This document shows, piece after piece, positions 1 through 64,000 of a DNA stretch of 64,000 nucleotides. The notes beneath the pieces are model-generated. The model did not search any database. It saw only the letters and a list, made by a program, of their open reading frames with translations, and was not told the DNA's origin. Source of the stretch: Mesobacillus persicus (GTDB lineage Bacteria; Bacillota; Bacilli; Bacillales; Cytobacillaceae). The position numbers were made by a program, and so were the translations under genes. Position 1 is the stretch's first letter. Each line of letters begins with the position of its first letter. The stretch covers positions 1-64,000 of the forward strand of contig NZ_FOBW01000009.1 in NCBI RefSeq assembly GCF_900109925.1, written 5' to 3'.

Positions 1-108
<108 letters not shown>

Positions 109-137
109 AGTAATATTTTTCATATATTACTTATTGA

Positions 138-213
138 TCCGCAGTAGCTCAGTTGGTAGAGCATTCGGCTGTTAACCGAACGGTCGTAGGTTCGAGTCCT
201 ACCTGCGGAGCCA
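138..213 (+). tRNA. tRNA-Asn (anticodon GTT)
   Basis: Cloverleaf with acceptor TCCGCAG/CTGCGGA, anticodon loop CTGTTAA and encoded CCA. It is the first tRNA after 5S, as in the B. subtilis trnD order. Confidence 0.97.
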
Positions 214-218
214 TTTAT

Positions 219-309
219 GGAGAGCTGTCCGAGTGGCCGAAGGAGCACGATTGGAAATCGTGTATACGCTAACCGCGTATCAAGGGTTCAAATCCCTTGC
301 TCTCCGCCA
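219..309 (+). tRNA. tRNA-Ser (anticodon GGA)
   Basis: Class II tRNA of 91 nt with a long variable arm, acceptor GGAGAGC/GCTCTCC, anticodon loop TTGGAAA and encoded CCA. Confidence 0.97.
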
Positions 310-317
310 TTACAACT

Positions 318-392
318 GGCCCCTTGGTCAAGCGGTTAAGACACCGCCCTTTCACGGCGGTAACACGGGTTCGAATCCCGTAGGGGTCACCA
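318..392 (+). tRNA. tRNA-Glu (anticodon TTC)
   Basis: Acceptor GGCCCCT/AGGGGTC, anticodon loop CTTTCAC and encoded CCA. Confidence 0.97.
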
Positions 393-432
393 TCTCTTTT
401 CATATAAGAAAAGCAATTACACTTAGATTAAC

Positions 433-508
433 GGAGGATTAGCTCAGCTGGGAGAGCATCTGCCTTACAAGCAGAGGGTCGGCGGTTCGATCCCGTCATC
501 CTCCACCA
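433..508 (+). tRNA. tRNA-Val (anticodon TAC)
   Basis: Acceptor GGAGGAT/ATCCTCC, anticodon loop CTTACAA and encoded CCA. Confidence 0.97.
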
Positions 509-516
509 TTATTATC

Positions 517-657
517 AATAATATTGCCGCGGGGTGGAGCAACGAGCGTTACTCCATTGAATAAACTGCGAGTTGTACCGATCGAGCCGCATCTTGAATA
601 GGCTTTCTGAGGTCGGGACAGTAAGTGCTAACATAGAGCATATCCAAATCTATGTAT
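517..657 (+). repeat. Partial duplication of the tRNA-fMet 5' end plus unrelated insert
   Basis: Bases 517-541 repeat 658-682 exactly: 11 nt of spacer and the first 14 nt of tRNA-fMet, offset 141. The copy then leaves the tRNA at the D arm and continues with about 116 nt that do not look like tRNA. The junction can fold as GGAG(C)AA-loop-TTA(C)TCC in place of the D arm. No open reading frame is evident. This unit and the tRNA-Phe units below share the plan of a truncated tRNA 5' end, an insert and then the intact tRNA, but not insert sequence. Confidence 0.8.
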
Positions 658-668
658 AATAATATTGC

Positions 669-742
<74 letters not shown>

Positions 743-780
743 TTAATGAAGTTATCTTCAAGCTTTGCTTGGAATACTTT

Positions 781-857
781 GGTCCGGTAGTTCAGTTGGT
801 TAGAATGCCTGCCTGTCACGCAGGAGGTCGCGGGTTCGAGTCCCGTCCGGACCGCCA
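781..857 (+). tRNA. tRNA-Asp (anticodon GTC)
   Basis: Acceptor GGTCCGG/CCGGACC, anticodon loop CTGTCAC and encoded CCA. Confidence 0.97.
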
Positions 858-881
858 TTTATTTTTTAATCACAATGATAT

Positions 882-1014
882 GGCTCAGTAGCTCAGTCGG
901 TAGAGCAAGTTGCTACCTTCTATGAAAAGCTTCTGCGGCAACTTGCGAGGAAGACCGGAGGTCTTTTGAGCAATGGACTCGTACAAATAATTAAGCGGGT
1001 CAATATATTATTAT
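882..1014 (+). repeat. Half-tRNA-Phe repeat unit 1 (133 bp)
   Basis: Bases 882-908 equal tRNA-Phe nt 1-27. A 59-nt insert (909-967) follows, then GAGCAATGGACT (968-979), which repeats tRNA-Phe nt 22-33 and stops just before the anticodon, then a 35-nt tail. The insert is therefore flanked by a direct repeat of GAGCAA. Possible hairpins are AAGTTGC/GCAACTT, AAGACC/GGTCTT and GACTCG/CGGGTC. The unit cannot make a mature tRNA. Confidence 0.88.
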
Positions 1015-1147
1015 GGCTCAGTAGCTCAGTCGGTAGAGCAAGTTGCTACCTTCTATGAAAAGCTTCTGCGGCAACTTGCGAGGAAGACCGGAGGTCTTTT
1101 GAGCAATGGACTCGTACAAATAATTAAGCGGGTCAATATATTATTAT
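1015..1147 (+). repeat. Half-tRNA-Phe repeat unit 2 (133 bp)
   Basis: By eye this is an identical second copy of 882-1014, directly abutting it and the intact tRNA-Phe gene, so the three starts (882, 1015, 1148) are exactly 133 bp apart. Sequence identity implies recent tandem duplication or ongoing homogenisation. Confidence 0.9.
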
Positions 1148-1220
1148 GGCTCAGTAGCTCAGTCGGTAGAGCAATGGACTGAAAATCCATGTGTCGGCGG
1201 TTCGATTCCGTCCTGAGCCA
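1148..1220 (+). tRNA. tRNA-Phe (anticodon GAA)
   Basis: Acceptor GGCTCAG/CTGAGCC with discriminator A and anticodon loop CTGAAAA. The encoded 3' extension is CCT, not a full CCA. It is the only complete copy after two truncated ones. Confidence 0.97.
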
Positions 1221-1257
1221 CCTTTGATTTAAGATTTTTCTATTTATACTATAATAC

Positions 1258-1341
1258 GGAGGGGTAGCGAAGTGGCTAAACGCGGCGGACTGTAAATCCG
1301 CTCCTTCGGGTTCGGCGGTTCGAATCCGTCCCCCTCCACCA
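1258..1341 (+). tRNA. tRNA-Tyr (anticodon GTA)
   Basis: Class II tRNA of 84 nt with acceptor GGAGGGG/CCCCTCC, anticodon loop CTGTAAA and encoded CCA. The tRNA-Thr expected between Phe and Tyr in trnD-like clusters is absent. Confidence 0.97.
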
Positions 1342-1394
1342 TAGTTTATTCGCGAAGTGTAGCAGAGTAAAATTGCTTTCATATTTTTAATTTT

Positions 1395-1468
1395 AGGGGT
1401 ATAGTTTAAAGGTAGAACAGAGGTCTCCAAAACCTCCAGTGTGGGTTCGATTCCTACTACCCCTGCCA
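1395..1468 (+). tRNA. tRNA-Trp (anticodon CCA)
   Basis: Acceptor AGGGGTA/TACCCCT, anticodon loop CTCCAAA and encoded CCA. Confidence 0.96.
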
Positions 1469-1477
1469 ACTTATTAT

Positions 1478-1554
1478 GGCGATCGTGGCGAAGTGGTTAA
1501 CGCATCGGATTGTGGTTCCGACATTCGTGGGTTCGTTTCCCATCGGTCGCCCCA
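1478..1554 (+). tRNA. tRNA-His (anticodon GTG)
   Basis: Anticodon loop TTGTGGT. The acceptor GCGATCG/CGGTCGC is preceded by the G(-1) expected of tRNA-His; CCA is encoded. Confidence 0.96.
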
Positions 1555-1595
1555 TTTTATATTCACATTATTTCTTGAATTGAATAGTATATTAA

Positions 1596-1670
1596 TGGGC
1601 TATAGCCAAGCGGTAAGGCAACGGACTTTGACTCCGTCATTCGTAGGTTCGAATCCTGCTAGCCCAGCCA
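1596..1670 (+). tRNA. tRNA-Gln (anticodon TTG)
   Basis: Acceptor TGGGCTA/TAGCCCA, anticodon loop CTTTGAC and encoded CCA. Confidence 0.96.
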
Positions 1671-1675
1671 TTTAT

Positions 1676-1750
1676 GCGGAAGTAGTTCAGTGGTAGAATA
1701 CAACCTTGCCAAGGTTGGGGTCGCGGGTTCGAATCCCGTCTTCCGCTCCA
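1676..1750 (+). tRNA. tRNA-Gly (anticodon GCC)
   Basis: Acceptor GCGGAAG/CTTCCGC, anticodon loop TTGCCAA and encoded CCA. Confidence 0.97.
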
Positions 1751-1760
1751 AAACATCTAT

Positions 1761-1835
1761 GGCGGCATAGCCAAGTGGTAAGGCCAAGGTCTGCAAAACC
1801 TTTATTCACCGGTTCGAATCCGGTTGCCGCCTCCA
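1761..1835 (+). tRNA. tRNA-Cys (anticodon GCA)
   Basis: Acceptor GGCGGCA/TGCCGCC, anticodon loop CTGCAAA and encoded CCA. Confidence 0.96.
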
Positions 1836-1844
1836 TTGTAATTT

Positions 1845-1925
1845 GCCGGTGTGGCGGAATTGGCAGACGCGCACGACTCAAAATCGTGTTCCTCTGGAGT
1901 GTCGGTTCGACCCCGACCACCGGTA
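1845..1925 (+). tRNA. tRNA-Leu (anticodon CAA)
   Basis: Class II tRNA with acceptor GCCGGTG/CACCGGT (one G-T pair) and anticodon loop CTCAAAA; no CCA encoded. Last tRNA of the cluster. Confidence 0.95.
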
Positions 1926-1932
1926 TCTATAA

Positions 1933-1978
1933 GAATAAAAAAAGGATTTCCTAACTATAGGAAGTCTTTTTTTTATTC
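1933..1978 (+). terminator. Terminator of the rRNA-tRNA cluster
   Basis: Long imperfect stem (GATTTCCTA/TAGGAAGTC extended by A/T pairs) followed by a run of eight T, directly after tRNA-Leu. Confidence 0.8.
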
Positions 1979-2100
1979 TTATTTTTCCGTTTACTCATAC
2001 TTTGGTTAACAATTTTTCATTTATATATAGGATAAGCAACTCGAAGGTGAAGTGAGTTCTACCTATATTTCTCATAGTAATAGAAGTAATTGTAACTGAA

Positions 2101-2131
2101 TTGACAAATTTACTCTGACACAAACTATACC
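2101..2131 (+). promoter_or_regulatory. Sigma-A promoter of the persulfide enzyme gene
   Basis: A perfect -35 TTGACA at 2101 and a -10 in ACTATACC (2124-2131), spaced 17-19 bp, lie about 75 bp before the start codon. Confidence 0.6.
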
Positions 2132-2142
2132 CCTAATGGTAT
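2127..2142 (+). promoter_or_regulatory. CsoR/CstR-type operator overlapping the -10
   Basis: ATACCCCTAATGGTAT is an interrupted palindrome (ATACC-N6-GGTAT) closely resembling the operators of CsoR-family repressors. Staphylococcal CstR uses an ATACCCC/GGGGTAT-type palindrome before its sulfide-oxidation genes. Its position on the -10 fits repression relieved by persulfide. No CstR gene is in the window. Confidence 0.55.
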
Positions 2143-2204
2143 ATTAGTTACAGGAATTAAGTTTCCAATTTAATTTAAAACTTACTCATTAGGAGGATAT
2201 ATAA

Positions 2205-4157
2205 ATGACACAAAAAATTATTATCGTAGGTGGAGTAGCTGGTGGAGCGACAGCGGCAGCTAGACTTAGAAGAATTAGTGAAGATGTTGAAGTAATTATG
2301 GTTGAACGTGGAGAACATATCTCCTTTGCTAATTGTGGTTTACCTTATTATATCGGTGAGACAATCAAAGACAGAAGTAAATTATTAGTTCAAACGGTTG
2401 AAGGTATGTCAGAACGTTTTAAGCTTGATATTCGAAATTTAAGTGAAGTGATGAGCATTGACCCGGATCTAAAGAAGGTCATGATTAAAAATCTTCAAAC
2501 GGAAGAAGTTTATGAAGAAAGCTATGACAAATTATTATTATCACCTGGAGCAAGACCAATTGTACCGCCTATTCCAGGGCTTAAGGAAAATAAAGCTTTA
2601 TTTACATTAAGAAATATTCCAGATACAGATAAAATTAAAGACTATGTCGACCATAAAGGCCCTAAGAAAGCAGTTGTTGTAGGTGGAGGATTTATTGGAA
2701 TCGAGATGGCTGAAAACCTTGCTGATAGAGGAATAGAAGTAACGATTGTTGAAATGGCAAATCAAATAATGGCTCCAATTGACTTTGAGATGGCAAGTAT
2801 ATTGCACAATCATATGAAAGAAAAAGGTGTAAAACTTATTTTAGAAAATGGAGTTCAATCTTTCGCTAACGAAGGCAAGAAAATCATCCTTTCTGATGGA
2901 ACCGAAATTGATACGGATATGACGATTCTTTCTATTGGTGTTAGACCTGAAAATGAATTAGCTAAAACGGCAGGATTAGAGCTGGGAGAGCGCGGCGGAA
3001 TTATTGTGAATGAATATCTGCAGACTTCAAATCCGGATGTTTACGCTGTTGGTGATGCGATAGAGGTTGTTGATTATATTAATGGAACAAAGGCAATGAT
3101 TCCACTTGCAGGACCAGCAAACCGACAAGGTCGTATCGCTGCAAATAATATGATGGGCAAACGAGAGAAATACCAAGGGACATTAGGTACTTCCATTGCG
3201 AAAGTGTTTGATTTAACTGTTGCTGCTACTGGAAGCAATGAAAAAACTCTTAAACGCCTAGGAGTATCGTATGAAGTGGCACATATTCATCCAAACTCAC
3301 ATGCAGGATATTATCCTGGTGCTGCCCCAATTGCACTAAAATTAGTATTTGACAAAGAAACCGGAAAAATCTTCGGAGCTCAGGCAGTTGGTGCTGATGG
3401 AGCAGATAAGCGAATTGACGTCATTGCTACAGCTATTAAAGGTGGCTTGACAGTCGAAGATTTAACAAACTTAGAATTATCTTATGCGCCGCCATTTTCA
3501 TCTGCAAAAGATCCAGTAAACATGGCTGGCTATGTTGCAACCAATATTTTAGATGGGGTATTGGAGCAGGTTCAATGGCATGAAATTGATGAAATCGTTG
3601 CAGAGGGTGGCCTTTTAGTCGATGTTCGTGAACCAGTTGAACGTGAATTTGGATTTATCGAGGGGTCTATTAATATTCCTTTAAATGATTTAAGAAATAG
3701 ATTAGAAGAGCTTCCAAAAGACAAGACGATTTATGTTAGCTGTCAGGTAGGGTTACGTGGATATTTAGCAACACGTATTCTAAAAAACCAGGGTTATGAT
3801 GTGAAAAACGTAGATGGTGGTTGGAAAACATATTCTTCTGTTTTTGGTAGTAATATAAAAAAGGAGTTTAACACCAACGACCGTGGTGAGGTAGAAGTAA
3901 AAGAGGAAACAAAGGCTAGTATAGCTGAGGTAAAACCCGATTCTATTGTGGATGTTGCTGGCTTGACTTGCCCAATGCCAATTATTAAGCTCAAAAAAGG
4001 AATTGATTCTTTAGAAAGCGGCCAAGTGATTGAACTTCAAGCGACTGACAAGGGAGCGCTCAATGATCTGCCAGCATGGGCTAGGAATGCAGGACATACT
4101 ATCTTAAATACTGAGCAAGATGGTTCACTTATTAAATTCTGGGTGAAAAAGAAATAA
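2205..4157 (+). CDS. CoA-disulfide/persulfide reductase fused to rhodanese and TusA domains
   Basis: A 650-residue three-domain enzyme of reactive-sulfur metabolism. Residues 1 to about 440 are an FAD/NAD(P)H pyridine-nucleotide disulfide reductase: FAD motif GGVAGG near residue 9, the single redox Cys44 in FANCGLPYYIG typical of CoA-disulfide reductases, and a second dinucleotide site VVGGGFIG. Residues about 455-545 are a rhodanese domain with active loop CQVGLRG (Cys near 513). The last 75 residues are a TusA sulfur-carrier domain with motif CPMP (Cys near 589). CoADR-rhodanese fusions are known to reduce CoA persulfides and polysulfides; relay of sulfur through the TusA Cys is inferred. 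The ATG follows AGGAGG by 7 nt. It is monocistronic, with its own operator and terminator. Confidence 0.9.
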   Translation: MTQKIIIVGGVAGGATAAARLRRISEDVEVIMVERGEHISFANCGLPYYIGETIKDRSKLLVQTVEGMSERFKLDIRNLSEVMSIDPDLKKVMIKNLQTEEVYEESYDKLLLSPGARPIVPPIPGLKENKALFTLRNIPDTDKIKDYVDHKGPKKAVVVGGGFIGIEMAENLADRGIEVTIVEMANQIMAPIDFEMASILHNHMKEKGVKLILENGVQSFANEGKKIILSDGTEIDTDMTILSIGVRPENELAKTAGLELGERGGIIVNEYLQTSNPDVYAVGDAIEVVDYINGTKAMIPLAGPANRQGRIAANNMMGKREKYQGTLGTSIAKVFDLTVAATGSNEKTLKRLGVSYEVAHIHPNSHAGYYPGAAPIALKLVFDKETGKIFGAQAVGADGADKRIDVIATAIKGGLTVEDLTNLELSYAPPFSSAKDPVNMAGYVATNILDGVLEQVQWHEIDEIVAEGGLLVDVREPVEREFGFIEGSINIPLNDLRNRLEELPKDKTIYVSCQVGLRGYLATRILKNQGYDVKNVDGGWKTYSSVFGSNIKKEFNTNDRGEVEVKEETKASIAEVKPDSIVDVAGLTCPMPIIKLKKGIDSLESGQVIELQATDKGALNDLPAWARNAGHTILNTEQDGSLIKFWVKKK

Positions 4158-4170
4158 ATAACGAGGGTCT

Positions 4171-4202
4171 CCTATTCCACATCGGAATAGGGGATTCTTT
4201 TG
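4171..4202 (+). terminator. Rho-independent terminator
   Basis: Stem CCTATTCC/GGAATAGG with a 5-nt loop, then GGATTCTTTT, just after the stop codon of the reductase fusion. Confidence 0.8.
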
Positions 4203-4220
4203 GTATCAAAGGATTTAGAA

Positions 4221-4250
4221 TAGACAATTAAAAACTTCTTTTGCTATGAT
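4221..4250 (+). promoter_or_regulatory. Promoter of the MFS gene
   Basis: TAGACA, 18 bp, TATGAT. The -10 overlaps an upstream in-frame ATG at 4246, so translation must start later, at 4270. Confidence 0.5.
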
Positions 4251-4269
4251 GAGCAGGGAGGTTTTTACA

Positions 4270-5553
4270 ATGAGAGTACGAACAAGTACCGCACCACCAG
4301 TTAATACCCCCTTTTATTACGGCTGGATGATTGTCTTCATCGGCGCAATGGGAGTGTTTTTTTCCGGCCCAGGTCAAACCTATTCTGTATCTGTATTTAT
4401 TGACTCGTATATAAATGATTTTGGGTGGAGTCGATCGCAGGTATCAGGTATTTATTCGGGAGCTACATTAGCGGCTGGGTTATGTATCTTATTTATAGGG
4501 AAATATATTGATAGATTTGGCCAAAGGAAAATGTCTGTCATCGTCGGGATAGGACTGGGTCTTGCCTGTTTTTGGAACAGTATTGTAGTAAATATGGCAA
4601 TGCTATTTATTGGTTTTTTCTTTATAAGACTGTTAGGGCAAGGTTCAATGACGTTATTACCGAATACATTGATTCCGCAATGGTTCATTGAAAAGAGAGG
4701 TAAAGCATTAAGCCTGATGGCCATTGGAGGATTCACAAGCTCTGCAGCTTTACCCCCATTAAACGCTTGGCTTGTTGCTGAATGGGGATGGAGTTTCTCC
4801 TGGAAGTTATGGGGAGTATTGTTGTTATTCCTTTTTGTTCCATTAGCTTATTTCCTCATCCGTAATAAACCTGAAGATGTAGGTCTCCTCCCAGATGGAG
4901 AAGTAGTCCACCCCAGTGGAAAGGATACGAATGACAAACCGAAAAAACTTGAGGTCAATTGGACTTTGCAAGAGGCTAAGAAAACGAGAGCTTACTGGTT
5001 GCTCCTAGTTGTTGTTGGTATCCCTTCCATGGTGAATACAGGTTTGACGTTTCATTTGATCTCTATCTTTAAGGAAAACGGGCTTTCTAATGGGACAGCA
5101 GCATTGGTCCTAAGCCTGATGGCCATCGTAGGTTTTCCAATTTCGATAGTGGCTGGAGTCATACTAGATCGAGTTAAAGTGAATGTAATTCTAGCTGGAA
5201 TTTTTGTTGGAGAGATTATTTTTCTGGGGTTGCTTCATTTTACCAACTCAATAGGAATGGCACTATTTTTCGGAGTCCTCTGGGGATTCAGCAATGGTTT
5301 TGAGCGAATTGCGTTAAATTATGTTTGGCCGTCTTATTTTGGGAGAATGTCACTTGGTAGTATAAAAGGTAGTGCCATGACAATTACGGTACTAGGGTCA
5401 GCACTGGGGCCACTCCCATTTGGATTCTCTTATGATTTATTCGGTGGATACAAGGAAATTCTAATTCTTACGATTATTTTTCCAGTCATTGGGATCTTTT
5501 GTTCGCTGTTGGCTAAAAAGCCTGTTAAAGAAGAGGAAACCGTCCAAACCTAA
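4270..5553 (+). CDS. MFS transporter, monocarboxylate/oxalate-formate antiporter-like
   Basis: A 427-residue membrane protein with about twelve hydrophobic segments, the N-terminal FYYGWMIVF opening common in the monocarboxylate/oxalate-formate branch of the major facilitator superfamily, and the cytoplasmic loop signature GKYIDRFGQRK after TM2. A hydrophilic central loop lies around residues 205-240. The start at 4270 is chosen because GGGAGG lies 7 nt upstream; the in-frame ATG at 4246 falls inside the likely -10 box. Substrate cannot be told from sequence. It is a single-gene unit with its own terminator. The upstream sulfur gene is separated by a terminator, so a functional link is not supported. 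Confidence 0.85.
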   Translation: MRVRTSTAPPVNTPFYYGWMIVFIGAMGVFFSGPGQTYSVSVFIDSYINDFGWSRSQVSGIYSGATLAAGLCILFIGKYIDRFGQRKMSVIVGIGLGLACFWNSIVVNMAMLFIGFFFIRLLGQGSMTLLPNTLIPQWFIEKRGKALSLMAIGGFTSSAALPPLNAWLVAEWGWSFSWKLWGVLLLFLFVPLAYFLIRNKPEDVGLLPDGEVVHPSGKDTNDKPKKLEVNWTLQEAKKTRAYWLLLVVVGIPSMVNTGLTFHLISIFKENGLSNGTAALVLSLMAIVGFPISIVAGVILDRVKVNVILAGIFVGEIIFLGLLHFTNSIGMALFFGVLWGFSNGFERIALNYVWPSYFGRMSLGSIKGSAMTITVLGSALGPLPFGFSYDLFGGYKEILILTIIFPVIGIFCSLLAKKPVKEEETVQT

Positions 5554-5573
5554 AAATGGGCGGTTCTTCTATT
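5538..5573 (+). terminator. Terminator overlapping the MFS stop codon
   Basis: AACCGTCC/GGGCGGTT stem with the TAA in its loop, followed by CTTCTATTT. Confidence 0.65.
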
Positions 5574-5610
5574 TAATAGGGGGATTTTCGAAAAAGTACA
5601 TAAATAGATA

Positions 5611-5639
5611 TTGACAGATCATAAAGTCTTATGTATCAT
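5611..5639 (+). promoter_or_regulatory. Promoter of the solitary tRNA-Gly gene
   Basis: TTGACA, 17 bp, TATCAT, 40 bp upstream of the tRNA. Confidence 0.7.
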
Positions 5640-5678
5640 TTTAAGAGTCAAACGGTTTTTCTCAACCTTTATAAATTT

Positions 5679-5752
5679 GCGGGTGTAGTTTACTGGTAAA
5701 ACCTCAGCCTTCCAAGCTGATGTAGTGGGTTCGATTCCCATCACCCGCTCCA
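5679..5752 (+). tRNA. tRNA-Gly (anticodon TCC)
   Basis: Acceptor GCGGGTG/CACCCGC, anticodon loop CTTCCAA and encoded CCA. A single tRNA with its own promoter and terminator. Confidence 0.97.
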
Positions 5753-5763
5753 ATGTACATATA

Positions 5764-5810
5764 TAACGCAGTATTTCGTTTGTTAGAAACGAAGTGTTGC
5801 GTTTTTTATT
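5764..5810 (+). terminator. tRNA-Gly terminator
   Basis: Stem AACGCA..TTCGTTT/AAACGAA..TGCGTT followed by T6. Confidence 0.8.
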
Positions 5811-5858
5811 TTGATTTATGAATATGGGTTGCCTTTTGGACTACTCGATAATCACTTC

Positions 5859-5990
5859 TGGAGCAGTTTATAAGCCGAAAAGCTACGCGAGGGTTGTTGA
5901 TGGAGCAGTTTAAAGGAAAAGCGCTGAAAAACTGCGCCTAGGCCCCGTACATGGAGCAGTTATTAGCAACTCTACCGAAAAACTGCCCCA
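5859..5990 (+). repeat. Tandem stem-loop array, GGAGCAGTT type
   Basis: TGGAGCAGTT starts at 5859, 5901 and 5952 (pitch 42 and 51 bp). The second and third copies pair with a downstream AAACTGCGCC or AACTGCCCC to form hairpins; the first lacks its right arm. The rest of the 5753-6051 spacer holds only the tRNA terminator; no gene was found. Confidence 0.7.
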
Positions 5991-6051
5991 AGACCTTTAT
6001 TATTTGAGATGATCATTATTTTTCTCTTGCTTCCGCAGCCGAGGCTGTCCT

Positions 6052-6723
6052 TTATTCGCAACCGATGATTGTATAATGTCCTTCGCCACCATGAATTTGG
6101 AGAAACATTTTCATGAGTGATTCGGTAAGCTTCATGTTTTCCTCACCTCCAAAAGATGGACGGAGATAGACAATTTGCAGGGCATTTTTAGTATCGGTTG
6201 TAACAGCAGTCCGTTCTGAATCGACAAAGGGACTACCAAATGGTCCGGAACTATCACTTGAAACAATTAAGTTATGCAATGAGTTCAACCTGCCGTTCAA
6301 TCCGTTATATTCTTCTTGTTCTGCTCCAACCTTTATCTCGATATCTCCATTAAGCTTATCGGTATCATAAATGCCAATTGGAACTTCATACTCAAGGGAG
6401 AAAAAGTTATTCACATCTATAGCACTATGTACTGATTGGAGGTAGTTTTGCTTTTTAATCCTTCGGTAAAGGGCTTCTGCAGAGTGCCTATAGCGATTAG
6501 GATCTTTCCCCGTTTGTTTGAATACTTGGCGCCATTCCTCTATTCCTTCAAACTCAGTTGGGCTTTTGCTCTCAAGATCAAAATAAAGCGACTCCTGAAA
6601 TAATTGCAGCCTGCCCTTAAGCATTTGAGGTGATGGACCAACCTCTATATCTCGATAACGGATGAATCCAGCAGTAAAGCCTGGAACCATCCTACATAAC
6701 TCACTTGAAACCATAATTTCCAA
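6052..6723 (-). CDS. B3/B4 tRNA-binding domain protein
   Basis: About 223 residues resembling the stand-alone B3/B4 domain otherwise found in the beta subunit of phenylalanyl-tRNA synthetase, a fold seen in proteins proposed to bind or edit tRNA. Recognisable stretches are QTGKDPNRYRHSAEAL and the middle segment starting SVHSAIDVNNFFSLE. The TTG at 6723 is preferred over the ATG at 6762 because GGAGGTG sits 7 nt before it. Divergent from queG. The specific function is unknown. Confidence 0.75.
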   Translation of the reverse strand: MEIMVSSELCRMVPGFTAGFIRYRDIEVGPSPQMLKGRLQLFQESLYFDLESKSPTEFEGIEEWRQVFKQTGKDPNRYRHSAEALYRRIKKQNYLQSVHSAIDVNNFFSLEYEVPIGIYDTDKLNGDIEIKVGAEQEEYNGLNGRLNSLHNLIVSSDSSGPFGSPFVDSERTAVTTDTKNALQIVYLRPSFGGEENMKLTESLMKMFLQIHGGEGHYTIIGCE

Positions 6724-6830
6724 CGATTCCACCTCCAAAATTTCTATAAAATAGTTTATCATATTAGTTATGCACTTTTACAATTGACGACATAAATAGA
6801 TATATCTTATTCGAAGGGAGGGAGAGCAAA

Positions 6831-7961
6831 GTGGATATTCTACAGTTGCAACAAGACATTATTGACTACAGTAAAGAAATAGGCATCGATAAAATTGGCT
6901 TTGCGTCACCTTCACCATTTTCTGAAATGAAGAGCAGGCTTATTCACCAACAAGAACTTCAATACCAATCTGGGTTTGAGGAGCAAGATATTGAAAAACG
7001 GGTACGGCCGGATTTAATATTTGATCATCCGCAATCAATAATTGCCATTGCGGTAGCCTATCCTTCAAAAATGAAGGTTAGAGTTGTTAGTAAAAAGGGA
7101 GAAAGACGAGGGATTTTTTGCCGAGCCTCCTGGGGAGAAGATTATCATCATATTTTAAGGAGAAAATTAAAACTTCTGGAGGAATACATTGCTGCAAAGG
7201 TCCCAGAGGCCAAATTTAAGTCAATGGTCGATACGGGAGAATTAGTAGATAGAGCTGTGGCAGAAAGGGCTGGAATTGGCTGGAGTGGCAAGAACTGTTC
7301 TATTATCACGCCTGAGTTTGGATCGTATGTGTACCTAGGGGAAATGATTACAAACCTGCCTTTTAAACCAGATTCACCGATGGAGGATCAGTGCGGGAGC
7401 TGTACAAAATGTCTTGATGCATGTCCAACCGGTGCTCTTGTCCAAGGGGGACAGCTTAACAGTCAGCGATGTATTGCTTTTTTGACACAAACAAAAGGCT
7501 TCTTACCTGAGGAATTTCGAGAAAAGATTGGCAATCGCCTTTATGGCTGTGATTCTTGCCAAACAGCATGTCCCGTGAATAAGGGGAAGGATTTCCACTT
7601 CCATGCTGAAACTGAACCGGACGCAGAGCTAGCGAAGCCATTATTAAAACCAATACTCCACATTAGCAACCGAGAGTTCAAAGAAAAATTTGGTCCTGTT
7701 TCTGGCTCATGGAGGGGGAAGAAGCCCATCCAAAGGAATGCAGTCATTGCTTTAGGTCATTTTAAAGATGAAACTGCTGTACCTGATTTAATAAAGGTAT
7801 TGACTGAAGACCCACGCCCTGTATTACGCGGGACAGCTGCCTGGTCTTTAGCTAAAATCGGTGGAGCTGAGGCAATTACGGCATTAGAAAAGTCAGCAGA
7901 GGTAGAAAAGGATGATGAGGTATTGTCTGAGATAAGAACAGGCTTGAGTTTATTTAGGTAG
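6831..7961 (+). CDS. queG: Epoxyqueuosine reductase QueG
   Basis: A 376-residue iron-sulfur, cobalamin-dependent enzyme that carries out the last step of queuosine synthesis, reducing epoxyqueuosine to queuosine in the wobble base of GUN-anticodon tRNAs. Two [4Fe-4S] ligand sets are visible: CGSCTKCLDACP (about residues 188-199) and CDSCQTACP (about 240-248). The family core VDTGELVDRAVAERAGIGW is present and the C terminus carries HEAT-like repeats, as in Bacillus QueG. GTG start after GGGAGGGAG. The Asn, Asp, His and Tyr tRNAs that receive queuosine are all encoded in the cluster at the start of the window. Confidence 0.93.
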   Translation: MDILQLQQDIIDYSKEIGIDKIGFASPSPFSEMKSRLIHQQELQYQSGFEEQDIEKRVRPDLIFDHPQSIIAIAVAYPSKMKVRVVSKKGERRGIFCRASWGEDYHHILRRKLKLLEEYIAAKVPEAKFKSMVDTGELVDRAVAERAGIGWSGKNCSIITPEFGSYVYLGEMITNLPFKPDSPMEDQCGSCTKCLDACPTGALVQGGQLNSQRCIAFLTQTKGFLPEEFREKIGNRLYGCDSCQTACPVNKGKDFHFHAETEPDAELAKPLLKPILHISNREFKEKFGPVSGSWRGKKPIQRNAVIALGHFKDETAVPDLIKVLTEDPRPVLRGTAAWSLAKIGGAEAITALEKSAEVEKDDEVLSEIRTGLSLFR

Positions 7962-7993
7962 TTAACTCTTTTTCAAGACCACAGTATTTCTAC

Positions 7994-8150
7994 CAGCTAA
8001 TGAAAATGGTTTCCCGCTGATTTCTTGCACGTTTTCATCTTCATCCAGTTGATGAAGATGGTTTCTTGCTGACCCCATGCTGGTTTCCAACTTCATCGAG
8101 TCGATGAAGTTGATTTCTCGTTTATTCGACGCTCGTTTTCATCTTCATCA
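7994..8150 (+). repeat. Tandem stem-loop array, GATGAAG type
   Basis: Three degenerate units start at 7999, 8051 and 8103 (pitch exactly 52 bp; cores TGAAAATGGTTTC, TGAAGATGGTTTC, TGAAGTTGATTTC). Palindromes bridge the units: CATCTTCATC/GATGAAGATG and AACTTCATCGA/TCGATGAAGTT. This fills the 303-bp spacer between queG and the amidase gene, apart from one terminator. Confidence 0.75.
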
Positions 8151-8159
8151 TCCAAACCC

Positions 8160-8187
8160 GACACAGTTATTACAACTGTGTTTTTTT
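8160..8187 (+). terminator. Terminator downstream of queG
   Basis: GACACAGTT/AACTGTGTT stem followed by seven T. Confidence 0.85.
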
Positions 8188-8264
8188 GTCTTAAAATTCC
8201 ATTGTTTACTATACCTACAAGCATCAATTTGTTCATACATATGTGAGGAGAGGAGTGGTGTCTT

Positions 8265-9167
8265 GTGAGAGAACAATTACAGAATTTATTGCAACAGCGT
8301 GTTCGACAATATGTTTCACAAACAAGAAGCGAGCTACATGATTGCCCATTAATCGAAAAAACAAAGGAAAGCTGTGCTCGTAGAGGGGCTGAAATTGTTC
8401 GAACGACGGCTGAAGGGAAAATTACTGGGGAAAAAGAAAATAATGAGGGAACTGAAGTATTTTATACTGTTCATTTTAAATATTTGATTAAACAAAAACA
8501 CGAATTTATCATCGAGGAGCGGGTCGAAGAAAGAAAAGCTGAGTTTTATAAAGGAGTACTCGTAGATGATGAAGAATTTGATATAGAAATTCTTAGAACT
8601 CCTGAAGCAGAATCTCTCGGCGAAAGAGTAACTGACATTTTTGAACGAACGGCAGATGAAAGTGAGCAACGAACTTCTTTCCAGTATGACCGCCTCAAGG
8701 CCGTTCAATATGCGGAACGATGGTGGAATGATTATAATCCAGCATACAAAAAATTTGAGGTGGACTGTACAAATTATATCTCCCAGTGCCTGCATGCAGG
8801 TGGAGCGCCAATGCAAGGCTATTCTGACCGGGCTAAAGGTTGGTGGATGAGAAATAACAACTGGAGTTACAGTTGGTCTGTTGCCAATTCAATGCGTTGG
8901 TATTTGCCGGGTTCTAATGTAGGTTTGAAAGCAAAAGAAGTTAGCAATCCAAGTCAGCTTTCACCGGGCGATGTCATTTGTTATGACTTTCAGGGAGACG
9001 GGAGATTTGATCATACGACAATTGTAACAGCAAAAGATGCAGATGGGATGCCACTTGTTAATGCGCATACGACAAACAGTAGAAAGCGTTACTGGGCTTA
9101 TGAAGATTCAACGGCTTATACTCCTGATATTAAATATAAGTTCTTCACGGTTGTTGATGATCAATAA
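8265..9167 (+). CDS. Amidase domain-containing protein (putative cell-wall hydrolase)
   Basis: 300 residues. The C-terminal half (about 145-300) matches the putative amidase domain of Firmicutes (Amidase_6): WWNDYNPAY, the Cys motif DCTNYISQCLHAGG, SPGDVICYD and the His motif FDHTTIVTA, consistent with a Cys-His peptidase-like site. The N-terminal 140 residues are charged and probably form a separate domain. There is no signal peptide, so secretion is uncertain. GTG start preceded by GAGGAGAGGAG. Substrate unknown. Confidence 0.8.
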   Translation: MREQLQNLLQQRVRQYVSQTRSELHDCPLIEKTKESCARRGAEIVRTTAEGKITGEKENNEGTEVFYTVHFKYLIKQKHEFIIEERVEERKAEFYKGVLVDDEEFDIEILRTPEAESLGERVTDIFERTADESEQRTSFQYDRLKAVQYAERWWNDYNPAYKKFEVDCTNYISQCLHAGGAPMQGYSDRAKGWWMRNNNWSYSWSVANSMRWYLPGSNVGLKAKEVSNPSQLSPGDVICYDFQGDGRFDHTTIVTAKDADGMPLVNAHTTNSRKRYWAYEDSTAYTPDIKYKFFTVVDDQ

Positions 9168-9228
9168 GCAGGCTTGAAAGGAGGGTTAGTGGTATAATAA
9201 CAACTAGATTAATGTTGAGGTGAAATAT

Positions 9229-9702
9229 GTGGCATTACATGTTGTATTATACCAACCAGAACTACCTGCTAATACAGGAAACATTGCGAGAACTTGTGCA
9301 GCGACGGGGACCGTTCTCCACTTAATTCGCCCTTTAGGATTCTCAACAGATGATAAGATGTTAAGAAGAGCAGGATTAGATTATTGGGAGTTTGTAAAAA
9401 TGGTTTATCATGATTCTTTGGATGACTTCTTTGCTAGCAACAAAGATGGGGAATATTATTATTTAACAAAACATGGTACTAAGCCCCATTCTACAGTTGA
9501 TTATAGCCAGAAAGATAAAGACTACTATTTTATCTTTGGCAAAGAAACAACAGGGCTACCATCAGAATTACTTAATAAAAATAAGGACCGCTGCCTAAGA
9601 ATACCGATGAACGATAATGTTCAATCGTTAAATTTATCAAATAGTGCTGCAGTCCTCATATATGAGGGGCTTCGTCAACGGAATTTTCCGAACTTATTCT
9701 AG
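9229..9702 (+). CDS. trmL: tRNA (cytidine(34)-2'-O)-methyltransferase TrmL
   Basis: 157 residues of the SPOUT methyltransferase family that 2'-O-methylates the wobble base of tRNA-Leu isoacceptors using S-adenosylmethionine. Diagnostic motifs: QPELPANTGNIARTCAATG at the N terminus, FIFGKETTGLP (motif 2) and the knot segment RIPMNDNVQSLNLSNSAAV. GTG at 9229 is taken as the start: GAGG lies 8 nt upstream and the product then begins like other TrmL proteins (xALHVVLYQP); an in-frame GTG at 9220 overlaps that ribosome site. A MITE-like repeat begins at its stop codon. Confidence 0.93.
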   Translation: MALHVVLYQPELPANTGNIARTCAATGTVLHLIRPLGFSTDDKMLRRAGLDYWEFVKMVYHDSLDDFFASNKDGEYYYLTKHGTKPHSTVDYSQKDKDYYFIFGKETTGLPSELLNKNKDRCLRIPMNDNVQSLNLSNSAAVLIYEGLRQRNFPNLF

Positions 9703-9890
9703 AAGGCTGTTTTCGTAGGGTGTTGTTAAAAGCTTAAAGCCGATTTGTCACGCGGGATAAGCTACTTTGTACGTTAATAGTATGTTTGCAAGCCCTTTTC
9801 TCATATTTATAGAGCTGTTTTTTATGTAACGAAGCTCAATCGATTCTTTTTTTATCCAAAAGCATTAAGGTTTGAGACAAGAGCCTTCTA
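9700..9890. mobile_element. MITE-like repeat, copy A (about 190 bp)
   Basis: Ends in a perfect 9-bp inverted repeat, TAGAAGGCT (9700-9708) and AGCCTTCTA (9882-9890). It aligns along its right half with 13100-13199 and shares its left end AAGGCTGTTTTCG. No open reading frame. It starts inside the trmL stop codon without changing it. Confidence 0.7.
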
Positions 9891-9895
9891 AAATG

Positions 9896-9927
9896 AAGAG
9901 GACCTATAGGTATTGGTCCTCTTTCAA
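9896..9927 (+). terminator. Terminator after copy A repeat
   Basis: AAGAGGACC/GGTCCTCTT stem followed by TCAATATTT. Confidence 0.6.
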
Positions 9928-9972
9928 TATTTAATACATAGAAAACTTTTTGATGAAGGGAAGGATAATAAT

Positions 9973-10722
9973 ATGAATAAAACAATTGAGACTATTTTGG
10001 ATCACCGATCTATAAGAAGTTTTCAGGACAAGCCTTTAACTAGAGAGCAGATTGAAACCATTATAACGACTGCCCAGGCAGCTTCAACATCAAGTTTCAT
10101 CCAAGCATATTCGATTATCGGGGTGTCTGATCAGAACAAGAAGGATCAACTCGCTGAGGTCGTTGGAAATCAACCTTATGTAGCAAAAAATGGACATTTC
10201 TTAGTATTTTGCGCAGACCTCAACCGTCATGCACAGATCGCTGAGATGGAGAACATAGATGTTATACCATCAATTGAAAGTACAGAGAAATTTATGGTTA
10301 GCGTAATCGACGCTGCGCTTGCAGCACAGAACGCTGCAATTGCTGCTGAATCAATGGGTTTGGGTATCTGCTATATAGGCGGAATTCGAAACAATCTTGA
10401 AGCGGTCCAAAGTTTACTTAAAACGCCTGATTACGTGGTACCTTTATTTGGTATGGCGATTGGTTATCCTGCAAAGGTAAATGACAAAAAGCCACGCCTT
10501 CCACTTGAACATGTATATATGGAAAATGAGTATCAGCAGGATACAGCTACCTTTATTAAGCAATTAGAAGACTATAATCAAGTCATTTCCGCCTATTACA
10601 GAGAAAGAACGGATGGGAAACGCGAAGATACTTGGACCGAACAAATAGGACAAATGCTTGAAAAAAAATCACGAATGTATATGAAGGATTTTGTTCAAAA
10701 TCGGAAAATGGATTTACGATAA
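9973..10722 (+). CDS. nfrA: NADPH-dependent nitro/flavin reductase, NfrA family
   Basis: 249 residues of the FMN-dependent nitroreductase family, the usual NfrA length. Motifs: HRSIRSF near the N terminus (FMN phosphate contact), AASTSSF, and the GLGICYIGGIRNN loop around residues 135-147. Such enzymes reduce quinones, nitro compounds and flavins with NADPH, and B. subtilis NfrA1 is a stress-induced homologue. The ATG at 9973 follows GAAGGGAAGGA; the longer upstream extension lacks a ribosome site. Monocistronic with a strong terminator. Confidence 0.87.
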   Translation: MNKTIETILDHRSIRSFQDKPLTREQIETIITTAQAASTSSFIQAYSIIGVSDQNKKDQLAEVVGNQPYVAKNGHFLVFCADLNRHAQIAEMENIDVIPSIESTEKFMVSVIDAALAAQNAAIAAESMGLGICYIGGIRNNLEAVQSLLKTPDYVVPLFGMAIGYPAKVNDKKPRLPLEHVYMENEYQQDTATFIKQLEDYNQVISAYYRERTDGKREDTWTEQIGQMLEKKSRMYMKDFVQNRKMDLR

Positions 10723-10725
10723 GAA

Positions 10726-10757
10726 AAAAGGCTGCCAATTATTGGCAGCCTTTTCGT
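10726..10757 (+). terminator. Terminator of nfrA, shared with the convergent small gene
   Basis: GGCTGCCAA/TTGGCAGCC with A- and T-rich flanks on both sides, so it can act in both directions. Confidence 0.9.
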
Positions 10758-10772
10758 TTAGATGTTGCTAAT

Positions 10773-10868
10773 TTATTTCTTGCTTACTCCTGGCTTATCT
10801 TCATAGCCAGATGTGAAAATGGCCGCAAGGAATACGACTGAAACCCCAATAATCAACAATAGATTCAT
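10773..10868 (-). CDS. Small membrane protein, 31 residues
   Basis: ATG at 10868 preceded by AAAGGGGGC at good spacing. The peptide has one hydrophobic span (LLLIIGVSVVFLAAIF) and a polar tail ending in VSKK, and the gene stops just before a bidirectional terminator. It belongs to no family I can name. The start context, terminator and single-span composition support a real gene. Confidence 0.6.
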   Translation of the reverse strand: MNLLLIIGVSVVFLAAIFTSGYEDKPGVSKK

Positions 10869-10991
10869 TTATGTAAGCCCCCTTTGTCCGTTTTTCCGAT
10901 ATCTGTTTTTATTATAGCCTAAAGGGACCGAACTGTGAAGAATGGGCGATAATTTTTAGACTTTTCTTTAGGGAGAGTTTGTAGGATGTTG

Positions 10992-11020
10992 GCATGTTCA
11001 ATTTCATCCGTGCATAAAGT
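10992..11020 (+). promoter_or_regulatory. Sigma-E-like promoter of prkA
   Basis: GCATGTT, 14 bp, CATAAAGT: one mismatch from the sigma-E -35 (KMATATT) and two from the -10 (CATACAnT), at the canonical spacing. Mother-cell sigma-E control would fit a sporulation kinase. Confidence 0.5.
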
Positions 11021-11062
11021 ATATTAATCGTCTCTCGATAATCGCTAGACAGGGAGGTCCTT

Positions 11063-12958
11063 ATGGAGATATTAAGAAAAATTGAGAAGTATCGTGAGGA
11101 AGAAGAGAACCTTAGATGGGAAGGGACGTTCGGGGAGTATCTGGAGATTGTGAAGGAACAGCCATGGGTAGCTCAATCGGCACATTCACGGGTTTATAAT
11201 ATGATTAAGGACGCGGGGATTGAAGAAGAAAAGGGGAAGAAGAAGTATTCCTTTTTCGGCAGCCAGTTATTTGGACTTGAAGAACCCCTTGAGCGCCTAG
11301 TAGAAGAATATTTTCACCCTGCAGCAAAACGCTTAGATGTCCGTAAACGGATATTGCTGTTAATGGGGCCTGTCAGTGGCGGGAAGTCAACACTTGTCAC
11401 AATTCTTAAAAGAGGGCTCGAAGCATACTCGCTTACAGACAGAGGTGCCATTTATGCGATTAAGGGCTGCCCAATGCATGAGGATCCGCTGCATTTGATT
11501 CCTCATCATTTACGGAAAGACTTTTATGATGAATATGGAATTCGAATTGAAGGGAACCTTTCCCCGCTCAACATGATGAGACTTGAAAAAGAGTATGGTG
11601 GTCGAATTGAAGATGTGAGGATTGAAAGAATTTTCTTCTCTGAGGACAAACGGACGGGGATTGGGACATTTAGTCCATCTGACCCTAAGTCTCAGGATAT
11701 TGCAGATTTGACTGGAAGCATTGATTTTTCAACGATTGCTGAATATGGATCAGAGTCAGACCCAAGAGCCTATCGTTTTGACGGTGAATTAAACAAGGCA
11801 AACCGTGGGATGATGGAATTCCAGGAAATGTTAAAATGTGATGAGAAGTTTCTCTGGCATCTATTGTCATTAACACAGGAAGGGAACTTCAAAGCTGGTC
11901 GATTTGCATTAATCTCAGCTGATGAACTCATCGTTGCCCATACCAATGAAACCGAGTACCGGTCATTTATTTCGAATAAAAAGAATGAAGCTCTTCATTC
12001 AAGGATTATCGTCATGCCGATTCCATATAATCTCAAGGTTTCGGATGAGGAAAAAATTTATGATAAAATGATTCGAGAAAGTGATGTTGGCGATGTGCAT
12101 ATTGCTCCACACACCTTAAAGGTTGCCTCTATGTTCACCATTCTTACCCGCTTAAAAGAGCCGAAAAAAGGGGATATCGACCTTGTAAAGAAAATGCGTC
12201 TTTACGACGGTGAAAGTGTCGAAGGTTATAACTCTGCTGATGTGGCTGAACTAAAAAAGGAATATCAGGATGAGGGTATGAGTGGGATTGATCCACGGTA
12301 CGTAATAAATAGGATTTCTTCTACAATTATAAGAAAGAATATTCAAACAATTAATGCACTTGATGTTCTGCGCTCTTTGAAAGAGGGACTTGATCAACAT
12401 CCTTCTATCACACAAGAACAGAGAGAAAGGTATTTGAACTTTATTTCTGTAGCCAGAAAAGAGTATGATGATATTGCTAAAAAGGAAGTTCAAAAGGCAT
12501 TTGTATATTCCTATGAGGAGTCTGCCAAGACACTCATGGAAAACTACTTGGATAACGTCGAAGCTTACTGTAATAAGGCGAAGCTTCGTGATCCATTGAC
12601 AGGAGAAGAAATTAATCCGGATGAAAAACTGATGCGCTCTATTGAAGAGCAAATTGGAATTTCAGAGAATGCAAAGAAAGCATTCCGAGAAGAAATTCTT
12701 ATTCGAATCTCTGCCTATGCACGAAAAGGAAAGAGATTTGATTATAACTCGCATGACAGATTAAGAGAAGCTATTCAAAAGAAATTATTTGCCGATTTAA
12801 AAGATGTTGTTAAAATTACTACCTCAACGAAAACGCCAGATGAAACTCAGCTTAAAAAGGTAAATGAGGTAGTTGCTAGACTTATTGACGAGCATGGCTA
12901 TAACTCAACGTCAGCAAATGAATTGCTTCGGTATGTAGGCAGCTTACTGAATCGATAA
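11063..12958 (+). CDS. prkA: PrkA AAA+ serine protein kinase/protease
   Basis: 631 residues, full length for PrkA. The N-terminal AAA+ domain has Walker A GPVSGGKST at residues 102-110; the C-terminal part corresponds to the region originally likened to cAMP-dependent kinases. In B. subtilis PrkA influences sporulation, and AAA+/Lon-like activity has been reported. It is followed 420 bp downstream by yhbH. In enterobacteria the orthologues yeaG-yeaH and ycgB form one functional set; here the third member (spoVR) is at 33.8 kb. ATG after AGGGAGG. Confidence 0.95.
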   Translation: MEILRKIEKYREEEENLRWEGTFGEYLEIVKEQPWVAQSAHSRVYNMIKDAGIEEEKGKKKYSFFGSQLFGLEEPLERLVEEYFHPAAKRLDVRKRILLLMGPVSGGKSTLVTILKRGLEAYSLTDRGAIYAIKGCPMHEDPLHLIPHHLRKDFYDEYGIRIEGNLSPLNMMRLEKEYGGRIEDVRIERIFFSEDKRTGIGTFSPSDPKSQDIADLTGSIDFSTIAEYGSESDPRAYRFDGELNKANRGMMEFQEMLKCDEKFLWHLLSLTQEGNFKAGRFALISADELIVAHTNETEYRSFISNKKNEALHSRIIVMPIPYNLKVSDEEKIYDKMIRESDVGDVHIAPHTLKVASMFTILTRLKEPKKGDIDLVKKMRLYDGESVEGYNSADVAELKKEYQDEGMSGIDPRYVINRISSTIIRKNIQTINALDVLRSLKEGLDQHPSITQEQRERYLNFISVARKEYDDIAKKEVQKAFVYSYEESAKTLMENYLDNVEAYCNKAKLRDPLTGEEINPDEKLMRSIEEQIGISENAKKAFREEILIRISAYARKGKRFDYNSHDRLREAIQKKLFADLKDVVKITTSTKTPDETQLKKVNEVVARLIDEHGYNSTSANELLRYVGSLLNR

Positions 12959-13006
12959 ATGATTTCGTTGGAATCTGCATTTCCTTTGCAGGTTCCTTTT
13001 ATTTTT

Positions 13007-13199
13007 ACGAAGGCTGTTTTCGGAAAAATGAATGTTAAGATCCTATATTCGATTTTAACGCAAGGTAAGTTAATTGGTGCATTGAACATTAGGGTTGTAA
13101 GCTCTTTTCTTGTGAATAAAGTCTATTTTACAGTGGACATAACGTAATCCATCAGATTTTAAATAAAAAGCAATAAAGTTTGATAAAAGAGCTTTACGA
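13007..13199. mobile_element. MITE-like repeat, copy B (about 193 bp)
   Basis: Left end CGAAGGCTGTTTTCGG and right end AAAAGAGCTTTACG are an imperfect inverted pair. The right half aligns with copy A (AAGCTCTTTTCTTG, AAAGCAATAAAGTTTGA). It lies in the prkA-yhbH spacer, upstream of the putative yhbH promoter. Confidence 0.65.
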
Positions 13200-13251
13200 A
13201 AAACGGGCCTGTCCATTCCTATAGTCAGAAGGTAAATTGTCTAAATTATTT

Positions 13252-13280
13252 GTAAATTATTTTTGTCCTCTGCATATGAT
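13252..13280 (+). promoter_or_regulatory. Possible sigma-E promoter of yhbH
   Basis: GTAAATT, 14 bp, CATATGAT. Two mismatches in each element at the right spacing, 100 bp before yhbH, so weaker than those of prkA and spoVR. Confidence 0.3.
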
Positions 13281-13379
13281 AGAGTAATCACCATTCTCAG
13301 AAATGGTTTTTGCATCCGAATTATTGTATGACAGTTTAGGAAAATGTGTGATTAAAAAATGAACAGGAGGGGTTCGAAA

Positions 13380-14549
13380 ATGACCGAAGAAAACAACGGC
13401 CAGTTTGTAATTTCCCAGGAAGATTGGTCCCTCCACCGCAAAGGCTATGACGACCAGCAGCGTCATCAGGATAAGGTTCAGGATGCTATTAAGAATAATC
13501 TACCTGATCTTATTACTGAAGAGAGCATCGTGATGTCAAACGGCAGGGAGGTAGTCAAGATTCCTATCCGTTCTCTGGATGAATATAAGATTCGCTATAA
13601 TTATGATAAAAATAAACATGTTGGCCAGGGAACTGGAGACAGCCAGGTAGGAGATGTCGTAGCGCGTGATGGATCAGGGAAGCCAGCACCAGGCAAGGGT
13701 CAAGGAGCAGGCGATCAGGCTGGAGAAGACTACTATGAAGCAGAAGTATCCATTATGGAGTTGGAAGCAGCGTTATTTAAGCAGTTGGAGCTCCCTAATT
13801 TACAGCGGAAACAAAATCAAGAGGATACGATTGAAGACATTGAATTTAATGATATTCGTAAGACTGGTTTAATGGGCAATATTGATAAAAAACGAACGAT
13901 GATGACGGCGTATAAGCGCAATGCGATGCAAGGAAAACCATCCTTCCATCCAATTTATCAGGAAGACCTGAAATTTAAAACGTGGAATGAGGTTATAAAA
14001 CCTGATTCTAAAGCGGTTGTTCTTGCGATGATGGACACTAGTGGATCGATGGGTCTATGGGAAAAGTATATGGCCAGAAGTTTTTTCTTCTGGATGACAA
14101 GGTTTTTACGTTCAAAGTACGAGACCGTTGAAATTGAGTTTATCGCCCATCATACAGAAGCGAAAGTGGTAACAGAAGAAGACTTTTTCTCCAAAGGGGA
14201 GAGCGGTGGAACGATTTGTTCTTCTGCCTACCGAAAATCACTGGAGCTAATTGACACAAAATATGATCCTCAAAAATTCAATATCTATCCGTTCCATTTT
14301 TCTGATGGTGATAATTTAACTTCCGACAACGCCCGTTGTGTTAAGTTGGTTGAAGAATTAATGAAGGTCTCTAATATGTTTGGATATGGAGAAGTCAATC
14401 AGTATAACCGCCACTCAACGTTAATGTCCGCCTATAAAAACATGAAGGATGAAAAATTCCGTCACTTTATCCTCAAGCAAAAAGCAGACGTATTCCATGC
14501 GATGAAGAGCTTCTTTAGGAAAGAAGAAGAAGGAAAAATATATGCTTAA
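13380..14549 (+). CDS. yhbH: Sporulation protein YhbH (UPF0229, von Willebrand A domain)
   Basis: 389 residues, matching the family's usual length. A charged N-terminal half with a [11 protein letters not shown]-type low-complexity stretch is followed by a vWA-like domain with MIDAS motif DTSGS at about residues 219-223. B. subtilis yhbH is a sporulation gene and E. coli YeaH is its orthologue, partner of the PrkA-like YeaG. The ATG at 13380 follows GGAGGGG. It ends at a strong bidirectional terminator. Confidence 0.93.
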
Positions 14550-14551
14550 AC

Positions 14552-14588
14552 AAAAATTGACAGGCCGAGGAGCCTGTCAATTTTTATT
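14552..14588. terminator. Bidirectional terminator between yhbH and the DinB-like gene
   Basis: AAAATTGACAGGC/GCCTGTCAATTTT, T-rich on both strands. Confidence 0.9.
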
Positions 14589-14615
14589 TCAAGCAAGGTA
14601 GAAAATTTCAGATTT

Positions 14616-15071
14616 TTAACGACTAATGAAAAATGGAAGATTTTCAATCCCAATTAACCGAGCGTAAGTAAAAACTTGGCCTTTATGGTGGATTTCATGG
14701 TCCTTGGCGCTTTCTAAGAGGGCCATTCCCGGCATTTTCATTCCACTAAACTCGACAATTTGGTTCAACTGACTTTCGGTGAGTTCTTCAAGATTCCTCT
14801 TTGTCTGTTGAGTTTCCTTTTCCACAAGTTGCTTCAGTTCTTCGGTCGTTTCAGGCATCTTTGGTGTTGAAGGTGGGGCGAATACCCCATTTTTAACCGA
14901 TTCTACAAACATCCCTGTTGAAGAGGAGATATGAAGAACTAGTTCTGAAAGCGTCATTGCCTTATCCCAAGGCCTATAGTTGAGATGCTCGTTTTCAAAT
15001 GTATCGATTAATTCTAGTAGTGCTTTGCGATGACTCATCCAGCTATCCATAAAATGATTGATTTTCACCAA
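14616..15071 (-). CDS. DinB family protein
   Basis: About 151 residues with the four-helix DinB fold signature: LSELVLHISSS (first metal His near residue 47) and AKDHEIHHKGQVFTYARLIG (second and third His). The family includes thiol-dependent metalloenzymes such as bacillithiol transferases. Start is TTG at 15071 or GTG at 15068, both served by GGGAG. Follows the RpiR gene on the same strand after 75 bp. Substrate unknown. Confidence 0.85.
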   Translation of the reverse strand: MVKINHFMDSWMSHRKALLELIDTFENEHLNYRPWDKAMTLSELVLHISSSTGMFVESVKNGVFAPPSTPKMPETTEELKQLVEKETQQTKRNLEELTESQLNQIVEFSGMKMPGMALLESAKDHEIHHKGQVFTYARLIGIENLPFFISR

Positions 15072-15146
15072 TTATACCACTCCCTTTGAATTGTTTGGAG
15101 CAATTATATCCTAGCAACCAAACTATTCCAACTAAATGACCTCATA

Positions 15147-16001
15147 TTAGATTCTCTTGATTGAAATGGCGTTTCGCATCTTTTTCAAACTTTCTTGGCC
15201 GTCCTCATCCCTAGCAATCATTACATTTATATATAGGGAATCGAGGATGCTAAGTTGAGCAATCCTAGAAGAGAGGGCTTCTGATCGGTAATCAGTTTCC
15301 TCAGCAACAGTGTATAGAGCAATATCTACCTTCTCACTTAAAGGGGATTTGGCAAAGTTAGAAATCCCAATCGTTTTAACACGATTTTGCTTTAATACAT
15401 GGAGTACTTGAATAATGTCCTTAGTCGTTCCTGTATGTGAAATAAGGACAGCAACATCGTTTTCCGTAAGTTGGGATGCAGACATGAGCTGTATGTGGGA
15501 ATCACTATTTGCATGGACGGGAATTCCGCTACGGATAAACTTGTGATACGCATCCATAGCAATGACACTTGAACCACCGCTGCCGAAAAATTCAACCCTG
15601 TTGGCATTTACGAGTGCATCGACCGCGAGCTCAAAACCACCGCCTCCTAAAAGCTGTAAGGTATCTTCTAGAGTTTTAATATTGGAGCGAAATACCTTCT
15701 CAGAAACGGTTCGAATGTCATCTCCTTCGTTAATGGTCTCATGAAGGTCTTTTATCGGTGTAACAATTTCGGAAGCAAGAGCGATTTTCATTGCCTGGTA
15801 ACCTTTAAATCCAATTCTTTTGCAGAAGCGAAAAACGGTCGAATCGGCAATTCCTAGATCCTCTGCTAACTGATTAATAGAGGTGTGCACGATTTTTTTT
15901 GGATGCTTCAATATATAATCGGCAATCATTTTTTCTTTATCACTAAATTTCGCATAATGGGTCTTGATACGTGCTAAACAATATTGGTTATCGTGATTCA
16001 T
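15147..16001 (-). CDS. MurR/RpiR family regulator of gluconate/pentose phosphate genes
   Basis: 284 residues with an N-terminal HTH_6 helix-turn-helix (about 1-75; INQLAEDLGIADSTVFRFCKRIGFKGYQ) and a C-terminal SIS sugar-phosphate binding domain (about 120-260; VEFFGSGGSS, VAVLISHTGTTKDI). It is divergent from gndA, with three A/T palindromic sites in the intergenic region, so a role as the 6-phosphogluconate- or gluconate-responsive regulator of gndA-gntK and of itself is inferred. ATG after AAGGAG. Confidence 0.9.
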   Translation of the reverse strand: MNHDNQYCLARIKTHYAKFSDKEKMIADYILKHPKKIVHTSINQLAEDLGIADSTVFRFCKRIGFKGYQAMKIALASEIVTPIKDLHETINEGDDIRTVSEKVFRSNIKTLEDTLQLLGGGGFELAVDALVNANRVEFFGSGGSSVIAMDAYHKFIRSGIPVHANSDSHIQLMSASQLTENDVAVLISHTGTTKDIIQVLHVLKQNRVKTIGISNFAKSPLSEKVDIALYTVAEETDYRSEALSSRIAQLSILDSLYINVMIARDEDGQESLKKMRNAISIKRI

Positions 16002-16043
16002 GTTGAATCTCCTTATAATTAATCATTTGATAAGACATATTAT

Positions 16044-16064
16044 AAATGAAATTTTTTTTCATTT
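16044..16064 (+). promoter_or_regulatory. Likely RpiR operator 1
   Basis: A perfect A/T palindrome of 21 bp with arms AAATGAAA/TTTCATTT. Related half-palindromes ATGAAAATTTTTTTTG (16076-16091) and GGAAAATTTTTTTC (16108-16121) flank and overlap the gndA promoter. Confidence 0.6.
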
Positions 16065-16069
16065 AAACA

Positions 16070-16097
16070 TTGCACATGAAAATTTTTTTTGTATAAT
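16070..16097 (+). promoter_or_regulatory. Promoter of gndA-gntK
   Basis: TTGCAC, 16 bp, TATAAT. The spacer contains the second RpiR-like site. Confidence 0.65.
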
Positions 16098-16136
16098 TAG
16101 TCATATCGGAAAATTTTTTTCTTCAAGGAGGAACTT

Positions 16137-17033
16137 ATGAATATTGGTATCATCGGTCTGGGAAAAATGGGATATAACTTAGCCCTTAATCTTAAGGACC
16201 ATAATCATGAAGTAACAGCTTTTGATAAAGATCTTGATGCAGTTGAAAGAATAAAAGGGGAAGGCATCACGGGTGTTGCGTCAATTGAGGAGCTCGTTCA
16301 AAATCTGCCTAAACCGCGTGTCGTTTGGTTGATGGTTCCCGCAGGTAATATCACAGAAATGGTTATTGAAGAAGCATCTAAATCTCTAGAAGCCGGAGAT
16401 ATTTTAATTGATGGAGGAAATTCCAATTATAAAGATTCGGTTCGTCGTGCTGAACAATTGGCCGAAAAGGGAATTTATTTCTTTGATTGCGGAACAAGTG
16501 GTGGTACGGAAGGGGCACGTCACGGTGTTTGCATAATGATTGGTGGAGACGCGGAAGTATTTAAATCCATCGAGCCATTTTTTAAAGATATTGCAGTAGA
16601 AAACGGCTATTTATATTCAGGTAAGAGCGGAAGCGGTCATTTCCTAAAAATGGTTCATAATGGAATTGAGTACGGAATGATGCAAGCAATCGCCGAAGGT
16701 TTTGAAATCCTGGATAAGAGTCAGTTTGATTATGACTATGAAAAAGTTGCCAAGGTGTGGAATAACGGTTCTGTCATTCGTTCTTGGTTAATGGAGCTAA
16801 TTGAAAATGCATTTTCAAAAGATGCTAATCTATCCGGTTTAAAAGGGGTTATGCATTCTTCCGGAGAAGGGAAATGGACGGTCGAAACGGCTCTTGATCT
16901 GCAAGCTGCAGCACCTGTCATTACAATGTCATTATTAATGCGTTATCGCTCTTTAGAGGAAGATACTTTCTCTGGTAAAGTGGTTGCAGCATTAAGAAAT
17001 GAATTTGGCGGACATGCTGTAGAGAAAAACTAA
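16137..17033 (+). CDS. gndA: 6-phosphogluconate dehydrogenase, decarboxylating (short type)
   Basis: 298 residues, the short class of about 300 instead of the usual 470. It oxidatively decarboxylates 6-phosphogluconate to ribulose 5-phosphate; short forms often prefer NAD+. Rossmann motif GLGKMGYN near residue 7, substrate loop DGGNSNYKDS near 96-105, DCGTSGGTEGARHG near 120-132 and catalytic Lys-Asn segment KMVHNGIEYGMMQA near 178. Strong ribosome site AAGGAGG. First gene of a two-gene unit with gntK. Confidence 0.92.
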   Translation: MNIGIIGLGKMGYNLALNLKDHNHEVTAFDKDLDAVERIKGEGITGVASIEELVQNLPKPRVVWLMVPAGNITEMVIEEASKSLEAGDILIDGGNSNYKDSVRRAEQLAEKGIYFFDCGTSGGTEGARHGVCIMIGGDAEVFKSIEPFFKDIAVENGYLYSGKSGSGHFLKMVHNGIEYGMMQAIAEGFEILDKSQFDYDYEKVAKVWNNGSVIRSWLMELIENAFSKDANLSGLKGVMHSSGEGKWTVETALDLQAAAPVITMSLLMRYRSLEEDTFSGKVVAALRNEFGGHAVEKN

Positions 17034-17113
17034 TCCAACTAAACAGTTCTATAATGATATTAAAGAATAGATTAATTTTGTTGGTTCTAATGGATGAACA
17101 AATAATAAAACCG

Positions 17114-17146
17114 AGGAAGCGGCCACGAATTTGCCACTTCCTTTCT
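17114..17146 (+). terminator. Attenuator-like hairpin between gndA and gntK
   Basis: AGGAAG.GGC/GCC.CTTCCT followed by TTCT. A weak terminator that could lower gntK expression relative to gndA. Confidence 0.4.
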
Positions 17147-17168
17147 CGTTACTATCAGGAGGTATAAA

Positions 17169-18713
17169 ATGGGGCAGCGCAAATACATGATTGGCGTGGA
17201 CATCGGGACTACTAGTACAAAAGCAGTCTTGTTTACAAGAAAAGGTGATGTTGTTGCTCACCACTCTGAAGGGTATCCTTTACATACACCAAATCCCTCG
17301 ACGGCTGAACAAAGTCCGGAGGAGATATTTAAAGCCGTATTAAATTCAATTAAGGGTTGTATGATGAAGAGTGAAGTGAACGCTTCAGAGATTATCTGCG
17401 TTTCATTTAGCTCGGCCATGCATAGCGTTATTGCTGTTGATGGGGAAGGGAATCTTTTGACTAACAGCATTACCTGGGCTGATAACCGCAGTTCCAAGTG
17501 GGCAGAGAAGATTAAGGATGAGTGGGGCGGACACGAGATTTACTTACGGACGGGCACCCCGATTCACCCTATGTCACCGCTTTCCAAACTTGTCTGGCTA
17601 AAGAATGAACATCAGGAATTGTTTCATCAGGCGGCAAAATTCATCTCTATAAAAGAATACATTTTCTATAAGTTATTTGGTGAGTTTGTTATTGACTACT
17701 CCATTGCCTCAGCGACGGGGATGTTTAACCTTGTTGATCTTACTTGGGATGAACAGGCGCTTGAGATTGCTGGTGTAAGTGGAGATAAACTCTCCAAACC
17801 TGTGCCGACAACATATATCCTCAAAGGATTAAAAAATGAGTACCACAGGCAAACTGGTCTTGATGGGGATATTCCATTTGTCATTGGCGCAAGTGACGGC
17901 GTGCTTTCTAACCTAGGTGTGAATGCGATTGAACCAGGTGTTGTTGCGGTAACGATTGGGACTAGTGGAGCCATTAGAGCGGTTACGGATAAACCAGTTA
18001 CTGATCCAAAGGGAAGACTCTTCTGCTATGCTTTAACAGAAAAACATTGGGTTCTAGGTGGACCGGTGAATAATGGTGGGATGATTTTTCGCTGGGTACG
18101 TGATGAGCTTGCTGCCTCAGAAGTAGAAACAGCAAAACGTCTTGGGATCGATGCATACGATGTTTTAACAAAAATTGCTTCGAAAGTAAATCCTGGGGCA
18201 GATGGGTTGATCTTTCATCCATATATGGCTGGAGAAAGGGCACCGTTATGGGATGCAAATGCCCGTGGGTCGTTCTTTGGTCTAGGGATGCACCATAAGA
18301 AAGAGCATATGGTTCGTGCTGTCCTTGAAGGAATTAACTATAATTTATACACTGTTTTACAAGCACTGTCAGAATTAACCGGTGAACCAAAGCGAATTCA
18401 AGCAACTGGTGGATTTGCTCGTTCTGAGTTGTGGAGACAGCTGATGGCGGATATATTTAACCAAGAAGTGATTGTACCAGAAAGCTATGAAAGCTCGTGT
18501 TTAGGGGCAGTTATTTTAGGACTATACGCGCTTGGAGAAGTGGATGATTTATCAGTCGTATCCGAAATGGTCGGTGCTACCTATAGCCACCAGCCAAATG
18601 AGGTAAACGCACTAGTTTACCAAGAGTTGCTGCCAATTTATAGTCGACTATCGAGCCTTTACCAAAAAGAGTATGCAAGCATTGCAGACTTTCAACGTAA
18701 GCATTTAGGTTAG
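17169..18713 (+). CDS. gntK: Gluconokinase (FGGY family)
   Basis: 514 residues of the FGGY carbohydrate kinase family that phosphorylates gluconate to 6-phosphogluconate, the substrate of the preceding gene. N-terminal ATPase motif GVDIGTTSTKAVLF; gluconokinase-typical TGTPIHPMSPLSKLVWLK; C-terminal ATP site ATGGFARSELWRQLMADI. ATG at 17169 after AGGAGG. No gluconate permease lies next to it, so uptake must be encoded elsewhere. Confidence 0.93.
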   Translation: MGQRKYMIGVDIGTTSTKAVLFTRKGDVVAHHSEGYPLHTPNPSTAEQSPEEIFKAVLNSIKGCMMKSEVNASEIICVSFSSAMHSVIAVDGEGNLLTNSITWADNRSSKWAEKIKDEWGGHEIYLRTGTPIHPMSPLSKLVWLKNEHQELFHQAAKFISIKEYIFYKLFGEFVIDYSIASATGMFNLVDLTWDEQALEIAGVSGDKLSKPVPTTYILKGLKNEYHRQTGLDGDIPFVIGASDGVLSNLGVNAIEPGVVAVTIGTSGAIRAVTDKPVTDPKGRLFCYALTEKHWVLGGPVNNGGMIFRWVRDELAASEVETAKRLGIDAYDVLTKIASKVNPGADGLIFHPYMAGERAPLWDANARGSFFGLGMHHKKEHMVRAVLEGINYNLYTVLQALSELTGEPKRIQATGGFARSELWRQLMADIFNQEVIVPESYESSCLGAVILGLYALGEVDDLSVVSEMVGATYSHQPNEVNALVYQELLPIYSRLSSLYQKEYASIADFQRKHLG

Positions 18714-18724
18714 AGAGAGTCAAT

Positions 18725-18764
18725 CCGAAAAAAATCGACAGGTCGCCTGTCGATTTTTTTCGGA
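18725..18764. terminator. Bidirectional terminator after gntK
   Basis: CCGAAAAAAATCGACAGG/CCTGTCGATTTTTTTCGG, a perfect 18-bp stem. Confidence 0.95.
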
Positions 18765-18809
18765 ACTCTTTTAAAGGATATTGTTAAATTTGCTGAGCAG
18801 GCCTGTTTT

Positions 18810-19688
18810 TCAGGACTCCCAATAATTAATAAATAGCTTTGATATGAGCGAAAGAGTTTTATTTTTATTATAGACAAGATAAAAATAGCGCTCTTCATTA
18901 AATCCTTCAATTCGATATTTTTTTATGAGCTGATTTGTACTATATTCATCCGCTGCAATTTCTGAAATTATCGCAATCCCAATGCCCTCTTTAACGAATT
19001 GTGTGAGGCTTTGACCTGAGTCTGTATAGGCAATGATATTTAGTTGATCCTTTGGTATATTATTTTTCTTCAAAAGTCTCTCTAAAAGGGCGTTGGTCCC
19101 AGAATCCGAATTTCGCATTACAAAGGGATAATTCAAGAGCTCATGAATGCTTACAGGTTCTTCTAAGACAATGTCATTAGATGTGATGAGAACGAGATGT
19201 TCTTTTAAAAGTGGGATGTAATGAAGTTTGTCATTTTCATATTTCTCTCCGAGGATCCCAACATCGACTGTTCCGTTTAATACTTTTTCAGCAGTAACCT
19301 TAGAAGACGCTTCGCTGATATGGAAGGTCACTAATGGATATTCCTCTCTGAACTGTTTAATCATCTGGGGAATGATAAACTGGCCTGGGACAGAACTAGC
19401 CCCAACCCGGATAACACCTCGAAACTCTGTCATCCCTTCACTTAAGTCAAGTAATGCTTGGTCTTTGAGTAAGAGTAATTGTTGTGCCCAATCATAAAGT
19501 CTCTCGCCATGGGGGGTAAGTTGGCTTTCTCTCCCGACCCGATCAAATAGTTTAACACTTAGGCTTTTCTCTAATGCATTAATATGGGAACTCACTGTCG
19601 ATTGACTGAGAAACACCTCTTCAGCCGCTTTAGAAAAACTTTTATTCTCTACTACTTTTGTAAAAACATATAATTGATGTAAATCCAC
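18810..19688 (-). CDS. LysR family transcriptional regulator, possibly selenium/sulfur-related
   Basis: About 292 residues: N-terminal winged helix (VVENKSFSKAAEEVFLSQST, residues 13-32) and periplasmic-binding-like effector domain. The GTG at 19688 is chosen because GGGGGT lies 8 nt upstream and the upstream codons do not fit a LysR N terminus. The segment RVGASSVPGQFIIPQMI recalls the LysR subgroup associated with selenium metabolism genes in Firmicutes; this is my recollection of the family and not a search result. Convergent with gntK and divergent from the NRDE gene. Confidence 0.88.
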   Translation of the reverse strand: MDLHQLYVFTKVVENKSFSKAAEEVFLSQSTVSSHINALEKSLSVKLFDRVGRESQLTPHGERLYDWAQQLLLLKDQALLDLSEGMTEFRGVIRVGASSVPGQFIIPQMIKQFREEYPLVTFHISEASSKVTAEKVLNGTVDVGILGEKYENDKLHYIPLLKEHLVLITSNDIVLEEPVSIHELLNYPFVMRNSDSGTNALLERLLKKNNIPKDQLNIIAYTDSGQSLTQFVKEGIGIAIISEIAADEYSTNQLIKKYRIEGFNEERYFYLVYNKNKTLSLISKLFINYWES

Positions 19689-19893
19689 TAACGTAAACCC
19701 CCATTGATAAAAACGATTTAACATAATAGAAAAGATAGATAAAATGTTGTATAAGCTATAGAATACCATTTTATCCAAACAAAGATAAAGATAATGAATT
19801 CAATCCAATGAGCTGATTCATTGGTAATCAAGACAAGAATTAAGCTAAAATATGGAATGGAAGACTATAAAACCAATGAAAGCTGGGATGGTC

Positions 19894-20667
19894 GTGTGTT
19901 TAATCCTATTTGCTTTTAAAGTGCATCCTACTCATAAGCTTATCGTTGCTGCGAATCGAGATGAATCTTATTCAAGACCAACTGCAGCGGCAGAGTTCTG
20001 GAAGGATGCCCCAAATACACTCGCCGGTCGGGATTTGGAAAAGATGGGGACATGGATGGGGATAACGACTTCGGGGCGTTTTGCCGCTCTGACAAACTAT
20101 AGAGACCCTATGGAAAGTACTAAGGGGAAGCGTTCTCGTGGAAACTTGGTAGCAGATTTTCTAAACGGGGATGAACCTCCCGAGGAGTTTATGAAAAGAG
20201 TGGCTGATGATGGGAATTTATACCCAGGGTATAACCTATTAACAGGTACTTCGAATGAACTCTACTATTACTCAAATATCGGAAAAGAGGTTCAAATGTT
20301 ACAGCCTGGTATCTATGGATTAAGTAATCATTTATTAAATACTGATTGGCCAAAGGTAAAAGTAGGGAAGACTGGGCTGGAAAGGATTGTAAGAAAAGAC
20401 ACCCAAGCAAATGATGGGAAAGAAAAAATTGTAAAGCAGCTTTTTGATCTCCTCCAAACCTCTGACCCCGCACCTGATGAACAATTGCCGAATACTGGTG
20501 TAGGTCTGGACCTTGAGAGAATGCTTTCCCCGATGTTTATTAAGAGTGATGGCTACGGTACAAGATGCTCTACTGTATGTTTGGCGGGAAGTAATGAACT
20601 TTATTACGCAGAAAGAACATATTTTGATAGTGGGATTAGTGATCGAAATTATACAATTAAGCTTTAG
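19894..20667 (+). CDS. NRDE/TANGO2 family protein
   Basis: About 258 residues with the family's NRDE motif (AANRDESYSRPT), WAGRDL-like AGRDLEKMGTWMGIT, FAALTNYRDP, LLTG and the C-terminal GYGTRCSTV. The eukaryotic TANGO2 homologue has been linked to haem and lipid handling; the bacterial role is unknown. Family members begin Met-Cys-Leu-Ile, so the GTG directly before TGT at 19894 is taken as start. In-frame ATGs at 19852, 19876 and 19888 are alternatives, and the ribosome site is weak for all. Confidence 0.85.
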   Translation: MCLILFAFKVHPTHKLIVAANRDESYSRPTAAAEFWKDAPNTLAGRDLEKMGTWMGITTSGRFAALTNYRDPMESTKGKRSRGNLVADFLNGDEPPEEFMKRVADDGNLYPGYNLLTGTSNELYYYSNIGKEVQMLQPGIYGLSNHLLNTDWPKVKVGKTGLERIVRKDTQANDGKEKIVKQLFDLLQTSDPAPDEQLPNTGVGLDLERMLSPMFIKSDGYGTRCSTVCLAGSNELYYAERTYFDSGISDRNYTIKL

Positions 20668-20716
20668 GTTAAGTTGTTTTCGTAAGATGCCCCTTTATTG
20701 AGTAATCAGCTATATA

Positions 20717-20910
20717 AAATAAGGGGAAAATTTCCCGTTAAATGCAGATTAGAGCTCGTTTGGGGGTAAATAAGGGGAGTTTTTCCGCTTATACAAAGAA
20801 AAATTCCTGTTTTCACGTTTTTTGGGTCAAATAAGCGGAATATCTCCCTCTATTTATGCTATTTTCAATGCCATTTGAAAAATAAGGGGAAATTCTCCCC
20901 TTATTTATCA
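20717..20910 (+). repeat. Tandem stem-loop array, AAATAAGGGGA type
   Basis: Units begin AAATAAGGGG or AAATAAGCGG at 20717, 20768, 20829 and 20880 (pitch 51, 61, 51). Each pairs with a following TCCCC/TTATTT-like arm; the last is perfect (AAATAAGGGGA/TCCCCTTATTT). Together with the short MITE copy it occupies the 422-bp spacer 20668-21089; no gene was seen there. Confidence 0.75.
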
Positions 20911-20986
20911 AATCAAAGTGCCTAACTTGTTCGGCAAACCGATAAGAACCAACTCTCACGGTCCCATATCTCTTGTTTCATAATTG

Positions 20987-21066
20987 GTGGCTGTTTTCTA
21001 TATATTAATAACGGTGACTTTAGTATTACCTTAAATAGCAACGAGTTTGAGAAAACAGCTTTTATA
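20987..21066. mobile_element. MITE-like repeat, short copy C (80 bp)
   Basis: Perfect terminal inverted repeat GCTGTTTTCT/AGAAAACAGC. The right part GCAACGAGTTTGAGAAAACAGCT resembles the right end of copies A and B, so it looks like an internally deleted derivative. Confidence 0.55.
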
Positions 21067-21089
21067 AGATGAGTGGAAAAAGCTTTTGT

Positions 21090-22055
21090 CTAGATGGCTC
21101 TATGACTAAGCGCCTCGGAGTATTCCGCAGTTAAATTTTTAAAGATGGTCCTCACTGGCAGAATTTCTTTAATTTCACTTACGCGAGCTCCAGCAAATAC
21201 GAGCCCATTTTCAACATCACCGTTCATAGATTTAAGGAGCGAGTCCAATGTACAGAAGCGGTAGGAACAATTTTTTAAGCAATCTTGGCATTTTGTAATC
21301 CTTAATTTATCTGAGTTTAAAAGTAAGTCTGTAAACTGGTTGGAAATAGCCCTTCCACTTAAACCTACAGTTGTCTTGATTAGCTGCATATCCTCTTCAC
21401 ATGCATCAACGTATTTTTGTTTAAATGCTAGAGGAGCATCACACTCTTCGCTGGCAACAAATCTCGTCCCCATCTGTACTCCCGATGCCCCCATTTCAAT
21501 AGCTTTAGCAATGTCAGCTCCATGGAGGATTCCTCCTGCAGCGATTACTGGGATTTTAACAGCCTCGACAACTTCCGGCAAGATGTCAAATAGAGGCCTG
21601 TCTGTACCAAGATGCCCTCCCGCCTCAAATCCTTCGACGACAACAGCTGCAGCGCCAAGCCGTTCGGAAATTCTTGCTAATTTTGCGGATGAGACGATTG
21701 AAAGAACGGGAATACCGGCCTGTTTTCCCCATGCATACATATCTCTTGAAATGCCAGCACCTGAAATAATAAAATCAATTTTCTCTTCTAGAGCTGCTTT
21801 CATTTTCTCGGCAAAATCATTCATCGCAAATAAGACATTCACACCAATGTATCCCGTTTCATTGGTCAGTTCTCTTGCTCGTCTAATCTGGCTCCGCATC
21901 TCGTCAACAGAAATACCAGTACCTGAGATAATGCCAATCCCACCTGCATTCGCAACGGCTGAGGCAAGGTTACTCAGCGAGATCCCGACTCCCATTCCTC
22001 CCTGAATAATCGGATATTCTGCAATCATATTGGCTATTTTTAGTTGTGGAAACAT
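21090..22055 (-). CDS. Nitronate monooxygenase family flavoprotein
   Basis: 321 residues of the FMN TIM-barrel family (nitronate monooxygenase/FabK-like). N-terminal YPIIQGGMGVGIS, GGIGIISGTG, VVEGFEAGGHLG and the phosphate-binding segment AAGGILHGADIAKAIEMGASGVQMGTRF. A C-terminal Cys cluster, CQDCLKNCSYRFC, is found in a Firmicutes subgroup and could bind metal. Substrate unassigned, since propionate-3-nitronate, quinones or enoyl-ACP are all possible in this superfamily. Confidence 0.87.
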   Translation of the reverse strand: MFPQLKIANMIAEYPIIQGGMGVGISLSNLASAVANAGGIGIISGTGISVDEMRSQIRRARELTNETGYIGVNVLFAMNDFAEKMKAALEEKIDFIISGAGISRDMYAWGKQAGIPVLSIVSSAKLARISERLGAAAVVVEGFEAGGHLGTDRPLFDILPEVVEAVKIPVIAAGGILHGADIAKAIEMGASGVQMGTRFVASEECDAPLAFKQKYVDACEEDMQLIKTTVGLSGRAISNQFTDLLLNSDKLRITKCQDCLKNCSYRFCTLDSLLKSMNGDVENGLVFAGARVSEIKEILPVRTIFKNLTAEYSEALSHRAI

Positions 22056-22192
22056 TAATTTACATCCCCCGTTTCATTAGTAACTTTCGATATACATTTG
22101 AAGTTTACCACTCAAGAGGGGAAATGGATGTGACTTTTGTTACCTGGTCATAAAACTTTATAATAAAACCAATTACTAAGTTAGGATAAACA

Positions 22193-22225
22193 AAACGCGA
22201 GGGGAAAAGTCCCTCGCGTTTACAA
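22193..22225 (-). terminator. Terminator of the aldo/keto reductase gene
   Basis: AAACGCGAGGG/CCCTCGCGTTT with a T run on the minus strand. Confidence 0.85.
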
Positions 22226-22231
22226 AAGTTT

Positions 22232-23062
22232 TTAAAAGTTAAAATTATCTGGATCTGCTCCAGTACGTTCATTTTGATTTAAAGCACTTATTTGGTTCAT
22301 ATCTTCCGTTGAAAGTTCAAAATCAAAGATATCAGCGTTTTCAATGATTCGTTCCTCTTTAACTGATTTTGGGATCGTGACAACGCCATTTTGTAAATCC
22401 CAACGTAAGATGATTTGTGCTGGAGTTTTTTTGTGTTTATCGGCAAGTGCCACAATTGTTGAATTATCTTGTAGCTGTCCTCTTTTCAGAGGTGCCCAGG
22501 CTTCAAGTTGAATTCCTTCTTGTTTACAAAAAGTATTAAGTTCTTCTTGAGTAAGACTTGGGTGATATTCGACCTGGTTGACCATAGGTTTAATTTCGGC
22601 TGTGCTGATTAAATCTTGCAAATGGTGGATTTGAAAATTACTTACGCCAATTGCACGAATTCTCCCGTCTTTATAAAGCTTTTCAAGTGCTTTCCATGTG
22701 TCTTTATATTTTCCAGCTACAGGCCAGTGAATAAGATATAGATCGACGTAGTCAAGCCCAAGCTTCTCGATACTGGTTTCAAAAGCTTGGATTGTGGAAG
22801 CGTATCCTTGATCATTATTCCAGACCTTTGTTGTAATAAAAAGATCTTCACGGGGAACTTCAGACTCTCTTATAGCCTTTCCAACGCCTTCTTCATTCTG
22901 ATAGAGTGAAGCCGTGTCGACACTTCTATATCCATGGTGTAGGGCGGATTTGACAGCATTGATTACCTCTTGTCCTTCCTCGGCTTTGTACACCCCAAGT
23001 CCAAACCAAGGCATTTTCACTCCATTATGTAAGATGGTAGTATCTTGAAGATTTTTAGGCAT
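22232..23062 (-). CDS. Aldo/keto reductase
   Basis: 276 residues, NADPH-dependent (alpha/beta)8 reductase similar in layout to B. subtilis YtbE and YvgN (methylglyoxal and other aldehydes). Catalytic residues are visible: Asp and Tyr in SVDTASLYQNEEGVG, Lys in TTKVWN and His in YLIHWP; signature AIGVSNFQIHHL and C-terminal IPKSVKEERI NADP site. ATG after AGGAGGAATAAAGG. Single gene with its own terminator. Confidence 0.92.
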   Translation of the reverse strand: MPKNLQDTTILHNGVKMPWFGLGVYKAEEGQEVINAVKSALHHGYRSVDTASLYQNEEGVGKAIRESEVPREDLFITTKVWNNDQGYASTIQAFETSIEKLGLDYVDLYLIHWPVAGKYKDTWKALEKLYKDGRIRAIGVSNFQIHHLQDLISTAEIKPMVNQVEYHPSLTQEELNTFCKQEGIQLEAWAPLKRGQLQDNSTIVALADKHKKTPAQIILRWDLQNGVVTIPKSVKEERIIENADIFDFELSTEDMNQISALNQNERTGADPDNFNF

Positions 23063-23307
23063 CCTTTATTCCTCCTATTTATAATAATTTCTATTCTATT
23101 TTCTCATAATATACAAAAGCCCTAAAGGAAAGGATAAGATTTTATGAATAGGGTAAAATATTGTATTATCATTTATAATATTAGTGAAAATATTCATAGT
23201 TTTAGGTGGATATTTCAGATATGATGTTTGTAGCGGAAGAGTCAAATGAAATTTAGCAATGGTTAAAAATAGAATGAACTCTTTAATCGTCTATAACAGG
23301 AGGCATT

Positions 23308-24153
23308 ATGACACAAAAAAATGAAATTGCATGGGTAACAGACAGTACGGCTACACTTCCGGAAGAATTTGTGAAAAATAACCATGTTTATGTGGTTCCT
23401 TTGAGCATCCTTTTTGGGGAAGAATCCTTTCTCGAAGGAGTTGATATAACGGCTGAAAGTTTCTATCAGAAGCTAGCAGCTTCTAAAGTCTTACCTAAGA
23501 CCTCCCAGCCTGCTATCGGGGAATTTGTTGAGCTATATGAAAAGCTAAAACAGAATTATAAACATGCCATTGCGGTTCATGCTTCTAGTGCTTTAACTGG
23601 AACGTATCAGGCCTCAGTTGCTGCTTCAAGTATGGTTGAGTATGAGGTTGATGTTATTGATTCTAAAATTGGGTCCTATCCGTTAGGGAAAATGATTATT
23701 GATGGCGTCAATATGCAAAAACAAGGCAAGTCTTATAATGAAATTGTTGATTATCTGCGTACCTTACCAGATAAGGCGAGGTTAATTATGTCACCAGGAA
23801 GCCTCGAACAACTTCATAAGGGGGGACGACTCTCCACGACTCAAGCGTTTATAGGAAGCCTAATTAAGTTGAAGTTAATCGTCCAGTTTGATGATGGGAA
23901 GGTTGTCCTTTTTGACAAGATTAGAACAGAGCGGAAGGTTAAGGAAAGATTATTCCAGATCTTTGATGAAGCCTCCCATTTGATTGAGGAAGCAAGCGTT
24001 ATTCATGCAAATATTCAGGAAACGGCAGATGAATGGGTAACAGAGCTTCAGGGTAGATATCCGCAGATTCAATTCACGACTACAATGTTCAGCCCTGTTC
24101 CAGGAACACATACAGGCCAAGGAACCATTGGATTTGCTTGGATAAATAAATAA
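23308..24153 (+). CDS. DegV family fatty-acid-binding protein
   Basis: 281 residues, two-domain DegV fold. N-terminal WVTDSTATLP, the ligand-site segment SSALTGTYQ and the central GGRLSTTQAFIGSLI typical of FakB-type proteins that present fatty acids to the kinase FakA. It is not next to a fakA gene here. ATG after AGGAGGC; strong terminator downstream. Confidence 0.9.
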   Translation: MTQKNEIAWVTDSTATLPEEFVKNNHVYVVPLSILFGEESFLEGVDITAESFYQKLAASKVLPKTSQPAIGEFVELYEKLKQNYKHAIAVHASSALTGTYQASVAASSMVEYEVDVIDSKIGSYPLGKMIIDGVNMQKQGKSYNEIVDYLRTLPDKARLIMSPGSLEQLHKGGRLSTTQAFIGSLIKLKLIVQFDDGKVVLFDKIRTERKVKERLFQIFDEASHLIEEASVIHANIQETADEWVTELQGRYPQIQFTTTMFSPVPGTHTGQGTIGFAWINK

Positions 24154-24175
24154 ATCATCACTATAGGCAATAGGC

Positions 24176-24208
24176 AAAGGCAGCACTATGAATGAGTGCT
24201 GCCTTTAT
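24176..24208 (+). terminator. Terminator of the DegV gene
   Basis: AAAGGCAGCACT/AGTGCTGCCTTT. Confidence 0.9.
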
Positions 24209-24213
24209 TATTT

Positions 24214-24394
24214 GGCTGTGTTAAAGTATACGTTTATTTTACAAACTGTTGATTGGAGTGGAAGGCGCTTGACTCCTGCAGGAGCAGCGGGACAGGTGAG
24301 ACCCCACAGGAGCGCAGCGACGAGGAGGCTCACCTCCCGCCCCGCGGAAAGCAAGCGCCTGGAGCGCATATCAACATCCTTGTTTAACAGAGCC
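24214..24394. mobile_element. GC-rich palindromic MITE-like repeat, full copy
   Basis: 181 bp with imperfect terminal inverted repeats GGCTGTGTTAAA and GTTTAACAGAGCC, inner arms TTGATTGGAG and ATATCAACA, and a GC-rich palindromic core (GGCGCTTG/CAAGCGCC, GGTGAG/CTCACC). Its composition contrasts with the AT-rich surroundings. Similar elements are, from memory, common in Bacillus spacers. It ends at the stop codon of the purine permease. Confidence 0.8.
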
Positions 24395-25686
24395 TATAAA
24401 AAAATAAAATAACCAATAAAGATTAAACCTAGTACATAAATTATAGGATGAACTTCCTTCCATTTGCCTGATGCGGTCATTCCCAGTGGATATAAGATAA
24501 AAGCTAAAGCGATACCCGTTGCAATGCTGTATGTTAGGGGCATCATGATAATTGTAATGAATGAAGAGATGATGACCGTGAAGTTACTCCAGCTAATTTT
24601 GCTGATTTCTGATGCCATCAATGCACCGACGATAATCAATGCCGGAGCTGTAACCTCGGGGGTGACAACTGACAGGATTGGCGAGAAAAATAATGCGACT
24701 GCAAAACAACCTGCTATTACCACAGAGGTGAATCCTGTACGTCCGCCGACAGAGATTCCTGCGGAAGACTCGACTACACATGCAGTTGTCGAAGTTCCCA
24801 TTACACCCCCAGCGACTGCGGCTGTGGCATCTGCTAGCAATGCCCGTCCAGCATTCGGAATTTCATTGTTTTTCATTAAACCAGCCTGACTAGCAATTGC
24901 AATTAAAGCACCGGCAGTATCAAAAAGAGCTACAAACAGGAAGGTAAAAATGACAGCCAAGATTTCTAGTGAAAAGATATCACCAATATGGGTGAAAACC
25001 ACCCCAAATGTTGGCGCCAAGCTTGGTACTTCCCCAATAATTGCCTCAGGCTTGTCGATTTGTCCAGCTAGGATTCCAACAATAGTGGTTATGACCATTG
25101 AGTAGAAAATCCCTCCTGAAACATTACGGACCATTAAAATAACTGCTAAGGTAAACCCAAATAAAGCCAAAACAGTCCCCGGAGAAGTCAAATCCCCAAT
25201 TGAAACAAAGGTTGCATCACTTTGAACAATAATTCCGGCATTTTTGAAACCAATGAAAGCAACGAAAAAGCCAATTCCAGCTGCAATAGCGTATTTTAAA
25301 TCAGAGGGAATAATATTAATTATTTTTTCGCGAATCTTTAAAAGGCTGAGGATCATAAAAAGGATGCCTGCAACAAATACTCCAGTGAGTGCAATCTCCC
25401 ATTTTATGCCCATGCCAATACAGACGGAAAATGTGAAAAATGAATTCAGTCCCATGCTTGGGGCGATACCGATTGGAAAGTTTGCGAGAAGTCCGATTAA
25501 TAATGAACCAATAATGGCGGAGATAGCAGTGGCAGTAAAGACAGCGCCCCTGTCCATTCCCGCTTGGCTAAGAATCATGGGATTTACAACTAAAATATAG
25601 GCAATTGAGAGAAAGGTGGTGATTCCTGCCATCGTTTCTGTGCGATAGTTTGTGTTGCGCTGTTCAAATTGGAAAAAGTACTTCAT
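24394..25686 (-). CDS. pbuG: Guanine/hypoxanthine permease (NCS2 family, PbuG type)
   Basis: 430 residues with 12-14 membrane segments of the AzgA-like NCS2 branch. Motifs: TETMAGITTFLSIAYILVVNP at the N terminus, GLLANFPIGIAPSMGLNSFF, LFDTAGALIAIASQAG and the ATAAVAGGVMGTSTT loop. It imports guanine and hypoxanthine. A guanine-type purine riboswitch and its terminator lie in the leader, as for B. subtilis pbuG. Paralogue of the permease at 27.5 kb. ATG after GGAGG-like TTAACGGAGG. Confidence 0.92.
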   Translation of the reverse strand: MKYFFQFEQRNTNYRTETMAGITTFLSIAYILVVNPMILSQAGMDRGAVFTATAISAIIGSLLIGLLANFPIGIAPSMGLNSFFTFSVCIGMGIKWEIALTGVFVAGILFMILSLLKIREKIINIIPSDLKYAIAAGIGFFVAFIGFKNAGIIVQSDATFVSIGDLTSPGTVLALFGFTLAVILMVRNVSGGIFYSMVITTIVGILAGQIDKPEAIIGEVPSLAPTFGVVFTHIGDIFSLEILAVIFTFLFVALFDTAGALIAIASQAGLMKNNEIPNAGRALLADATAAVAGGVMGTSTTACVVESSAGISVGGRTGFTSVVIAGCFAVALFFSPILSVVTPEVTAPALIIVGALMASEISKISWSNFTVIISSFITIIMMPLTYSIATGIALAFILYPLGMTASGKWKEVHPIIYVLGLIFIGYFIFL

Positions 25687-25742
25687 GATAACCTCCGTTA
25701 ATATTGGATTCTTTCATTTTGTAGCCGCTATCTCATATACAA

Positions 25743-25773
25743 AAAGCCCTGGAAGCAATTGCTTCCAGGGCTA
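25743..25773 (-). terminator. Riboswitch-controlled terminator
   Basis: AGCCCTGGAAGC/GCTTCCAGGGCT followed by T5 on the minus strand. Its CCCTG arm can pair with the CAGGG of the riboswitch P1 stem, giving the alternative antiterminator. Confidence 0.85.
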
Positions 25774-25814
25774 CATAGGGAAAAATAACGTCATGTAAAT
25801 AGACGAGTTTCTTT

Positions 25815-25883
25815 CCCTGTAGTCATGCATTTTACGGAAGCATGGTAGAAACGTTCAAGCCATATTCTTGAACATATACAAGG
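25815..25883 (-). promoter_or_regulatory. Purine riboswitch, guanine class
   Basis: Read on the minus strand: P1 CCTTGTA/TACAGGG (7 bp), P2 TTCAAG/CTTGAA closed by the conserved loop AATATGG, J2/3 GTTTCTACC, P3 ATGC/GCAT with loop CCGTAAA, and J3/1 GACTAC. The C in GACTAC is the specificity base that selects guanine/hypoxanthine over adenine. Located about 130 nt before pbuG. Confidence 0.93.
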
Positions 25884-25985
25884 TACTAAGTATTTTAGAA
25901 TAATACTAGAAATAGTATCAGGGTTTAATATAAAGGTCAATTCTATTTTAAAAAGTCTTTTAATTCGGTTTTTTCTTTGTACCCT

Positions 25986-26032
25986 AAAAAAACGCTGGCC
26001 CCAACAATTAAAGGAGGTTCCAGCGTTTTTTT
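25986..26032 (-). terminator. Terminator of gmhB-like gene
   Basis: AAAAACGCTGG/CCAGCGTTTTT, T-rich on both strands, with a long loop. Confidence 0.75.
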
Positions 26033-26049
26033 CTCTTTCCGAGGGTTGA

Positions 26050-26583
26050 TTAGGTTTCTTCGGTTAGCAGTTCTAATATTGATGGGACGGCTGATTGTAG
26101 GCTAGGCGCTTTTCGGTCAGCAGCTGTATCTTCGTCACCAATAAAAACCGTTTTACATCCAGCCTTTTTCCCTGCTTCAATATCTCGCTCGTGATCGCCT
26201 ACCATGACACTGTCTTTAAGGGATATATCATGTTTTTCCGCAAGCTCTAATAACATTCCTGCATTTGGCTTTCGGCACTCACAACCTGCTTTAGGTTTAT
26301 GTGGACAATATGCTACCTCCTTAATATGGCCTCCGTGACGTTTGACGATTTTTATCAAATGGTCATGAATTTTTTTTAAGTCCTTTTCTTTTAAGAAGCC
26401 AAGACCTACGCCACCTTGGTTTGTCACTACATATATGTCAAACCCAGAATGACTTAGTTCTGCTACAGCCTCTGCGGCACCCTCTAATAAGTAAAGGTCA
26501 CCAGGTTGATTGACAAATTTCACTCTGGAAGTAAGTACTTCATTTAAAACTCCATCTCGATCAAGAAATATGGCTTTGTTCAT
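26050..26583 (-). CDS. HAD-IIIA phosphatase, GmhB-like
   Basis: 177 residues resembling D-glycero-D-manno-heptose 1,7-bisphosphate phosphatase. Catalytic FLDRDGVLNE (Asp8, Asp10), VVTNQGG (motif II), the Cys-rich zinc loop CPHKPKAGCECRKP typical of GmhB, and VMVGDHERDIEAGKKAG (motif IV). No other heptose genes are near, so the true substrate may be another sugar or histidinol phosphate. ATG after GAAAGGAGAG. Confidence 0.88.
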   Translation of the reverse strand: MNKAIFLDRDGVLNEVLTSRVKFVNQPGDLYLLEGAAEAVAELSHSGFDIYVVTNQGGVGLGFLKEKDLKKIHDHLIKIVKRHGGHIKEVAYCPHKPKAGCECRKPNAGMLLELAEKHDISLKDSVMVGDHERDIEAGKKAGCKTVFIGDEDTAADRKAPSLQSAVPSILELLTEET

Positions 26584-26639
26584 AATGACTCTCCTTTCGA
26601 GGGTAAGCTTTTTAACATGATAACTTTTATTTAACGATA

Positions 26640-27275
26640 TTAATTGGAGTCAGTAAATTCGTTAGGACCTTCTACTTTCTCAGCTTTCTGATGTCTAGAA
26701 ACATATTTGTTTCCGGTAATCCAAAACCGCCAAGGCAGGTCTACGGCGTCACCCGAGTTGTCTATACCAATCCTTTTGCCGACAGAGAGGCTGTTAATTT
26801 TAAAACCCGAGGCGATATAAAGTGGTGGTTGAGTAAGTGTATGCCCATAGTCCTCCATTGTGATGTCCATGGCTTTTGTCAGTTTTCCAGGGCCATTCGT
26901 GAGGTGTACCCCATGCTGTTTGGGCCTTCGAATTTGCATCAGTTCAGTCCCGATGACAGGTTCTAAAGCCCTAATTAAGACGGCTTCAGGATTTCCTTCC
27001 CCTCCACTAACTACATTAAAGAGGCAATGAGTATGCATCAAGTAAGTGTAAGCTAAAGCAGAGTGGTGAAACATAATTTCCGTTCTGTTCGTTCTGCGAT
27101 TATTGTAACTGTGAGCAGCTTGATCATAGGGACCAATATAAGCCTCCGTTTCAACAATATAGCCAGCTGTAACCCCATCAAATGTTTCTTTGACTAATAG
27201 ACAACCGAGGAGAGACCTGGCAAGGGAAAGGGTTGGTTGTTCGAAAAAAGATTGGTCCAATGGTGTGAGATTCAT
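26640..27275 (-). CDS. mpg: 3-methyladenine DNA glycosylase (Aag/Mpg family)
   Basis: 211 residues, base-excision repair of alkylated purines. Motifs: LARSLLGCLLV, GYIVETEAYIGPYDQAAHSY with the catalytic Glu, family segment NRRTNRTEIMF, GEGNPEAVLIRALEP and LTNGPGKLTKAM. B. subtilis YxlJ is the homologue. ATG after GAAGGAG. Confidence 0.93.
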   Translation of the reverse strand: MNLTPLDQSFFEQPTLSLARSLLGCLLVKETFDGVTAGYIVETEAYIGPYDQAAHSYNNRRTNRTEIMFHHSALAYTYLMHTHCLFNVVSGGEGNPEAVLIRALEPVIGTELMQIRRPKQHGVHLTNGPGKLTKAMDITMEDYGHTLTQPPLYIASGFKINSLSVGKRIGIDNSGDAVDLPWRFWITGNKYVSRHQKAEKVEGPNEFTDSN

Positions 27276-27407
27276 CCTTCGCTCCTTCGTTTGTATTGAA
27301 TAAAAGGAGATAAGCTTCTTGTCTCATAGGAGTATTATGTCGTTACTCACCGTTTTTTTATTATGGAACGATTTAAAATCTGTAAATAGTCCCTCATCCA
27401 ATCAACA

Positions 27408-27432
27408 AAAAAACCGCCATTGGCGGTTTTTA
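27408..27432 (-). terminator. Bidirectional hairpin between pbuO-type gene and mpg
   Basis: AAAAACCGCCA/TGGCGGTTTTT, directly after the permease stop on the minus strand. Confidence 0.85.
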
Positions 27433-27465
27433 CAAGGCCCTTTGAAAGGGGGAAGTTAATTATCG

Positions 27466-28764
27466 TTAGTGTGGTAAAAATGCAAGCTGATAAAAGAATA
27501 GAACAGCAAATATATAGAGCAACGGATGAACTTGGCGCCCTTTTCCCTTAACTAGTTTTAACAAAGGATATGAAATAAAACCGAGGGCAATACCCGTTGC
27601 GATGCTTGATGTAAGTGGCATACTAAGAACGATAAGAAAAGCGGGAAAGGCTTCTTCTAATTCATTCCAACGGACTTCTGCAATACTCCCCATCATCAAA
27701 CTCCCTACAATGATTAAAGCTGGTGCAGTGATAGCTGATAATCCAGAAACCGCTCCAACAAGAGGACCAAAGAATGCAGATAAGATGAACAAAACAGCTA
27801 CTGTAAGTGCTGTTAACCCTGTGCGGCCACCTGCTGCAACCCCGGAAGAGGATTCAATATAGGCAGTTGTGGGACTAGTACCAAACATGGCCCCTACACC
27901 AGTCGCAATTGAGTCTGAAAGTAATGCATGTTTAGCACGTGGGAGGGTCTTCCCTTTCATCAACCCGGCTTGGTGAGCAACACCAATCATCGTTCCCGTT
28001 GTATCAAAAATGGTAACAAGAATAAATGAAAACACAACAGCATACAAGCTATGCGAAATGACCTCTCCAAAGGCGGTAAAGGGATTAAAGACAATTAGCC
28101 CCTCAGGTAGAGTAGGGAGGGATACAAAACCCTGTTCAAAAGAAAGATGTCCTGTAAAAAAGGCAATGAATCCCGTAGCAATCATTCCTAGAAATAATGC
28201 TCCATTAACATTTAAGACCATTAGAATAAGAGTTATGGCAAGGCCCACTAACGCAAGGACAGCTGAAGGTGAATGTAAATCTCCAAGTGCAACAAGATTT
28301 GTTGGGTGAGAAGTAACGATTCCAGTTAAACGTAACCCGATAAAAGCAATAAAAAGTCCAATGCCGGCAGTAATTCCATGTTTTAGAGTGTCTGGGATTG
28401 CTTCGATTAATTTTTCACGAAACGTTGTTAAGCTCAAAATAATAAACAAAAGTCCCGCGATAAAAACAGCTGCAAATGCCGTTTCGTAAGATATATTATT
28501 CCCCCCGACAACGGAATAGGCAAAGTAAGCATTCAGCCCCATTCCAGGTGCGATAGCAATAGGGTAGTTAGCAAATAAAGCCATCCATAAAGTTCCGATA
28601 ACAGCTGCAATAATGGTAGCTGTAAAAACTTGATCAAAAGGTACCCCTGCATCGGCAAGTATGACCGGATTCACGACGACAATATAGACCATTGTAAAAA
28701 AAGTTGTAATACCAGCTAAAATCTCCGTCTTCACAGTTGTATTGTGCTCTAAAAGTTTAAACAT
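27466..28764 (-). CDS. pbuO: Purine permease (NCS2 family, PbuO type)
   Basis: About 432 residues, homologous throughout to the permease at 24.4 kb (EILAGITTFFTMVYIVVVNPVIL, GLNAYFAYSVV, TIFDTTGTMIGVAHQAG, GTSPTTAYIESSSGV). The ATG at 28764 follows GGAGG by 5 nt and is preferred to the TTG at 28776. There is no riboswitch. Two PurR-box-like sites overlap the -10 instead. The PbuO assignment rests on this, because B. subtilis pbuO is in the PurR regulon; PbuG is the alternative name. Confidence 0.85.
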   Translation of the reverse strand: MFKLLEHNTTVKTEILAGITTFFTMVYIVVVNPVILADAGVPFDQVFTATIIAAVIGTLWMALFANYPIAIAPGMGLNAYFAYSVVGGNNISYETAFAAVFIAGLLFIILSLTTFREKLIEAIPDTLKHGITAGIGLFIAFIGLRLTGIVTSHPTNLVALGDLHSPSAVLALVGLAITLILMVLNVNGALFLGMIATGFIAFFTGHLSFEQGFVSLPTLPEGLIVFNPFTAFGEVISHSLYAVVFSFILVTIFDTTGTMIGVAHQAGLMKGKTLPRAKHALLSDSIATGVGAMFGTSPTTAYIESSSGVAAGGRTGLTALTVAVLFILSAFFGPLVGAVSGLSAITAPALIIVGSLMMGSIAEVRWNELEEAFPAFLIVLSMPLTSSIATGIALGFISYPLLKLVKGKGRQVHPLLYIFAVLFFYQLAFLPH

Positions 28765-28775
28765 AAAGGCCTCCA

Positions 28776-28819
28776 AAATACGAACATTATTTAACGCAAG
28801 TTATATATTATTCGCTTTT
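28776..28819 (-). promoter_or_regulatory. Pair of PurR boxes
   Basis: AAATACGAACATT (28776-28788) differs at one position from the PurBox AWWWCCGAACWWT. ATTATTCGCTTTT (28807-28819) is an inverted, two-mismatch box 18 bp away. B. subtilis PurR uses inverted box pairs about 16-17 bp apart. Confidence 0.5.
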
Positions 28820-28833
28820 ACGGATTTTTTCAA
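28805..28833 (-). promoter_or_regulatory. Promoter of pbuO-type gene
   Basis: On the minus strand TTGAAA (28828-28833), 17 bp, TAATAT (28805-28810). The -10 lies inside the upstream PurR box. Confidence 0.65.
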
Positions 28834-28899
28834 GAGGATTATCGGTTTTTTTATAATTTTTTTGCAGTTCGAATGTTGATTGGATTGTAAAGGGGTGCA

Positions 28900-29180
28900 G
28901 AAACTTATCAGACTTTACACGTTAAAAATGATTCTTTAGTAGATGAACAAGCCCATTTTTAAAAAAGTACAGCGGGGAAGTTTAGGACAAATTTTATGGG
29001 GGAAGAAAAAAAGCACAGAACAAAAAAAGGATTATAAACTTTAAAATACCGGTGGAATACCGTTCATATAGATTGAGCGATTGCCTATTAGGGCAATCGC
29101 TTTATAAATTTATAACAAGAATTAGTAAGTTTTTCTTGTTATTAAAATGAGTAAAATGGGTTTATCTTTCACATACTTTT
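28900..29180. other. Spacer without a recognised gene
   Basis: Between the pbuO-type promoter and the GlsB-like gene I see only two hairpins: AGCGATTGCC/GGGCAATCGCT near 29077-29103 (terminator-like, weak T tract) and AACAAGAA/TTCTTGTT near 29116-29140. No open reading frame with a ribosome site was found. A small transcript ending at the first hairpin is possible but unsupported. Confidence 0.5.
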
Positions 29181-29271
29181 GGTTAAGGGATGTTTATATC
29201 CTGTAGCAGGTGGTAAAGGTACAGACATGCCATCGATTAAGATAACTTCAATACAAAAAGGAGGATCATTG

Positions 29272-29535
29272 ATGCTTAGTTTTCTGTGGTCATTAATCAT
29301 TGGAGGTATTATCGGTTGGTTAGCTGGACTTATCATGGGGAGAGACATCCCAGGTGGGGTCATAGGTAATATTATCGCTGGTTTCATTGGTGCTTGGCTT
29401 GGACAGGCTATTCTAGGCGCTTGGGGACCAATAGTTGGCGGCTTTGCCATTGTTCCAGCTTTAATTGGGGCAATAGCCATTGTATTCATTGTCAGTCTTG
29501 TACTAAGAGGTATGAGAAGGACCAGCAAAGAGTAA
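29272..29535 (+). CDS. GlsB/YeaQ/YmgE family stress membrane protein
   Basis: 87 residues, three hydrophobic spans rich in glycine (GGIIGWLAGLIMG, GGVIGNIIAGFIGAWLG), the pattern of the transglycosylase-associated (YeaQ/YmgE) family induced by stress in many bacteria. The ATG at 29272 follows AAGGAGG; longer upstream codons have no ribosome site and do not fit the family. Function unknown. Confidence 0.88.
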   Translation: MLSFLWSLIIGGIIGWLAGLIMGRDIPGGVIGNIIAGFIGAWLGQAILGAWGPIVGGFAIVPALIGAIAIVFIVSLVLRGMRRTSKE

Positions 29536-29599
29536 CCTTAATTATCTAACCTTTCAGCGCGGATGGTATGTTTAGCGCTTTTAGCTTAATAAAATGGAT

Positions 29600-29630
29600 A
29601 AATCCTTCCGGAAACGGAAGGATTTTTTCA
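29600..29630. terminator. Bidirectional terminator
   Basis: AAATCCTTCCG/CGGAAGGATTT then T-rich, between convergent genes. Confidence 0.9.
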
Positions 29631-29677
29631 TTTTATGACTGTCGGGGCTGTTCAAGGCGCTTTCGCTTTTGTTCTTC

Positions 29678-30598
29678 CTACATATTGAACGGGTCAATCT
29701 GTTTAAATACCGGGGGGCTATCGAGAAAGGGGGCATGACATGTCACAATTTCTCCAGTAAAGGGGTGAGGGATATCCATTTTGACAGCATGAAGAGCTTG
29801 ACGTGAAAAGGCATCACTTCCACCGTATAGCAAATCGCCTGACAAAGGATGGTTGATATCACTTAAATGAACACGGATTTGATGTGTCCGGCCAGTATCA
29901 AGATTACATTTGATTAGGGTTTTATTTTCATTTTTTAAATATTTTATTACTTCATAATGAGTGATTGCAGGTTGCCCAGTGTTGGAGACTCTTCGTCTTA
30001 CTGGATGGTGACGGTCTTTACCAATTGGTTTATTTATGGTTCCTTTTTTCTTAGCGATGATCCCGTCGGTGATTGCAAGGTACGTGCGTTTGATTTTTCG
30101 TTCTTCAAGCAGTCTGTCCAAAATTGCGGCAGCTAGGGGCGTTTTAGCAAAGAGAACAGCACCTGTAGTGTCTCGATCAAGTCTGTGAATATGTCTTGGC
30201 TTCAAATTTTCCCCGTTTGCTTGTAAGTGAAAGGCAGCCGCATTTAAGAGTGTATTCTCCTGTTGTAATTCGTTAGGATGTGTATCCATGCCGGCAGGCT
30301 TATTCAAGACTAGGATATGTTCATCCTCAAATAAAACGTCAACATCCTGATAGAACGGGATACCTTCAAATTTCTCATGTTGAAAGATATTTAGCTGTAA
30401 TTTTTCCCCCGCAACCAGTAATCGGTCCCAATTAGGGATTTCCCCATTGATGAGTAATTTTTTCTCCATTCTTATGGTATGAATTAGTTTTTTTGGAGCC
30501 TTCCATACATTCCTCAGCAAATCATCGATCGTGAAAGCCGACCAGCTGTCAGGGACTATAATTTCGTACCATTGTCCTTTTTTGCTTGTTTTGATCAT
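29678..30598 (-). CDS. RluA-family rRNA/tRNA pseudouridine synthase (YhcT-like)
   Basis: 306 residues: an S4-like N-terminal RNA-binding part (about 1-85) and the RluA catalytic domain with HRLDRDTTGAVLFAKT (catalytic Asp in RLDRDTTG), GRTHQIRVHL and HPLSGDLLYG. It converts uridine to pseudouridine in structured RNA; the target is unknown. Divergent from a yhcU-like gene, matching the B. subtilis yhcT-yhcU neighbourhood. Confidence 0.9.
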   Translation of the reverse strand: MIKTSKKGQWYEIIVPDSWSAFTIDDLLRNVWKAPKKLIHTIRMEKKLLINGEIPNWDRLLVAGEKLQLNIFQHEKFEGIPFYQDVDVLFEDEHILVLNKPAGMDTHPNELQQENTLLNAAAFHLQANGENLKPRHIHRLDRDTTGAVLFAKTPLAAAILDRLLEERKIKRTYLAITDGIIAKKKGTINKPIGKDRHHPVRRRVSNTGQPAITHYEVIKYLKNENKTLIKCNLDTGRTHQIRVHLSDINHPLSGDLLYGGSDAFSRQALHAVKMDIPHPFTGEIVTCHAPFLDSPPVFKQIDPFNM

Positions 30599-30800
30599 AC
30601 AAGTTTTCCCTTTCCTTTTTCCAATTTTGGTTACTTTTTATGATATAAGCCTTTGTTCCCTCAACCTTTGCCAGACATGGGTTTCCTTGTCAACTTTTAC
30701 CGTTGCTATGGTCATAATTACCACCCTATCATAACTTGGTTCTATGTTATTCTTATTGTATCTTAACAGAGAAAAAGCAGTTTTAAAGGTGGGTTCATCA

Positions 30801-31205
30801 TTGAAGATTGTATTTGCATCAACTCCAGGTCAAGTTGAGAAAGTCGAAGAACTTGTCCAATATTTTTACTCGAATGTTTTGCCATTGTATTTTACTGATG
30901 AGGACATTATGGAATTTGAAAAGTATAAGGTCTTACGCACGACAAAAGAACAATTTGAAAAATTTGATACTCTTGGGGACGCATTCCGTGTCATTACTAG
31001 TTTACAGACGATTATTTCGATATTAGAATCCCGTAACCTTTCAGAGCGGTATTCACCTTTGTTTCATAAAAATGCGAAGATTTTAAGTGAGTTCGGAATT
31101 TACTTTCCATTCCAATTCAATCAATTTCATGATGGATTCCCTGATCAACAACAAGTAGATTATATTAGTATGTACTCAAAAGCAGCTAACAGTCTGTTAG
31201 TTTAA
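30801..31205 (+). CDS. yhcU: YhcU family protein
   Basis: 134 residues, soluble, with acidic and aromatic composition (KIVFASTPGQVEKVEELVQYFYSNVLPLYF). It resembles B. subtilis YhcU in length, N-terminal sequence and position next to the YhcT-like gene. The TTG at 30801 is the likely start, 8 nt after AAAGGTGGG. Function unknown. Confidence 0.75.
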   Translation: MKIVFASTPGQVEKVEELVQYFYSNVLPLYFTDEDIMEFEKYKVLRTTKEQFEKFDTLGDAFRVITSLQTIISILESRNLSERYSPLFHKNAKILSEFGIYFPFQFNQFHDGFPDQQQVDYISMYSKAANSLLV

Positions 31206-31261
31206 AGAAGTGTTTATACAAACAGGCTTATTTTTGAACTAAACAATTATTATTACAACAC

Positions 31262-31293
31262 CTAAACACGACATTATAGAAGTCGTGTTTTTT
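31262..31293 (+). terminator. Terminator of yhcU
   Basis: AAACACGAC/GTCGTGTTT followed by T5. Confidence 0.85.
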
Positions 31294-31411
31294 GTTGTCG
31301 GTTTTAATGTCCTTTCACAGACTCGGATTTTGTCAAAAGAAAACGGTTTTGGTTAATTTAGAGAATATAATATAATAGAACAATGATGTCAATTTTATTG
31401 GAGGGCAAGAA

Positions 31412-33163
31412 ATGATACAAGAGTGGAAAGCGAAAGCTGAAAAATGGTTTCAATTTAGTGGGCTCGATGAGGAACTTAAAAATGAGCTGGACAAATTATT
31501 AGATAATGAAAAGGGCCTTGAAGAGGCATTTTATAAAGACTTGGAATTCGGTACAGGGGGTATGCGGGGAGAAATTGGTGTTGGTACAAACCGAATGAAT
31601 ATGTACACAATTAGAAAAGCTACTGCGGGGTTGGCATCGTATATTGAGGAAAGTGGTAGCGAAGCAATGAAACGCGGGGTTGTTATTGCATATGATTCCA
31701 GACATAAATCTCCAGAGTTTGCAATGGAAGCAGCAAAAACTTTAGCCTCAAGGGGAATACATACATACGTTTTTGAAGAGCTACGCCCTACACCGGTTTT
31801 AAGTTTTGCCGTGCGGCACCTTCAGGCTTATGCAGGGATTGTTATTACAGCCAGTCATAACCCACCTGAGTACAATGGTTTTAAGGTATATGGATTGGAT
31901 GGGGGTCAATTAACACCAGACGTTGCTGATAAAATTATTGCTCGAGTAAACGAAATCGAAAATGAATTGAATTTAGAAGTGGCAGATGAAGAAGGATTAA
32001 AAGAGCAGGGCTTGATTCAGATGGTTGGTGAAAAAGTAGATAATGCCTACCTCGAGATGCTTTTATCCATTTCAGAAAATCCGACCCTGGCTGATAAAAC
32101 GGATGTGAAGATTGTCTTTACGCCGCTTCATGGAACAGCAAATCTACCAGTCCGAAAAGGATTGGCTGCCATGAACTATAAAAATGTAACCGTAGTAAAG
32201 GAGCAGGAGCATCCTGACCCCGAATTTTCAACGGTAAAAAGCCCGAATCCAGAGGAACATGCTGCTTTTGAACTTGCGATTAGGGACGGGAAAGAAGTAA
32301 ATGCCGATATCTTAATAGGTACAGATCCCGATGCAGATCGTCTTGGGATTGCTGTTAAGAATGAAGAAGGAGAATATACCGTACTTACTGGAAACCAGAC
32401 AGGAGCCCTTCTCCTTCATTATATTTTGACCGAAAAGCAAAAAAAGGGAACACTTCCAGCGAATGGACTGGTGTTGAAAACCATTGTTACCTCCGAATTA
32501 GGTAGAAGTATTGCTACCTCCTTTAACCTAGATACAATGGATGTACTGACCGGGTTTAAATTCATTGCGGAAAAAATTAATCAATACGAACAAACGAATG
32601 AATATAAATTTTTATTCGGATATGAGGAAAGTTACGGTTATCTAATTGGAGACTTTGCTCGAGATAAAGATGCCGTTCAAGCAGCAGTTCTAGCAGTAGA
32701 AGTATGTGCCTTTTATAAGGATAAAGGAATATCTATCTATGACGCATTGTTAAATATTTATGCGGAATATGGGTATTATCAAGAGGGACTGCGTTCATTA
32801 ACATTAAAAGGGAAAGAAGGAGCAGAGTTGATTCAAAAAACCCTAGCAGCTTTCCGGAATGAACCATTAAAGAGTATAGACGGCTTGAAAGTAACTGTCG
32901 TGGAAGATTATTTAACAGGTGTAAGAACAAAGGCTGACGGTTCAGATGAAACCATCGATTTACCTAAATCTAATGTGATAAAATACTTCCTTGGGGACGG
33001 GTCCTGGGTGTGTCTTCGCCCATCAGGCACTGAACCGAAAATAAAGTTTTACTTTGGAGTTAGCAGTTCTAGCCTCTCTGCAAGCAAACAAAAGCTAGAG
33101 GAACTGGAAAATAACTTTATGTCCATTGTAAATGAAAAAATGGAACTGGCTAAAAATAATTAG
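31412..33163 (+). CDS. pgcA: Alpha-phosphoglucomutase
   Basis: 583 residues, length of B. subtilis PgcA (YhxB). It interconverts glucose 6-phosphate and glucose 1-phosphate, feeding UDP-glucose, teichoic acid and glycolipid synthesis. Domain landmarks: [10 protein letters not shown] near residue 47, phosphoserine loop [16 protein letters not shown] near 145, metal loop DPDADRLG near 305, sugar-binding GYEES near 405 and phosphate-binding [12 protein letters not shown] near the C terminus. ATG after GGAGGGC. Confidence 0.95.
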
Positions 33164-33183
33164 AACACAATTGAAATTTAATG

Positions 33184-33216
33184 AACGGCACCTCTAGATA
33201 AGAGGTGCCGTTTTGG
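33184..33216. terminator. Bidirectional terminator between pgcA and yhdB
   Basis: AACGGCACCTCT/AGAGGTGCCGTT followed by TTTGGG. Confidence 0.85.
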
Positions 33217-33242
33217 GTTGGTGGAATTCAATTTCTTTTTCA

Positions 33243-33494
33243 TTATTTGCTGTTCAAGGTTAGTTCTTCTATTTCAGGCTCGGTTATCTCATTAGCATGG
33301 TCGATATAACGAAGCAGTGAGTATAGATGTTGCTCTATGACGGTATAGTCCTTTTCAAAATTATAAGCATGTAGAAAATGCTCAATCTTTTTAGAAAGGA
33401 ACTGATCCTGCGTTCTAACCATAAGGATTAGTAAATTGTCCCACTCCGAACGGTGTGTATAGTAAAGTGCACGGTCATAATCCACTTTATTCAT
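33243..33494 (-). CDS. yhdB: YhdB family protein
   Basis: 83 residues. The N-terminal half (VDYDRALYYTHRSEWDNLL, ILMVRTQD) closely resembles my recollection of B. subtilis YhdB, a small cytoplasmic protein of unknown function. ATG after AGGAGGAATGTTCAA. Convergent with pgcA. Confidence 0.8.
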   Translation of the reverse strand: MNKVDYDRALYYTHRSEWDNLLILMVRTQDQFLSKKIEHFLHAYNFEKDYTVIEQHLYSLLRYIDHANEITEPEIEELTLNSK

Positions 33495-33720
33495 TTGAAC
33501 ATTCCTCCTTACGAGGACTTGATTTTATTATATGGAGTCAATTGAAAAATCCACAGAGAAAAACTTGGTCTTGTTGATAAATGGGGCTTTTCAATATCTG
33601 CCTGTATAAATTTTAAGGAAGCTAGGGGACAATTTATAGGAAATAATGTTTCCAACTGTTGAAAAGTCACCTTTTCGGGTGATTTTTCAGAACTTTCTTT
33701 ATATAGACTTTGATGCTCGC

Positions 33721-33749
33721 TCATCTTTCAGACTTTTTATTCATACATT
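33721..33749 (+). promoter_or_regulatory. Sigma-E promoter of spoVR
   Basis: TCATCTT, exactly 14 bp, CATACATT: one mismatch to the sigma-E -35 and a match to CATACAnT. B. subtilis spoVR is a sigma-E gene. Confidence 0.65.
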
Positions 33750-33779
33750 GAATATAAGAAGTGAAAGGGGGAGAGTCGG

Positions 33780-35189
33780 GTGTCAGATGACAATAAATCT
33801 TTGGAGTATGCCATATCTGAGATCACTGAGATCGCCCGTGGTTTCGGTTTAGATTTTTACCCGATGAGATATGAGGTTTGTCCGGCTGATATCATTTATA
33901 CTTTTGGTGCATACGGGATGCCGACACGTTTTTCGCACTGGAGTTTTGGGAAGCAATACCATAAAATGAAGCTTCATTATGACTTAGGGTTGTCAAAAAT
34001 TTATGAATTAGTTATCAATTCAGATCCATGTTACGCCTTTTTACTTGATTCAAACTCACTCATCCAAAATAAGTTGATTGTTGCACACGTGCTGGCTCAT
34101 TGTGACTTCTTTAAAAACAATGTCCGTTTTCAAAATACAAAACGGGACATGGTTGAAAGCATGGCCGCTACGGCAGAGAGAATCAGGAGCTATGAAATTG
34201 AGCATGGGAAACAAGAAGTGGAAGATTTTTTAGATGCTGTGCTTGCAATCGAGGAACATATTGATCCATCCTTAATGAGACCCAAATTAAGTTGGACGTT
34301 AGATGATGCTGATATGGAAGAAGAAAGCATAATCGAGACCCCATATGATGATCTTTGGAGTCTGGAAGACAAAAAAAATCCGGTGAATAAAAAGGTTAAA
34401 AAACGTAGAAAGCTACCTCCTCAACCTGAAAAAGATTTGCTCCTCTTTATTGAAAGTTATAGCCGGGAACTGACGGATTGGCAACGGGATATTCTAACAA
34501 TGATGAGAGAAGAAATGCTGTATTTTTGGCCCCAGTTAGAAACGAAGATTATGAATGAAGGCTGGGCATCTTATTGGCATCAAAGAATTCTTAGGGAATT
34601 AGATTTGACCCCAGGCGAAGCGATTGAATTTGCGAAATTGAATGCGGGAGTCGTACAGCCTTCTAAGACGAGCATAAATCCTTATTACCTCGGTTTAAAA
34701 ATTATCGAGGATATTGAAGACCGATATGACAATCCGACTAAGGAAATGTTGGAACGTGGAGTAAAGCCGGGATCTGGTCGTGAAAAAATATTCGAAGTTC
34801 GGGAGATTGAATCCGATATCTCCTTCTTGAGAAATTATTTAACGAAAGACCTTGTTATGCGGGAAGATATGTATTTGTTCCAAAAACAAGGGAAGGATTA
34901 TAAAATTGTTGATAAGGAATGGGAACAAGTTAGGGATCAATTAGTTAGTATGAGAGTGAACGGGGGCTTTCCTTACTTAACCGTTGTTGATGGCGATTAT
35001 GATAGAAATGGTGAACTCTATCTAAAACATGGGTACGAAGGTATTGAATTGGATATCAAATACCTTGAAAAAGTGCTACCGTATGTTCACCAACTCTGGG
35101 GAAGAAAGATTCACTTGGAAACAATTGTTGAGGATCGGGATATGTTATTTACCTATGACGGGAAAGGTATCCACAGAAAATACCTTTAA
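33780..35189 (+). CDS. spoVR: Stage V sporulation protein SpoVR
   Basis: 469 residues, full length for the family. Recognisable blocks: [58 protein letters not shown] and [18 protein letters not shown]. SpoVR is involved in spore cortex formation and its proteobacterial homologue YcgB works with YeaG/YeaH (PrkA/YhbH), both of which are in this window 20 kb upstream. GTG start after AAAGGGGGAG. Confidence 0.95.
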
Positions 35190-35240
35190 TAACTTTTCGG
35201 GGAACTTTATAAGGCAGTTTAGATAGGTCCCTCTCAATTA

Positions 35241-35272
35241 GTACGCCATGACATGTTCATGGCGTATTTTTG
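35241..35272 (+). terminator. Terminator of spoVR
   Basis: TACGCCATGA/TCATGGCGTA followed by T5. Confidence 0.9.
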
Positions 35273-35366
35273 TTGGGTCATCCAGAATTTTTGCGCCATG
35301 ACGGGTTCTAGTGCAATTTTATATTCAGCAACGCTAGTTTACCCTAGATAACTTATATCTTTTAGG

Positions 35367-35415
35367 TTGTTAAGAATATATAAGTAAGTTATTATATAAG
35401 TAAATTCTTATATAT
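35367..35415 (+). promoter_or_regulatory. ars promoter and ArsR operator region
   Basis: TTGTTA (35367), 17 bp, TATTAT (35390). Two direct copies of TATATAAGTAA flank and overlap the -10, and GAATATATAAG is answered by an inverted CTTATATATGG just before the arsR ribosome site, as expected for a dimeric ArsR repressor. Confidence 0.6.
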
Positions 35416-35431
35416 GGATGGAGGGATGAAA

Positions 35432-35770
35432 ATGAGAGAAACTTCATTGGAAGAGGCATCACTGATACTGAAATTACTTAGCGATAAAACTAGGCTTTCA
35501 ATGGTGGGTTTATTGTCTAAAAATGATTGTTGTGTATGTGAGTTTGTTGAAATCTTCAAGATGTCCCAGCCTGCTATAAGTCAGCATCTGCGCAAATTAA
35601 AGGATGCAGGGCTAGTCACAGAAAGACGAAGTGGCCAATGGATTATCTATTCCCTCAATCATCAAAATGTATTTTACCCTCTAGTGAGGGATGTCTTAAA
35701 TCATATTCCTGACCAAGGAGAAAAATTAGTATGGTTAGAGAAGCAAGGTTTAAGAATTTCATGTGATTAA
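35432..35770 (+). CDS. arsR: ArsR family arsenic-responsive repressor
   Basis: About 112 residues with the winged helix of the ArsR/SmtB family: LLSDKTRLSMVGLL, the metal-sensing Cys motif NDCCVCEF (CxC/CxxC type, in the helix that binds As(III)), and recognition helix SQPAISQHLRKLKDAGLV. The ATG at 35432 is chosen because GGAGGG lies 8 nt upstream; earlier ATGs at 35414 and 35426 overlap that site. First gene of the ars operon. Confidence 0.93.
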   Translation: MRETSLEEASLILKLLSDKTRLSMVGLLSKNDCCVCEFVEIFKMSQPAISQHLRKLKDAGLVTERRSGQWIIYSLNHQNVFYPLVRDVLNHIPDQGEKLVWLEKQGLRISCD

Positions 35771-35788
35771 ACTGGAGGCGTGATTTAT

Positions 35789-37087
35789 TTGATACAGATT
35801 GTTTTAGCCTTAACCATTTTTTTGGCGACACTTATCTTGGTCATTTGGCAACCGAAAAACTTGTCCATTGGCTGGTCTGCTTGTGGTGGGGCGATAGTGG
35901 CTTTATTGCTAGGGGTAGTCAACCTACAAGATGTATGGGATGTTACGAGTATTGTCTGGAATGCAACACTAGCGTTTGTAGCGATTATTCTTATTTCGTT
36001 AATCCTCGATGAAATTGGCCTTTTCGAATGGGCAGCGTTACATATGGCCAGAGTAGCTAACGGAAATGGATTAAAGATGTTTATTTATGTATCGATATTG
36101 GGAGCCCTTGTGGCAGCGTTCTTCGCTAACGACGGTGCAGCACTTATTTTAACTCCGATTGTTCTTGCGATGGTGAGGGCATTGAAGTTTGATGAAAAGA
36201 TGGTATTTCCGTTTATTATCGCAAGTGGATTTATCGCTGATACAACTTCCTTACCGCTAATTGTAAGTAATCTTGTTAATATTGTTTCAGCAGATTTCTT
36301 TAACATCGGGTTTGTCGAGTATGCTTCAAGAATGATTGTTCCAAATTTCTTTTCCTTAGGCGCTAGTATTTTGGTTTTATATTTATTTTTCCGAAAAAGC
36401 ATTCCCAAAAAATATAATCTTGCTCATTTAAAGCAACCAAATGAAGCGATTCGGGATGAAAAGATGTTTCGTCTATCCTGGGTTGTACTAGGGATTCTCT
36501 TGATTGGTTATCTTACCAGCGAATTCCTTGGAATTCCAGTCTCAGTTATTGCAGGAATTATTGCAATCTTTTTCTTACTTATGGCTAGAAAAAGCCATGC
36601 AGTAGATACTCGGACTGTCATAAAAGGAGCACCGTGGAGTATCGTCTTTTTCTCTATTGGTATGTATGTTGTCGTTTATGGGCTAAGAAATGCAGGCCTC
36701 ACCAATGTGCTATCTGATTTTATACAGTGGACAGCAGATCATGGGTTATTTGCAGCTACAATTGGAATGGGATTTATTGCAGCGATTCTTTCTTCGGTTA
36801 TGAATAACATGCCTACTGTCATGATAGATGCATTGGCAATTGCGGATACTAATACCACTGGTGTTGTTCGAGAAGCATTAATTTACGCGAATGTGATTGG
36901 CTCCGACTTAGGACCGAAAATTACACCGATTGGGTCTTTAGCAACGCTTTTATGGTTACATGTATTAAGTTTAAAAGGAGTTAAAATTTCCTGGGGTACT
37001 TACTTTAAAACGGGGATTATACTGACCATACCAACCTTATTTATAACCTTGGTAGGACTTTATCTATGGTTACTCATTATTTCATAG
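35789..37087 (+). CDS. arsB: ArsB arsenite efflux permease
   Basis: About 432 residues with 11-12 membrane spans of the ArsB/NhaD ion-transporter superfamily ([79 protein letters not shown]). It extrudes As(III)/Sb(III), alone by membrane potential or energised by ArsA encoded downstream. Start is TTG 35789 (GGAGG at 10 nt) or GTG 35780 (too close). 18 bp after arsR, so co-transcribed. Confidence 0.93.
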
Positions 37088-37094
37088 ACTTAGT

Positions 37095-37164
37095 TGCTGT
37101 GTTAAAGGACATTGTTGATTTTGCTAACCGTTGATTGGAGCGGAAATCAACGTACTTGTTCATT
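37095..37164. mobile_element. GC-rich repeat, internally deleted copy inside the ars operon
   Basis: Left end GCTGTGTTAAAGG and inner arm GTTGATTGGAGCGG match the full copy at 24.2 kb. The arm then joins directly to AAATCAACGTACTTG, which corresponds to the right side, as if the GC-rich core was lost between two GGAGCG repeats. It separates arsB from arsC. Confidence 0.65.
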
Positions 37165-37186
37165 TCATAAAAAAGGAGATTACAAC

Positions 37187-37606
37187 ATGACTAAAAAAAC
37201 GATTTATTTTCTATGTACTGGAAACTCTTGCCGAAGCCAAATGGCAGAAGGTTGGGCAAAGAAACATCTTGGAGATGAGTGGGAAGTTAAAAGTGCTGGT
37301 CTTGAAGCGCATGGTCTAAATCCGAATGCAGTAAAAGCAATGGAAGAAGCCGGGATTGACATTGCTGGACAGACTTCGGATGTCATTGATAATGAAATTT
37401 TAAACAACGCAGAGCTTGTTGTAACTTTATGTGGACATGCAGCTGACCATTGTCCAGTCACACCCCCACATGTAAAAAGAGTTCATTGGGGATTTGATGA
37501 CCCTGCAAAGGCGGAAGGAACTGAAGAGGAGAAATGGGCATTTTTCCAACGAGTCCGTGACGAGATAGGAGACCGTATTGAACGGTTTTCAAAAACTGGG
37601 GAGTAA
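37187..37606 (+). CDS. arsC: Arsenate reductase, thioredoxin-coupled
   Basis: 139 residues of the low-molecular-weight phosphatase-like ArsC class. P-loop CTGNSCRS with Cys10 and Arg16, and resolving cysteines in [10 protein letters not shown] (about 82 and 89). Reduces As(V) to As(III) for export. The ATG at 37187 follows AAAGGAGAT; 100 bp from arsB because of the intervening repeat. Confidence 0.95.
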
Positions 37607-37637
37607 TTAGTTTTTTAAAATAGGGGAGTGGATAACA

Positions 37638-37985
37638 GTGAAAAGATTAGAGGTTTTTGACCCTGCGTTATGCTGTCCAACGGGCGTGTGTGGGCCTAGT
37701 GTAGATCCTGAGTTGATTAGGATTGCATCTGCGCTCTTTCTTTTAGAAGGAAAGGGATTTTCCATTGATCGATATAATCTAAGTAGTGAACCAAGCGCCT
37801 TTGTAACGAATACAAAGGTCAATCAGTTACTAAATGAAAAAGGGCCGGATATATTGCCAATTATCCTATTAGATAATGAAGTCATCATGACAGGAAGCTA
37901 CCCTGAGAATAAAGCGTTGGCCGAATGGTTTGATATTAATCCTGATGAACTCGTTGCAAAACCTTCAAGTAAAAGTTTACTTTAA
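37638..37985 (+). CDS. arsD: ArsD arsenic metallochaperone
   Basis: 115 residues. The three As(III)-binding cysteines Cys12, Cys13 and Cys18 (ALCCPTGVCGP) are present; ArsD hands arsenite to ArsA. GTG start after GGGGAGTGG. C-terminal cysteine pairs found in some ArsD proteins are absent. Confidence 0.93.
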   Translation: MKRLEVFDPALCCPTGVCGPSVDPELIRIASALFLLEGKGFSIDRYNLSSEPSAFVTNTKVNQLLNEKGPDILPIILLDNEVIMTGSYPENKALAEWFDINPDELVAKPSSKSLL

Positions 37986-37999
37986 AAGGGGTAGTTAAA

Positions 38000-39775
38000 A
38001 TGTTTCCTAAGTTTGAACCATTAAATATGGTATTTACCCCTTATCTATTTTTTACAGGTAAGGGAGGAGTAGGAAAAACATCAACAGCCAGTGCATTAGC
38101 CATTCACCTGGCTGATAAGGGGAAAAAGGTTTTAATCGTCTCGACCGACCCTGCATCCAATCTCCAGGATGTTTTCGAGGTAGAACTTTCCAACGAGATC
38201 AAACCTATTCCACAGGTTAATGGACTTTACGCTTGTAATATCAATCCGGAAGAAGCTGCAAGGAAGTATCGTGAAAGGGTTGTAGGTCCCTATAAGGGCA
38301 AGTTACCAGAAAGTGTGATTACCTCGATGGAAGAGCAATTATCCGGGGCTTGTACCGTGGAAATTGCAGCCTTTGATGAATTCACCAATTTATTGGCGAA
38401 TCCTTCGATTAAGAAGGAATACGATCACGTCCTTTTTGACACCGCACCTACCGGCCACACTCTTCGATTGCTTCAATTACCGAGTGCTTGGACGGAATTC
38501 TTAAATGAGAGCACACATGGTGCGAGCTGTCTAGGACCGCTTGCGGGTCTTGAAGGGAAAAAAGAATTATATGCCAATACAGTTGACTCGCTTTCAGCAC
38601 CGGATGAAACGACTCTGTTCCTGGTGGCACGGCCAGATGAATCAAGTTTAAAGGAAGCATCAAGAGCTTCTGAAGAGCTTTCTAGTGTTGGGATAATTAA
38701 TCAGTGCTTGTTAATTAATGGTGTGTTACGAACACATATTCAAGGTGATACAGTTTCAGAGGCATTCTGGGAGAAACAGCATAAGGCATTATCACGAATT
38801 CCAAAGGGTTTGAAGAATAGGTCTATTTTTGAAACTCAATTGGTTCCTTACTCATTAACGGGAATACAATCCCTTAGGGCTTTTTTCTCGGCAGAAGAGA
38901 CAAAGGGTATAGCCTTCAGCAACGAAATAAAAAGTATTGAACTTCCACAGTTCAACAAGGTTATCAACGATTTAGAAGCAAGGAAGATAAAAGTTATATT
39001 CACGATGGGAAAAGGTGGAGTTGGGAAAACTACAATTGCTTCTGCGATAGCTGTTGGATTAGCAGAACGCGGACATCGGGTGCACTTAACGACCACTGAC
39101 CCTGCGGCCCATATAACAAATGTCCTTGGAAAAGAAACTGTTGAGAACTTAACATTGAGTCGAATTGACCCAAAGGTGGAAGTGGAGGCTTACCGAGAGG
39201 AAGTAATATCAAAGGTTTCGAACGAATTAGATGAGAATGCAATTGCTTATATCAAGGAGGATTTAGAATCTCCTTGTACTGAGGAAATAGCCATTTTCCG
39301 TGCTTTTGCTGAAGTTGTTTCTAGAGCTAAAGAAGAAATTGTCGTGATTGACACAGCTCCCACCGGGCATACCTTGTTGCTGTTAGATGCAACGAATACC
39401 TATCATAAAGAATTGGAACGATCAACTGGAGAGATTCCTGAAAGTGTCAAAGAGTTACTTCCAAGATTGCGGAACCCACAAGAAACGGAAGTGGTAATTG
39501 TGACGCTTCCTGAGGCAACACCAGTGTTCGAGGCGAAGAGACTACAAGAGGATTTAATACGGGCGGAAATTAACCCAAACTGGTGGGTAATCAATCAGAG
39601 CTTTTTCGCAACTGAAACAACCGATCCGGTTTTAAGGGGAAGAGCCCTGTCAGAAACATCTTGGATTGATATGGTGGGGGCTAACCTGGCTAAGCATTTT
39701 GCTGTAATTCCGTGGACAAAGGATGATATAATCGGACAAAAGCAGCTTAAAGAAATGGTACAAACGAAAGGGTGA
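38000..39775 (+). CDS. arsA: ArsA arsenite-transporting ATPase
   Basis: 591 residues with two homologous ATPase halves: P-loops GKGGVGKTS (about 20-28) and GKGGVGKTT (about 337-345), each followed by a DTAPTGHTL signature. The three metalloid-binding cysteines are in place: SGACTVE (118), GASCLGP (177) and ESPCTEE (426). Energises ArsB. ATG after AAAAGGGG, 14 bp from arsD. Its stop is 6 bp before the selenoprotein gene. Confidence 0.96.
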   Translation: MFPKFEPLNMVFTPYLFFTGKGGVGKTSTASALAIHLADKGKKVLIVSTDPASNLQDVFEVELSNEIKPIPQVNGLYACNINPEEAARKYRERVVGPYKGKLPESVITSMEEQLSGACTVEIAAFDEFTNLLANPSIKKEYDHVLFDTAPTGHTLRLLQLPSAWTEFLNESTHGASCLGPLAGLEGKKELYANTVDSLSAPDETTLFLVARPDESSLKEASRASEELSSVGIINQCLLINGVLRTHIQGDTVSEAFWEKQHKALSRIPKGLKNRSIFETQLVPYSLTGIQSLRAFFSAEETKGIAFSNEIKSIELPQFNKVINDLEARKIKVIFTMGKGGVGKTTIASAIAVGLAERGHRVHLTTTDPAAHITNVLGKETVENLTLSRIDPKVEVEAYREEVISKVSNELDENAIAYIKEDLESPCTEEIAIFRAFAEVVSRAKEEIVVIDTAPTGHTLLLLDATNTYHKELERSTGEIPESVKELLPRLRNPQETEVVIVTLPEATPVFEAKRLQEDLIRAEINPNWWVINQSFFATETTDPVLRGRALSETSWIDMVGANLAKHFAVIPWTKDDIIGQKQLKEMVQTKG

Positions 39776-39781
39776 AAATAA

Positions 39782-40060
39782 ATGCAAATTACAAATGATG
39801 CACGAGAAGTGTTAAAAGAAGTGCTGAAAGAACAAAATGCAGCTGGCATCCGTGTCTACTTTGCGGGCTTTGGCTGAGGGGGTCCACAAATTGGACTGGC
39901 TCTGGATGAGCCGGAAGCAGAGGATAAGGTAATAACTATAAACGAAATTCAAGTGGCAATTGATCCGCAGATAGAGGACAATACAGAAATATTAACACTT
40001 GATTTTGATAAACAGCAAAACGGTTTAGTTCTACTTGGTAACGAAAGTGATTGTTGCTAA
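39782..40060 (+). CDS. HesB-like selenoprotein (CC/Se motif), read through in-frame TGA
   Basis: ATG at 39782, six bases after the arsA stop and preceded by AAAGGGTG, opens a frame with a single TGA at 39875-39877 (codon 32) and a true TAA at 40058. Read as selenocysteine, it gives 92 residues with GFG-Sec-GGP in the place of the Cys motif of the HesB/IscA-like fold, and the product ends Asp-Cys-Cys. Coding character is continuous across the TGA (frame open, acidic, ending at an operon terminator). Small HesB-like Sec or Cys proteins with a C-terminal CC are a known family. Being last in an ars operon suggests a redox or metalloid-binding role. The alternative is a pseudogene with one nonsense mutation. 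Confidence 0.82.
39878..39912 (+). promoter_or_regulatory. Bacterial SECIS-like hairpin
   Basis: Directly after the TGA: GTCC/GGAC, then GGCTC/GAGCC (39898-39902 with 39908-39912) enclosing TGGAT. The apical loop, with exposed guanines, lies about 26-30 nt past the TGA, within the spacing seen for bacterial SECIS elements. Confidence 0.6.
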
Positions 40061-40076
40061 GGATTGACGAACTAGT

Positions 40077-40124
40077 AAAAAAGCAGCGAGGGTGATTAAT
40101 CTATACCCCTTGCTGCTTTTTTGT
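40077..40124. terminator. Terminator of the ars operon, bidirectional
   Basis: AAAAAAGCAGCGAGGG/CCCCTTGCTGCTTTTTT, after the selenoprotein stop and not after arsA. Confidence 0.85.
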
Positions 40125-40177
40125 TATTTGCCCGTTATCTCAAAGAAATTAAATAATAGTGCTTTATATAAGCTCTA

Positions 40178-40756
40178 TTATCTAGCATCAGGAAACACCC
40201 TGCGAATCGTCTCGGAAAATTCGTGAATGTATTCGTCTGTGGGCTTTTGGTTCTTTACATAACTTGCGTACCTTTCCATCCGTTGATAGAATGCAGGATT
40301 ATTTGAGGTGTGCACAGCGTCTGCATGTTCAACGTTAGATGTAACAACTTGCTTGATTTTATTTCGGAGGTCAAGGGATATCGAATCTGATCCCGGCTTT
40401 AATTTAACTGCCACAAAAGCATTATTATCTGTTTCGAGAATAATGGCTTCTGAAACATCCTCAATTAGGGCAACTTGATCAGCTGTAACCTCTTCAATCG
40501 ATATATTTGTTCGACTATTTCTTACCTTCTGATCCTGTTCTGTACTAGTTATTTGCATTCTTTTGTCATCTAGGCGGTCACCTGTTTGGTCACTGTTAAT
40601 TTCAACACCGTTAGTATGGTCAAACGCAGTATCTTGTCCAACTGATTCTCTACCTGTGAAATCCAATGTTTTTGGATCAACTTCTTCCTCCGTACTCACA
40701 GAACAACCTGTTAATGTAAAAAGCAAAGTCCCCGCAATTATCACTTTCTTTATCAT
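40178..40756 (-). CDS. yhcN: YhcN/YlaJ family sporulation lipoprotein
   Basis: 192 residues. Signal peptide with lipobox LTGC (Cys18), then a charged variable region and a conserved C-terminal domain (DQVALIEDVSEAIILETDNNAFVAVKL, RNKIKQVV) of the YhcN/YlaJ spore lipoproteins of the forespore membrane and cortex region. A sigma-G-type promoter lies upstream. ATG after AAAGGATG-like spacing (AAAAAGGATGATTAC). Confidence 0.88.
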   Translation of the reverse strand: MIKKVIIAGTLLFTLTGCSVSTEEEVDPKTLDFTGRESVGQDTAFDHTNGVEINSDQTGDRLDDKRMQITSTEQDQKVRNSRTNISIEEVTADQVALIEDVSEAIILETDNNAFVAVKLKPGSDSISLDLRNKIKQVVTSNVEHADAVHTSNNPAFYQRMERYASYVKNQKPTDEYIHEFSETIRRVFPDAR

Positions 40757-40786
40757 GTAATCATCCTTTTTCCAGCTTTTTCATGG

Positions 40787-40816
40787 TTAGGATGCCAAAA
40801 AAGGACAAAAATATAC
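40787..40816 (-). promoter_or_regulatory. Sigma-G-like promoter of yhcN
   Basis: On the minus strand GTATA (40812-40816), 17 bp, CATCCTAA (40787-40794), fitting forespore GHATR/CATnHTA. Confidence 0.5.
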
Positions 40817-40835
40817 ATTCATAAAATTGGGAATG

Positions 40836-40867
40836 AAAAAAATCATGGTTGCCCATGATTTTTTCAG
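40836..40867 (-). terminator. Terminator between two minus-strand genes
   Basis: AAAAAATCATGG/CCATGATTTTTT, T-rich on both strands. Confidence 0.85.
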
Positions 40868-40872
40868 GTGGT

Positions 40873-41457
40873 TTAATCACCAGCTTGTTTTTTCTTTGGT
40901 TTATGATGACTGATTAACCCATCGTAGTCAGTGATATACAACTCAACTTCCGGCATAGTATCAAGGTAATGTTCCTGAATCAACAGGTAATAATTTACTC
41001 GCCTAAGAGGATCGTACGGTAGCATAGGATATTTATTCTGATCCTTTACATATTGGTCTACTGCTTTTTGAACCCGATCAATAATCGGGGGGATGTCTTT
41101 TTCACGCTCTTCAAAAATGTCATATGTTTCCTTGGACATATAAAACGGTTTTGAAGGAATGCCATGCAAAATGGAAGTGAGCTGATTAAAGTCAATACTA
41201 AAGTCATCTTTAACCAGAATTGTCCGATAGACTCCTTTAGGAAGACCCTCAGAGAAGCTTCTGACTGCTTTTATCACTTCCTCAAGCGTTACATCAATAA
41301 TCGGCCATTCAGCGTTATCCTTTTTTCCACTTTTCTTCACGTTAGGTGAAGGTTTATCCTTATACAAGATTAAAAAACTGATTACTCCCACAATTACTAA
41401 AGCAAGCAAAACTCCTATAACCGTGGATGCAGGATAGACTCCAAGTAGTTGCTCCAA
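40873..41457 (-). CDS. Membrane-anchored protein of unknown function
   Basis: 194 residues: one N-terminal transmembrane helix (TVIGVLLALVIVGVISFLILY, about 12-32), a basic linker, then a soluble domain with VTLEEVIKAVRSF and a Lys-rich C terminus. I do not recognise the family with confidence. The spore gene neighbour is a weak hint only. ATG preceded by AAAGGGGGGAGC. Confidence 0.75.
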   Translation of the reverse strand: MEQLLGVYPASTVIGVLLALVIVGVISFLILYKDKPSPNVKKSGKKDNAEWPIIDVTLEEVIKAVRSFSEGLPKGVYRTILVKDDFSIDFNQLTSILHGIPSKPFYMSKETYDIFEEREKDIPPIIDRVQKAVDQYVKDQNKYPMLPYDPLRRVNYYLLIQEHYLDTMPEVELYITDYDGLISHHKPKKKQAGD

Positions 41458-42023
41458 TATGCTCCCCCCTTTTAGGCTATAGATGTATAGCTAGAGTTAC
41501 GACCATTAGTTTTCTTACAAATTAAAATGTCTTTCTTTGCTCTATGTCTAATAATGATGGGTGTTTTCAACCAACCTCATGAGTCATTCTAGGTGTTTTT
41601 CTGTGATTTTTAGTACAAATAAACATGATGTAAAAGAGAGGTAAGCTATATGGAGGAATGAAGACAATAGGAGAGGCAACCCATTAGGTTAGAAATTTGA
41701 TTGTTATGCATAGTAATTCCCCCTTTTAAATTAAATTAAACAGAATAACTGGAATGGGGGAAGGTTGAATTAGCGTATTCCTTACCTATATTATAATGAT
41801 TTTTTTTAGATAGGTGTCAATTATTCTCAATATAATAGTGATTATTACTTTTTACCGTTAATCGTTATTGCCCCATTTAATAAAAAGTTTTCTTATATTT
41901 TTTGAAAGATTGATGACACTTAGTTATATAGAGCTATGTATGAAGCAAAATTACTTGATTTGTAACATAAGGAAACAATCAATGATGTTAAAATAAGGCT
42001 AACTTACAAATGGGGTGTTAACT
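41458..42023. other. 566-bp spacer, no gene recognised
   Basis: Very AT-rich. It may hold divergent promoters (for example TTGAAAGATTG.. near 41902) but no open reading frame with a ribosome site beyond 10 codons, no tRNA and no clear terminator was found. Confidence 0.5.
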
Positions 42024-42383
42024 ATGGAGAAAAAACTTGATCAACTAATTGAAACACTCGTAGAGGTAAAAGGGAAGATTGATCTATTAGCGAATAAGGT
42101 AGAAACCTTAGAAACTCGACTTAACGGATTAGGGAAAGTGGACAGCATTGAACATAGAGTAACATCAAATCAGATTGATATAACCGATATTAAAGAGGCG
42201 CTTGAACGGATGGAAGAAATTCAAAGTGAAAAAGTTGAGGCAATGTTAAAAGAGGTTATTCAAAGCTTTAGTCAAAAGAATTCTAGAGAGTTCAGTACCA
42301 TTCATAAACGACTGGATTCTCATCTTTTGAAATTAGGTAGAGTGGAAGAGGATATCCTCATGCTTAAGGAAGATAGAGGCTAA
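42024..42383 (+). CDS. Small coiled-coil protein, unknown function
   Basis: 119 residues, almost entirely heptad-repeat helix (KLDQLIETLVEVKGKIDLLANKVETLETRL, then a second coiled segment after residue 60), charged, no Cys, no signal. ATG at 42024 after GGGGTG; the GTG at 42015 is an alternative. Function cannot be inferred. Confidence 0.75.
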   Translation: MEKKLDQLIETLVEVKGKIDLLANKVETLETRLNGLGKVDSIEHRVTSNQIDITDIKEALERMEEIQSEKVEAMLKEVIQSFSQKNSREFSTIHKRLDSHLLKLGRVEEDILMLKEDRG

Positions 42384-42459
42384 ATATTTTAGAAAAGACT
42401 GCGGTTAACCTTAAGTAGTTCCGTTTCGGTGAAGAAATATACGAAATAGCATACTAATT

Positions 42460-42497
42460 AGCAGACCAAATCGCATATGATTTGGTCTGTTGTTTTT
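42460..42497 (+). terminator. Terminator of the coiled-coil gene
   Basis: AGACCAAATC/GATTTGGTCT followed by GTTGTTTTT. Confidence 0.85.
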
Positions 42498-42536
42498 CTG
42501 GTTAATCTGTAGTTTTTTTATATTATTCTCATATTC

Positions 42537-42835
42537 TTGCACCAAGAGCTTTCCTTGGTGCAGTAATATAGGTTTTATCCACTAGTTACTGCACCAAGAG
42601 CTTTCCTTGGCGCAGTAATATAGGTTTCATCTACTAGTTACTTCACCAAGAGCTTTCCTTGACGCAGTAATATAGGTCTCATCTACTAATAACTGCACCA
42701 AGAGCTTTCCTTGGCGCAGTAATATAGGTTTTATCTACTAAAAACTGCACCAAGAGCTTTCCTTGGCGCAGTAATATAGGTTTCATCTACTAAAAACTGC
42801 GCCAAGAGGCTTTCTTGGCGCAGTTTTTTTTATTA
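42537..42835 (+). repeat. 52-bp tandem stem-loop array ending in a terminator
   Basis: Six units start at 42539, 42591, 42643, 42695, 42747 and 42799, exactly 52 bp apart. Each has stem CTGCRCCAAG/CTTGGYGCAG with loop AGCTTTC and a conserved 25-nt linker. The first unit pairs A-T and the last G-C at the variable position, while inner units are A/C mismatched. The sixth (42797-42835) runs into T8 and looks like a perfect terminator. Confidence 0.92.
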
Positions 42836-42904
42836 TCACGCTCAAACTACTACTCCATGAGCCTACCTAGCAGCAGTTTATAATAATATTTATTTTGGAA
42901 AGCA

Positions 42905-43060
42905 ATGATTGGAGAATTCGTCAAAGTAGAGCGGGCCGCATTTCACAAAGTTTTCACAGGGCGGATTAGCCTTGATTTCATAGGATTTGCTACCATTATG
43001 TTCTATGTCTATGAAGTAGTTCACAAAATCGTTGCCAATGTAGGGATAAATGATTTGTAA
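42905..43060 (+). CDS. Possible small membrane protein, 51 residues
   Basis: ATG at 42905 opens 51 codons with one hydrophobic span (LDFIGFATIMFYVYEVV) between polar ends. The upstream TTGGAAAGC is a weak ribosome site at short spacing. Amino acid composition is protein-like. It sits 85 bp before the radical SAM gene. No family recognised. Confidence 0.4.
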   Translation: MIGEFVKVERAAFHKVFTGRISLDFIGFATIMFYVYEVVHKIVANVGINDL

Positions 43061-43145
43061 AAAAAGGTATATTTATAGTGAACTAACTTACAAATATTAG
43101 TTATTATTAGTCTTTGCTTAGAAACTTTTTAGAGGTGATACCGAT

Positions 43146-44951
43146 ATGAAATTCGACTTAGTGCTTTTACATGCTCCTAGTGTTTATGACTTCCGTAAAA
43201 ATGCCCTCTTAGCCGGACCGATTAGCGACGTGGTTCCGTCTTCACCAGTTTTTGAAATGTATCCCATTGGACTAACAAGCATTGCGGAATATCTTGAGCG
43301 CAATGGGTTGCGTGTGAAAATAATTAATATTGCAAATCGAATGTTGATGGATGAAAAATTTGATGTTGAAAAGAAGCTGAAGAAAATCAAAACAAAAGCA
43401 TTTGGAATTGACCTTCATTGGCTTCCTCATGCTCATGGTAGCATCGAACTTGCAAGGATAGTAAAGAAATTGCACCCGGAAACTCCAATGGTGTTTGGAG
43501 GATTATCAGCGACCTATTATCACGAAGAATTAATAGAGTATCCAGAAATTGACTTTGTTATGAGGGGAGATGCCACCGAAAAGTTAATGCTGCAGTTAAT
43601 GAATCATATCAAGGCTGGAGTGCACCAGTTTGGCGGTATTCCTAATCTGACCTGGAAGAATGAAGAAGGTAAATCAATCTATAATCCACTGACGCATGTA
43701 CCTGAGGACTTAGATGAATTTGACATTCCTGGCTACCGATATGCGATAAAATCTGTTTTTAAATACAGAAATTTTCTAGACCCCCTTCCATATAATGGGT
43801 GGCTTCAGTATCCAAACACAGCTATTCTGACTGCTAAAGGTTGCACCCAGGCATGTTTAATCTGTGGGGGATCCAAACAATCTTATAAGGATAATTGCAA
43901 TAGAAAAGTACTTGCAAAAAGATCTCCCAAAAAACTGATTGAAGACATACAATTTATACAAAGGTTCAGCCGTGCACCGATTTTTATTCTTCATGATATT
44001 CGACAAGCAGGCAAAGAATACGTAGATGAATTTTTTGAGCGGCTCAGCCAGATCAAGCTTAAAAATGAACTAGTATTTGAATTGTTTCAATATGCCAACG
44101 AGGAATACTTCGAGAAAATCGCAAAAGTAGTACCTAAATACAGTGTTGAGTTGACACTCGAGACTCATGATGAAAAGATTCGTCGGTATAATGGGAAATT
44201 CAGCTGTACAAATGAAAAAGTTGTCCAAACACTTAAATCGGCTTTAAAACATAAATGCGCAAAAATCGATATCTTCTTTATGTCAGGAATTCCCCATCAA
44301 GACTACAACAGTGTACTGAAGAATGTTGATTTCTGTGAACAAATTCATCTGGCCTGTGGGGAAGATAAACGACTTTCTTACTTTGTTGCACCACTTGCGC
44401 CGTTTTTAGATCCGGCAAGTCCAGCATTTGAAAATCCGGAGAAGTTTGGCTATAAGAAATTCTGCCACACGATAGAGGATCATCGGAAGCAAATTACTCA
44501 GCCATCATGGAAATATATGTTAAGCTTTGAAACTGATTATATGACGAGGGATGAAATCGTTCGCTCCACCTATGACTCTGCTAAGTTGTTAAATGACTTT
44601 AAACTTAAATATAATCTCATTGATCAGAAAACCTATCTTGAGGTAAATGAAAATATGGCAAAATCACTCGTTTATATCAAAAAAATTGATGATATCATGG
44701 AGTTGCCAGAAGCAGAGAAAGAAATTGAACTGGCCAAGCTAAAACAAGAAATGGAAGATGTAAATGAGTACAGTATCTGCGGGAAGCATGAACTGAAGTG
44801 GGAAGTGAAAAAGAATTATGCGAATGTTTTTTCCTTGACTGTTATAGGATTGGAATTACTTATTGCGGACAAAGTGATCAATCTCAAACAACGCTATAAG
44901 GAATCTGTTCAATGGTTAGTTGGCTTAAAAGAGAAGACAAGTAGAACATAA
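43146..44951 (+). CDS. Cobalamin-binding radical SAM protein (Ta0216-like)
   Basis: 601 residues. The N-terminal part (about 1-150) resembles a B12-binding domain (MYPIGLTSIAEYLERNG, HGSIELARIVKKLHPETPMVFGG). A radical SAM core follows with the [4Fe-4S] motif C233-TQA-C237-LI-C240 in AKGCTQACLICGGS. The layout matches a B12-dependent radical SAM family of unknown function found in archaea and Firmicutes (Ta0216 type). Likely a methyl or carbon-skeleton transfer, but the substrate is unknown. ATG after AGAGGTG. No pathway neighbours; its own terminator follows. Confidence 0.85.
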   Translation: MKFDLVLLHAPSVYDFRKNALLAGPISDVVPSSPVFEMYPIGLTSIAEYLERNGLRVKIINIANRMLMDEKFDVEKKLKKIKTKAFGIDLHWLPHAHGSIELARIVKKLHPETPMVFGGLSATYYHEELIEYPEIDFVMRGDATEKLMLQLMNHIKAGVHQFGGIPNLTWKNEEGKSIYNPLTHVPEDLDEFDIPGYRYAIKSVFKYRNFLDPLPYNGWLQYPNTAILTAKGCTQACLICGGSKQSYKDNCNRKVLAKRSPKKLIEDIQFIQRFSRAPIFILHDIRQAGKEYVDEFFERLSQIKLKNELVFELFQYANEEYFEKIAKVVPKYSVELTLETHDEKIRRYNGKFSCTNEKVVQTLKSALKHKCAKIDIFFMSGIPHQDYNSVLKNVDFCEQIHLACGEDKRLSYFVAPLAPFLDPASPAFENPEKFGYKKFCHTIEDHRKQITQPSWKYMLSFETDYMTRDEIVRSTYDSAKLLNDFKLKYNLIDQKTYLEVNENMAKSLVYIKKIDDIMELPEAEKEIELAKLKQEMEDVNEYSICGKHELKWEVKKNYANVFSLTVIGLELLIADKVINLKQRYKESVQWLVGLKEKTSRT

Positions 44952-44984
44952 AAAAAAATCGCCAACTGGCGATTTTTTTTTACC
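44950..44984 (+). terminator. Terminator of the radical SAM gene
   Basis: AAAAATCGCCA/TGGCGATTTTT followed by more T. Confidence 0.9.
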
Positions 44985-44995
44985 TATGTGACACA

Positions 44996-45029
44996 AATAC
45001 AAACAGTTTAAAAACTGTTTGTATTTGTT
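44996..45029 (-). terminator. Terminator of the CNNM gene
   Basis: AATACAAACAGTTT/AAACTGTTTGTATT, immediately downstream of the minus-strand stop. Confidence 0.75.
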
Positions 45030-45030
45030 A

Positions 45031-46413
45031 TTATGATAGAACTTCAGAATTTGAAATATGGAAAGGGTCTCTGCTTTCAACATCAATCGATTTTTGGGTT
45101 GATTCAGTCTGTAACAGCTGCTCTTGTTTGGTAGCTTCAATATATTTTATATGATGCTCTTCCATTTCAAGGATTTTGAATGCATATGGACCAAAACGTA
45201 ACGAATCGCCTTGCTTTACGTTAAAGTTCTCCGTTAGCATCCAGCCGCCCACTGTATCGAAATCTCCTTCTTCGATCTCAATTCCGAGTAGTTCATTAAG
45301 CTCTGATACTAATAATTTTGCATCAAGAATAAATTGATTCTCGTTAACCTTTTGGACCATTGGAATTTCATCCATATCGAACTCATCTTGGATTTCCCCG
45401 ACGATTTCCTCAAGAATATCCTCAACAGTTACTAGCCCAGAAGTACCCCCATATTCATCCATTAGAATGGCCATATGAATTCGGTCCCTTTGCATCTTAA
45501 CCAGCAAATCATGGATTGGAATAGTATCAATCACACAAATAACTGGGCGGCTATACTCTGCAACTGTTCTACGACGAGTATCAGGGTTAGCAATTAAATC
45601 GGTCATTACTTCTTTGCTGTTTACTAATCCTATCACATGGTCTTTATCCCCATCGACAACGGGGTAACGGGTAAATTTTTCTTCTTTAATGACATTAAGA
45701 AAGTTCTCTAATGTAGCGTTCTGCTCCATTGAAACAATCTCGGTTCTCGGAACCATGATTTCCTTGGCAATCCGATTATCAAATTCAAATATTTTATTTA
45801 CATACTTAAACTCTGATTGGTTTATCTCTCCACTTTTAAAGCTTTCAGACAGAATAATGCGAAGTTCCTCTTCAGAGTGAGCAAGTTCTTGTTCCGAAGC
45901 ATTTTTCAACCCTAGTGAACGAGTTAAAATTTTCGCGGAACGTTTTAAGATCCAAATAAATGGGTACATGATTTTATAGAACCATGTAAGGGGGCGGGCT
46001 GTAACAAGAGTTACCTTCTCTGCCTTTTGAACGGCCAATGTTTTTGGCGCAAGTTCACCTACTACAACATGTACGAAGGTAATTAATAAAAAAGCGCCTC
46101 CAATAGATAGGACATGGCTAGCACCAGATAGAACCTCAACATTACGAAAGACGTTCTCTAAAATCCGAGAAACTGTCGTTTCCCCAAGCCAACCAATGGC
46201 TAATGTTGTAACTGTAATTCCGAGCTGGCATGCTAACAAGTATTCATCCAAATTAGAAATCACCTTTTTAGCTGTTACTGCACTCCTCTTTCCCTCTTCA
46301 ATTAACTGATCAATCCTGGAACTTCTCACTTTCACAATCGCAAATTCTGATACAACAAAAAATGCTGTAAAAGCAATTAAAATGGCTATCCAAACCAAGT
46401 TAAATATGTCCAA
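45031..46413 (-). CDS. CNNM/CorC-type (hemolysin C family) transporter
   Basis: 460 residues: DUF21/CNNM transmembrane domain (about 1-190), CBS domain pair (about 205-335; IMVPRTEIVSME, YPVVDGDKDHVIGLVNSKEV) and a C-terminal CorC_HlyC domain (about 350-430). Members act in Mg2+ homeostasis, and B. subtilis YhdP/YqhB-type paralogues are related. A leader of about 250 nt precedes it. No start-proximal ribosome site was obvious beyond GGGAGGTG 48 nt upstream, so the start may need revision. Confidence 0.9.
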   Translation of the reverse strand: MDIFNLVWIAILIAFTAFFVVSEFAIVKVRSSRIDQLIEEGKRSAVTAKKVISNLDEYLLACQLGITVTTLAIGWLGETTVSRILENVFRNVEVLSGASHVLSIGGAFLLITFVHVVVGELAPKTLAVQKAEKVTLVTARPLTWFYKIMYPFIWILKRSAKILTRSLGLKNASEQELAHSEEELRIILSESFKSGEINQSEFKYVNKIFEFDNRIAKEIMVPRTEIVSMEQNATLENFLNVIKEEKFTRYPVVDGDKDHVIGLVNSKEVMTDLIANPDTRRRTVAEYSRPVICVIDTIPIHDLLVKMQRDRIHMAILMDEYGGTSGLVTVEDILEEIVGEIQDEFDMDEIPMVQKVNENQFILDAKLLVSELNELLGIEIEEGDFDTVGGWMLTENFNVKQGDSLRFGPYAFKILEMEEHHIKYIEATKQEQLLQTESTQKSIDVESRDPFHISNSEVLS

Positions 46414-46680
46414 ATAGATCCCTTAGCCTGTAAGGATTTACAGGTAAGGAGTCACCTCCCAATAAACTAAAATTAACGCCTGTAATCCATGCAAATGAAA
46501 TTCTTATAGAGTGTTAGTTTGCAATATAACTCTAGCCATTGTGCCTAATATCATCTTCGGCAGATAATGTGTTTGGTTCGTTCCGTCCCAATACCGAAGC
46601 TTTATTCCTTAGGACAACGATATGACAGAATACCCCATCCTATCACCTCAGCTTTTCATTTTACCTATTATTATATCATA
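46414..46680 (-). other. Long structured leader of the CNNM gene
   Basis: From a likely TATAAT -10 on the minus strand (46673-46678) to the gene there are about 250 nt with several inverted segments (CCTGTAAA..TTACAGG near 46430, GGGAGGTGACTCC near 46455, CTTCGGTATTGGG near 46593). It does not match the M-box, yybP-ykoY or other riboswitch consensus that I can recall. Confidence 0.4.
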
Positions 46681-46779
46681 TAGCGAGTAACCCCGCTTAA
46701 TTATAATATTGTATGTAGTGAGGGGATGGGATATGAAGTCTCTAGATGAATTGTATGGAAAAATTTTCATAACATAAAA

Positions 46780-47337
46780 TTACGTTTGTTTATATCGGTT
46801 GGCCCAATCCTTAGAAAGCATGCTATATATGACTAAATCATGGAATTTGCCGTAGAGGTTTTCACCGTCACGAATAACCCCCTCTTGGGTAAAACTAAGT
46901 CGTTCTGGAATCGCACGGCTTCTGTAGTTTCCGACTCCGCACCTAATTTCTACGCGGTTTAACCCTAGCTGAAAGAAACAATAATCAAGTAGCCCCTTTA
47001 CCGCCCGTGTTATAATTCCTTTTCCTTGAGCGTGGTGTGCCAAATAATAACCGAAGCTGGTTTGCGAATTCAGCCAATCAATCTGATGTAAACCGATGCT
47101 TCCAACCAGTTGCCCCTTGTAACGGATACCGGCATTAAAACCATTATTTTCTGCGAATTGTTTTAACCACATCGGAATAATGGCATGGTAGGAAGAAGGG
47201 GAGGTCATGCTGTCAACCCAAGGGAGCCATTCCCGTAAATATAACCGGTTTGTATCAACAAGCCAATACAACTCAACAGCATGATGGAGCTCAAAAAGTT
47301 GGAGTTCAATTTCGTTATCCACTTTCAAGGTAAACAT
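46780..47337 (-). CDS. GNAT N-acetyltransferase, RimL/YdaF-like
   Basis: 185 residues of the RimJ/RimL group of GCN5-related acetyltransferases: REWLPWVDSM, GYYLAHHAQGKGIITRAVKGLLDYCF (acetyl-CoA loop QGKGI) and NRVEIRCGVGNYRSRAIPERLSF. It aligns in layout with B. subtilis YdaF. The ATG at 47337 follows GGAGG by 9 nt; a GTG one codon earlier is possible. Substrate unknown. Confidence 0.9.
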   Translation of the reverse strand: MFTLKVDNEIELQLFELHHAVELYWLVDTNRLYLREWLPWVDSMTSPSSYHAIIPMWLKQFAENNGFNAGIRYKGQLVGSIGLHQIDWLNSQTSFGYYLAHHAQGKGIITRAVKGLLDYCFFQLGLNRVEIRCGVGNYRSRAIPERLSFTQEGVIRDGENLYGKFHDLVIYSMLSKDWANRYKQT

Positions 47338-47398
47338 CACTAAGGTCCTCCAATATCCATTTTGTTATAGAAAACATAATCATCACTGGTTTCTCTAG

Positions 47399-48541
47399 TT
47401 AATTCCTATCTGCTAAAAAAATACGCTCTTTATCCCTTGCGAGGGGGAGAAGAATAATAAACTCTGTTCGATCTTGTACGGAAGAGCAAGCCAGAAAACC
47501 TTTATGTTTCTCAATAATTTCCCTTGAGACAAATAAGCCCAAACCTGTTCCAAGCTTTTTCGTTGTCACAAAGGGCTCAAATATTGATTTGAGCATGTTC
47601 CCAGGTATGGCTGGTCCATTATTAGCTATTTCTAACTTTATATGAGAGTTATTAATGGTGTAGGCTCTAATTTCAATCTTTGGATCATCACGATATTGAC
47701 TTAACACATCTATGGCATTAAACACAATGTTAATTAAAACTTGTCGAATTTCATCTGCATACCCATTTAGCTCCATTTCCTCGGGGGTTTCTTTTACAAT
47801 CTTTACCTTTGAATCGAGGATACTAGGATATAAGAAGGCTAATACCTCTTCAATCATCTGGTTGATTGAAAAAGTTGTTTTCTCCTTCCCGATTAATTCC
47901 TTTTTGGATAAAAGAAGAAATTGCGAAATTCTAAAGTTTAATTGGTCTAACTCACTTTTGATGATATCCAAATACTTCATTTCGGGATAATCCGCCCTCA
48001 GTAATTGAACAAAGCCTTGAATAGAAGTGAGTGGATTGCGGAATTCATGGATAAAGCTAGATGTCATTTGACCCAATAGCGTCAAACGATCTTTATGAGT
48101 CGAGTTGATAAACTCTGTTTTTTCCTCAATTATTTTATTTTTATGCTCTGAATAATAGCTAACTGCTCGATAAAGGAAATGGTCAAAGCAGTAGTTTATC
48201 CTGTTTATGGAGTCCTGCAGTTCTGTCCCCTCGAGGGGAATCTTAGTTAAGTAGGAATATATAAGAGACCGACCTAAGTTTACATTGTAAACGAAATCGC
48301 CAATATTGTTGTTTGATTTTAACCGAGCGCTCCCGATTTCAATCGCAAGATGTTCAATATACGGTTCGAGCTCTTCATCACTTTTTGAAAACATCTCTAA
48401 CAATATTCGAATCATCTCTTTTGCGTTATCTCTATATAGGTCATCTTCAGCGACAATCATTTTATGATTCCACTCATTAATTAAGGCCTCTTTTTTTATC
48501 TCAAGAAAATCTGTTAGCTTTTTCTGAGTGACTGTATGCAT
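47399..48541 (-). CDS. Soluble sensor histidine kinase (orphan, sporulation-kinase-like)
   Basis: About 380 residues. N-terminal helical sensor region (about 1-145) resembling RsbRD-type N domains, then the phospho-acceptor H-box SSFIHEFRNPLTSIQGF (His165), N-box VLINIVFNAIDV, G1 IANNGPAIP and G2 GTGLGLFVSREI. No transmembrane helix and no adjacent response regulator, as for B. subtilis phosphorelay kinases. The ATG at 48541 is chosen for GAGGG 8 nt upstream. Input signal unknown. Confidence 0.87.
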   Translation of the reverse strand: MHTVTQKKLTDFLEIKKEALINEWNHKMIVAEDDLYRDNAKEMIRILLEMFSKSDEELEPYIEHLAIEIGSARLKSNNNIGDFVYNVNLGRSLIYSYLTKIPLEGTELQDSINRINYCFDHFLYRAVSYYSEHKNKIIEEKTEFINSTHKDRLTLLGQMTSSFIHEFRNPLTSIQGFVQLLRADYPEMKYLDIIKSELDQLNFRISQFLLLSKKELIGKEKTTFSINQMIEEVLAFLYPSILDSKVKIVKETPEEMELNGYADEIRQVLINIVFNAIDVLSQYRDDPKIEIRAYTINNSHIKLEIANNGPAIPGNMLKSIFEPFVTTKKLGTGLGLFVSREIIEKHKGFLACSSVQDRTEFIILLPLARDKERIFLADRN

Positions 48542-48676
48542 GGCATCTTCCCTCGCTTTACTTAATAACAACATAGACCGTGACAACAGCCTAAATAAAC
48601 ACTATGTTGGTGCGTATTTTATTAATTTCTTTCTAAGTATGAAAAACCCTTTGGAAAATTCAAAAAATATATCGAT

Positions 48677-48712
48677 GAAAAAAAATAATACCGCCAGTAG
48701 TTTGGCGGTATC
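48677..48712 (-). terminator. Terminator of the CDF transporter gene
   Basis: ATACCGCC/GGCGGTAT followed on the minus strand by T-rich ATTATTTTTTTTC. Confidence 0.85.
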
Positions 48713-49591
48713 TCAGGAATTGTTTGCTGAAAATGGTTCAATATGAATGGTTGCACTTTGTACATTGCATTCCGTTTCTAATTTCTTCTCAACATTTTCT
48801 GTAATAGTGTGGCTTTCAATTACATTTAATTCCGGATTGACTACTATGGTTGCCTCGACTAAAACCTGATTTCCATGCATCCTGGCTTTAATATCGGTCA
48901 CCTCGTTCACACCTTGGGTTGTGAGGATGGTGTGTTTAATTGTATCTAGTGAGTGAACATCGAATCCATCTGTTAACGTATGAGTCGCTTCGAAAAAAAT
49001 AGACCAAGCTGTTCTACATATAATGACACCAACTAGGATTCCGGCAACAGTATCAATAAAAGGGACGCCGAACTGCGAACCCATAATTCCAATAAAAGCA
49101 CCGACGCTTACGAGTGCGTCTGATCGATTATCATAAGCAATTGCTTTTATACTAGAGCTGTTGATTTTCCTGCTTAAGTTTAAGTTATATCGGTATATCC
49201 CAAACATGGCTCCCGCACAGGCAATAGCAACCCAGGCAGCTACAAGATCTGGAGTTTCGGTTTGTCGATTGAAAATGGATTGAATGCCATCAATGATGAC
49301 TTGAATACCAACTGTAACCATGATAAAGGAGGCAACAAGGGATGCGATAGATTCGGCACGGTAATGCCCATAAAGATGATTTTGATCAGCTGGTTTTCGA
49401 GAAATTCTAAGTCCAATTAAAACAGCTATCGAGGCAATAATATCTGTACTGTTGTTGAGTCCATCTGCCAAAAGTCCATCTGAATGCCAAATGGTGCCTG
49501 CGGTGAGTTTAACGGCAGCAAGAATAAGATAGGCAAAAATACTGACCCAAGCGCCTCTTTCACCAAACTTTATTTGTTCATTCCTGTCCAT
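48713..49591 (-). CDS. Cation diffusion facilitator family transporter
   Basis: About 292 residues, six membrane spans then a cytoplasmic domain. Metal-site signature HSDGLLADGLNNSTDIIAS in TM2 and DNRSDALVSVGAF in TM5 (Asn/Asp type, seen in Mn/Fe or broad-range CDFs). C-terminal dimerisation domain about 205-290. The ATG at 49591 follows GGAGG by 8 nt. Probably exports Zn, Mn or Fe; specificity unresolved. Confidence 0.9.
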   Translation of the reverse strand: MDRNEQIKFGERGAWVSIFAYLILAAVKLTAGTIWHSDGLLADGLNNSTDIIASIAVLIGLRISRKPADQNHLYGHYRAESIASLVASFIMVTVGIQVIIDGIQSIFNRQTETPDLVAAWVAIACAGAMFGIYRYNLNLSRKINSSSIKAIAYDNRSDALVSVGAFIGIMGSQFGVPFIDTVAGILVGVIICRTAWSIFFEATHTLTDGFDVHSLDTIKHTILTTQGVNEVTDIKARMHGNQVLVEATIVVNPELNVIESHTITENVEKKLETECNVQSATIHIEPFSANNS

Positions 49592-49807
49592 GGCGAATTC
49601 CTCCATCTTTCGTGTACATTATATCGATGAGTTCATGGTCAAATAGTTCTATAGAAACATCGCTAAAGGGTGGAAGCAGTCTTGATGGTGAAGCCCCTTT
49701 ACGGTGCATTTATTTTGAGAATTGGGTTTATTTTTCACCCTATAACTTTTATTAATACCCTTAATAGTCTTTTTATATGATTTATCTACTAACGTTCAAC
49801 ATTAACA

Positions 49808-49840
49808 CAAAAAAAGAAGGCTCAGCTGCCTTCTCGGTGT
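49808..49840 (-). terminator. Terminator of the HPr-like gene
   Basis: AGAAGGC/GCCTTCT followed on the minus strand by T7. Confidence 0.75.
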
Positions 49841-49882
49841 TTATTAAAATCATGCCTTAATCAATAGAAAATTAGGAAATAC

Positions 49883-50197
49883 TTACATTTGGAAGGAGTC
49901 GGATGATTCGATCAGGTTACGGTTCACTATAGACGTTTCGTTTGCTAACATCCTTCTGAATTGCTCGAGGTGAGTTTCTGTATCATTTCCTTCAAGTATT
50001 ATCTTTAATGAAGTCTGTTGTTCTACTGTTAGTAAAAATGAAACGAGCTTTGTTAGAGAAGAGGCATCAACGACCTTCTGCTGACTAGATAAATATAGTG
50101 TTCCGTTATATTTTTTCACGGCTTGGTGAATTTCAAGCATTTTTCTGAATGAAAACCGATTACGGACAACTACACTGGATGAGATAATCCCATTCAT
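49883..50197 (-). CDS. HPr-like protein lacking the phosphorylatable histidine
   Basis: 104 residues with the spacing and hydrophobic pattern of the HPr fold: VVVRNRFSFRKMLEIHQAVKK in place of the GLHARPA helix, then VDASSLTKLVSFLL in place of the regulatory-Ser helix and LKIILEGNDTETHLEQF. The active His15 is replaced (RNRFSFR), while a serine remains near the Ser46 position. Like Crh it would not carry PTS phosphate. Remote homology judged by eye, so the fold itself needs confirmation. ATG after AAGGAG. Confidence 0.65.
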   Translation of the reverse strand: MNGIISSSVVVRNRFSFRKMLEIHQAVKKYNGTLYLSSQQKVVDASSLTKLVSFLLTVEQQTSLKIILEGNDTETHLEQFRRMLANETSIVNRNLIESSDSFQM

Positions 50198-50464
50198 AAT
50201 CTTTAGCTCCTTTTATATCAATGTATTTTTATTTACCCGAATTATTAAAAAACAAACTAGGCCTATGGTCATTATTTTGTTTTTTGTGAGTGAGGAATAG
50301 TTGCGATACCCTTTAACCAACCTTAAGATAGGCAGCAAAGTTTATGGTTAATATCTTCTTTGTTAATTTAATTGGAAGGCGCGGAACTCTAGTCGCCGCA
50401 CTAACATGTGCAAAGGGTTTAGAATGAAAGCCAACATAAAAAAATGCTACAAAGGAGTGAGGAA

Positions 50465-51640
50465 ATGTTAACAATTATAAAAAATGGTGAGGTATATGCA
50501 CCCGAATATTTAGGAAGAAAAGACCTCTTGATTGTAGATACTAAAATAGGATTTCTAGAAGATAAAATTGATAAACCCTCGGGATTTGTGGACGTTAAAG
50601 TAATTGATGCAACTGGAAGTTTGGTGGTCCCAGGCTTTATTGATTCCCATGTCCATATTATTGGTGGAGGTGGTGAAGGCAGCTATAAAACCAGAACCCC
50701 TGAGCTCCAATTAACAAGTGCAACGTTGGCGGGTGTTACGACCATTATTGGAGTCATTGGAACGGACGGAACCACCCGAACGATGGCTTCCCTTATTGCC
50801 AAAGCGAGAGGACTTGAGGAGGAAGGGATAACCTGTTATGTCCAAACTGGGTCTTATCAGGTTCCAGTTAAGACTTTAACAGGGAAAATTGAAGATGATT
50901 TAATATTAATTGATAAGATTATTGGTGTGGGTGAGATTGCAATTGCCGATCATCGTTCATCACAACCTACATATGAGGAATTAGCCAAAATAGCTTCAGC
51001 GGCTAGGATTGGTGGAATACTATCTGGGAAGTCTGGAGTGGTAAACATACATGTAGGTGATAGTTTGAATCATTTGAAGTTAATTGAAAAAGTGGTAGAC
51101 GAGACAGATATACCAATTACCCAGTTTTACCCAACACATATCAATCGAAATTCACATCTCTTTCAAGCTGGAATTAAATATGCGAAAAAAGGAGGGTTTG
51201 TAGACTTTACGACGAGCTCAATCCCTAAATTTTTAATGGACGGAGAAGTTAAGGCGAGCAGAGCATTGCGGGAAATGCTTAAAGAGGGGGTTGATATCTC
51301 CCGAATCACCTTTACTTCTGATGCCCAAGGAAGTCTGCCGGACTTTGATTCATCTGGAGAGTTAGTTGGTTTAAAAATTGGTCAAATTTCCTCCTTATAT
51401 CAAGAGGTTAAAGATAGTATTTTGAAGGAGAAAATCCCTATTGAACAGGCCTTGCCCGTTGTTACTCAAAATCCGGCTAAAATTTTGAAACTCAGCCAAA
51501 AAGGTACTATCGAACCCATGAAGGATGCAGATCTAGTCTTGTTGGACAAGGAAACTTTAGAAATTAAGAATGTAATCGCTAAAGGCCAAATGATGGTGGA
51601 AAATGGGGAGGCAATTGTTAAAGGGACATTTGAAAACTAA
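50465..51640 (+). CDS. iadA: Beta-aspartyl-peptidase (isoaspartyl dipeptidase)
   Basis: 391 residues of the amidohydrolase superfamily; hydrolyses beta-aspartyl dipeptides from damaged proteins. Metal site GFIDSHVHIIGGGGEG, IadA-typical TPELQLTSATLAGVTTIIGVIGTDG, bridging segment VNIHVGD, PTHINR and TSDAQGS with the catalytic Asp. The ATG at 50465 follows AAAGGAGTGAGG; the ATG at 50444 lacks a site. Monocistronic. Confidence 0.93.
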   Translation: MLTIIKNGEVYAPEYLGRKDLLIVDTKIGFLEDKIDKPSGFVDVKVIDATGSLVVPGFIDSHVHIIGGGGEGSYKTRTPELQLTSATLAGVTTIIGVIGTDGTTRTMASLIAKARGLEEEGITCYVQTGSYQVPVKTLTGKIEDDLILIDKIIGVGEIAIADHRSSQPTYEELAKIASAARIGGILSGKSGVVNIHVGDSLNHLKLIEKVVDETDIPITQFYPTHINRNSHLFQAGIKYAKKGGFVDFTTSSIPKFLMDGEVKASRALREMLKEGVDISRITFTSDAQGSLPDFDSSGELVGLKIGQISSLYQEVKDSILKEKIPIEQALPVVTQNPAKILKLSQKGTIEPMKDADLVLLDKETLEIKNVIAKGQMMVENGEAIVKGTFEN

Positions 51641-51795
51641 CACCAAAGGTTAGGATTAGGATTGGAGAAAAAAATGAGAATAGTCACTTCTAGTGATTTA
51701 ACTGTCACAAAATCGACCTATTTTTTCCATTAGAATCAACCTAAATATGTTAATTTTAAGGCAAGAAAATAATGAAATAGGGGGGCTTCGTAAAA

Positions 51796-51882
51796 ATGGA
51801 GATATTTTCTATCACTCTTAGCATTGCCAGCATCATGGTCCTTATTTATTTTATTGGATGTGCTGTTGCGAATAAAGCCTGA
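51796..51882 (+). CDS. Small membrane protein, 28 residues
   Basis: ATG at 51796 follows AGGGGGGC at about 10 nt and opens 28 codons: a short N terminus, one hydrophobic span (ITLSIASIMVLIYFIGCAV) and ANKA at the end. A strong terminator follows 10 bp later. Architecture parallels the 31-residue gene at 10.8 kb. Family unknown. Confidence 0.6.
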   Translation: MEIFSITLSIASIMVLIYFIGCAVANKA

Positions 51883-51892
51883 ATTCCATTAA

Positions 51893-51927
51893 GTTGAAGC
51901 CAAATCTGGTTTCAGCTTTTTTCTTTG
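51893..51927 (+). terminator. Terminator of the 28-codon gene
   Basis: AAGTTGAAGCCA/TGGTTTCAGCTT (12 pairs including G-T) followed by T6, evidence that a separate short transcript exists. Confidence 0.8.
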
Positions 51928-52043
51928 GATTTTTTGGACTCAAAAACGAGTTGTTTATATACTTTGAATTCGTCTCACTGTAATTTTCTGAAAAAACTGG
52001 TTATGCTTATTAATGTGAATAATTAATAGAGGGGGACTTCAGT

Positions 52044-53423
52044 TTGGCAGAGTTCAGGATTGAAAAGGATACACTCGGTGAAATCGAGGTGCCGGCAGAA
52101 AAGTATTGGGGTGCCCAGACACAAAGGAGCAGGCAAAACTTTAAGATAGGTTCAGAAACCATGCCGCTAGAGTTGATTTATTCCTTCGCTCATATTAAGA
52201 AAGCTGCAGCTAAAGTAAACTGCTCGCTTGGAAACATGACAGAGACGAAAAAGGAAGCAATAGTAAGTGCGTGTACTGAAATTCTTAATGGTAAGTTTGA
52301 CGATCATTTTCCACTTGTTGTTTGGCAGACAGGAAGTGGGACTCAAACCAATATGAATGTTAATGAAGTTGTTGCAAGGAGAGGAAATGAGCTATTAGAA
52401 GAACTCGGATCTGAAGAACGAATTCATCCGAATGATGATGTGAATATGTCGCAAAGTTCAAATGACACCTTTCCAACTGCAATGCATATTGCTGCCGTAC
52501 TTTCAATCACAAATGACTTACTTCCCGCCCTAAATCAGTTGAAAACAACGCTAAGCAGGAAGGAGAGTCAATTTGCAGAAATTATTAAAATTGGAAGAAC
52601 TCATCTTCAAGATGCAACGCCGCTAACCTTAGGGCAAGAAATTAGTGGTTGGCGTGCCATGCTCGAAAAGTGTCAAAAGATGATTGAGGCAGCTCTTGAC
52701 TATATATATGATTTGGCAATTGGAGGGACGGCTGTAGGAACAGGAATTAACGCGGATAAGACGTTCGGGGATTTAATGGCTATTGAAATTTCTAAGCAAA
52801 CGAATAGAACTTTTCGATCGTCTGAAAATAAATTTCAAGCCCTTACATCCCATGATGAACTTGTTTATATGCATGGAGCACTAAAAGCTTTAGCTGCTGA
52901 TTTAATGAAAATCGCGAATGATGTGAGATGGTTAGCAAGTGGTCCAAGGAGTGGAATTGGTGAATTATCCATTCCTGCAAATGAGCCGGGGAGTTCGATT
53001 ATGCCTGGGAAAGTGAACCCTACACAAAGTGAAGCTTTAACGATGATATCAACGCAAGTATTTGGAAATGATGCCTCGATAGGATTCGCCGCAAGTCAAG
53101 GCAATTTTGAGTTAAATGTATTTAAACCGGTGATTATTTATAATTTTCTCCAAAGCACTAGGCTTTTAAGTGATGGGATGAAGAGCTTTGATGAAAAATG
53201 TGCCGTAGGCATTGAAGCCAATATAGAAACCATCAAGGCAAATGTAGAAAATTCCTTAATGCTTGTTACCGCACTTAATCCCCATATTGGTTACGAAAAA
53301 GCAGCTGAGATTGCAAAGCTCGCCTTTAAGGAAAATTTAACTCTAAAAGAGGCTGCAATTAAAACTGGTTACTTAACCGAAAGTCAATATGATCAATGGG
53401 TTAAGCCGGAAAAGATGGTATAA
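52044..53423 (+). CDS. fumC: Class II fumarate hydratase
   Basis: 459 residues; interconverts fumarate and malate in the TCA cycle, oxygen-stable, iron-free. Blocks: [55 protein letters not shown] (catalytic His), and signature [16 protein letters not shown] start after GAGGGGG. Single gene. Confidence 0.96.
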
Positions 53424-53431
53424 CATATGAA

Positions 53432-53457
53432 AAGCCCCCTTCATTGGATGAAGGGGG
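53432..53457. terminator. Hairpin between fumC and the SASP gene
   Basis: AGCCCCCTTCAT/ATGAAGGGGGCT; T tract TTTTC on the minus strand, AT-rich on the plus. Confidence 0.8.
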
Positions 53458-53498
53458 CTAGCCATATTATAATTTAATTTTTACTTAATCTTGCTTGA

Positions 53499-53699
53499 TT
53501 AGCGCTGTGTACCGCTCATTTGTTGTTGAGCCATGCTTACAAGGCGCTTTGTAATTTCGCCACCAACAGATCCGTTAGCGCGAGAAGTAGTTTCTGCTCC
53601 AAGGTTTACACCAAATTCAGAAGCAATCTCATACTTCATTTGATCAAGAGCTTGTTCAACACCAGGAACCAATAATTGATTAGAATTGTTACTTGCCAT
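53499..53699 (-). CDS. Alpha/beta-type small acid-soluble spore protein
   Basis: 66 residues: [20 protein letters not shown] start, germination protease site in [11 protein letters not shown] (cut between Glu and Ile expected) and the DNA-binding [16 protein letters not shown] segment. It coats spore DNA and protects it from UV and hydrolysis. The ATG at 53699 follows AAAGGAGG; the longer upstream frame is spurious. Confidence 0.95.
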
Positions 53700-53819
53700 T
53701 AATGTTTCCTCCTTTGTGTTTTCACTAGTTGTATTTGGGTTAGTTTGGATTTGAACCAATGATGACTTGTTCGTCATAGCAACCTGCCTAACCCTCGATG
53801 AGAATTTTGGAGTAAACCG

Positions 53820-54030
53820 TTTGTTCTTGTAGCTTAACCAGCTTTTATTTTTTTATTCACTTTTTTTTATTTTTTTTTGTTTTCTTTTTTCGAAACTTGC
53901 TTTGTTCGATAATCGTTGTTGCGCCTTGTTGTGTGTGTTGTTTATTTTGTTTTGTTTATGTTGTTAATTGTATTATGAGTCGTTTAACACATCTTTATTC
54001 AACTTTTTTTAAAAGTTTTTTTTCGCATTT
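53820..54030. other. T-rich, strongly strand-biased spacer
   Basis: About 200 bp on the plus strand made largely of T and G with runs of T8-T10 and very few C or A. No open reading frame or known element. It lies 120-330 bp upstream of the SASP gene; the whole spacer 53700-54186 has no other recognised gene. Confidence 0.6.
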
Positions 54031-54186
54031 AAACTTGTTGAGGTTACCGGTTTAATCATATTAAATCACTAGAACGAATCAGCCAAACTAAAATCAGATT
54101 CAGCGGCCGCGAAGTCACTACCTTTACATAAGTCTATATTCAAAGTTGCAAACTAAAGATATGTACAAAGAGTAGGAGGAAGAAAT

Positions 54187-54429
54187 ATGGGGATGTGCCC
54201 ACTATGTAATGGCTTTGATCAGGTTCGTGCCCAATGCCAAAATTGTGGTAGCCAGTTGGAGAACAAGGGACGCGAAGCCGAGTATTATGATGATTATAGT
54301 CCATACATGCCGATTGATATGATGAAGCTTGAAGATGGTTACCCGACAGACTTCAAAAATGGAGAATGCCCACATCTCTTCGTCTGTCCTAATTGTGGGA
54401 TTGAACAAGTCATTCAGGTAGAAGAATAG
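54187..54429 (+). CDS. Small zinc-ribbon protein
   Basis: 80 residues with paired Cys motifs CPLC (4-7) and CQNC near residues 17-20, then an acidic Tyr/Asp-rich middle and a second set Cys-Pro-His...CPNC near the C terminus, enough to form one or two zinc sites. ATG after AGGAGGAAG. Looks like a conserved Bacillaceae protein but I cannot name it. Confidence 0.8.
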   Translation: MGMCPLCNGFDQVRAQCQNCGSQLENKGREAEYYDDYSPYMPIDMMKLEDGYPTDFKNGECPHLFVCPNCGIEQVIQVEE

Positions 54430-54431
54430 CA

Positions 54432-54464
54432 AAAAATCCCTCCAGCTTCTGGGGGGATTTTTTG
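54432..54464. terminator. Bidirectional terminator
   Basis: AAAATCCCTCCAG/CTGGGGGGATTTT with T6, between convergent genes. Confidence 0.9.
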
Positions 54465-54474
54465 TGCTTAAGAG

Positions 54475-55572
54475 TTAACGAATTCTTAATTCACTTTCTT
54501 TATCAAAGAAATGGACTTTGTTCATATCAAATGCAAGTTCAAGTGTTTCGCCAGCTTTTATATCTGTGCGTGAATCAACTCGGGCTACAAAGTCTTGACC
54601 TTCTAAGTTAGAATAAATCATTGTTTCTGCCCCATGTAATTCTGAAACCTCAACATTAGCCTTAATAGTTGCACCTTGAGCAGCATCAATGAATAATTGC
54701 TCATCATGAAGATCTTCTGGTCTGATACCAAGGATAATGTCTTTTCCTACATAACCTTGGTCACGTAGGACCTTCATTTTTCCTTCCGGAATAGAGACAG
54801 CAGTTTTACCAGTTACAAACTTACCATCTTCAATTTTTCCGTTAAAGAAGTTCATGGATGGAGACCCGATAAAGCCGCCTACAAAGACATTTTCTGGTTT
54901 TTCGTATACATCTTTTGGTGCACCAACCTGTTGGATGATACCATCCTTCATAACTACTAAACGCGTAGCCATCGTCATTGCCTCTGTTTGGTCATGGGTT
55001 ACATAAATAGTTGTCGTTTCTAGACGGCGGTGTAGCTTAGCGATTTCTGCACGCATTTGGACACGTAGCTTTGCATCTAGATTCGATAAAGGCTCGTCCA
55101 TCAAGAAAACTTTCGCATCACGAACAATCGCTCGTCCCAATGCAACACGCTGTCTTTGACCACCAGAAAGTGCCGCAGGCTTACGCTTTAAGTAAACTTC
55201 AAGTCCGAGAATTTTTGCCGCCTCGGTTACACGGCGATCGATTTCTTCTTTAGAGAACTTACGTAATTTTAAGCCAAATGCCATATTATCATAAACAGTC
55301 ATATGTGGGTAAAGGGCATAGTTTTGGAATACCATCGCAATATCACGATCTTTAGGAGGAACATCGTTTACAAGCTTTCCATCAATATAAAAGTCACCTT
55401 TTGAAATATCTTCAAGTCCAGCAATCATCCGTAGGGTCGTTGATTTTCCACATCCAGATGGTCCAACGAAAACGATGAACTCTTTGTCTTGGATGTGAAG
55501 ATTAAAATCGCTTACGGCAGTTACGTTATTATCATAAATTTTATATATATTATCTAATTTTAACTCGGCCAT
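54475..55572 (-). CDS. msmX: Multi-sugar ABC transporter ATPase (MsmX/UgpC type)
   Basis: 365 residues: ATPase domain with Walker A GPSGCGKST (38-46), Q-loop QNYALYP, signature LSGGQRQRVALGRA and Walker B VFLMDEP, then the C-terminal regulatory TOBE/MOP-like region (about 240-365). Encoded away from any permease, as B. subtilis MsmX, which energises several carbohydrate importers. A catabolite response element precedes it. ATG after GGAGGC. Confidence 0.93.
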   Translation of the reverse strand: MAELKLDNIYKIYDNNVTAVSDFNLHIQDKEFIVFVGPSGCGKSTTLRMIAGLEDISKGDFYIDGKLVNDVPPKDRDIAMVFQNYALYPHMTVYDNMAFGLKLRKFSKEEIDRRVTEAAKILGLEVYLKRKPAALSGGQRQRVALGRAIVRDAKVFLMDEPLSNLDAKLRVQMRAEIAKLHRRLETTTIYVTHDQTEAMTMATRLVVMKDGIIQQVGAPKDVYEKPENVFVGGFIGSPSMNFFNGKIEDGKFVTGKTAVSIPEGKMKVLRDQGYVGKDIILGIRPEDLHDEQLFIDAAQGATIKANVEVSELHGAETMIYSNLEGQDFVARVDSRTDIKAGETLELAFDMNKVHFFDKESELRIR

Positions 55573-55617
55573 TATGGAGCCTCCTCGTTGATGTGATTAC
55601 AACGTAATTCTACCAAC

Positions 55618-55631
55618 TGAAAGCGCTTTTA
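55618..55631 (-). promoter_or_regulatory. Catabolite response element (cre) of msmX
   Basis: TGAAAGCGCTTTTA fits the CcpA consensus TGNAANCGNTTNCA with one mismatch, 46 bp upstream of the msmX start. Confidence 0.7.
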
Positions 55632-55685
55632 TCATCGGCGGAGTGCACAAAATTGTCCAACTCCTTTTATGCAATGTGCAAAGTA

Positions 55686-56591
55686 TCAATCCGTTAACTC
55701 GGCAATCAGGCAGGCAAGATATACAGTTAAAGCATTGCTAAAGACCTTGACATTAATACTTGATTGTTCTGTAAACTTGTCAAGGCGATATTGCAGAGTA
55801 TTCCGGTGAATATAAAGTTTTTTCGCAGCGAGAGTAGCATTCGAACCGTTCTCAAGAAAGACCTTCATTGTTTCGAGTAACTCCTCATCACCACGGAGTA
55901 AATCAACGATATCTGTTTCAAGCAGGCCTTTTAAAGGGGAGGCAAGACTGATTGAAGTTAGTGCAGGGAAAACCTTTTCATAGGTAAAAATTCGCTCCTT
56001 TGTGAGAAGGGCCATACCTTCAGTAAACACCTTCCTTTCTAATAAGAAAGCCTCACGAATGTTCCCTTGATTCATTCGTGTTTTCCCAATATAGAAGTAT
56101 GTTTTGATAAAAAAGTCATTTTCCAGAGTGGTGCTAATGGAGGAAAAGTCATTTTCATCATAGCTAAGCTCAGCCGACTGATCCTGGATTATTAGTCCTT
56201 TTTGTTCATTTAACCAGATAAAGGATGCATCAGTGAAAAATTCCTTTAATGCTTTATCCCAGTCAGCTATGTCGGTATCGGTATTCTTTACGTGAAATTG
56301 AACTATCCGAACACCGCGATCAGATAGCGGTGGGATGCTTCCTTCATGAAAAAGGTAATCGTGCCACTTCTTTTCAATCCCAGATAAACGGTGAGATTCT
56401 TCAGTGTCGACAATTTCAAATAAGGTTCCAAGAAGGGTAAGTTGGTCTTCGGTTATTACTTCCTTAGGAATACCGAGCCAACTGGGGTCTTCAGAGTTAT
56501 CCTTGACCCAAACAAACTCATTGAAAGATGATTGGGGAGGGGTATTGATTAAAATGGAAGTTGGAAAGTGTGTTTGTAGTTTATTTAGCAT
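55686..56591 (-). CDS. PucR/CdaR-type helix-turn-helix regulator
   Basis: 301 residues. The C terminus holds the PucR HTH (LLETMKVFLENGSNATLAAKKLYIHRNTLQYRLDKF, about 238-273), typical of purine-catabolism and sugar-diacid regulators. The N-terminal part has no PucR-like ligand domain that I recognise. It lies directly upstream of msmX on the same strand (113 bp), hinting at a sugar-uptake role, though the cre site suggests msmX has its own promoter. Confidence 0.82.
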   Translation of the reverse strand: MLNKLQTHFPTSILINTPPQSSFNEFVWVKDNSEDPSWLGIPKEVITEDQLTLLGTLFEIVDTEESHRLSGIEKKWHDYLFHEGSIPPLSDRGVRIVQFHVKNTDTDIADWDKALKEFFTDASFIWLNEQKGLIIQDQSAELSYDENDFSSISTTLENDFFIKTYFYIGKTRMNQGNIREAFLLERKVFTEGMALLTKERIFTYEKVFPALTSISLASPLKGLLETDIVDLLRGDEELLETMKVFLENGSNATLAAKKLYIHRNTLQYRLDKFTEQSSINVKVFSNALTVYLACLIAELTD

Positions 56592-56673
56592 TGTTAAATA
56601 ACCTCTAATTTAGAATTATAGTGTGAATCTAGCTCTAAGTATGGCTGGGGAAGGATGGAGTATACGGTGAAAA

Positions 56674-56711
56674 CAACTCAGACACCAACTTTGTTATGGT
56701 GTCTGAGTTCT
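56674..56711 (-). terminator. Terminator of yheE
   Basis: AACTCAGACACC/GGTGTCTGAGTT, with GTTTTC on the minus strand. Confidence 0.8.
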
Positions 56712-56760
56712 GGTATGAAGCTGTGAAAAATGAAAAGAAAGCTTTGTTTATTCCGTCTAC

Positions 56761-56973
56761 CTATTTATCGTATACATGATACAACATCAGTTCATGAATT
56801 TGGCTCTCGAGCTTTTGCTGAACTTCCGGGTCAGGTTTGTTATCTTTCCATTCAATTTTTCCGCTCTGTTGATAAATGCCATTATACCTCTTCTTTAGGT
56901 AGTAAAAAGAGATATGCCAACCTGGAATCTCTGTGTTCTCGTATAAAGGTTTATATTGAAAATGTGTTAACAT
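56761..56973 (-). CDS. yheE: YheE family protein
   Basis: 70 residues, small and charged (HFQYKPLYENTEIPGWHISFYY). Size and position beside yheC/yheD match B. subtilis yheE. ATG after AGGGGGG. Function unknown, presumably spore-associated. Confidence 0.75.
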   Translation of the reverse strand: MLTHFQYKPLYENTEIPGWHISFYYLKKRYNGIYQQSGKIEWKDNKPDPEVQQKLESQIHELMLYHVYDK

Positions 56974-57029
56974 GTCCGTTCCCCCCTAATTCTATTGTAA
57001 CTTTTTTTTAGAGAGGACGGCAATCCTAT

Positions 57030-58202
57030 TTAAAATCCTGCTTTATGATAAAGAAGCTCGACAATACGACGGATTCGTTCATTCTCAATTTTCTTTTCAT
57101 CGAAAGCCATTGGCTTTGAGTTTACTTCATACAAGACGTAATCACCAGCAATCGTAATCCCAGCATCTATTGAAAATTCTCCAAAGTAACCGAGCTCTTT
57201 GGTCAATAGTTCACCAACCTGTTTGACAAGGGTAGAAAAAAACTTGTCATGTTGCTTTGTCTGAACCCGTTCATAAGGAATTAGAATTCCACCATTTGGT
57301 AGGTGAGTAGTCAAGCTCTGTTTTTGAGATTGACGAACCCCAATGCCTGTGATTTTATATCCTTCTTGACTATCATGTGCATGAACTCGAAAATCAAACC
57401 GTCTCCCATCAAGCTGGGCAGGAATAACCTCTACTTGGGCTATATAACGGCGTTTTTCTAATATACGGGATTTTTCTCTCCAAAAATCTACAAAGCTCGG
57501 GTAGACTTTCACTTGGTGATGGCTCTTAAATTCAATGCTCCCATCATCGTGATATTTGACGGAAAAGATCCCGTGGCCTCGTGAGGAAAGTGAGGGTTTT
57601 AAATAGATCCCTTTATGTTCTTTTAAGAACTCTTCCAATTCATCCTTAGTAGTCACCAAAATAGTCTTCGGCATAAGGGGGTTGAAGAATGGATGGTCCC
57701 TTACTAGTTCGTATAATGTTGCTTTATCAATAAACGAAGGATTAAAAAAGGGGATATTCCATTCTTCGAACAAACGGGTTGCCTGCAAGAATGCAGGAGA
57801 ATCTTCGGTTTTTCTTAAAGGGACCCTGTTGTAGACAACCTGGGGCAACGGAGTGACTGCTTGGTGCCAGGAGTCTTTTTCAGGGTTGAAAATAAACCCA
57901 GAAACATTTTTATGATTTAAATCTTCCGGAGTAAAAACAATGGAAAAACCTCCATTATTAATGGCCTCCCGCTGAATTGCCTTAAATAGGGGTATATTTC
58001 CAAGTACAGTCCCATCTTTTGATAAGGAGGCCATTATGCCAATTAATGGCCCAACATGATCATCCTTTATAGTCAAGTCAAAGGTGAGCAAATCTTTTCC
58101 TTCGAATGAAGGGATAGGGACCTTATTTGCACCGAAATAGATTCTTTTCGAAGTTCCCTTTTGATACCATAATTCGTGCCAATAATCGTAACTAAGCTTC
58201 AT
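57030..58202 (-). CDS. YheC/YheD family ATP-grasp protein, paralogue 4
   Basis: 390 residues. A short N-terminal region is followed by the family block GPLIGIMASLSKDG, then the ATP-grasp core: VVYNRVPLR, GIYLKPSLSSRGHGIF, YIAQVEVIPAQLDGRRFDFRVHAHD and GEFSIDAGITIAGDYVLYEVNSKP (metal-binding Asp and Glu-x-Asn). The family is described as endospore coat-associated; a peptide- or amino-acid-ligase activity is inferred from the fold. Its ATG overlaps the preceding stop (ATGA), implying coupled translation. Confidence 0.88.
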   Translation of the reverse strand: MKLSYDYWHELWYQKGTSKRIYFGANKVPIPSFEGKDLLTFDLTIKDDHVGPLIGIMASLSKDGTVLGNIPLFKAIQREAINNGGFSIVFTPEDLNHKNVSGFIFNPEKDSWHQAVTPLPQVVYNRVPLRKTEDSPAFLQATRLFEEWNIPFFNPSFIDKATLYELVRDHPFFNPLMPKTILVTTKDELEEFLKEHKGIYLKPSLSSRGHGIFSVKYHDDGSIEFKSHHQVKVYPSFVDFWREKSRILEKRRYIAQVEVIPAQLDGRRFDFRVHAHDSQEGYKITGIGVRQSQKQSLTTHLPNGGILIPYERVQTKQHDKFFSTLVKQVGELLTKELGYFGEFSIDAGITIAGDYVLYEVNSKPMAFDEKKIENERIRRIVELLYHKAGF

Positions 58203-59560
58203 TTAAATAGTTCCTCTGGCTTTGTGATGGCCTTTTCGGCTAGGAAAATTCCAAATTCAATTGAAAGCTTCCTGCTTAAAAGTTCAAAATCTTTTAGTTG
58301 AGGATGTTTGAATATCGAACGTCCGGGTTTTGAGTTAGCCTCAAACAACCAAACCTTCCCATTTCTATCAATTCCAAGGTCAAAACCAATTTCCCCGATA
58401 ATCCCTTCAATTTGCGTTTCAAGAACTTTGCTTAAATATAGGGCGGCACTGGTTAATTTATCTTTATACATTTGCTGTTCCTCAGTTGTGGGGAAAATTT
58501 CTTCCACAGTCATTACTTCGCCACCGTTATTTATATGAGTTGTGGCACTACCCTGACCACCCACTTTTGCGGCAATCGCGGCTAATTGCCATTCGCCCTG
58601 ATCATCTTTATTTGTATGGACTCGAAAATCAATAATACGCCCGTCAACCCTCAGCAAATTAATACCTTGTTGGACAATCATCCTCGAAAGGTTTCGCTTA
58701 AAAAACACCTTCTTAAATAAGGTTTCTAGGCTATTAAATTTTGTTAGTTTTTTATGCCCTTCTACATCCCGATATCGACAATAATATTTCCCGTCAAGAC
58801 GGTCAAATAGGATCTGATGTATACCTAATCCGAGACTGCCATTTTCTGGTTTAAGGTATATATGTCCATAGTCTGATAACATTCTTTCAATTATAGAGAA
58901 AGAGGTGAATGAATGAGTTTCAGGTAAATAATCATTTGCCTGATCATCCTGCTGTAACCTCTCGAAAATATCCATTTTGCTAAAAAAACCTGGGTTATAC
59001 CAAGGAATCAGATAATCCGACTGAAGTCGCTCCTTTAAATGTTTGTTTGCTGCCCTTTTTTCTGTCCTACGATTAGGTAAGCGATCATACACTACATTTG
59101 GAAAGGGGACCTCAATGACTTTCCAGGAAGAATCTTCATAGAAATATCCTTTGATTAGACCTTGTTCCCAATTAATATGTTCTTCGCCAAAAAGGAAAGG
59201 GAGTGCACCGACCATTTTATTTACAGATAGTAGCTTGGAAAAAAAACTAGTTCTTTTACCAAGTGGCCTTAAGGGGTAAGAGGTAAATCCTGATGTCAAA
59301 ATTCCAATTAATGGCCCAACAAACATTGTATCTTTATCTACAAATACATGGAGAGAGATTTCGAGCTCTGGTAAATGTAGTTCTTTGCGTAAAGAATGAC
59401 TGATTATAATTTTCCCCTTATTATGGGGGAGACATTGGACAACGACAATCTTATTGCCAAATGCAATTCTTGTAATCGGATATTCAATTAGTTCTTTTGG
59501 TAAATAAACCTTATAATCATGACTTTTTTTATTTATTTCGATTCGATAACGTTTTTTCAT
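58199..59560 (-). CDS. yheD: YheC/YheD family ATP-grasp protein, YheD-like
   Basis: 453 residues, the length of B. subtilis YheD. It has an extra N-terminal domain of about 100 residues before FVGPLIGILTSGF, then YDRLPNRR, IYLKPENGSLGLGIHQI, RVDGRIIDFRVHTNKDD and GEIGFDLGIDRNGKVWLFEANSKPGR. Overlaps the next upstream gene by 32 bp and the downstream one by 4 bp. Confidence 0.9.
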   Translation of the reverse strand: MKKRYRIEINKKSHDYKVYLPKELIEYPITRIAFGNKIVVVQCLPHNKGKIIISHSLRKELHLPELEISLHVFVDKDTMFVGPLIGILTSGFTSYPLRPLGKRTSFFSKLLSVNKMVGALPFLFGEEHINWEQGLIKGYFYEDSSWKVIEVPFPNVVYDRLPNRRTEKRAANKHLKERLQSDYLIPWYNPGFFSKMDIFERLQQDDQANDYLPETHSFTSFSIIERMLSDYGHIYLKPENGSLGLGIHQILFDRLDGKYYCRYRDVEGHKKLTKFNSLETLFKKVFFKRNLSRMIVQQGINLLRVDGRIIDFRVHTNKDDQGEWQLAAIAAKVGGQGSATTHINNGGEVMTVEEIFPTTEEQQMYKDKLTSAALYLSKVLETQIEGIIGEIGFDLGIDRNGKVWLFEANSKPGRSIFKHPQLKDFELLSRKLSIEFGIFLAEKAITKPEELFK

Positions 59561-60638
59561 TGCTCTGCCTCACTTTCTCGTGATTCAAGACTAGTTTCCT
59601 CCCGTATACAAGGGGTGCTTCATACAGGGAATCTTCAGCTGTGGGATTTGTTTCTAGGACTACTTTACGTCCAGGTTTAGAGTTCACATCGAGAATCCAT
59701 ATCCCAAGGTCCTTTGAAATCCCAATGTCAATACCTAGTTCGAATAAGGGAGGGTATTCTTGTTCAATGATTTTCGGAAGCTGTGTTAGAACTTCACTTA
59801 GCTCATTGTTGAGAAATTCACTTGTTGAACGGTCAAATGTGTCAATCCAATCTCGAAATGGTTTTGTGATAGCTCCTGCACTAAGATTGGATAAAATTCC
59901 CTTTCTTTTTCCTGTCCGAATCCCTCTCCCTCTTTCAACCCAATAACCATCCTCATCTTTTTGCATCAAGACTCTAAGGTCAAATGGGCACTCTTGGCGA
60001 TCAACTAGCTGAAGAAAAGGCTGGATGAGATAATCCTTTTGGTTTAGTAACCTTTCTAACCAAATGTGGGCGCTATGTGTATTTGGGAAGGTTGAATGGA
60101 TTACCTCTTGCGACTTATCAATACATATGGATATCTTCTCATTTTCAATTTCCATCTTTACAATCCCCATACCACCAGAGCCAAAAGCTGGTTTTAAGAT
60201 AATCTTCCTTTCTTCATTTAATAATGCAAGGATTTGTTTGGGGTCCGCAGCCTTTGTTGTTCTAACAATGTATGGTGATAGAGAAGAATTCGATAAAGTT
60301 TCATATATGCTCCATTTATTTGGGAGACCTGAACCTAGAAACAATAAATCTTCTCGTTTTTTTAGCCACTTCATAATGGCAAGGGAAGTTTTAGCTATAG
60401 GTTGCTCTCCATAGAAACAACGATCATAGAGAATCTCGGGCATTGGAAACTCTGCTTTATGCCATTTTTTCTCTGTAGCGAGATACTTCTCTCCGGAGAC
60501 GTGGTGAGTAATAGGATTTATATTTGTTGGTGCAAACCGGAAACACTCGATCTTATACTTTTGTGCACGCTCTGCAATCTTTGTAAAATAGTTGTGTTCT
60601 AACTCAGGGTTTAAGGTGATAAAACCAAATCGATACAT
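59529..60638 (-). CDS. yheC: YheC/YheD family ATP-grasp protein, YheC-like
   Basis: 369 residues, near the length of B. subtilis YheC. ATP-grasp blocks ILYDRCF, IILKPAFGSGGMGIVKM, RQECPFDLRVLMQKDEDG and ELGIDIGISKDLGIWILDVNSKPGRK. The N terminus starts with FGFITLNPEL in place of the GPLIGI block. ATG shares its A with the preceding TAA; ribosome site GGAGGGAG. Confidence 0.88.
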   Translation of the reverse strand: MYRFGFITLNPELEHNYFTKIAERAQKYKIECFRFAPTNINPITHHVSGEKYLATEKKWHKAEFPMPEILYDRCFYGEQPIAKTSLAIMKWLKKREDLLFLGSGLPNKWSIYETLSNSSLSPYIVRTTKAADPKQILALLNEERKIILKPAFGSGGMGIVKMEIENEKISICIDKSQEVIHSTFPNTHSAHIWLERLLNQKDYLIQPFLQLVDRQECPFDLRVLMQKDEDGYWVERGRGIRTGKRKGILSNLSAGAITKPFRDWIDTFDRSTSEFLNNELSEVLTQLPKIIEQEYPPLFELGIDIGISKDLGIWILDVNSKPGRKVVLETNPTAEDSLYEAPLVYGRKLVLNHEKVRQSNEKTLSNRNK

Positions 60639-61753
60639 TAGAAATCTCCCTCCGAGCGTTCATCTAACGAGGTATTAAAATATGCAATGATAGCCTTTGC
60701 TGACGGGCGGATACCACGCGTTGGTTCTCCAAGGTTTTTTGAAGGTTTTGAGTTTACTTCAATGATCCACAAATTCCCTTCAGAATCAATTCCAATATCA
60801 ACGCCTAACTCCACCATTAAGCCGTTCATATTTTCGCTAATACAATCAGCTGCTTCGAGGGCAAGTTCCTTCATTAGAGATAGCTTAGAACGTGCCGTGT
60901 CCTTCCCGAAGATAAGGGATAGAATTTTCTGAGGGCGTAATTGCTCCCCGCCAAGAGCAAGATTTGATGCGAATTGATTTTCTGCCGATAATCTCGCTAC
61001 TACAGATGTTACGTCCCACTTATCTAATCCTGTTCGATGGCAAAGGACTCTAAAATCAAGTCTTTTGCCTTCCCATTGAAGAAGCGGAATACCTTGTTGA
61101 ATTAAATGGGCCTTACTGCCAAGTTTCCCTGTCAGTTTTGTTAGGATTTCTTTGCTGGATGGGAAAAGGAGTTGATTCATCCCTTCCTTATCAGAGAAGG
61201 AAAGTTTGAAACGATCCCCTTCATTTGTTAGCCAGTAAATGCCGCGTCCTTGACTTCCAGCTAGTGGTTTTATATACAAATCATCATAGACTTCAAGTAA
61301 TTTTAAGAAAGTGGTTTTTGTAAATAGTTCGGTCGCTGGTAAAAATGTGTGGAGATTTTTCCGCTGTATTAGCCAGCTATGGACTTCCCACTTAGATAGG
61401 AAGCGGTGGTTACAAACTTGTATGTTAGCCTCTTCGGCTTTTTCCATAAGAGCTTTAAAGTTTTTACTACTTTCGGCCCAACGGGAATGAATGCGATTAT
61501 AGATCATGTCGGGAAAGGGGAGTTTGGCTTTACGCCATCTTTCTCCATTAAAGTAAAAACCTGAAATGGTTTCTTCGGAAATGTCTTTTAGTGAGAAGAC
61601 ATAGAAGAATCCACCACTTTCCGTTACAAGCTGATTAAGTTCCTCGCAAAAGGAGTGGATTGTCCTGAAGGATGGTTCAACTCCTTCACCCTCCGATATT
61701 TCTGTTAAAACGGCAATAATTCTTTTGTTTGATATCATCATTGAGTGTTCCAT
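60638..61753 (-). CDS. YheC/YheD family ATP-grasp protein, first of four
   Basis: 371 residues. N-terminal IIAVLTEISEGEGVEPSF, then MIYNRIHSRW, LYIKPLAGSQGRGIYWL, WEGKRLDFRVLCHRTGLD and VELGVDIGIDSEGNLWIIEVNSKPSK. First gene of the four-gene overlapping set (promoter side, divergent from yheA); ATG after GAGGTG. Confidence 0.88.
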   Translation of the reverse strand: MEHSMMISNKRIIAVLTEISEGEGVEPSFRTIHSFCEELNQLVTESGGFFYVFSLKDISEETISGFYFNGERWRKAKLPFPDMIYNRIHSRWAESSKNFKALMEKAEEANIQVCNHRFLSKWEVHSWLIQRKNLHTFLPATELFTKTTFLKLLEVYDDLYIKPLAGSQGRGIYWLTNEGDRFKLSFSDKEGMNQLLFPSSKEILTKLTGKLGSKAHLIQQGIPLLQWEGKRLDFRVLCHRTGLDKWDVTSVVARLSAENQFASNLALGGEQLRPQKILSLIFGKDTARSKLSLMKELALEAADCISENMNGLMVELGVDIGIDSEGNLWIIEVNSKPSKNLGEPTRGIRPSAKAIIAYFNTSLDERSEGDF

Positions 61754-61948
61754 TCATTCACCTCATTTGTTCCTTTTATATGGATGGAACAATGGTATAG
61801 GCGATAGCTGATAAAGTATCGTATGAAACAACCGGTAACATTGTGCGAAGTGAAGCACTTTAAGAGGTCATCAGGTGAACTTCTCGCATTTGAAGTCATA
61901 GTTTGTTATAGTGTAGGGGATTCCGAAAAGGAAAAGGAGTGGATACAT

Positions 61949-62305
61949 TTGGCAGTTAATATTTATGATTCTGCATATGAAATGGAAAAGGCAATTCGCG
62001 GGAGTCAGGAATACGCGAATTTAAAAAAGTTGTATGATGATGTGAACCAGGATGATTCCGCAAGAACAATGTTTGAAAACTTCCGCAACATCCAAATGCA
62101 GCTTCAGCAAAAGCAAATGATGGGTGAGGAGATTTCTCAAGAGGAAGTTGAACAAGCTCAAAAGACGGTTGCAATTGTTCAGCAACACGAGAAAATTTCG
62201 CAATTAATGCAAGCTGAACAACAAATGAGCACGGTCATCACAGAAATCAACAAAATTATTATGAAGCCTCTTGAAGATTTATATGGTGTACAAGAAAATC
62301 AATAA
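61949..62305 (+). CDS. yheA: YheA (YlbF/UPF0342 family)
   Basis: 118 residues, helical, almost colinear with B. subtilis YheA (AVNIYDSAYEMEKAIRGS, MFENFRNIQMQLQQKQMMG, VQQHEKISQLMQAEQQMS). YlbF/YmcA relatives form a complex that affects RNase Y and development; YheA's own role is unclear. The TTG at 61949 follows AAAGGAGTGG; upstream codons are not part of the family. Confidence 0.92.
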   Translation: MAVNIYDSAYEMEKAIRGSQEYANLKKLYDDVNQDDSARTMFENFRNIQMQLQQKQMMGEEISQEEVEQAQKTVAIVQQHEKISQLMQAEQQMSTVITEINKIIMKPLEDLYGVQENQ

Positions 62306-62313
62306 GCAACTTG

Positions 62314-62347
62314 CTCCCGGAAACTAGATTCGGGAGTTTTTTTGTTT
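62314..62347 (+). terminator. Terminator of yheA
   Basis: CTCCCGG/TCGGGAG followed by T7. Confidence 0.9.
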
Positions 62348-62422
62348 TGTTTGGGTTTTAAGTATATTTTTAATTACATACCGTGATTGAAGCGGAGACT
62401 AATTGAATAATTTAACATAGAA

Positions 62423-62474
62423 AGGCTCTATGTGCCCGTGGTGGATGAAAATTCGTTCGGACCTTTAACACAGC
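62423..62474. mobile_element. Degenerate copy of the GC-rich repeat
   Basis: Begins GGCTCTATGT and ends CCTTTAACACAGC, the two termini of the full element at 24.2 kb read in the opposite orientation, with only about 30 bp between. Sits in the yheA-yhaX spacer. Confidence 0.4.
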
Positions 62475-62565
62475 GTTTTTATAAAATACGTTATGTTCTA
62501 ATTTGTCCTTTCATTTCATAAAAATCAGTGAAGACATGAACATCACAGAAATGGGGGCATAATTT

Positions 62566-63435
62566 ATGATTTATCGTCTTTTAGCCTTAAATGTGGATGG
62601 AACGATTCTCCAACCAAATGGAAGAATTCATAAATCAACGAAAGAAGCAATTGCCTATGTTCAACAAAAAGGCATCTATGTCACACTTGTCACTTCAAGA
62701 AGTTTCCCTGCTGCTAAAAAAATTGCAAAAGCACTTAAAATAAATTCACACCTTGTTACTCATCAGGGAGCCTATATTGCCTCTGAACAGGGAAATCCAA
62801 TTGTACAGAAGAATATTCCTGAAGAGATTACTTATGAAATTATTCGATTCCTAGAAGGATTTCCATGCCAAATTCGAATTGTCCAGGATGAGTTTTCCCT
62901 GGCGAATAAATACAAATTAAATCATAACTTGTTAGCTAAAACAGTATTTACTACAGGGGATCCAATGTTCTATTCTCAGCAATTCGTTGATTCAATTAGT
63001 GATACATTAAGTGATGATCCGATAAAAGCGCCTAAAATTGAGGTGTATTTTGAATATGAGGAAGACTTAAAGGATGCGCAAGAAGCTCTTTCCTCTATTT
63101 ATACAGAGACCAACATGACAAAATTAAATGATTTCCGATTAGATATCTTGCCACATGGTGTTTCTAAACTAAATGGCCTAGTTGCCCTAGGAGATCATCT
63201 AGGGATTGCGTTAAAGGAAATGGTTGCAATCGGTGATGGTATGGACGATATGGATATAATTAAAGCGGCAGGATTAGGGGTCGCCATGGGGAATTCCTCA
63301 AATGAACTAAAAAAAGCCTCAGACTGGGTAACGAGGTCGAATAATCAACATGGTGTAGCCTATATGGTTAAGGAACACTTCCGTAAGCAACAACCAATTG
63401 AGTTTTTACGGAAAATGAACATTATAAAGAAGTGA
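62566..63435 (+). CDS. yhaX: Cof-type HAD hydrolase YhaX
   Basis: 289 residues of the HAD-IIB (Cof) family: NVDGTILQPNG in motif I where the usual first catalytic Asp of DxDGT is replaced by Asn, TSRSFPAAKKIA (motif II), KLNGLVALGDHLG, and VAIGDGMDDMDIIKAAGLGVAMGN (motif IV). Length and location before hemZ match B. subtilis YhaX, a sporulation-linked protein. The N-V-D-G variant, if correct, could impair phosphoaspartate formation. ATG after ATGGGGGC. Confidence 0.88.
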   Translation: MIYRLLALNVDGTILQPNGRIHKSTKEAIAYVQQKGIYVTLVTSRSFPAAKKIAKALKINSHLVTHQGAYIASEQGNPIVQKNIPEEITYEIIRFLEGFPCQIRIVQDEFSLANKYKLNHNLLAKTVFTTGDPMFYSQQFVDSISDTLSDDPIKAPKIEVYFEYEEDLKDAQEALSSIYTETNMTKLNDFRLDILPHGVSKLNGLVALGDHLGIALKEMVAIGDGMDDMDIIKAAGLGVAMGNSSNELKKASDWVTRSNNQHGVAYMVKEHFRKQQPIEFLRKMNIIKK

Positions 63436-63441
63436 TGACGA

Positions 63442-63478
63442 AAAGAGCCTGCTAACATTTAGCAGGCTCTTCTCTTAT
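63442..63478 (+). terminator. Terminator of yhaX
   Basis: AAGAGCCTGCTA/TAGCAGGCTCTT followed by CTCTTATT. Confidence 0.85.
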
Positions 63479-63537
63479 TGACCTTACTTAGGGGAACCAG
63501 TAAACTAAAGAAAGCAAATTTGGAAAGGTGATTGTAT

Positions 63538-64000
63538 TGTACATTCATATAAAAGGTTTAACTGATGAACGGTTCCATCGGCCTCTACAGTTGATTGCAA
63601 ACTTGTTTTCTGAGGAGCCAGAAATTCTATTTTCTGAATCAAATCAAAAAGTCGATGCTACGCTTATTTTTGATTTAGAAACGGCATCATCAGTTAAGGC
63701 TAATCTTCAATTGATAGATGAAAATGGAGAACGTTTTTCAGCCTCATATGAGAGGCAAATACCCAATACGCTAACAGAAAAAGAAAGTTTTCGTCTGATA
63801 AAAAATACAGTGTCCCATGCTTACTTATCTATCCTTCAAGATTGGACTGGAATGGTCCAAAACTGGGGATTCTTGACAGGGGTTCGTCCGACTAAGCTTC
63901 TTCATAAAAAACTACATGAGGGAACAAATCGAGAAACGGCCCATCGTGAATTGGCTGAAGAATATATGATTACACCAGAAAAAATTAATCTGATGCAACA
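63538..64000 (+). CDS. hemZ: Oxygen-independent coproporphyrinogen III oxidase-like HemZ, 5' part
   Basis: First 154 codons, cut by the window end. TTG start after GGAAAGGTG. Content matches the N terminus of B. subtilis HemZ (YIHIKGLTDERFHRPLQLIANLF, WGFLTGVRPTKLLHKKL). The radical SAM Cys motif lies beyond the window. Follows yhaX as in B. subtilis. Confidence 0.85.

Follow-up and report, generated by a model that had tools for sequence, protein, structure and literature searches.

A predicted HesB-like selenoprotein gene at the end of an ars operon of Mesobacillus persicus, with a possible role in arsenite handling

The ars operon of Mesobacillus persicus that lies in the 64,000-nucleotide stretch of DNA analysed here (the window) almost certainly has as its last gene a HesB/IscA-like frame, hesB-U, giving the order arsRBCDA-hesB-U (Table 1). 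With equally high confidence, on comparison of the gene with its relatives, its in-frame UGA is taken to be decoded as selenocysteine (Sec) by the host's SelABCD system. The whole explanation that we propose, in which this Sec-decoded last ars gene provides the arsenic pump with a HesB/IscA-like, three-chalcogen carrier of As(III), is offered tentatively, as one that falls a little short of being probable.

Table 1. Coordinates, in the window, of the ars operon, of its 5' flank and of the elements of hesB-U
Feature	Position	Strand	Basis
spoVR, 5' flank of ars genes	33780..35189	+	PF04293; gene order
arsR	35414..35770	+	NF033788 above cut-off over 35426-35767
arsB	35780..37087	+	TIGR00935 above cut-off
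arsC, thioredoxin type	37187..37606	+	TIGR02691 above cut-off
arsD metallochaperone	37638..37985	+	NF033727 above cut-off
arsA pump ATPase	38000..39775	+	TIGR04291, 852 bits (cut-off 650)
hesB-U, predicted HesB/IscA-like selenoprotein gene, 92 codons, TAA stop	39782..40060	+	frame; PF01521; dN/dS
UGA codon, predicted to be read as selenocysteine (residue 32)	39875..39877	+	conservation of TGA in relatives
SECIS hairpin, 7 bp stem, loop UGGAU	39896..39914	+	fold; conservation; synonymous-recoding test
Cys91-Cys92 codons, C-terminal	40052..40057	+	CC end in 40/41 distinct ars-linked Sec proteins
operon terminator hairpin	40077..40122	+	-27.1 kcal/mol, 0/200 shuffles

The hesB-U frame begins with ATG after a gap of 6 bp from the end of arsA (39775 to 39782), holds a single in-frame TGA, at codon 32 in the context GFG-U-GGP, and continues to a TAA, the product ending in Asp-Cys-Cys. 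A strong terminator hairpin follows (the segment 40062-40130 folds at -27.1 kcal/mol, z -7.0, equalled by none of 200 shuffles). The preliminary description of this DNA had named the TGA and its context, the onward frame, the Cys-Cys end, the 6 bp spacing from arsA, a hairpin at SECIS distance (25 nt, as detailed below) and the operon terminator, and all of these are found. Its claim that the gene escapes ordinary annotation gains indirect support from five Cytobacillus plasmid copies, whose Sec codon is TGA and for which the PLSDB gene table (described as incomplete) lists no CDS. A promoter scan gave no excess (11 found against 13.2 expected). Between arsB and arsC of the window there is an inverted repeat at 37129-37152; the accessible text on the ars1 operon of Bacillus sp. 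CDB3, a single eight-gene operon, describes an attenuator-like hairpin between arsC and arsD (PMC4562236).

The host genome (4.64 Mb in 40 contigs, 99.99% complete as a computed figure) encodes SelA, SelB and SelD above cut-off and a tRNA-Sec (selC) above its gathering score, so that the four genes singled out beforehand as the first thing to look for are all present. It also harbours a second hesB-U copy, on contig C40, placed directly after a second arsA and likewise TGA-bearing; the two products are 65% identical and the two genes share a run of 23 identical bases that begins 13 bases past the TGA. (The frames 3' of the contig C40 copy resemble, judging in part by like-placed annotated genes, a dual-specificity phosphatase and a thioredoxin reductase.) Altogether, TGA occupies the Sec codon in 95 distinct copies, both host copies included, copies being collapsed if their first 270 nt are the same. 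Past the TGA, dN/dS is 0.06-0.25 against eight of the nine relatives tested, the ninth having no defined dS; these values are rough because dS mostly exceeds 1, and judged by them hesB-U is under purifying selection 3' of its TGA.

Synonymous sites downstream of the TGA are frozen in the TGA copies: the Ala codon at +8 is GCT in 89 of 90, the Leu codon at +9 CTG in 94 of 94, the Asp codon at +10 GAT in 85 of 86 and the Glu codon at +11 GAG in 93 of 94. In the copies with Cys at the aligned position (34 distinct; n=29 for this residue) the same Leu is written CTT 8, TTA 7, TTG 6, CTC 5 and CTG 3 times, and the string GGCTCTGGATGAGCC, present in 78/95 Sec copies, occurs in 0/34 Cys copies. (L077, L175, L192, L162 and L052_6001, which do not have the Cys pattern used in this codon comparison, are left out of it.) The contrary reading, that translation ends at the TGA and that the frame beyond it is the relic of a dead gene, can call on one relative (L077/L175), in which a TAA replaces the TGA next to a broken arsA; against it stand the recurrence of the same TGA in 95 distinct copies, two of them in one genome, the purifying selection past it, the freezing of hairpin codons in TGA copies only and the completeness of the host's SelABCD system, and we regard it as extremely improbable. 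A Trp or Arg codon or a stop in homologues had been named in advance as evidence against decoding as Sec: the loci read hold TGA or Cys, with the TAA in that one relative. The L077/L175 gene (G010 contig C2:43781-44056) keeps its SECIS string intact and its neighbouring arsA is cut down to about the last 65 codons; the TAA is apparently a recent loss. Readthrough of the UGA as Trp is unsupported, the homologues read carrying Cys, and sequencing error was dismissed as the source of a TGA that one genome carries twice and 95 distinct copies share, with selection past it.

The putative SECIS element is a hairpin 25 nt past the TGA, with stem arms at 39896-39902 and 39908-39914 and the loop UGGAU at 39903-39907. 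It folds at -12.2 kcal/mol, equalled by 2 of 200 shuffles, and lies within every limit of the bacterial SECIS model given in the accessible text of PMC13188914 (loop of 3-9 nt, stem of 4-16 bp, a G among the first two loop nucleotides, spacing of 16-37 nt, MFE <= -7.5). Longer stretches fold less distinctly (39870-39925, 30/200 shuffles as good; 39872-39915, 14/200). Every one of the seven stem pairs is formed by 88-95 of the 95 TGA copies, and 85 of them have the loop UGGAU; two-sided pair changes appear in 13 sequences (a count of sequences, not of independent events), mostly at the outermost pair and in three at inner pairs. The Sec set yields one consensus hairpin of seven pairs at -11.9 kcal/mol and the Cys set, when folded, none. 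In the synonymous-recoding test, 80 of 95 Sec copies fold better than 95% of their recodings and 15 fail, as against 4 of 35 Cys copies (35 here rather than 34 on account of a slightly wider Cys pattern). Rfam returned two matches, both below gathering score and both to eukaryotic families. The adjoining hairpin at 39881-39897, the first fold considered, was set aside; it pairs differently in the second host copy, and the relatives' consensus fold, which began at 39890, does not span it.

How general is the arrangement? The host family (193 genomes) has 75 arsA loci above cut-off, in 69 genomes, and at 67 of them a HesB-like gene follows on the same strand at a distance of no more than 3 kb, within 200 bp in 33 of the 67; phosphatase or trxB genes can intervene. 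In a sample of the class (398 genomes) the corresponding figure is 40 of 57 arsA loci, 35 of the 40 within 200 bp. Chance should give well under one such neighbour, on an estimate that allows a few matches to each 5 Mb genome. Of the plasmid records, 19 have a match, and in every one the HesB-like gene lies in an ars cluster (one region was read per record, and one record has a second matching place); the five Cytobacillus copies with TGA are among them, and the cluster of an Alicyclobacillus record is without arsA in the stretch read. The link of HesB-like genes to ars genes is thus systematic.

The form of the gene varies with the genome that carries it. The 67 linked copies of the family divide into 49 with TGA and 18 without a stop. 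TGA is found in 48 of the 59 that belong to selB-positive genomes and in one of the eight whose genomes have no selB match, the one being in G145 (94% complete, ~720 contigs). In the class sample, all 31 linked copies from genomes without a selB match are free of a stop, and the selB-positive genomes contribute 6 copies with TGA and 3 not. Family and class together, genomes without a selB match account for 39 linked copies, of which 38 are stop-free. Looked at the other way, selB is present in 40 of the 42 class genomes with a TGA-bearing match, exact TGA position having been checked only for the fetched matches. Two genomes are exceptions. In G558 the TGA interrupts the frame at a codon other than the Sec codon; in G296 it does occupy the Sec codon, in a distant HesB-like member (contig C1:1196359-1196640), and three genomes of the same genus code do have selB. 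A TAA in the second, Cys-type copy of G003 lies at another codon. Comparison of genomes therefore supports the view that the choice between Sec and Cys forms follows the presence of the selenocysteine machinery. The locus of Mesobacillus selenatarsenatis SF-1 (L029), a species with an epithet that alludes to selenate and arsenate, reads arsR-arsB-arsC-arsD-arsA-hesB-U-phosphatase-trxB.

The product scores 30.7 bits against PF01521 (Fe-S_biosyn, HesB/IscA; cut-off 26.3). With C scored for Sec, it reaches 58.4 bits against TIGR01911, the HesB-like selenoprotein model (cut-off 66.35), against which four other Sec members of the subfamily score 45.1-62.3, and it reaches 56.3 bits against NF038090, IscA_HesB_Se (cut-off 85). 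Being below both cut-offs, the subfamily is formally uncovered by either model. What it has in common with the TIGR01911 family is the IscA/HesB-like sequence, Sec in U-x-x-P (U-G-G-P here, the motif of UxGP type), a bacterial SECIS and Cys homologues; what sets it apart, beside the score, is its CC end and its ars operon setting. It likewise shares with the IscA, SufA and ErpA carriers its sequence family and the place of the first ligand Cys, and differs from them in falling far under all three cut-offs and in having, instead of the A-type ligand set Cys...CxC, Sec32 and a C-terminal CC (or, in other members, C). Sec32 falls in the same alignment column as the first Cys of HI1723 (PDB 2apn, which we take to be ErpA-type; E 0.00019) and, in a profile comparison over 77 columns, as that of the host's own IscA-type protein (E 1.3e-7). 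In an AlphaFold2 model built with 26 sequences, confident in its core (mean pLDDT 87.6, pTM 0.74), residue 32 sits in the turn that joins strand 22-31 to strand 34-40; the pLDDT of residues 91-92 is ~50, and a three-ligand geometry is therefore beyond what the model supports.

Candidate ligands can nevertheless be counted. Where Sec forms have U-G-x-P, the Cys forms read have mostly G-C-C-G-P. The ars-linked Sec proteins (41 distinct) end in CC in 40 cases and in no case have a further Cys before the last 8 residues; the ars-linked Cys proteins (n=30), mostly with the GCCGP motif, end in C in 15 cases and in CC in 15. Nearly all of these ars-linked proteins therefore offer three or four candidate ligands. 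This pattern is not peculiar to the ars setting, since 36 of the 54 Sec proteins without an ars label also end in CC.

We propose that host SelABCD reads the UGA as selenocysteine, directed by the downstream hairpin, that Sec32 would stand in for the first ligand Cys of the A-type carriers and that Sec32, Cys91 and Cys92 would come together in one three-coordinate site for As(III) (or Sb(III)). The bound As(III) might then be passed to the ArsD/ArsA/ArsB pump, or be kept from the thiols of the cell, by what would be a small metalloid carrier recruited from an iron-sulphur carrier fold. ArsD, whose As(III) site consists of three Cys, offers an analogy in manner of working: it too is a small protein of the same operon, and three chalcogen ligands for As(III) are what is proposed here. 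It is not an analogy of sequence, for family scans report no match and the operon has a real arsD besides. As a function for the hesB-U product, carriage of As(III) is plausible and somewhat doubtful. More doubtful again, if a possibility worth stating, is the general form of the idea: a selenium-based arsenic carrier on the IscA fold, binding through one selenolate and two thiolates, with Sec and Cys exchanged according to the decoding capacity of the host.

The fold itself suggests a different function. The IscA/ErpA fold family handles Fe-S clusters in E. coli, and the hesB-U product could be an A-type carrier (IscA/ErpA-like) that rebuilds arsenite-damaged Fe-S clusters or delivers new ones, Sec conferring resistance to oxidation or stronger cluster transfer. 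The PF01521 score and the alignments with HI1723 and the host IscA-type protein are what one would expect of such a protector; replacement of the IscA-type CxC tail by a terminal CC or single C, scores far under the ErpA, SufA and IscA cut-offs and a position after arsA in the linked loci are not, and we judge this function unlikely. It is also conceivable, if distinctly unlikely, that Sec32 works with Cys91/92 in selenol/thiol redox or sulphur transfer, either reducing or carrying persulphide on behalf of ArsC, thio-arsenicals or sulphur/selenium trafficking, fed by the TrxB of some operons. A number of these ars operons do include trxB and a dual-specificity phosphatase gene, and in Cytobacillus and some others hesB-U is followed, with or without ars genes, by genes for DsrE, a TusA-rhodanese and a persulphide dioxygenase; the protein has no CxxC or UxxC motif, however, trxB is missing from the window's own ars operon and many members are without any of these neighbours. 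DsrE, TusA-rhodanese, persulphide dioxygenase and TusA genes are seen after hesB-U in L033, L034, L035, L039, L042, L043, L202, L025, L031 and L036; in L031 and L036 the sulphur genes follow a hesB-U that is itself preceded by ars genes. Neighbours of this kind point to a sulphur-trafficking setting.

Ars genes do not always accompany the gene: 54 of the 95 distinct Sec proteins in the tree set lack an ars label. This is an upper bound, 23 of the 54 labels coming from loci with a flank of 1.5 kb only. (Two Cys rows, L107 and L111, likewise owe the label 'other' to loci that are short or cut; for L107 a longer stretch, L134, shows arsC.) On the tree, which is weakly resolved (131 distinct proteins, 93 columns), the Sec/Cys state changes at least 5 times and ars linkage at least 20 times, and the starred branches require the Sec-with-ars label to have changed at least 6 times. 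A single origin of the 32 main-group Cys forms is weakly rejected (AU p 0.029, for a group defined after seeing the tree).

The window copy clusters with the non-ars copies of three congeners (support 99/81). In these congeners, G094, G095 and G097 (L163-L165), hesB-U comes immediately after spoVR, ars genes being absent from the interval, and each genome holds an arsA elsewhere. The order in L163, a gene we assume to be phosphoglucomutase-like, then spoVR, hesB-U and a YhcN-like lipoprotein gene, is that of the window minus arsRBCDA. When the gaps before hesB-U were compared at nucleotide level with the end of the window's arsA, L163 scored 40 (best of 200 shuffles 27), L164 35 (30) and L023 32 (25). 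For the L024 gap a signal emerges when the arsA ends of L036 and L031 are used (43 vs 31 and 27) but not with the window's arsA end, which 102 of 200 shuffles matched as well. No remnant of arsA was detected in the gaps of L165, L033 and L039, where 141, 98 and 14 of 200 shuffles did equally well. Each gap was compared with six arsA ends, and a doubtful match of L173 with L041 (25 vs 24) marks the limit of the test. At protein level only L163 (0/200) and L023 (1/200) stand out, in contrast to L164 (21), L165 (77), L024 (86) and L039 (194 of 200). A larger arsA fragment persists in L025. The arsA-like stretches in the gaps of L163, L164, L023 and L024 are best explained as remnants of former ars genes, and hesB-U would seem to have been kept at some sites after the ars genes were lost.

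Parts of this picture have precedents. Knowledge of HesB-like selenoproteins goes back to the early surveys (PMC1794560, PMC1914089, PMC13188914); Table 1 of PMC13188914 gives them with the motif UxGP, and the same source, so far as its accessible text goes, does not mention an ars context for them, lists arsenite methyltransferase and arsenate reductase selenoproteins and describes the function of the HesB-like ones as largely uncharacterised. On the arsenic side, a HesB-like orf7 belongs to the ars1 operon of Bacillus sp. CDB3 and its B. cereus relatives (PMC4562236), and transcript of the hesB of an Exiguobacterium ars operon is raised with those of arsA, arsR and arsD, 8% vs 0% (PMC8779447). 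Like hesB-U, which is of the orf7 type in lying downstream of arsA on the same strand, these are HesB-like genes within arsA-containing ars operons; unlike it, they are reported as ordinary genes, with no mention of selenocysteine in the parts of the two papers at hand. (A HesB-like gene on a B. arachidis plasmid, L087, has Cys-Cys at the Sec site.) The preliminary description had presented the tie between a selenoprotein and the ars operon as its most striking point. The tie of HesB-like genes to ars operons is not new, having been published for ordinary frames in those two papers. The Sec form is another matter: a literature search whose scope excluded most subscription journals found no paper that ties HesB-like selenoproteins to ars operons. 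What appears to be new, on that search, is the Sec form in ars operons, its SECIS, the machinery-dependent exchange of Sec and Cys and the frequency of the gene after arsA.

The ars operons are among the best studied of metal operons, and yet 67 of 75 arsA loci in one bacterial family have a HesB-like gene downstream; with TGA in 48 of 59 linked cases in selB-positive genomes, frame-based annotation would tend to skip it. For the HesB-like selenoproteins the ars operon is a testable setting, and a natural series of Sec and Cys forms at one operon position gives a handle on why selenium is used. If As(III) binding proves true, two elements of known mutual chemistry would be united in one cell-made protein; with a selenium-based carrier, arsenic resistance would be linked, within the core ars operon itself, to the supply of selenium.

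Several other loci deserve mention. In Clostridium sp. CCUG 7971 (L052:6001-6724) a Cys and a Sec HesB-like copy, both with Cys-rich tails, lie adjacent in tandem. On contig C28 of the host, selD (288762-289688, +) lies ~1.5 kb away from selA; a TGA interrupts the selD frame close to the start (AG-U-GC), and a hairpin follows it. A third HesB-family frame of the host (contig C19:224927-225223, +), remote from TIGR01911 at 20.3 bits, has one in-frame TGA, in the context TTG-U-GAT, and is possibly another selenoprotein; the hairpin UUGCUCA-GGU-UGAGCAA lies ~29 nt downstream, in a 71-nt stretch that as a whole folds no better than shuffles.
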